DNA from: a virus
Direction: 5' to 3' (one strand)
Virus record (IMG/VR): IMGVR_UViG_3300027805_000110
Span: 1 to 20,093 of that record
Length of the DNA: 20,093 nt
Shown: in pieces, positions 1 to 20,093 of the stretch
How the letters are laid out: each line of letters begins with the position of its first letter
How positions within the stretch are numbered: the first letter of the stretch is position 1
Translations under genes and position numbers: made by a program
The notes under the pieces: model-generated
The model's input: only the letters and a program-made list of their open reading frames with translations
Databases searched by the model: none
What the model was told of the DNA's origin: nothing

Positions 1-540
1 GGTAGCGATGTTGCCAGCCAGGCCGTTGTAGTCGCGGCTGGACAGCGCCAGGTAGCGGTCATAGTTGGCCACGCCCTGCTCGTTCATGATGCTGTCGCAC
101 AAAGCGACATCATCATAGGTGCCAGCAGGAGCGCCAACGTCCACCACCAGCGAGCCGAGGTTCGCAGCAGCGTTCATGATCGCCAGGTTGATGTCCGAGG
201 CCAGCTTCTGCTTGGCAGCCTCGCCCAGACGGTTTTCCTGCAGCGCATCACGCAGGTCGAGCGCAGTCATGGTCCAGGGCACCGTGCGGCTGAAGCCGAT
301 GGTGGCCGGAACAGCCAACTGCGTCATGTCCTGGTAGCCAGGGATGGCCACACCGGGAGTCGAGGAGATCGACTGCGCGATGTAGGGCTGGGGACGCCAG
401 ATGATGTCGTTGGTACGAGCCATCATCGTCTGGTCGGTGTTGTAGATGCTCACGTTGCGCGAAAGCACCAGGGCATCGTGAAAGCCTTCGAGCAGGTTCT
501 CGAACGCAACACGCTCTTCTTTGGAAAAACTATTCGCCAT
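1..540 (-). CDS. Major capsid (coat) protein, P22 gp5-like, partial
   Basis: This reads as the N-terminal 180 residues of a major coat protein; the gene runs off the left edge. The ATG at 540 follows AGGAG with six bases between, a good ribosome binding site. Hand translation gives an open frame with P22 coat-like landmarks: NDIIWRPQP near residue 43, an ALDLRDALQEN segment, then a long helix with AKQKLASDINLAIMNAAANLGSLVV, which parallels the P22 gp5 stretch around NNVELKVANMAAEMGSLVI. The coat protein of this family forms the icosahedral shell on the scaffold and does not need proteolysis in P22. The scaffold gene lies 21 bases upstream, the usual order. Family assignment is by remembered similarity, not by a search. 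Confidence 0.85.
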   Translation of the reverse strand, partial: MANSFSKEERVAFENLLEGFHDALVLSRNVSIYNTDQTMMARTNDIIWRPQPYIAQSISSTPGVAIPGYQDMTQLAVPATIGFSRTVPWTMTALDLRDALQENRLGEAAKQKLASDINLAIMNAAANLGSLVVDVGAPAGTYDDVALCDSIMNEQGVANYDRYLALSSRDYNGLAGNIAT

Positions 541-561
541 GATTGGCTCCTATTTCAAAAA

Positions 562-1476
562 TCAGTTTCTGGATGCTGCTTGCTTCTGCCGTTTGTACTG
601 GAGCACCTTGGTGTAGTTTCCAGTCTTCTCAGCTTCGGCGCGCAGCCGTTCAAGGGTTGAGTCCACCGTGCCAGATGCTCGGCCAGTTCCCTGGACGATG
701 CGCTCAGGCGCGGGTGCTGCTCTGCGATTTGTGACTTTCAATTCTTTCTCCAGTCTTGCCACCGCAAAAGCAAACTTCACGGGGTCGGTAATCTTTGAGA
801 GGTCGGCTGCCTTCTTCGGGTTCTTTCCGAGTGCATACACCACCAGTGCAGGGTTCTCAGCTCCTTGCAGGATCACGCCTTGCTGGGTGACGCTGAAGAC
901 TTCCTGGGCAATCGCCTCGGCATCCTCATAGTCTCGGACTTTCAGCTCGGCCTTGGCCTTGCTGTAGCCCTCCAGCTTGGCCTGCCAGGCCTGATGCTGC
1001 TGCTGCTCTGCCTGCCTGGCCTGTTCGACCATGAAGTCATGCTGCCGCTTGCGCTCATGCCAGGCGTCCAATGCCTGCTCGAATCTCTCCGCATCGTAGT
1101 CGTGGTCCTCCAGCTTCGGTTTCGGTCCCAACTGCACTGGCTTGTTCTCAGGTGCAGTGGTGGCGAGACGCGCTTCGAGTTCACGAATCCGGCGCTCTTT
1201 TTCCCTGTTGGCCTTGCGTAGCTCTCGAACCCATTCAGGTGCTCGAACTTCCTCTTCGGTGGGTGGCGACTCCTCACCTATGGAGACCACAACTTCGTCT
1301 GACTCCTCCGCGTGCTCGTCATCGGAACCTACAGCCTGTCGGCCATCAGCGGAATCATCCTCGCTGACTTCAATCTCAACAGGTTGCTGCTCGTCATCCA
1401 GCACCGCAGCCTCGCCGCCGTTGTCGTTTTCTCCTGCTTCTGCCTTTAAATTCATCGTTGACCCCATCAAACTCAC
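562..1476 (-). CDS. Phage scaffolding protein
   Basis: Likely internal scaffold that directs procapsid assembly and then leaves. The first 80 or so residues are strongly acidic, followed by a long charged coiled coil (REKERRIRELEARL, later a Gln/Glu-rich helix), then a basic helical C-terminus with TGNYTKVLQYKRQKQ, a shape and ending typical of scaffold proteins of P22-like and related phages. About 304 residues matches P22 gp8 (about 300). The longest frame starts with GTG at 1476, overlapping the preceding stop as GTGA. ATG at 1467 and ATG at 1455 are alternatives, and the last has GGGG six bases upstream, so the true start may be 1455. It lies directly before the coat gene, the standard position. 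Confidence 0.8.
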   Translation of the reverse strand: MSLMGSTMNLKAEAGENDNGGEAAVLDDEQQPVEIEVSEDDSADGRQAVGSDDEHAEESDEVVVSIGEESPPTEEEVRAPEWVRELRKANREKERRIRELEARLATTAPENKPVQLGPKPKLEDHDYDAERFEQALDAWHERKRQHDFMVEQARQAEQQQHQAWQAKLEGYSKAKAELKVRDYEDAEAIAQEVFSVTQQGVILQGAENPALVVYALGKNPKKAADLSKITDPVKFAFAVARLEKELKVTNRRAAPAPERIVQGTGRASGTVDSTLERLRAEAEKTGNYTKVLQYKRQKQAASRN

Positions 1477-1667
1477 TCAATTTGAACGGCTGAGTGGTTA
1501 CCGTTTCCCACATTTTCACTCATTCCTAGCGCTCTGCGCAAGGCCGCATAGACCAGGCGCAATCGCAGCTCGGTCTCGGCTTTGAATTCGGCTGGCTCCT
1601 GCTGCTCTGACTCGATGGCCGAGTGAATGTATTCGACCAGGCGCTCGAACTCGTCTTGCGTGCTCAT
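1473..1667 (-). CDS. Small phage protein between portal-side gene and scaffold
   Basis: A 64-residue helical, acidic protein starting MSTQDEFERLVEYIHS. I choose the ATG at 1667 because it forms an ATGA overlap with the stop of the upstream gene; a longer frame reaching 1715 would lie deeper inside that gene and is unlikely. Its stop overlaps the GTG of the scaffold frame by four bases, so it is probably translationally coupled on both sides. No family recognised. Its position inside the head operon suggests a head-assembly accessory role, which is inference only. Confidence 0.65.
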   Translation of the reverse strand: MSTQDEFERLVEYIHSAIESEQQEPAEFKAETELRLRLVYAALRRALGMSENVGNGNHSAVQIE

Positions 1668-2935
1668 CGGCCTGTCCTCGTGGATTCCATGAAGCGCATC
1701 AGGCTGTCCACCCACTCCTGGGTGGCCTGCTGCACCGGGTTCGATAGCTGGAATGACCGGATGTCTCCAGCCGGATCAGTCCCGGCAGCGCGCCTGGCCT
1801 GCGTGAACTCGGAGAACATCAGCTCGCGCGGAATGGGCTGCTCGAAGCCGCCGACATACTGGCCGGCCAGTTGCGTGTTGTAGGTGGTGTGCGGAGCTGG
1901 TGACTCGGTGATGATGCGGCCGGTCGGGTCCATCTTGGCCACCGCGAAGCCACCAGCATGGATCGGCACGTCCATCAGCGACTGCTCGGTGATGGCCGCG
2001 CGCGTGGTCGGCAGGTCCGGGAAGCCGGCCGTCTTGAACTGGTCCAGCGTCATGCGATCAATGAAGGCATGCCGCAGCGCGCCGTTGGCGTTGAGCTGGT
2101 CGCGCGCCTGCGGGTTGTCGACGCCCTTCCACTCAGGCCGGAACTTGCGCACCTCGGCATCAAACTCGCGCTTGGCCTTCTTGGTGATCTTGCCGCCCTT
2201 GATCTGCTCCAGCAGCGCATCGGACATCATGGTCGAGAAGTCGCCGCCGACATGACTCATCGGGGTGTAGACCATGTAGACATCGCCGCTGCCCTTGCTG
2301 GCCGCCTCCTGGACGCGCCTTGACAGGCCGGTGATCGGTCCCTTGTCAGACGCCCAGGCTGCGCCGAATGGCAGGTGCGTGCGCATGAAGTCGGGGCCGC
2401 CCTCAAGCGCCACCGGGGTCGGTAGGCGCACGCCCTCGATCTCTGTCAGCATGCGGCCGGCTGCCGTGCGGTCGCCAGTGGCCGGCAGGATGGTTGCGCC
2501 TTGCAGGCGCTCGGGGCTGATGATCTGCCGCGGAGGCAGGTCTTTGACCACCTCCTGGGTGAACTGCATCTCGCTGACTGGTTTCTCCAGCTTCTTGCCT
2601 TCGCCAATCGGGTGGTACAGGCCGCGCGCGATGTTCTCGGCCTTGCTGGCTCGTGGCATGGCTGCCATGCCGGCCAGCATTGCGCCGCCCTTGGCCATGC
2701 CCCCAGGTGTTGGCACGGCCATCGATGCCAGGAACTCCTGGATCGGTGCCCTAGCCGAGCTGACCAGGCCGGCACGCTCCATCTGCCGGCCGATGTACTC
2801 GCTGCTGCCGACGATCTGCTCGTCTGGCGTGCGGTAGCCGAACGGCCGCATGGCCATCGTGGCCAGGTCGACTGGCGTGCCGACCACTGAAGCCAGTGCT
2901 CGATAGGCCAGGTCTTTGATGGTTGGATCAGCCAC
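1664..2935 (-). CDS. Unidentified head-operon protein (423 aa)
   Basis: I do not recognise this protein. It starts with GTG at 2935 inside the end of the portal gene (8-base overlap) and has no clear Shine-Dalgarno site, suggesting reinitiation after portal translation. The N-terminus (IKDLAYRALASVVGTPVDL, MRPFGYRTPDEQ) is helical. Residues about 60-95 are Gly/Ala/Met-rich (GGMAKGGAMLAGMAAMP) and could insert in a membrane or pack in a pore. The remainder is globular, with PFGAAWASDKGPITGL, DVYMVYTPMSHVGGDFSTMM and PIHAGGFAVAKMDPTGR. The slot between portal and scaffold often holds a protease or a morphogenesis or ejection protein, but no protease catalytic motif is evident. An ejected internal protein or a toxin-like enzyme domain are possibilities. 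Confidence 0.75.
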   Translation of the reverse strand: MADPTIKDLAYRALASVVGTPVDLATMAMRPFGYRTPDEQIVGSSEYIGRQMERAGLVSSARAPIQEFLASMAVPTPGGMAKGGAMLAGMAAMPRASKAENIARGLYHPIGEGKKLEKPVSEMQFTQEVVKDLPPRQIISPERLQGATILPATGDRTAAGRMLTEIEGVRLPTPVALEGGPDFMRTHLPFGAAWASDKGPITGLSRRVQEAASKGSGDVYMVYTPMSHVGGDFSTMMSDALLEQIKGGKITKKAKREFDAEVRKFRPEWKGVDNPQARDQLNANGALRHAFIDRMTLDQFKTAGFPDLPTTRAAITEQSLMDVPIHAGGFAVAKMDPTGRIITESPAPHTTYNTQLAGQYVGGFEQPIPRELMFSEFTQARRAAGTDPAGDIRSFQLSNPVQQATQEWVDSLMRFMESTRTGR

Positions 2936-4967
2936 GTCCGGTCACCATGTTGGAGATTGTGCGAGCAGACTCGACTGCCAGGCGCTGGTCCTCGTTGTCG
3001 ATGTTGGCCAGCGTCTCGGCCGTCTTGGCTCGTTTGTACTCGGCATCTGCGATGGTGTCCACCGTGTCTGCGCGCGCCTTGGCCGCCTTGGCAATGGCCT
3101 CCTCTGCCGCGGCCTGCAGGAATATCTTGTTCGGGTCTTCGGGCTGGCCTTGCAGCTCGACCATCATCTCTTCCTGCTCCTGCTCGGTGGGCTTGACCAC
3201 GCCCATGCGCACGAGCTGCTTGCGGAAAAAGTCGCGCACCTCGCCAATGCCCTCGCCCTCCATGTTCATCATGGCCATCGCCTGCAGCACCTGCTTGGTC
3301 TGCTGGTCGTCGGTGATGGCCATCATGCCGGTGAGTGCCCTGACGGTTGCTGCGCGCTTGCTGGAGCTGGATGGTCCGACATCGACGTTCACGTCGAACT
3401 TGGCACGGCTGAGGTCGTTCTCCATGACCACCTCGCCGGTCTCGCTGACCATCGGTTTCATCAGCTCGATCATGCCGACCGACTCGTCGGCCTCGACGAC
3501 CTTCATCTTGCGGCCTTCCTCGACGTAGATGTCGCGAGCCATCGAGAGCCAGATTTCGCCGCAGCGCTTCATGCCCTTGGCAAAGTTGCTCATGTAGATG
3601 AAGGTCTGCATGTCCAGGCGTGTCTGGATCATCTCGATGGCCTTGCCGGAGATGTTCGAGACCATCTTGTCGGCCTGCTGCGAGCTGCCCAGGATGTCCT
3701 GCATGTCCTGCTCGGTGATCTGCAGCAGGGCTGCCATCGCCGGAGGAATCTGTGGGCTGCGGGTGTAGGCCACCGGGCCGCTGATCTGCTGGCTGCCGTC
3801 CGGGCCGGTGATCGGGTTCACCAGCAGGTACGGGTAGTTGCGCAGGTTGTCGTCTGCCCACATGACCTGGTGGCCAGCCACCTGCTCTGGCACCAGGATT
3901 GGTTTCTCGACGCTGGACAGCGCGCTGATCTCGCCCAGCTTGGAGAGCTGCATGTTCTTCAGGCGCTGCGCATCCTTGGCCAGGCGCACATGGCCCATGC
4001 AGCGCTCGACGTTGTCGACGAACCAGCGCTTGCCGTAGACCGGAACGATGGGAATCTCTTTGCCTGCGATGTAGCCGGCATCCTCCAGAATCTTGCCGCC
4101 CGACATGATGTACTTGTGGACGCGCCTGGACTTGATCTTGCGCTGCCGGACCTCCTGGCTGCCGATGGCCGCCAGCGTCTCTTCGAGCGCAGGGTCTGCA
4201 TCGAAGTCGGCCTGACGGTAGCGCTCCTCGGTGCCATCGATGGCTCGGAAGATGCGCACGGTCTCGGTCACGTCCTCGACCTTGTAATACTCGGCCACAT
4301 AGACCACGTCAGGCGTACACCAGTCGAACTCGTACTGGTGGATGATCTTCGGCCAGTCGGTCGGATCGTCGCCCCACTCTTCTTTGTAGCTGGCGCGGGT
4401 CATCGAGGTGACCACGAAGGCAAAGCGCGCATCGGCCTTGTCCTGGCGCTTGGCGTTCAGGTCAAAGAACACCGAGCTGTCGGCATCAAAGATCGGTTCG
4501 ATGCGGATGCGCTGCTTCTCGTTGTCCTCGTCCTCTTCGTCCTCGTAGACCGTGCGCAGCCGCCAGGCACCGAAGCCACCACCGACTGCCTCCTCGAAGG
4601 CGTTGTCGTAGGCCTCGTCGGCCACCGAGTCCTGCTCGTCGGCACGGTACAGTCCATCGCATGTCTCGGCCAGCTTGTCGTTGTCGCTGCCGTCCTTGCT
4701 GACGTAGTCGACCGTGATGCGGTTGTTGCGGTACTCGTTGATGATGCGGATCACCGCCAGGTGAACCTTGTTCACCTCGAATCTGGGCTTGTTCTCGTAG
4801 ACATCCCAGAGTGGGCCTTCCCACTGGCTGCCGGCCAGGCTGTAGAAGCGCCGGTCCTGCAGGCACTGCAAGCGCTCATCGCGCAGAGCAGTCTGGATGT
4901 CGTTGAATTGATTCAGCGCATCACTGTGGAGATTGTTCAGATACTGCTCTTTTGACATGCGTGCCAT
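2928..4967 (-). CDS. Portal protein, P22 gp1-like
   Basis: Forms the dodecameric ring at one capsid vertex through which DNA is packaged and ejected. Shared landmarks with P22 gp1 include the GGGFGAWRLRTVYED segment (P22 AGVGAWRLVTDYED), EPIFDADSSVFFDLNAKRQDKADAR, RQRKIKSRRVHKYI and the GKEIPIVPVYGKRWFVD stretch (P22 GEHIPIVPVFG). The C-terminal 150 residues are Gln/Glu/Ala-rich helix, as in the P22 barrel, though at 679 residues it is shorter than P22's 725, so the barrel is probably shorter. ATG at 4967 is preceded by AGGGG with good spacing. It follows the large terminase by 26 bases and overlaps the next gene. Confidence 0.95.
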   Translation of the reverse strand: MARMSKEQYLNNLHSDALNQFNDIQTALRDERLQCLQDRRFYSLAGSQWEGPLWDVYENKPRFEVNKVHLAVIRIINEYRNNRITVDYVSKDGSDNDKLAETCDGLYRADEQDSVADEAYDNAFEEAVGGGFGAWRLRTVYEDEEDEDNEKQRIRIEPIFDADSSVFFDLNAKRQDKADARFAFVVTSMTRASYKEEWGDDPTDWPKIIHQYEFDWCTPDVVYVAEYYKVEDVTETVRIFRAIDGTEERYRQADFDADPALEETLAAIGSQEVRQRKIKSRRVHKYIMSGGKILEDAGYIAGKEIPIVPVYGKRWFVDNVERCMGHVRLAKDAQRLKNMQLSKLGEISALSSVEKPILVPEQVAGHQVMWADDNLRNYPYLLVNPITGPDGSQQISGPVAYTRSPQIPPAMAALLQITEQDMQDILGSSQQADKMVSNISGKAIEMIQTRLDMQTFIYMSNFAKGMKRCGEIWLSMARDIYVEEGRKMKVVEADESVGMIELMKPMVSETGEVVMENDLSRAKFDVNVDVGPSSSSKRAATVRALTGMMAITDDQQTKQVLQAMAMMNMEGEGIGEVRDFFRKQLVRMGVVKPTEQEQEEMMVELQGQPEDPNKIFLQAAAEEAIAKAAKARADTVDTIADAEYKRAKTAETLANIDNEDQRLAVESARTISNMVTGRG

Positions 4968-4993
4968 ATATCGCCCCTATTTGCAAGTATTTT

Positions 4994-6220
4994 CTACCAT
5001 TTACTGGTCACGGGCAATGGTGTGAAGTCCACCTGCCTGCTGACCACCGCGGCACGCCTGACTCCTTCGCATGCGTAGCGCAGTGCGTCAATGACGTGGT
5101 TTTGCTTGTCCTGCAGCACCGGCAGCACCTTGCCGGTCAGCGGGTCTGTCTTGTAGCTGTAAAACGTCAGCTCGTCGATGGTGTGCGTGCAGCGTGGATG
5201 CACCACGATGTCGTAGGACTTCAGCCACTCGACGCCCTCGACCACCGAGTCCTTGCCCTTGACGGCCGGCATGATCTTCGGAAATCCATTCTTGCGCATG
5301 TGGCTGATGGTCTCTGGCCTGGAGCTGTCGGCCACCATTGGCCACTTTTCGGCCTCCGGCACAGTCATGAACAGCTCAGGCGTGTTCATGATCTCGCAGC
5401 CCACCATGTAGGCCTCGTGGTCGATGTAGAGGGTGCGACCGACGATGTGGCAGCGCACCAGGACGGTCGGATCGGTTGCGAAGCCCCAGTCGGCACCGAG
5501 CCGGTGAATGGCGTCCTTCGGTGCCTCGAACTCCTCGATGCGCCAGTTGCGGAAGACGCGCGAAGTGCTGTTCTGCAGGTAGCCGCCACGCCAGACGTGC
5601 GCATACTTGTCCGGGTCGCGCGCCTTGTCGTACTCCATCTCGGAGCGCAGCACGTCCGGGAACCAGGGGTTGTCGTCGAAGTTGACCTCCAGCACCACCG
5701 AGTCCGGTGGTGGCTTGTCGCCACGCAGGAGCTGGTCGACCGGGTCGCTGGACTGGCTCGGGTTCCAGGTGAACCACAGCTCGGAGCCTGGCTTGCGAAT
5801 GGTCGGCCGCAGCAGGTCTAGGCTGCGCTGACTCAGGCTCTGGGCCTCCTCCACCCAGGCACGGTCGTAGCCCTCCAGCGACTTGATCGAGTCGGCCGTG
5901 TGGTTCTGCATGCCCTGGAAGATGATCAGTCCGTCTCCCTTCTTGGACTTGATCACGGCCTCCTGAACCTCGAAGTAAGCGCCAGCGTTCATGGCCTCGA
6001 TCTTCAGCTCCAGCAGGCGCTTGACCGACTGCGCCAACGACTTCTGGACCTCGCGCACGCAGACCGACCGGCTGGTCGGGTCCATGATGTGAGCCTCGAT
6101 CAGCATCTCGGCAAAGGTGTGCGACTTGCCGGAACCACGGCCGCCGTAGGCTGCCTTGTAGCGCGCCGGCTCCAGCAGCGGCAGCGCCCATTGTGGGGTC
6201 TCGATGCGCAGGGTCGTCAC
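4994..6220 (-). CDS. terL: Terminase large subunit (PBSX/Terminase_3-type)
   Basis: The packaging motor and DNA-cutting subunit. The N-terminal ATPase shows Walker A GGRGSGKS at residues 26-33, Walker B AWVEEA at 121-126 and the coupling motif FTWNP at 150-154. The RNase H-like nuclease domain has Asp 244 in GADWGFATDP, Asp 298 in VADSSRPE, and a last acidic residue in NHVIDALRYA near 380. At 408 residues it matches the compact PBSX-type terminases rather than P22 gp2 (about 500). It begins with GTG overlapping the small-subunit stop (GTGA), so the two subunits are coupled. Only 26 bases separate it from the portal. Confidence 0.96.
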   Translation of the reverse strand: MTTLRIETPQWALPLLEPARYKAAYGGRGSGKSHTFAEMLIEAHIMDPTSRSVCVREVQKSLAQSVKRLLELKIEAMNAGAYFEVQEAVIKSKKGDGLIIFQGMQNHTADSIKSLEGYDRAWVEEAQSLSQRSLDLLRPTIRKPGSELWFTWNPSQSSDPVDQLLRGDKPPPDSVVLEVNFDDNPWFPDVLRSEMEYDKARDPDKYAHVWRGGYLQNSTSRVFRNWRIEEFEAPKDAIHRLGADWGFATDPTVLVRCHIVGRTLYIDHEAYMVGCEIMNTPELFMTVPEAEKWPMVADSSRPETISHMRKNGFPKIMPAVKGKDSVVEGVEWLKSYDIVVHPRCTHTIDELTFYSYKTDPLTGKVLPVLQDKQNHVIDALRYACEGVRRAAVVSRQVDFTPLPVTSKW

Positions 6221-6672
6221 TTCCCGACCACCACGCGCTCGATCTTCTGGATGGCCAGCGGCCGGTCAGGGTCGCCAGTCAGCTCCAGCTTCTCGCCGTA
6301 CTTCTTCGGGGCCAGCTTGGACAGCAGCCACTTGCGGGTGTCGACCTGGAGCTTGTGCTTCTGCACTGCCGCCCAGTCCTTCTTGCCGTCCGGCTGCAGG
6401 CCGACATCGGCATCACTCAGCTCGATCACCTCGTTGGCAATGCGCTCGATTAAGTCCTCGCGCGCACGCGCGTAGCTGTTGGCCAGCTCCGCGTCATCCC
6501 TGATCCACTCCATGAAGGTGCTGTGAGGAACACTAGCCGCCTCGCACGCCTTGAAAGCACTCATACCGCCACGCATGCCGGAGAGCACCAAGGCGCAGAT
6601 GTCGGCCTTGTTCTCGTACTTGCTTGGCCGAGGTTTTGCCGCGGCCTTCGGTTTGTGGGATTTTGTGGTCAT
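6217..6672 (-). CDS. terS: Terminase small subunit (Sf6 gp1-like)
   Basis: DNA-recognition subunit of the packaging enzyme. After a basic N-terminal tail, residues about 20-60 form a helix-turn-helix (ICALVLSGMRGGMSAFKACEAASVPHSTFMEWI). The helical oligomerisation segment follows, including ERIANEVIELSD, then WAAVQKHKLQVDTRKWLLSKLAPKKYGEK, a signature of the Sf6-type small terminases. Length (151 residues) is normal for this family. It overlaps the upstream gene as ATGA and the large subunit as GTGA. A pac or cos site is expected near this gene but cannot be located by eye. Confidence 0.92.
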   Translation of the reverse strand: MTTKSHKPKAAAKPRPSKYENKADICALVLSGMRGGMSAFKACEAASVPHSTFMEWIRDDAELANSYARAREDLIERIANEVIELSDADVGLQPDGKKDWAAVQKHKLQVDTRKWLLSKLAPKKYGEKLELTGDPDRPLAIQKIERVVVGK

Positions 6673-6950
6673 GCTGCATTCTCCTCTTTTTCCAGCCGGT
6701 TGGCCACCAAGGTGGCGTAGCCTGCGATGTCGACCCAGTTGTCAGCGTAGTTCGGATCGCCGTTCAAGATGCGCGCAATCTTGTGCTGGATCATCTCCAA
6801 GGCCTCGCGCTGGTCGGCCTGGAGGCCATCCCAGCCGCTGCGCTCGTGCATGGCAGCCTTAAGGTCTTGGCTGATCCTGGCATGTCCCTGGAAGCTGCCA
6901 TACCGACATTCACGGCCGGCCAGCATCTCGTTCACGTTGGTCTGTGTCAT
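6669..6950 (-). CDS. DUF6378-like phage protein
   Basis: A 93-residue protein ending in the block KIARILNGDPNYADNWVDIAGYATLV, which I recognise as characteristic of the DUF6378 family common in phage genomes; its biochemical role is unknown. Mid-protein HERSGWDGLQADQREALEMIQHKI is helical. The ATG at 6950 has only a modest site (AGG, seven bases upstream). It is the first gene of the packaging and head operon, and its stop overlaps the small terminase start as ATGA. The DnaA-box region lies directly upstream, so the late promoter is probably there, though I could not pick a convincing one. Confidence 0.8.
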   Translation of the reverse strand: MTQTNVNEMLAGRECRYGSFQGHARISQDLKAAMHERSGWDGLQADQREALEMIQHKIARILNGDPNYADNWVDIAGYATLVANRLEKEENAA

Positions 6951-6971
6951 GTTAGTGCCTGCTTACTTTTC

Positions 6972-6980
6972 TGTGGATAA
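6972..6980 (-). promoter_or_regulatory. DnaA box 1 (perfect consensus)
   Basis: The plus strand reads TGTGGATAA, so the minus strand reads TTATCCACA, the consensus DnaA-binding nonamer. It lies 22 bases upstream of the first gene of the packaging operon, so DnaA bound here could also affect that operon's transcription. Confidence 0.6.
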
Positions 6981-7062
6981 CTTTTCTCTGCGTTTCAACC
7001 ATCCTGCGGCATGGAAACGCGCCGCGTCGGAAGGGAACTGGGAACACACCTAAAGGTGTGTG

Positions 7063-7129
7063 TTCCGTTCCGTTCCCTTTTTCCGCCGTTTTGCCCAGGG
7101 AACGGAATTCCGTTTTTTTCCGTTCCGTT
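7063..7129. repeat. TTCCGTTCCGTT direct repeats flanking a palindrome
   Basis: TTCCGTTCCGTT occurs at 7063-7074 and again at 7118-7129. Between them is the perfect palindrome AACGGAATTCCGTT (7101-7114), itself containing the same CCGTT unit in both directions and followed by a run of T. Related GGGAAC units occur at 7033-7038 and 7098-7103. The pattern looks like iterons for a replication protein or a repressor, not a coding repeat. Confidence 0.5.
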
Positions 7130-7150
7130 ACCTTGTTCCCTTCCTGGGCC

Positions 7151-7159
7151 TGTGGATAA
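7151..7159 (-). promoter_or_regulatory. DnaA box 2 (perfect consensus, tandem pair)
   Basis: TGTGGATAA on the plus strand, same orientation as box 1 and 12 bases from box 3 measured start to start. Tandem boxes close to one helical turn apart favour cooperative DnaA binding. Confidence 0.6.
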
Positions 7160-7162
7160 GTC

Positions 7163-7171
7163 TGTGGATAA
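7163..7171 (-). promoter_or_regulatory. DnaA box 3 (perfect consensus, tandem pair)
   Basis: Second copy of the tandem pair, TGTGGATAA on the plus strand, seven bases before the primase-helicase stop codon (reading rightwards into its 3' end). Confidence 0.6.
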
Positions 7172-7177
7172 CTCATC

Positions 7178-9199
7178 TCAGCGCTCCGACTTTCGGATCA
7201 GCATGGAGCTGGCGTGAGCATCGTTGACCACAAGCCAGCCGTGCTCGAAGGCCTCGATGATCTCGGCCACCAGCAGGTCTGCGATGGGTTTTCCGGTGGC
7301 GCTTGGCTTGATGTAGACCTTGGCCGAGGCCTCGCTCACGTCCATCTTCTGGACCAGGTAGTCGACCATTGCCGACCTGCTGAGGTAGGGTAAACCATTA
7401 CGCTCCTCAGCGCCGGATGCCCACCAGGCGTTCTCGAAGGTCTTGCGATGGCTGTCGATCTTGCTGTCCTTCCTGGCCGCTGTCGGAGCCTGGGCCTGGA
7501 CGATCACCGCGGAGGTGACTGGCTGGTTGTCCTCGTCGTACCAGCCTGGGATGGTGACCTGCTGCAGCTCGACGTGGACGGTCTGAGCCAGCTCGGCGTC
7601 CTTGGACTTGCGCTGCACGATCTGCATGGGCACGCCATCCTTGCCTGGCACGATGCTGATCTCGATGTCGAGCGCGCCGCGCCAGGCGCTTGAGCCGCGT
7701 GCTCGGTGCTGGGCCTCTTCGGCCACGCCAGTGTGGTGGACCAGGATCACGCTGCAGTGGAACTCGTTCATCAGGCTGTTGCAGGCGTCCAGCATGGTCT
7801 TGGCGTCTTGGGCACTGTTCTCGTCGCCGGCCAGGAATCGGTGCAGGGTATCGACCACGATGATGGCCGGGTTCTCCGGCAGACCGCGCACCTGCTCGAC
7901 CACCTGCAGATAGCCGGCCGGGGTGTTGAGGTCGCATCCGTCCTTGGACAGCCACATGGCCAGGGAGCCGGCCTGGTGGTGGTGCTTCCAGGCTGCCACG
8001 CGCCCACGCAGGCCGTGGTGGCCTTCGCCGGCCAGGTAGACCACATTGCCTGGCCGCACCTTCTGGCCGCACCACTCGGCCATGCCGCTGGCCATGCGCA
8101 GGCACCAGTCCAGGACCACAAAGGTCTTGCCGCCGCCCGATGGGCCGTGGACCATGATCAGCGCCTGGCTCTGCAGCCAGCGCTTGACCAGCCAGGAGAT
8201 CGGTGACGGCTGGGCCGAGAAGTCGTCGGCCGGGATCAGCCAGTTGTCCTTGGCCGGGGAAAGCAGCCCTGCCAGATCGTGGCCAGCCTGCGCATAATCG
8301 TTGGCATCCATGCCCTCGATTGGAGGCATCACCACGCGCGCGCCGTACTTGGCGCTGGCTTGGTCGGCATACTTCTGCCCCACGCCACCCTTGTCGTGGT
8401 CGGCCACGATGACGATGGTCTGCTGGTGGCCGTACATCTCGCGCAGTGTGCCTGTCACCGGCACCAGGTTGCTGGCGCTGTAGGCCACCGCGCAGGGCCG
8501 GCCGGTGGTCTCGTGGACCGTAGCCGCGGTTGCAAACCCTTCGGCCACATACAGCGCGCCTGGATCGTCCATCGTGCCCACCATCCAGAACTTGCCACCA
8601 GCCTCGCCTCCTGGGTGGTACAGCTTGCCGCCATCGTGGCTGATGTACTGCAGGCTGCAGAGCTGGCCATCCTTGTCGAACAGGGGCACCACGAGCCGGC
8701 CATCGCCTGTGATGCGTGCGCCGTGCGTCTTGATGCCCTTGCGCGCCAGGTAGGGGTGATCCGGGTGCGCCGCGGAGGCCGATGACCAGATGGTCTCGAC
8801 CGTGCTGGCCGCCACCTGGTGCTGGCGCTCCAGCTCGGCATCACGCAGCACCTTGGCCTCTGCCACGCGCCTGGCGTGTGCCATCTCCTCGGTCGGTGTC
8901 AGCTTGCGACCGACATCTGCGCGCCAGGTCACCTCGACGCCAGCTCTCCAGCAGCCAAATCGGCCGGCCGGCACGCCATCACCGAAGACCAGGTACCAGC
9001 CAGGCTTGTCGCCGCCCTTGCCGCCTGTGCCCTTGGTGCCGGACCTGAACCTGTGAATCTTGCCGTCCAGGATCACCTGCTCTGGTGGCTCCATGCCGGC
9101 CGCCTTGATGGCGTCGATCAGTTGCTCTTCTGGTGGTGCCACCCTCTTCTCGGGTGGTGGCGACCAGGGGCCGCCGAGGACTTTGGACAGGTCAGCCAT
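7178..9199 (-). CDS. Toprim primase / RecA-like helicase fusion
   Basis: Bifunctional replication protein that should prime and unwind at the phage origin. A DNA-binding or zinc-ribbon-like N-terminus (residues 1-130) is followed by a Toprim domain: LYVAEGFATAATV with Glu 220, and IVIVADHDKGG with Asp 267 and Asp 269. The RecA-like ATPase has Walker A GPSGGGKT at 352-359, Walker B IIVVDT ending at Asp 450, and VILVHHTG as the sensor motif, resembling RepA/AAA_25 helicases. The C-terminal 80 residues look like a winged helix (SRSAMVDYLVQKMDVSEASAKVYI). ATG at 9199 overlaps the HTH gene by eight bases. The candidate origin lies immediately downstream. Confidence 0.92.
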   Translation of the reverse strand: MADLSKVLGGPWSPPPEKRVAPPEEQLIDAIKAAGMEPPEQVILDGKIHRFRSGTKGTGGKGGDKPGWYLVFGDGVPAGRFGCWRAGVEVTWRADVGRKLTPTEEMAHARRVAEAKVLRDAELERQHQVAASTVETIWSSASAAHPDHPYLARKGIKTHGARITGDGRLVVPLFDKDGQLCSLQYISHDGGKLYHPGGEAGGKFWMVGTMDDPGALYVAEGFATAATVHETTGRPCAVAYSASNLVPVTGTLREMYGHQQTIVIVADHDKGGVGQKYADQASAKYGARVVMPPIEGMDANDYAQAGHDLAGLLSPAKDNWLIPADDFSAQPSPISWLVKRWLQSQALIMVHGPSGGGKTFVVLDWCLRMASGMAEWCGQKVRPGNVVYLAGEGHHGLRGRVAAWKHHHQAGSLAMWLSKDGCDLNTPAGYLQVVEQVRGLPENPAIIVVDTLHRFLAGDENSAQDAKTMLDACNSLMNEFHCSVILVHHTGVAEEAQHRARGSSAWRGALDIEISIVPGKDGVPMQIVQRKSKDAELAQTVHVELQQVTIPGWYDEDNQPVTSAVIVQAQAPTAARKDSKIDSHRKTFENAWWASGAEERNGLPYLSRSAMVDYLVQKMDVSEASAKVYIKPSATGKPIADLLVAEIIEAFEHGWLVVNDAHASSMLIRKSER

Positions 9200-9380
9200 T
9201 GATCGTGGCCTCCCTGCGTGTCAGGTAGTCCGACAGCGCCTTGAGCACCTTGTAGGTCGGGTTGGCCTCGGGGTTGTCGCGCACCTCTCGGATGGTGTTG
9301 TAGTGCAGGCCGGTGGCCTCGGCCACTCGGGCAGGCATGCGATCTCGCAGTGCCTCGCGGATTTGTTCAAGGGTCAGCAT
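9192..9380 (-). CDS. Small helix-turn-helix regulator (Cro-like)
   Basis: A 62-residue protein that is essentially one DNA-binding domain: the HTH spans roughly residues 16-35 (ARVAEATGLHYNTIREVRDN), followed by PTYKVLKALSDYL as the packing helix. Size and position, first gene of the leftward operon and facing the divergent control region, are those of Cro-type phage repressors. ATG at 9380 has GAGG six bases upstream. It overlaps the primase-helicase start, so the two are co-transcribed and probably coupled. The likely operator is the dyad at 9415-9450, which would let the protein control its own promoter and the rightward one. Confidence 0.8.
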   Translation of the reverse strand: MLTLEQIREALRDRMPARVAEATGLHYNTIREVRDNPEANPTYKVLKALSDYLTRREATING

Positions 9381-9415
9381 TTTGGGCCTCGTCGTAAAAA
9401 TTTCACATCAAAGTG

Positions 9416-9445
9416 TTGACATGGTACTCCAGAATGGATTACAGT
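9416..9445 (+). promoter_or_regulatory. Rightward sigma-70 promoter for the recombination operon
   Basis: The -35 hexamer is a perfect TTGACA (9416-9421) and the best -10 is TACAGT (9440-9445), with an 18-base spacer. Transcription would start near 9452, about 48 bases before the first rightward gene. The call rests on sequence only. Confidence 0.6.
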
Positions 9446-9449
9446 TCAA
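9421..9449 (-). promoter_or_regulatory. Leftward promoter for HTH and primase-helicase genes
   Basis: On the minus strand TTGAAC (9449-9444) is followed after exactly 17 bases by TACCAT (9426-9421); each hexamer matches consensus at four of six positions. Start would be near 9414, about 34 bases before the HTH gene. Its -35 overlaps the -10 of the rightward promoter and its -10 touches that promoter's -35. Confidence 0.45.
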
Positions 9450-9499
9450 CTACTGCGCGAACGGAATTGGCCGAAGGCGCAGCAAACGAGGAGATTGAA

Positions 9500-9886
9500 A
9501 TGAGCAGCAGCAAGTTTGAAGTCGGTGTCGTTTCTGACCTGTTCGATGCAGGTCGTCAAGACGATGGTCAGCCGTTCATCGCTGAGCGCTTCTTCGTCGA
9601 GCTGGTGAACGTGAACACCGGCCGCCGCTGGAGGCACAACCTGGCCATCAATGGCACCAAGTGTGAATACTGCGAAGAGACGGGTGAGCCGCACTTCCCT
9701 GATCTGCGCGCAGATGCCACCGCACGTCTGGAGCGCCTGGTGGCTCGTGTTCAGGAGCGCTTGGCAGAAGGTGGTCGCCTGGATGCGACTCAGTGGTACG
9801 AAGTCGATCCGGTCTACGGTTCTGACGAGTATGTCAGTCAAGGTATCGAGCTGCAGCGTGTCTTCGCTGAGCGCGCTGCTCATTGA
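9500..9886 (+). CDS. Unidentified early phage protein (128 aa)
   Basis: First gene of the rightward operon. I start it at the ATG at 9500, preceded by GAGGAGA with ideal spacing; the in-frame extension to 9413 would run back through the promoter. The 128-residue product is acidic, with FFVELVNVNTGRRWRHNLAINGTKCEYCEETGEPHFPDL in its middle (CEYC being a possible half metal site) and a charged helix (ARLERLVARVQERL). No family recognised. First position in an immediate-early operon often holds a host-takeover or anti-defence protein, but nothing in the sequence shows that here. A hairpin with a short T run follows. Confidence 0.8.
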   Translation: MSSSKFEVGVVSDLFDAGRQDDGQPFIAERFFVELVNVNTGRRWRHNLAINGTKCEYCEETGEPHFPDLRADATARLERLVARVQERLAEGGRLDATQWYEVDPVYGSDEYVSQGIELQRVFAERAAH

Positions 9887-9895
9887 CAACAACGA

Positions 9896-9919
9896 GGCCG
9901 GTGCAAGCCGGCCATTTTT
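9896..9919 (+). terminator. Weak intrinsic terminator or attenuator hairpin
   Basis: GGCCGG (9896-9901) pairs with CCGGCC (9908-9913) across a six-base loop, followed by ATTTTT. The stem is short but entirely G-C, and the T run is only five, so partial termination or mRNA 3'-end protection is more likely than full stop, given that the operon continues 23 bases later. Confidence 0.5.
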
Positions 9920-9941
9920 GCAACCAAGAAGGAGAGCCAAC

Positions 9942-10616
9942 ATGGCAATCAACGTGAAGACCACCGGCAGCCTCGCTGCCAATGGTGTGAAAGTCCTGGT
10001 CTACGGCCAGGCCGGTGCAGGTAAGACCTCACTGATCAAGACCCTGCCGCAGCCCATCGTGCTGTCTGCTGAAGGAGGCCTGCTGTCCATCCAGGACGCC
10101 GACCTGCCCTTCATCGAGATCAGCGACATGGAGACGCTGCGGGAGGCCTACACCTGGCTGACGCAGTCCGACGAGGCCAAGGGGTTCCAGTCGGTCGCGC
10201 TTGACTCCATCAGCGAGATCGCTGAGGTGGTGCTCAATGCCGAGAAGAAGGCCACCAAAGATCCACGCCAGGCCTACGGTGCAATGCAGGAGCAGATGGC
10301 CGACATCATCCGCGCATTCCGCGACCTGCCTGGCCGGCACGTCTACATGAGCGCAAAGCTGGAGAAGACCCAGGACGAGATGGGTCGCGTGCTGTATGCG
10401 CCCTCGATGCCTGGCAACAAGACCGGCCAGGCGCTGCCATACTTCTTCGACGAGGTGCTGGCGCTGCGTGTCGAGAAGGACAGCGAGAACAACACCCAGC
10501 GCGCCCTGATGTGCGACTCAGACGGCCTCTGGCTGGCCAAGGACCGCAGCGGAAAACTGGACGCCTGGGAAGCGCCGGACCTCGGTGCAGTCATTGCCAA
10601 GATCGGAGGCAAGTGA
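9942..10616 (+). CDS. Sak4-like RecA-family ATPase (AAA_24), recombinase
   Basis: Likely single-strand annealing or strand-exchange recombinase of the Sak4 type. Walker A GQAGAGKT sits at residues 22-29, Walker B FQSVALDS ends at Asp 88, and a later HVYMSAKLEKTQDEMGR block followed by MPGNKTGQALPYFFDEVLAL is typical of phage AAA_24 proteins. At 224 residues it has only the ATPase core. Sak4 proteins work with a phage SSB, and a DUF669 SSB-like gene lies one gene downstream, followed by a nuclease, a recurrent cassette. The ATG at 9942 has AAGGAGAG upstream; in-frame extension to 9651 would overlap the previous gene and is rejected. Confidence 0.87.
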   Translation: MAINVKTTGSLAANGVKVLVYGQAGAGKTSLIKTLPQPIVLSAEGGLLSIQDADLPFIEISDMETLREAYTWLTQSDEAKGFQSVALDSISEIAEVVLNAEKKATKDPRQAYGAMQEQMADIIRAFRDLPGRHVYMSAKLEKTQDEMGRVLYAPSMPGNKTGQALPYFFDEVLALRVEKDSENNTQRALMCDSDGLWLAKDRSGKLDAWEAPDLGAVIAKIGGK

Positions 10617-11056
10617 TGAACATCCGCGAAATGCTCAAGACCGAAGGTTTCATCAAGACCGTCACAGACGTAGAGCAGTTGGCCGCCATGTGGGTCTACG
10701 CCAAGGACACGGAGACCACCGCAACGGCCGACCGTCGTGCGATTGAAGACCAGATCAGGAAGATCGCCAACCTGCGCGACGACACCGAAGGTACCGAGAC
10801 CCTGGCGCTTGAAGGCTTCCGGGTCAAGGTCGTGGGCCGCATCGACCGCAAGGTGGATGCCGACAAGGTGCAGGAGCTGGCCGCTGAGCACGGCCTGACC
10901 GATCACCTTGGCACGCTGTTCCGGTGGAAGCCGGAGATCAACATGGCCATCTGGAAGGCCGCCGACGAGTCCATCACCAAGCCGCTGGCAGCAGCAATCA
11001 CGGCCAAGCCTGGCCGCCCTTCTTTCACCATCGAACCCATCACCACCAAGGAGTGA
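10616..11056 (+). CDS. Recombination-cassette partner protein, unknown function (146 aa)
   Basis: Starts at the ATG in TGATG, sharing one base with the stop of the Sak4-like gene, so the two are coupled. The protein begins with helices (NIREMLKTEGFIKTVTDVEQLAAMW), has a charged segment with ADRRAIEDQIRKIANLRDDTEGTETLALEGFRVKVVGRIDRKVDADKV, and ends in a loose tail. The order helix-rich half, then a small beta unit reading EGFRVKVVGRIDRKVD, is reminiscent of Gp157-type proteins that sit between phage recombinase and SSB genes, but I cannot claim homology. Its conserved slot suggests it works with the annealing machinery. Confidence 0.8.
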   Translation: MNIREMLKTEGFIKTVTDVEQLAAMWVYAKDTETTATADRRAIEDQIRKIANLRDDTEGTETLALEGFRVKVVGRIDRKVDADKVQELAAEHGLTDHLGTLFRWKPEINMAIWKAADESITKPLAAAITAKPGRPSFTIEPITTKE

Positions 11057-11059
11057 ATC

Positions 11060-11581
11060 ATGGCCTTTCTCGGACAAACCTACGCAGCATCTGACATGCC
11101 CCAGGGCAACAACAACTACGAGCCGCTGCCGGCTGGCTGGTACACAGCCAATATCACGCAGGCAGAGCTGAAGAGCACGGTCGCTGGCGATGGCCAGTAC
11201 ATCAAGCTGCGCTACGACATCACCGGGCCGACCCACCAGGGCCGCGTGGTGTTCGGCAACCTCAACATCAAGAACGCCAGCGCCAAGGCCGAGGAGATTG
11301 GCCGCCAGCAGCTTGGCGAGATCATGCGAGCCATCGGCCTGGCCAAGGTCCAGGACACTGACCAGCTCATCGGCGCCAGCATCCAGGTCAAGCTGGAGGT
11401 GCGTCCTGCGCGCACCGACGACAAGACCGGCAAGACCTATGAGGCCAGCAACGATGTGAAGGGGTTCAAGGCCGTCAATGGTGGAGCAGCGCCCACCTTT
11501 GCCGCGGCAGCACCTGCTGCTGCAGCTCCTGCAGCCTCTGCAGCGCCGGCCAAGGCCGCGCCGCCATGGCAGAAGAAGTGA
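11060..11581 (+). CDS. DUF669 family, SSB-like protein
   Basis: Probable single-stranded DNA-binding protein for phage recombination. The N-terminus has the DUF669 signature: LPAGWYTANITQAELKSTVAGDGQYIKLRYDITGPTHQGRVVFGNLNI, a beta-rich OB-like core, then AEEIGRQQLGEIMRAIGL. The last 40 residues are an Ala/Pro tail ending PPWQKK, reminiscent of the flexible partner-binding tail of SSBs, though it ends basic rather than acidic. The ATG is preceded by AAGGAG six bases away. The Sak4-like ATPase upstream and Cas4-like nuclease downstream support the role. Confidence 0.85.
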   Translation: MAFLGQTYAASDMPQGNNNYEPLPAGWYTANITQAELKSTVAGDGQYIKLRYDITGPTHQGRVVFGNLNIKNASAKAEEIGRQQLGEIMRAIGLAKVQDTDQLIGASIQVKLEVRPARTDDKTGKTYEASNDVKGFKAVNGGAAPTFAAAAPAAAAPAASAAPAKAAPPWQKK

Positions 11582-11592
11582 AGTGAAAAGAA

Positions 11593-11621
11593 GCCCAGGC
11601 CAGCGCGAGCTGGTCCTGGGC
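11593..11621 (+). other. Strong intergenic hairpin without T run
   Basis: GCCCAGG plus CCAGC (11593-11604), GCGA loop (11605-11608), GCTGG, one bulged T, CCTGGGC (11609-11621): twelve pairs with a GNRA tetraloop. No T tract follows, so it is unlikely to be an intrinsic terminator. It could protect or separate the mRNAs of the SSB-like and nuclease genes. Confidence 0.55.
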
Positions 11622-11651
11622 ATTGGCAACCACTAGAAGGAGACGGGCACC

Positions 11652-12677
11652 ATGAAGATACCCGAACCAGAGCATAGCATCCAAGGCCTGATCGACAAAC
11701 ACCACGAGAAGCAGGCCGATCCGCCAAGGCCGCACATGGGCTGCAGCCAGTTGGGTCACCCATGCGACAGGTGGCTGTGGCTGTCGTTTCGCTGGGCCGT
11801 CCAGCCCCAGTTCCCTGGCCGCATCCTGCGCCTGTTCAGGCGTGGCCAGATGGAGGAGGCCACCATTGTGTCGGACCTGCGCGCCATCGGCATGGACGTG
11901 CGCACCAGCCGGCAGCAGGCGCGCGTGGACTTCGGTGCGCATGTGTCCGGCAGCATCGACGCCATCATCGAGTCTGGCGTGCCTGCAGCGCCCAAGAAGC
12001 GCCATGTGGCCGAGTTCAAGACGCACAGCTCGAAGAGCTTTGCCGACCTGGAAAAGAATGGCGTCGAGAAGTCCAAGCCAGAGCACTTTGTCCAGATGCA
12101 GCTCTACATGCATGGCACTGAGATCGACCGCGCTTTGTATGTGGCCGTCTGCAAGGACGACGACCGCATCTACACCGAGCGTGTGCGCTACGACAAAGAG
12201 GTGGCCGAGAAGTTCATCAGGCGTGGCCATTACCTGGCCACATCAGACCGCATGCCGCCGCCCATCAGCACCGACCCGAGCTGGTACCAATGCAAGTTCT
12301 GCGATGCGCACGAGTTTTGCCACGAGACCAAGACAACCAAGCACGTCAACTGCCGCACCTGCGCGCACAGCACGGCCAAGGAGGACAGCACCTGGCGCTG
12401 CGAGCGCCACGAGGCCGATGGCATTCCGGTGGAGTTTCAGCGCCAGGCCTGCGACAGCCATGTCCTGCACCCTGACCTGGTGCCCTGGGAGCGCAAGGAC
12501 GGCCTGGACCAGTGGACGGCCGTCTACGTCATCGAAGGCCGCGATGTGGCTAACGGTGAAGGCGATGCCCACGTCTACACCAGCCGCGAGATTCTGACCA
12601 ACCCCAAGATGTGCAGCCTTGGGGATGACTATGTGGAAGAGCTGCGCGCAACCTTTGACGCGAGGATTGTGGGATGA
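11652..12677 (+). CDS. Cas4/RecB-type PD-(D/E)XK nuclease with Fe-S cysteines
   Basis: Likely exonuclease that prepares single-stranded ends for the annealing proteins upstream. Active-site residues are Asp 103 (GSIDAII), Glu 121 and Lys 123 (AEFKTH), and the QMQLY motif at 148-152. Cys 31 or 38 (GCSQLGHPC) with Cys 214, 217 and 223 (YQCKFCDAHEFC) matches the split four-cysteine iron-sulfur site of Cas4 and AddB nucleases. An unusual C-terminal extension adds CRTC (234-237), Cys 250 and nearby His, perhaps a second metal site. At 341 residues it is larger than Cas4. The ATG at 11652 has AGAAGGAGA upstream. Confidence 0.88.
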   Translation: MKIPEPEHSIQGLIDKHHEKQADPPRPHMGCSQLGHPCDRWLWLSFRWAVQPQFPGRILRLFRRGQMEEATIVSDLRAIGMDVRTSRQQARVDFGAHVSGSIDAIIESGVPAAPKKRHVAEFKTHSSKSFADLEKNGVEKSKPEHFVQMQLYMHGTEIDRALYVAVCKDDDRIYTERVRYDKEVAEKFIRRGHYLATSDRMPPPISTDPSWYQCKFCDAHEFCHETKTTKHVNCRTCAHSTAKEDSTWRCERHEADGIPVEFQRQACDSHVLHPDLVPWERKDGLDQWTAVYVIEGRDVANGEGDAHVYTSREILTNPKMCSLGDDYVEELRATFDARIVG

Positions 12678-13411
12678 ACAACGATCAAGCAAAACAGGTT
12701 CCGCTTGTTCAGTTGCTGGACGAGATTCCAGCAGATGTTCGCATCGGAGTGGAAGACGGTGAAGGATGGCAGTCCGGCACGACTTGGCATCCTGTGGGTT
12801 GGCTGTGTCATGAAGCCGCTGCAGAACTGCGCCGCCTGCACGCTGAAGTTGAAGAACTCGACGGCCTACGCGACCGCTTGGCTGACCTTTTGAGCCGCAC
12901 TGCCGTCGCACTGAAAGGTCCAGAGCCACCGCTTACCAGATGGGACTGGAGCGACATACCGGAGCGCGCCATGAGCCTACATGCTGAAGTTGATCGCCTT
13001 GGAAAGCTCTGCTACGACTACATCGGTCAGCTCACAGCTTTGCGCGCTGCAAAGCAGATGCAGCAGCGGATCGATGAACTCAAAGGCGTGGTCCGTGATT
13101 GGGTGCCCGTGGTCGATCGCCTGCCCAAGCCAGGGCAGTACGTGCTCGCCGTCTTCCGCTACAGCACCGGCAAGCAGGTGGTGATCCGAGCGATGCACGC
13201 CCCGCCCAAAACCCTGAGCGAGGAAGACTACGGGGAGTTCGTCACCGAAGGCGCAGAGTACGACGAAGCGACCGACACCACGTACTGGCAAGAAGGCTGG
13301 TACGAATGCAACGATAACGAGGAAACGCACTGGCGCGTGAACGAGGAAGTGACCCACTGGATGCCATTGCCAGCAGCACCATCTGTCGGAGACAAGCCTG
13401 ATGCTGCGTGA
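12674..13411 (+). CDS. Coiled-coil protein with C-terminal DUF551 domain
   Basis: The C-terminal part (about residues 143-235) matches DUF551: WVPVVDRLPKPGQYVLAVF followed at the end by THWMPLPAAP, a domain of unknown function common in phage accessory genes. The N-terminal 140 residues are mostly charged helix (AAAELRRLHAEVEELDGLRDRLADLL, then another near 120-140), a likely coiled coil. It starts with ATGA overlapping the nuclease stop and ends 11 bases inside the helicase gene. No catalytic motif visible; a scaffold or adaptor role for the nuclease-helicase pair is speculative. Confidence 0.82.
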   Translation: MNNDQAKQVPLVQLLDEIPADVRIGVEDGEGWQSGTTWHPVGWLCHEAAAELRRLHAEVEELDGLRDRLADLLSRTAVALKGPEPPLTRWDWSDIPERAMSLHAEVDRLGKLCYDYIGQLTALRAAKQMQQRIDELKGVVRDWVPVVDRLPKPGQYVLAVFRYSTGKQVVIRAMHAPPKTLSEEDYGEFVTEGAEYDEATDTTYWQEGWYECNDNEETHWRVNEEVTHWMPLPAAPSVGDKPDAA

Positions 13412-15002
13412 CTACCAACAGCGAACCATCGACCAGCTTTATGCCTGGTTCGAGGCAGGCCATGCAGGCAACCCTTGCCTTGTGCTGCCTACTGGATCAG
13501 GCAAAAGCCACATCGTGGCCGCGCTGTGCAAGGACGCGCTGCAGAACTGGCCAGAGACCGTGGTGCTGATGCTGACGCACGTCAAGGAGCTGATCGAGCA
13601 AAATGCCGAGAAGATGCGCCAGCACTGGCCAGGCGCGCCGATGGGCATCTACAGCGCCAGCATCGGCAAGAAGCAACTCGGGGAGCCGATCACCTTCGCA
13701 GGCATCCAGTCGATCCGCACCAAGGCCAAGCAGCTCGGCCACGTCGACCTGGTGATCATCGACGAGTGCCACCTGGTCAACCACAAGGACGAAGGCGGGT
13801 ACCGCCAGTTCCTGGCCGACCTGAAGGCCATCAACCCTGCGCTGCGGGTCATCGGCCTGACGGCCACGCCTTACCGCCTGGGGCACGGCCTGATCACCGA
13901 CAAGCCTGCGCTGTTCGATGATCTGATTGAGCCGGTCAGCATCGAGGAGCTGGTGTTCAAGGGATACCTGGCAACGCTGCGCAGCAAGGTCACCAAGGCC
14001 AAGCTGGACACCTCTGGCGTTCACAAGCGTGGTGGTGAGTTCATCGAGTCCGAGTTGCAGGCCGCCGTCGACACCGACGACAACAACCAGAAGGTGGTGC
14101 GCGAGATCATCGAGCTGGCTGGCGAGCGCAAGGCCTGGCTGCTGTTCTGCACTGGCGTCAAGCACGCGCACCATGTTGCCGAAGTCCTGCGCCAGCGTGG
14201 CGTGGCCGCAGAGTGCGTGACTGGCGAGACGCCAAAGAAGGAGCGCGAGCGCCTGCTGGCCGAGTTCAAGGCTGGCCGGCTGCGCGCCCTGACCAATGCC
14301 AACGTGCTGACCACCGGGTTCGACTACCCTGACATCGACCTGATCGCCATGCTGCGCCCGACCATGTCGGCCAGTCTGTACGTCCAGATGGCTGGCCGCG
14401 GCATGCGGGTCAAGAGTCACATCGACCACTGCTTGGTGCTGGACTTTGCTGGCGTGGTGGCCACGCATGGGCCGATCACGGCCGTGCAGCCGCCCAAGAA
14501 GGCAGGAGATGGCAATGGCGAGGCACCAGTCAAAGTCTGCGAAAACTGTGGCGAGCTGTGCGCCATTGCCGTGGCCATCTGTCCTGCGTGCCTGACGCCA
14601 TTTCCTGAGCCGGAGCGCAAAAAGCTGGAGCTTCGCAACGACGACATCATGGGACTGGAAGGCAGCGACCTGGAGGTCACGTCCTGGAGCTGGCGCAAGC
14701 ACGTCAGCCGCGCATCAGGCAAGGAGATGCTGTCCTGCACCTACTATGGCAGCCTGTCTGACAAGCCGATCACCGAGTACTTGCCGGTGCTGCATGAAGG
14801 GTATGCCGGCCAGCGTGCGCTGCAGCAGCTCTTCACGATGGCCAATGCTGCAGGAGCGCACTTGGCCGAGGCCGAGCGCATGAGTGACAGCGAAGGCTTG
14901 GAGTACCTGGCCGCGCAGATGAGCAGCAGCAGGCCGCCCAAGGCCATCGAGTACCGCATGGACGGGAAGTTTCACCGAGTCATCAAAAGGAGCTGGGCAT
15001 GA
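13401..15002 (+). CDS. SF2 DEAD/DEAH-box helicase with zinc ribbon
   Basis: ATP-dependent DNA or RNA helicase resembling phage RadD/UvsW-like SF2 enzymes. Motif Q-like LRDYQQRTID begins the protein; Walker A PTGSGKS at 30-36, DECH at 121-124, TATPYR at 154-159 and motif VI QMAGRGMR at 329-336 are all present. After the helicase core, Cys 380, 383, 394 and 397 form a four-cysteine zinc ribbon, and a C-terminal domain of about 120 residues of the type found in these phage helicases follows. It should unwind recombination or replication intermediates. The start overlaps the DUF551 gene; the end overlaps the sigma-like gene as ATGA. Confidence 0.93.
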   Translation: MLRDYQQRTIDQLYAWFEAGHAGNPCLVLPTGSGKSHIVAALCKDALQNWPETVVLMLTHVKELIEQNAEKMRQHWPGAPMGIYSASIGKKQLGEPITFAGIQSIRTKAKQLGHVDLVIIDECHLVNHKDEGGYRQFLADLKAINPALRVIGLTATPYRLGHGLITDKPALFDDLIEPVSIEELVFKGYLATLRSKVTKAKLDTSGVHKRGGEFIESELQAAVDTDDNNQKVVREIIELAGERKAWLLFCTGVKHAHHVAEVLRQRGVAAECVTGETPKKERERLLAEFKAGRLRALTNANVLTTGFDYPDIDLIAMLRPTMSASLYVQMAGRGMRVKSHIDHCLVLDFAGVVATHGPITAVQPPKKAGDGNGEAPVKVCENCGELCAIAVAICPACLTPFPEPERKKLELRNDDIMGLEGSDLEVTSWSWRKHVSRASGKEMLSCTYYGSLSDKPITEYLPVLHEGYAGQRALQQLFTMANAAGAHLAEAERMSDSEGLEYLAAQMSSSRPPKAIEYRMDGKFHRVIKRSWA

Positions 15003-15433
15003 GCCGAGGCCGCGCCTTGCAGCACTATGGCAAGCTGGGTGTGGCCAACCTGTCCAGCGAGGTCAAGGCCATCTGGTACAGCCGCCACATCGAGCCTGAG
15101 CCGTGCGAGCCGGTGGACACCTACTGGCCGACCTGCACCGATCCTGACTTGGTGCTGCGCCAGGACTTCGCCAGGCGTCTGGTGGTCATCACGCCACTGA
15201 CTGAGATCGAGGAGTGGGCTGTGGTGCTGTGCGTGCTGGACAACTGCACGCTGCGCGAGGCAGGCCAGGAGATGGACAGGACTCAGGAGCGTGTGCGCCA
15301 GATTCTGATGAAGGCCATGCGCAAGTTTCGGACATGCCAGAAAGCACTGACTGGCATGCATTTGTGGGAGTTAGACACCAGGGACATGTCGTACTTCTGG
15401 TGGAGGAATGAACAAAGGAGAAAGCATGATTGA
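14999..15433 (+). CDS. Sigma-70 region 4-only regulator
   Basis: A 144-residue protein whose residues about 64-111 read like sigma-70 region 4.2: TPLTEIEEWAVVLCVL, then TLREAGQEMDRTQERVRQI and LMKAMRKFR, close to the canonical TLEEVGxxFxVTRERIRQIEAKALRKLR. It lacks regions 2 and 3, so it cannot melt a -10 element alone; it may bind -35-like sites or remodel host RNA polymerase, as small phage transcription factors do. The first 60 residues (YWPTCTDPDLVL) and last 35 are unfamiliar. ATG overlaps the helicase stop by four bases. A late-gene activator role is an inference from domain and position. Confidence 0.8.
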   Translation: MSRGRALQHYGKLGVANLSSEVKAIWYSRHIEPEPCEPVDTYWPTCTDPDLVLRQDFARRLVVITPLTEIEEWAVVLCVLDNCTLREAGQEMDRTQERVRQILMKAMRKFRTCQKALTGMHLWELDTRDMSYFWWRNEQRRKHD

Positions 15434-15677
15434 CGTTGAAGAACACTTGAAGCGCGCTGCCGGATGCGAGTCCGTCACGCTGCCTGCAGCCATGTGGCTG
15501 GATGCGCTGTGGGAGCTGCAGAGCAGGCGCAGCGATGAGATGGTCACCATCGGGCCATTCTACTTGAAGCGCTACGACGAGCACAGCTTCTGGCTTGGCC
15601 ACGAGAGTGGGGAAGGCATGCAGGTGCGTGATCACCGCGTGCTGGATGTTTTCAACGAACTGTGGAAGGAGTTTTGA
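15426..15677 (+). CDS. Unidentified small phage protein (83 aa)
   Basis: I place the start at the ATG at 15426 (MIDVEEHLKRAAG) because AAAGGAG lies five bases upstream; the ATG at 15408 has its only purine stretch directly abutting it. The product has an N-terminal helix pair (LPAAMWLDALWELQSRR) and a short beta region (TIGPFYLKRYDEHSFWLG). No family recognised. Expressed with the sigma-like gene upstream and a Cys-rich gene three bases downstream. Confidence 0.7.
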   Translation: MIDVEEHLKRAAGCESVTLPAAMWLDALWELQSRRSDEMVTIGPFYLKRYDEHSFWLGHESGEGMQVRDHRVLDVFNELWKEF

Positions 15678-15679
15678 AC

Positions 15680-15877
15680 ATGACCACCAGACCACCAGAG
15701 CCGGAGTTCCTGATCCAGTGGCGTGAATGGGTCCAGGCAGGGCCGCCCAAGTGCTGCCACACCTGCGAGCACTACGGGGTCGATGGCCTGTGTGTGGAGT
15801 TCTTCATGCGGCCGCCTGACGACTTTGCAGCAACCGTGGACGCCTGCGACAAGTGGGAACAGGAGATTCCGTTTTGA
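15680..15877 (+). CDS. Small Cys-rich, probably zinc-binding protein
   Basis: Start at 15680 is preceded by AAGGAG eight bases away; a longer frame from 15662 lies inside the upstream gene. The 65-residue product has Cys 25, 26 and 29 (KCCHTC), Cys 38 (GLC) and Cys 56 (ACDKWEQE), a spacing seen in small phage zinc proteins with a CxxC...C...C-x-x-W arrangement. Function unknown; it may bind nucleic acid or protein. Its stop overlaps the TTG start of the nuclease gene. Confidence 0.75.
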   Translation: MTTRPPEPEFLIQWREWVQAGPPKCCHTCEHYGVDGLCVEFFMRPPDDFAATVDACDKWEQEIPF

Positions 15878-16233
15878 CCGTCGACCGCATTCCCACCGAG
15901 CACGAGGAGCAGCGCGAGCTGGTGCGCTGGTTTAGGCAGACATGGCCAGGCGTGCGCATCTTCGCCATCCCCAATGGTGGAGCGCGCAGCAAGGCCACCG
16001 CTGGCCGCCTGAAGGCCGAAGGTGTGGCCTCTGGCGTGCCTGACCTATTCGTGCCGGCCTGGCGCTTGTGGGTCGAGATGAAGCGCAGCAAGGGTGGCAG
16101 CCTCAGCCCAGAGCAAAAGGACTGGATCGAATACTTGGAAGGTGTTGGATATTGGGTTATAGTGGGAAAAGGTGCGGATCATGCCAAGCAGCAGATCAGC
16201 GCCTTTTTCACCACCAACCAAGGAAACCCATGA
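15874..16233 (+). CDS. VRR-NUC domain nuclease
   Basis: Stand-alone VRR-NUC nuclease of the phage Holliday-junction or structure-specific type. The catalytic core reads IPNGGAR, then GVPDLFVPAWRLWVEMKR with Asp 57, Glu 68 and Lys 70, then SPEQKDWIEYLEGVGYWVIV, the hallmark of this PD-(D/E)XK group. I choose the TTG at 15874, which has AGGAGA seven bases upstream and overlaps the previous stop as TTGA. A GTG at 15853 in the same frame has a poorer site. The usual length is about 100-120 residues and this is 119. It may resolve recombination intermediates before packaging. Confidence 0.88.
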   Translation: MTVDRIPTEHEEQRELVRWFRQTWPGVRIFAIPNGGARSKATAGRLKAEGVASGVPDLFVPAWRLWVEMKRSKGGSLSPEQKDWIEYLEGVGYWVIVGKGADHAKQQISAFFTTNQGNP

Positions 16234-16472
16234 GCACTCGCATCTATTTGGTCACCGACACGGAGACCAACAAGCACCGCCTGATCCGCGCTGCTAACCA
16301 GGCGCAGGCCATCCGGCACGCTGCCCAGACACGATTCGACATCGAGGTGGCAGGCCAGGACGACCTGGTCAGCCTGCTCACGCATGGCGTGCCTGTCGAG
16401 CTGGCCACCGGCCAGGCCACCGCCGATATGTTCGAGGAGGCCGCGATGGTCAATGCTGGAGGGACTGACTGA
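16230..16472 (+). CDS. Conserved small phage protein (80 aa)
   Basis: Starts at the ATG in ATGA overlapping the nuclease stop, with AAGGAAA upstream; the longer in-frame extension lies inside the VRR-NUC gene. Sequence: a beta-hairpin RIYLVTDTETNKHRLIRAANQAQAIRHAAQ, then TRFDIEVAGQDDLVSLLTHGVPVE and an acidic C-terminus. The RIYLVTD...RLIRAANQAQAIRHA pattern recurs in phages of Burkholderiales in my recollection, but no function is known to me. Confidence 0.75.
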   Translation: MSTRIYLVTDTETNKHRLIRAANQAQAIRHAAQTRFDIEVAGQDDLVSLLTHGVPVELATGQATADMFEEAAMVNAGGTD

Positions 16473-16843
16473 TGGCCAAGTTTCGCAAGAAGCCTGTTGT
16501 CATCGAGGCCACGCAGTGGTTCAAGAATGGCGATCACCCGCTGGACTACAGCAAGACACATGATGGGTTTGCTGGTGGCGAACTGGTCACGTTTTCACCT
16601 GAGTATCGCAAGCAGATGCAATGGGAAGGCGACATCGTGCGCTACTACCGCACGCCAGATGTTGACGGACAGACAGTGTGCAAACACTGCGGAGACATCA
16701 TGCACAACCACGGCTGGATTGACACGCTTGAGGGAGGCCACATTGTCTGCCCCGGCGACTGGATCATCACCGGCGTCAAGGGCGAACACTACCCATGCAA
16801 GCCGGACATTTTTGCTGCGACCTACGATGAGGTGACCGACTGA
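16472..16843 (+). CDS. Conserved phage protein with CxxC/HxH (123 aa)
   Basis: Recognisable as a widespread phage hypothetical: the N-terminal MAKFRKKPVVIEATQW and the C-terminal PGDWIITGVKGEHYPCKPDIF, ending ATYDEVTD, are its two conserved blocks. Unlike many relatives, the middle carries CKHCGDIMHNH (Cys 70, Cys 73, His 78, His 80), which could bind zinc. Starts at ATG sharing one base with the preceding stop (TGATG). Function unknown. Confidence 0.82.
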   Translation: MAKFRKKPVVIEATQWFKNGDHPLDYSKTHDGFAGGELVTFSPEYRKQMQWEGDIVRYYRTPDVDGQTVCKHCGDIMHNHGWIDTLEGGHIVCPGDWIITGVKGEHYPCKPDIFAATYDEVTD

Positions 16844-17034
16844 TGAAAGCGCCGACCACTCCCAAGTCGTCGGCCTCGGCCGTCAAGGACCGATACCTGA
16901 CGATCCGCGTGCCGCCAGAGGTCGAGCTGGCGCTTCGCCGCCAGGCTGACGCAGACACCAGGACGCTGGCCGCCCAGGTGCTGCACTACATCAAGCAGGG
17001 GCTGGCCAAGAGCCAGGAGGAGGCTGCCGTATGA
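16843..17034 (+). CDS. Ribbon-helix-helix (Arc-like) DNA-binding protein
   Basis: A 63-residue protein with a basic N-terminal arm, a single beta strand DRYLTIRVPP (about 17-25), then two helices VELALRRQADADTRTLAAQVLHYIKQGL, the layout of Arc/CopG regulators, which bind operators as dimers with the strand in the major groove. It starts in a TGATG overlap. No antitoxin partner (no toxin gene adjacent), so a phage transcription regulator is more likely. Possible sites include the ATCGTGG repeats at 17849-17865, which is inference. Confidence 0.72.
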   Translation: MKAPTTPKSSASAVKDRYLTIRVPPEVELALRRQADADTRTLAAQVLHYIKQGLAKSQEEAAV

Positions 17035-17162
17035 AGCAGCGCACGCGAGTGTCTGTGCAGTGGTTTCCTCGTCGCTGGCCGTACTTCGCCATTGGGTTCG
17101 ACCGTGGCGAGTTCCATCTGTACCTGTGGATCTTCGAGATCGAGGTCTGGAGGTCGTACTGA
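17031..17162 (+). CDS. Micro-protein, 43 aa, aromatic-rich
   Basis: Short gene found by following the overlaps: ATGA with the RHH gene at 17031 and a TGA that shares its last base with the next ATG. AGGAGGAGGC upstream gives a strong ribosome binding site. The product (MKQRTRVSVQWFPRRWPYFAIG then FDRGEFHLYLWIFEIEVW) is rich in Trp, Phe and Tyr with a beta-strand pattern. No family recognised. Confidence comes from spacing and RBS, not similarity. Confidence 0.62.
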   Translation: MKQRTRVSVQWFPRRWPYFAIGFDRGEFHLYLWIFEIEVWRSY

Positions 17163-17335
17163 TGGCTGCCGACAGCCCGAACGACAAGCGCCACATCCTG
17201 GTGGCGCTGCTGCGTCCTGCGTCGATCAGCCTGGCCGCGTGCCAGGTCATCGGTGGGCCGCGGCCTCCGGCCATCGCCGTGTTCTTGGACCGTGAGCAGG
17301 GCATCATCAGCCTGGTGGACGTGGTCGCGCCATGA
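17162..17335 (+). CDS. Micro-protein, 57 aa
   Basis: Starts at ATG in TGATG after the 43-residue protein, with GGAGG 8-10 bases upstream, and stops in ATGA with the next gene. The product begins MAADSPNDKRHILVALLRP and contains a hydrophobic segment (SISLAACQVIGGPRPPAIAVFLD). Not recognised. A longer frame from 17060 overlaps the neighbour and lacks a good start. Confidence 0.58.
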   Translation: MAADSPNDKRHILVALLRPASISLAACQVIGGPRPPAIAVFLDREQGIISLVDVVAP

Positions 17336-17826
17336 AGAAGTCAGGCAAGCGCAAGCTGGCTGGCCGGCCGGTGACCTACACGCACTTGGACGAGCTGATG
17401 GCCAGCGCCAGCGAGCCGCTGCCGCAAGAGCAGCGCACCTACCAGCTTACGCGCATGTACCAGGGGCTGCACGCCCTGGAGACGGCCGCGGAGCCTGGCA
17501 AGGAGGACTGGCGTGTCGTCAGCGATGCCGTCAACATGCTGGAGACCCTGGTGGTCGAGATGCAGGTCTGCGAGGACGCCAGCGGCCTGCTGATGGACGC
17601 CATCCGCGGCCTGGCAGTGGCCGGTCAGCGCCACAAACGCGAAGGCAAGCCCATCAGGCTGGACGGTCCTGGCATCCAGGCCGTGCGCACCGTCCTGGCC
17701 AACTACGGTGAGCTGCTGGACATGCTGCCGGCACGCACCATGATCAGGTGCCACCGTCTTACCGAGAAGCGCATCCACGCCATCCTGGACGGCCGCAAGC
17801 AGCCGCACGATGTCGAGGTGGTCTAA
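17332..17826 (+). CDS. Unidentified operon-end protein (164 aa)
   Basis: Last gene before the internal promoter. Basic N-terminus (MKKSGKRKLAGRPVTYTHLDELM), then mostly helices, including RMYQGLHALETAAEPGKEDWRVVSDAVNMLETLV, and a C-terminus KRIHAILDGRKQPHDVEVV. ATGA overlap with the 57-residue gene. I do not recognise it; helical, DNA-binding-like charge suggests a regulatory or nucleic-acid role, but no motif proves this. Confidence 0.78.
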   Translation: MKKSGKRKLAGRPVTYTHLDELMASASEPLPQEQRTYQLTRMYQGLHALETAAEPGKEDWRVVSDAVNMLETLVVEMQVCEDASGLLMDAIRGLAVAGQRHKREGKPIRLDGPGIQAVRTVLANYGELLDMLPARTMIRCHRLTEKRIHAILDGRKQPHDVEVV

Positions 17827-17840
17827 GGGTTTTCACTTAC

Positions 17841-17871
17841 TTGCGTCCATCGTGGGAAATCGTGGTAAGAT
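17841..17871 (+). promoter_or_regulatory. Internal extended -10 promoter with ATCGTGG direct repeats
   Basis: TAAGAT (17866-17871) preceded by TGG gives an extended -10 element; the only -35 candidate is TTGCGT (17841-17846) at a long 19-base spacing, which an extended -10 tolerates. Inside the spacer ATCGTGG occurs twice (17849-17855 and 17859-17865), ten bases apart, so a bound regulator would see both on one face of the helix. It sits in the 79-base gap before the 67-residue gene, the largest gap in this half of the operon. Confidence 0.45.
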
Positions 17872-17905
17872 GTGGCCATCGCAACCAACCAGCAAGGAGC
17901 TGACC

Positions 17906-18109
17906 GTGAACAAGACCCAGAAACGCGAGATCGAGAAGGCACGCGACTTCCACAGCCTCGGCCACCACAAGACGGCCGCGCGCATCCTGGCCACCTGCCA
18001 GCGCTGCGCTTTGACCAAGCGCGCCCAGCAGGCCATCATTGAGGTGGCGCAGGAGCTGGATTTGATGCGCTTCATGCGCATCGAGAACGGCTGCCTCGTG
18101 ACCGACTGA
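17906..18109 (+). CDS. Unidentified small protein (67 aa), GTG start
   Basis: I start it at the GTG at 17906, which has AAGGAGC five bases upstream; extension to 17810 would run through the promoter. The product MNKTQKREIEKARDFHSLGHHKTAARILATCQRCALTKRAQQAIIEVAQEL is helical and basic, with one CxxC (CQRC) and a short C-terminal end. No family recognised. First gene after the internal promoter. Confidence 0.7.
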   Translation: MNKTQKREIEKARDFHSLGHHKTAARILATCQRCALTKRAQQAIIEVAQELDLMRFMRIENGCLVTD

Positions 18110-18120
18110 AGGAGACCACC

Positions 18121-18312
18121 ATGCAACTCAAGCGCTACCACGTCATCCTGGGCCTAATCGGCCTGGTGATCGCAATGGGCATCGTCGGCCAGTCCGACTT
18201 CGAGGAGGCCGAGCGCCAGCAGGCCGAATACTGCGAGATGGTCAAGCTGTGGAAGCAGACCAAAGGCCAGGCCGGCTGGCCTGCCTACAACGGTGAAGGC
18301 ATGTGCCGGTGA
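18121..18312 (+). CDS. Small membrane-anchored phage protein (63 aa)
   Basis: ATG at 18121 has AAGGAGACCACC upstream. A hydrophobic helix (YHVILGLIGLVIAMGIVG, about residues 6-23) gives one N-terminal membrane segment, followed by an acidic soluble part reading EEAERQQAEYCEMVKLWKQTKGQAGWPAYNGEGMC. The YCEMVxLWxxTxGQxGWPxY block recurs in phage small proteins in my recollection. Role unknown; the lysis genes are on the other strand, so it need not be a holin. Confidence 0.72.
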   Translation: MQLKRYHVILGLIGLVIAMGIVGQSDFEEAERQQAEYCEMVKLWKQTKGQAGWPAYNGEGMCR

Positions 18313-18506
18313 CCTGCAACCAGAACTGCCGCCAGGGCAGGGACTGCAACTGTGCAGGCTGGCATGTGGTGCCGCTGCATGATCTGCGAGAGCACGAGGT
18401 CAATGGCTCGTGCTGGTGCAAGCCTACGCTTGATGAAGGCGTCTGGCTGCACCATTCGATGGATGGCCGGGAGGCTTTCGAGACTGGCGAGCGTCAGCCG
18501 TCCTGA
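18309..18506 (+). CDS. Small Cys-rich protein (65 aa)
   Basis: GTG at 18309 overlaps the previous stop as GTGA; a GTG at 18303 in the same frame is an alternative with a closer GAAGG. Six cysteines lie at 3, 7, 13, 15, 35 and 37 (TCNQNC, RDCNC, SCWC), and His residues occur between, a likely metal-binding fold. The C-terminus reads TLDEGVWLHHSMDGREAFETG. No family recognised. Its stop is one base from the convergent holin stop. Confidence 0.7.
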   Translation: MTCNQNCRQGRDCNCAGWHVVPLHDLREHEVNGSCWCKPTLDEGVWLHHSMDGREAFETGERQPS

Positions 18507-18507
18507 T

Positions 18508-18879
18508 TCATCCCTTGCGCCTGGCGTAGAACAGCGTCCTGTCACCGAACAGGTAGAAGCCAACAGCCGCAGCGAAGTTGTCCACCGCATCGCTCGGCTG
18601 TCCGTTCAGCTTTAGCGTGGCCCAGGTGCCGAGCACGATCAGCGCCACGCCAGGCCGCATAAGCCGCACGATGGCCTCAACCCAGGGGTATGACTGATTT
18701 GTGCCACCTGCATCATTCATAGCCTTGAACATCTCGATGTCGAGCTGGCGAACCTTGATGTACTCATCGACATTGGTCGGCTTGTAGCCATCGGTCTGAA
18801 TGTAGCGGCCGATCAGCGACTTTCCGAGGTCCACCACCAGAGGACCAAAAGCCGCCAGGATGGTCATCGGATCAATCAT
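18508..18879 (-). CDS. Holin, three-helix (GTA_holin_3TM-like)
   Basis: Likely membrane pore former that lets the endolysin out. The N-terminus (MTILAAFGPLVVDLGKSLIGRYI) is amphipathic or membrane-associated; two clear hydrophobic segments follow (MRPGVALIVLGTWATLKL, about 74-91, and AVDNFAAAVGFYLFGD, about 98-113), and the C-terminus is basic (YARRKG), matching the holin-of-3TMs family. ATG at 18879 has AAGGAGT four bases upstream and overlaps the endolysin stop as ATGA. Confidence 0.78.
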   Translation of the reverse strand: MIDPMTILAAFGPLVVDLGKSLIGRYIQTDGYKPTNVDEYIKVRQLDIEMFKAMNDAGGTNQSYPWVEAIVRLMRPGVALIVLGTWATLKLNGQPSDAVDNFAAAVGFYLFGDRTLFYARRKG

Positions 18880-19259
18880 GGGTACTCCTTGCGAGTCAGC
18901 TCGAAGTGTGGACCATCAGGGAAGCCCTTCCAATCACCACCCCAGATGATGGCCACGTTCAGCTCCTTGGCCGCCTCTTTCATGGCCTTGGCGATCTTGT
19001 GGTACAGGGGCCAGTCCCAGCGCACCTCGTCATCAACCCAGGCTCCAAGATCGACTGCATGCCCTGTGATGTGTCGGCCATTGAGTGTCTGACTCGCGCC
19101 GGCCTCATACAGCGCCTTCTGGCGCTCTGGAGTGCGCAAACCCTCCAGGACCGTGAAGTCGATGGTGGTGATCTCAATGGCTCGCTCGACGACCTTGACC
19201 AGGTCTTCATGCACTCCCTTGAGCCTCTGTTTTGAGCGTGTGCCGAGCTTGTATGCCAT
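18876..19259 (-). CDS. Endolysin, M15 L-alanyl-D-glutamate peptidase-like
   Basis: Cell-wall peptidase of the VanY/M15 fold. Zinc ligands are His 63 and Asp 70 (GRHITGHAVDL) and His 118 (GPHFEL); the WGGDWKGFPDGPHFEL segment has the expected acidic residue just before the last His. Upstream, LEGLRTPERQKALYEAGAS is the family's substrate-binding loop region. At 127 residues it is a bare catalytic domain with no wall-binding module and no signal peptide, so it needs the holin. Shine-Dalgarno AGGAGG lies five bases before the ATG at 19259. Confidence 0.93.
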   Translation of the reverse strand: MAYKLGTRSKQRLKGVHEDLVKVVERAIEITTIDFTVLEGLRTPERQKALYEAGASQTLNGRHITGHAVDLGAWVDDEVRWDWPLYHKIAKAMKEAAKELNVAIIWGGDWKGFPDGPHFELTRKEYP

Positions 19260-19268
19260 CAGCGCCTC

Positions 19269-19457
19269 CTAGTTGGCCACGTACTGGATGACCACAACAG
19301 GTCGGCTGCGCCCGGTGTGGATTACCGTCCTCACCGCACTGATGGGCAAGGCAGACAGGTGCGAGATAACTTCCTGCTTGGACAAGCCCAGGGCATCGGC
19401 CAATTCCTTGGCCGTGCGCCTGTTCTCTCGAACCATCTGCAGGATTTGCTCGCGCAT
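19269..19457 (-). CDS. Small winged-helix DNA-binding protein in lysis cassette
   Basis: 62 residues starting at the ATG that shares one base with the preceding stop (TGATG); a longer frame to 19529 lies inside that gene. REQILQMVRENRRTAKELADALGLSKQEVISHLSALPI is a classic winged-helix HTH, followed by a beta wing (SAVRTVIHTGRSRPVVVIQYVAN). Similar in architecture to small MarR/ArsR/IclR-type N-terminal domains. Finding a transcription factor between lysis genes is unusual; it may time lysis or repress an early promoter. A target cannot be named. Confidence 0.72.
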   Translation of the reverse strand: MREQILQMVRENRRTAKELADALGLSKQEVISHLSALPISAVRTVIHTGRSRPVVVIQYVAN

Positions 19458-19690
19458 CAGTGCTTCCAGAGGCTGATGATGTACCCGACGACGACCGAGA
19501 TACCAGATACGATGCTCATGCCGAACCATAGGCCGCCCTTGCCTTTATTGGCCAGGGCCAGCAGCTCCTCGATGTTGCGCTCCAGTTTGTCGACCTTCTT
19601 GTCCATCTCCTGGACCTTCTGCCAGAGCACGCCATACTTGACCAGGTCAATGCCTTCTTGTTGTTCCTGCAGCATCGTGTCCGACTCCAT
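19457..19690 (-). CDS. Coiled-coil plus TM protein (XhlA-like)
   Basis: The ATG at 19690 shares one base with the preceding stop (TGATG) and has GAAGG upstream; a TTG at 19693 is less likely. A coiled coil (LWQKVQEMDKKVDKLERNIEELLALANKG) leads into one C-terminal membrane helix (GLWFGMSIVSGISVVVGYIISLW), the layout of XhlA-type haemolysin/holin-associated proteins. Beside holin and endolysin it likely tunes lysis. Confidence 0.72.
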   Translation of the reverse strand: MESDTMLQEQQEGIDLVKYGVLWQKVQEMDKKVDKLERNIEELLALANKGKGGLWFGMSIVSGISVVVGYIISLWKH

Positions 19691-20043
19691 CAAAGACCTT
19701 CGCCTGGGGTCATGTAGACCGTCGAAGCAGCACCGGCTGCGCCGCTGAAGTACAGACCAGCAGAGAAGCGCAGGATTTCAACAGCGCCAGCCACCAACGG
19801 GATGCTGGGAGCAGGATTGCCTGCAGTGGCCGCCACAGCGTTGGCCTGGGCCTCGGCAGCAGTCGGACCGTAGCCAAGATGCACAGTGTTGGCGCTGGCG
19901 TTCACGATACGCATCTGGCCAGCCACATGATCAGAGAACTTCTGATAGACCGGAACCTGCACGCCAAGCGGAGGTGCGACAGCAGCCGCGATGACTACGG
20001 TCTCGCCTTGCGGGTTGAATGCGATTTGACTGTTGGTTGCCAT
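19690..20043 (-). CDS. Probable virion protein of unknown role (117 aa)
   Basis: The ATG at 20043 has GGAAGGA seven bases upstream; extension to 20079 runs into the preceding gene. The product is beta-rich and Ala-rich (ATNSQIAFNPQGETVVIAAAVAPPLGVQVPVY, later RIVNASANTVHLGYGPTAAEAQANA and VEILRFSAGLYFSGA), without charges typical of enzymes, and looks like a small beta-sandwich. Between a probable fibre gene and the lysis genes, it could be a capsid decoration or fibre-associated protein. No family named. Confidence 0.68.
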   Translation of the reverse strand: MATNSQIAFNPQGETVVIAAAVAPPLGVQVPVYQKFSDHVAGQMRIVNASANTVHLGYGPTAAEAQANAVAATAGNPAPSIPLVAGAVEILRFSAGLYFSGAAGAASTVYMTPGEGL

Positions 20044-20057
20044 GATGATTCCTTCCT

Positions 20058-20093
20058 TTATTTCCAAAGACCAACACAACGAATGCTGTAAAA
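20058..20093 (-). CDS. C-terminal end of an upstream gene, perhaps tail fibre
   Basis: Reading leftward from the right edge, one frame is open and ends TAA at 20058, giving FYSIRCVGLWK. An SIRCV-type ending is typical of C-type-lectin-like or fibre-tip domains (xxSVRCVR). It lies 14 bases before the next gene. Only 12 codons are visible, so this is tentative. Confidence 0.35.
   Translation of the reverse strand, partial: FYSIRCVGLWK

Follow-up and report, generated by a model that had tools for sequence, protein, structure and literature searches.

What does the short stretch of DNA between a replication gene and the packaging genes of this phage do, and which protein is likely to read it? 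The window, that is, the whole stretch of DNA analyzed here, is a 20,093-bp phage fragment in which the minus-strand genes run in the order Toprim/AAA_25 primase-helicase (9199-7178), a 227-bp gap, DUF6378, Sf6-type small terminase, large terminase, and P22-like portal. Both limits of the gap are exact, with the primase stop codon at 7178-7180 and the DUF6378 ATG at 6948-6950. The initial annotation had proposed a candidate replication origin using host DnaA directly after a Toprim-helicase gene, and the gap indeed starts at the primase-helicase stop codon. We conclude that this 227-base element is very probably the replication origin of the phage. Sequence comparison further suggests that it is most likely read by the phage's own initiator, the primase-helicase, given that the repeat type of the element tracks residue 628 of this protein and that the winged helix and the element are replaced together.

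The gap had been called non-coding, which is correct in that it holds no conserved gene and incorrect in that it is not free of open reading frames, since a 74-aa minus-strand ORF (7176-6952) spans it. This ORF has no match in a family search and is broken in relatives, where the gap measures 217-228 bases and the longest frame is sometimes shorter than 40 codons; thus, the description as non-coding can stand. On the other side of the primase-helicase gene, a small gene for a Cro-like regulator (9192-9380) overlaps the primase start and is followed by a divergent Sak4-like gene (9651-10616), and the order regulator, primase, divergent AAA ATPase is similar in the cultured phages 1N2-2, CGphi29, XX1924, and PB15. 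Searches against defense-system families gave no match to the initiator, the regulator, or DUF6378. The features are collected in table 1.

Table 1. Features of the putative origin and of the neighboring primase-helicase gene (window coordinates)
Feature	Position	Strand	Remarks
Whole element, putative replication origin	6951..7177	-	Between primase-helicase and DUF6378/terminase genes; read 5' to 3' on the minus strand
74-aa ORF, judged spurious	6952..7176	-	Fills gap exactly between stop and start codons
Tandem DnaA boxes TTATCCACA-GAC-TTATCCACA	7151..7171 (7163-7171 + 7151-7159)	-	Exact matches
Repeat module 1: GGGAAC-AA-GGTAAC-GGAAC-GGAAAAAAACGGAATTCC-GTTCCC	7098..7140	-	Iteron words facing A-tract, partly inverted; other words in the same layout in relatives
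Repeat module 2: GGGAAC-GGAAC-GGAAC / hairpin / GTTCC-C-A-GTTCCC	7025..7086	-	Outer arms covary; end GACGCGG
Apical hairpin GGAACACACACC-TTTA-GGTGTGTTCC	7041..7066	-	Part of module 2
Spacer from module 2 to third box, candidate unwinding region	6981..7021	-	AT-rich in relatives
Third DnaA box, 3' side	6972..6980	-	Exact match
Primase-helicase (Toprim_3 + AAA_25 + C-terminal winged helix), 673 aa; proposed initiator	7178..9199	-	Family matches and fold prediction
C-terminal domain, residues 578-673, predicted winged helix, proposed origin-binding domain	7181..7468	-	AF2 and structure matches
Codon 628: Val with xGGAAC, Gln with xGTAAC elements	7316..7318	-	Mutual information, tree, extra loci
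Codons 634-635 (Ala-Thr), next most type-linked residues	7295..7300	-	Mutual information, close pairs

We found 244 viral-contig stretches that encode relatives of the primase-helicase, kept 80 of them, and obtained more through a second, DUF6378 search, so that the element comparison covers about 100 related contigs, nearly all of metagenomic origin. The layout of the element is fixed. A pair of DnaA boxes is followed by repeat units that face an A-tract and by a GGCAAAA-x-GCG stretch; next come three units, a hairpin, and units in inverted orientation, closed by a GATGCGGC-like end; and a spacer rich in AT (mean 57% AT in relatives vs. 38% for the window) leads to a third box. The repeats, palindrome, and T tracts of the initial annotation are all present in the window, as TTCCGTTCCGTT repeats (approximately 7063-7079 and 7118-7133), a T-tract, and a GGAATTCC palindrome, and the gap also contains the ACACACCTTTAGGTGTGT hairpin. 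There are 4-11 units per element, and the words that they spell, nearly uniform inside each phage, define types: xGGAAC (type A, that of the window), xGTAAC (type T), AGGGGGC, AGGGGC, and GGGACA. The window element has eight GGAAC/GTTCC words and one GGTAAC, and an alignment of xGGAAC with xGTAAC elements shows almost all units to differ in a single base of fixed position, G in the former and T in the latter. In A- and T-type relatives the densest iteron cluster lies at the place of the element only, and no second, crr-like cluster was found in them. The element thus has several short direct repeats in one compact non-coding region that is unique in the genome, as in iteron-type origins.

An analogous element occupies the same slot in cultured phages, with the words GGTACA (1N2-2), GGGGACA (CGphi29), and GGTTCAC (XX1924 and PB15). 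Of two scans of genome contigs, the first returned no relative and the second three MAG contigs (L306-L308), whose analogous elements use CGGACC, CGTAAC, and CCGTACC, and a 45%-identical relative (MW202475) has no recognizable element. The element accompanies the primase even where the gene downstream is a different one. Extra sequence or genes lie between the primase stop and the element in L080 (~1 kb away) and L126 (~0.3 kb away), both of which have Gln at residue 628 and GGTAAC units; tight adjacency of primase and element is therefore not needed.

The hairpin is conserved in fold rather than in sequence. When the pairs of the named structure are counted over 16 diverse module-2 sequences, 94.0% of cells are paired, compared with 80.1% in shuffled sequences and 33-46% when the structure is slid, and 44 cells are changed on both sides as against 18 in shuffles. 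The apical stems can be wholly different in sequence between phages with complementarity kept, such that a stem-loop 3' of the replication gene persists in relatives despite sequence change. Pair changes of this kind cannot distinguish DNA from RNA, and the hairpin could serve as either; we prefer a DNA hairpin because the repeat words match a predicted DNA-binding domain.

The three exact DnaA nonamers previously noted in one orientation were all recovered on the minus strand (TTATCCACA at 6972-6980, 7151-7159, and 7163-7171), with no other copy in the 20 kb, and the starts of the latter two indeed differ by 12 bases. That such a set is unlikely by chance also holds, since even the looser TTWTNCACA is expected only 0.40 times in the window and 0 of 100 shuffles reach three matches. 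In relatives above approximately 79% identity the boxes mostly lie 10, 22, and about 200 bases past the primase stop codon, which bears out their expected conservation in close relatives. In the complete circular genomes closest to the window type (G001 and G004, 34-35 kb), the three boxes of the element are the only exact ones; the same is true of G009, and G012 has two in its element and one elsewhere. This conservation of the cluster is confined to the two commonest types: the tandem boxes are exact in 31/35 xGGAAC-type and 25/34 xGTAAC-type elements and in 0/29 elements of the three other types (G5, G4, and GA), and the elements in cultured relatives yielded neither exact nor relaxed boxes. 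The third box is kept more widely (A 34/35, T 27/34, G4 10/10, G5 7/10) and lies on the opposite strand in 7/9 GA elements. Given that the tandem boxes are missing from other types and from cultured relatives, host DnaA would at most aid initiation in some hosts. The proposal of an origin that uses host DnaA therefore survives in part: an accessory role at most is plausible from the distribution of the boxes, and for the phage of the window itself we regard participation and nonparticipation of DnaA as about equally probable.

The exact tandem-box 22-mer also occurs in many unrelated viral contigs that lack the repeats of the element, and thus the boxes alone do not define it. Such tandem TTATCCACAG boxes, seen in L154, L161, L171, L185, and many others, often precede a TTGACA-like promoter by some tens of bases; perhaps phages commonly employ DnaA sites close to their early promoters.

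Two expectations raised by the initial annotation were not borne out. Neither the window nor four complete circular relatives show a GC-skew switch at the element; in the latter, the extrema of detrended skew lie at least 2.4 kb away, with small amplitudes and weak skew throughout. A phage origin need not show such a switch, however. The suggestion that the box near 6972 couples replication to transcription of the packaging genes is unsupported in the window, because no sigma-70-like promoter was found there around 6972. In some relatives the third box lies across a TTGACT/TAGAGT promoter-like site; in L018, L019, L031, and L005 this box, ~188 bases past the primase stop, overlaps a promoter-like TTGACTTATCCACATAAACCCTTTAGAGT, and the downstream gene differs.

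The protein most likely to read the repeats is encoded next to them. The window primase-helicase carries the Toprim motif EGFATA and ends in a domain for which sequence searches against Pfam and PDB gave nothing significant. The AF2 model of this C-terminal block has pLDDT values mostly of 89-97, and its nearest solved structures (VIA) are mostly winged-helix DNA binders at Z 5.4-7.2. Foldseek returned no match at E<=0.001 for this domain, and winged helices appeared only in VIA. A winged-helix fold is thus well suggested by the model rather than proven, since these Z scores are moderate. Pfam RepA_N gave weak matches in 4/51 C-terminal domains (best E 0.007) and none for the window protein.

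Among the columns of the primase-helicase, the one that shares most mutual information with repeat type is residue 628, and 635 and 634 come next. All 34 xGGAAC phages have Val at position 628, and all 35 xGTAAC phages have Gln. In the model this is residue 127, within helix 122-128, which may be part of the recognition helix. On a tree built from residues before 600 only, without the C-terminus, supported branches carry at least 7 switches of type (parsimony counts 11), and residue 628 changed with type in 7/7 independent pairs (p=0.0156). Among loci outside the mutual-information set, 7/8 fit the rule. The exception, L096, has an xGTAAC element beside a Val628 primase tail at the contig edge (1-600), where just 62 aa of the gene are present, and may be a chimeric assembly. 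For eight other phage proteins the best columns reach 0.26-0.53 of label entropy, far short of the tracking at residue 628, and two further control queries had too few rows to count.

Close pairs of phages place the change precisely. The primases of L004 and L005 are approximately 97-98% identical to that of the window, and V628Q, A634S, and T635P are the changes within the last 60 residues that the four nearby T-type relatives all have in common. At the 3' end of the gene, the window and L004 are 84-98% identical per 50 bases, with a short differing patch at codons 628-635 and agreement thereafter, and beyond the gene end nearly every repeat differs. In more distant classes the comparison indicates that the whole C-terminal domain is exchanged along with the element: L076 (xGTAAC) and L135 (AGGGGGC) are 100% identical (to count rounding) over residues 1-577, whereas their winged-helix domains are 44% identical and their elements wholly different. 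By these alignments, repeat words and primase-helicase change together like lock and key.

It is against this covariation that other readings of the element have to be weighed. Host DnaA might be the main initiator, with the phage repeats serving just as spacers or regulatory sites, which would fit the three exact boxes being the sole ones in two complete genomes, their conserved positions at 10, 22, and ~201 from the stop, and their retention when the iterons go from xGGAAC to xGTAAC. We nevertheless consider a DnaA-led origin unlikely: besides their absence from the other types and the cultured relatives, the tandem boxes are missing in L135 even though its residues 1-577 equal those of the box-bearing L076, and the covariation tracks the phage protein, not the boxes. 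The strong covarying hairpin on the strand of the downstream genes would suit a structured RNA or regulatory leader of these genes (an attenuator, antiterminator, or untranslated leader) that acts as a transcript. This is very unlikely, as the element has no Rfam match at gathering score or beyond chance, the window offers no promoter-like site, and DNA binding accounts better for fixed words, direct and inverted, that track one position in a predicted DNA-binding domain.

A packaging site (cos or pac) read by TerS is suggested by the location just upstream of DUF6378-TerS-TerL, and cosB sites also contain short repeats and inverted repeats. We find this reading hardly credible, given that the best TerS and TerL columns reach 0.34 and 0.38 of label entropy while the primase C-terminus tracks type perfectly, and that the element keeps with the primase when the downstream gene changes; a terminase-linked site was rejected for want of covariation between repeat type and the small terminase. 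Finally, the exact fit of the 74-aa ORF between stop and start codons invites the idea that it is a real gene whose codons produce the boxes and repeats as by-products. The probability of this is negligible: close relatives, L006 and L013 among them, have lost the frame, which refutes it, and box spacing and hairpins, unlike the frame, are conserved across indels.

For the phage-read origin that we favor, we propose that the primase-helicase acts as its own initiator, its C-terminal winged helix binding the iterons that lie immediately past its gene. The protein would assemble in several copies on the two repeat arrays; the second array, which forms the hairpin, and/or the AT-rich spacer would be opened, and synthesis would then be started by the Toprim-primase and RecA-like helicase domains that the bound protein itself provides. 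In hosts of the two commonest types, DnaA on the flanking boxes, which lie outside the origin core, would probably aid opening or the recruitment of host factors, as at iteron plasmids.

As an origin the element would be of an ordinary, iteron-type kind; the striking part is the natural swapping of initiator/origin specificity. It is probable, although with considerable room for doubt, that winged-helix tail and adjacent origin form a self-contained replicon cassette in a large phage family with at least five classes (about ten with the cultured relatives), that phages change class through cassette exchange or through a handful of substitutions that fit a single base of each repeat, probably under pressure from origin-recognizing competitors or defenses, and that some classes also recruit host DnaA. 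Superinfection competition, origin-targeting nucleases such as Odn, and satellites are drivers to ask about. This offers a clear account of the way in which a phage whose primase and helicase are fused may find its origin without a separate initiator. The account can be tested, since analogous elements occur in phages in culture (Alteromonas XX1924 and PB15, Idiomarinaceae 1N2-2, and Salicola CGphi29), and the dozens of natural initiator/origin pairs in which a residue tracks a base form a data set for winged-helix DNA recognition.

The closest single-protein analogue of the window primase-helicase is the alpha protein of satellite phage P4, which unites primase, helicase, and a C-terminal winged-helix origin-binding domain, has an EGxATA-type Toprim motif, and is paired with short repeats at ori and crr. 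The P4 helicase is of the SF3 type, and P4 has crr as a second site, whereas the phages here yielded no second cluster of this kind. In the open-licence literature we found no description of the Toprim/AAA_25 group, its range of repeat words, or its residue-to-base match. Origins with iterons and DnaA boxes are known from plasmids such as RK2, P1, pSC101, and F, and these resemble the phage element in their short direct-repeat arrays, encoded winged-helix initiator (predicted here), flanking DnaA boxes, and AT-rich region (PMC4980987). However, most plasmid iterons measure 17-22 bp and the host helicase is loaded by Rep, a separate protein (PMC4980987), whereas the phage element has 5-7 bp words, a covarying hairpin, and an initiator that is itself, as we propose, the primase-helicase.

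For plasmid pRN1, the proposed origin is a stem-loop of ~100 bp immediately past the 3' end of a primase/helicase/winged-helix gene, with the same suggested for phage BIP-1, and there too the fold is kept while the sequence varies (PMC4234260). Those systems combine an archaeo-eukaryotic primase with an SF3 helicase instead of Toprim_3 and AAA_25, and the portion of that account considered here notes neither DnaA boxes nor an allele-specific match like the concerted repeat/residue covariation of our phages (PMC4234260). Recent exchange of a winged-helix domain in a replication protein also has a precedent in a pair of Gordonia phage replication initiators with a swapped winged HTH; unlike here, an origin partner is not mentioned in the part of that report that we draw on (PMC10684548). 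The nearest parallel to joint exchange comes from the RepA_N replicons of PLE satellites, in which initiator domain and origin are exchanged together, with the nuclease Odn as the likely driver (PMC8263062), and in which the swapped iterons are partly palindromic around a poly-A tract (PMC7145576, PMC8263062). The PLE proteins have no primase or helicase and comprise two specificities (PMC7145576, PMC8263062), whereas the phages described here have at least five classes, and in them a single residue tracks a single base.
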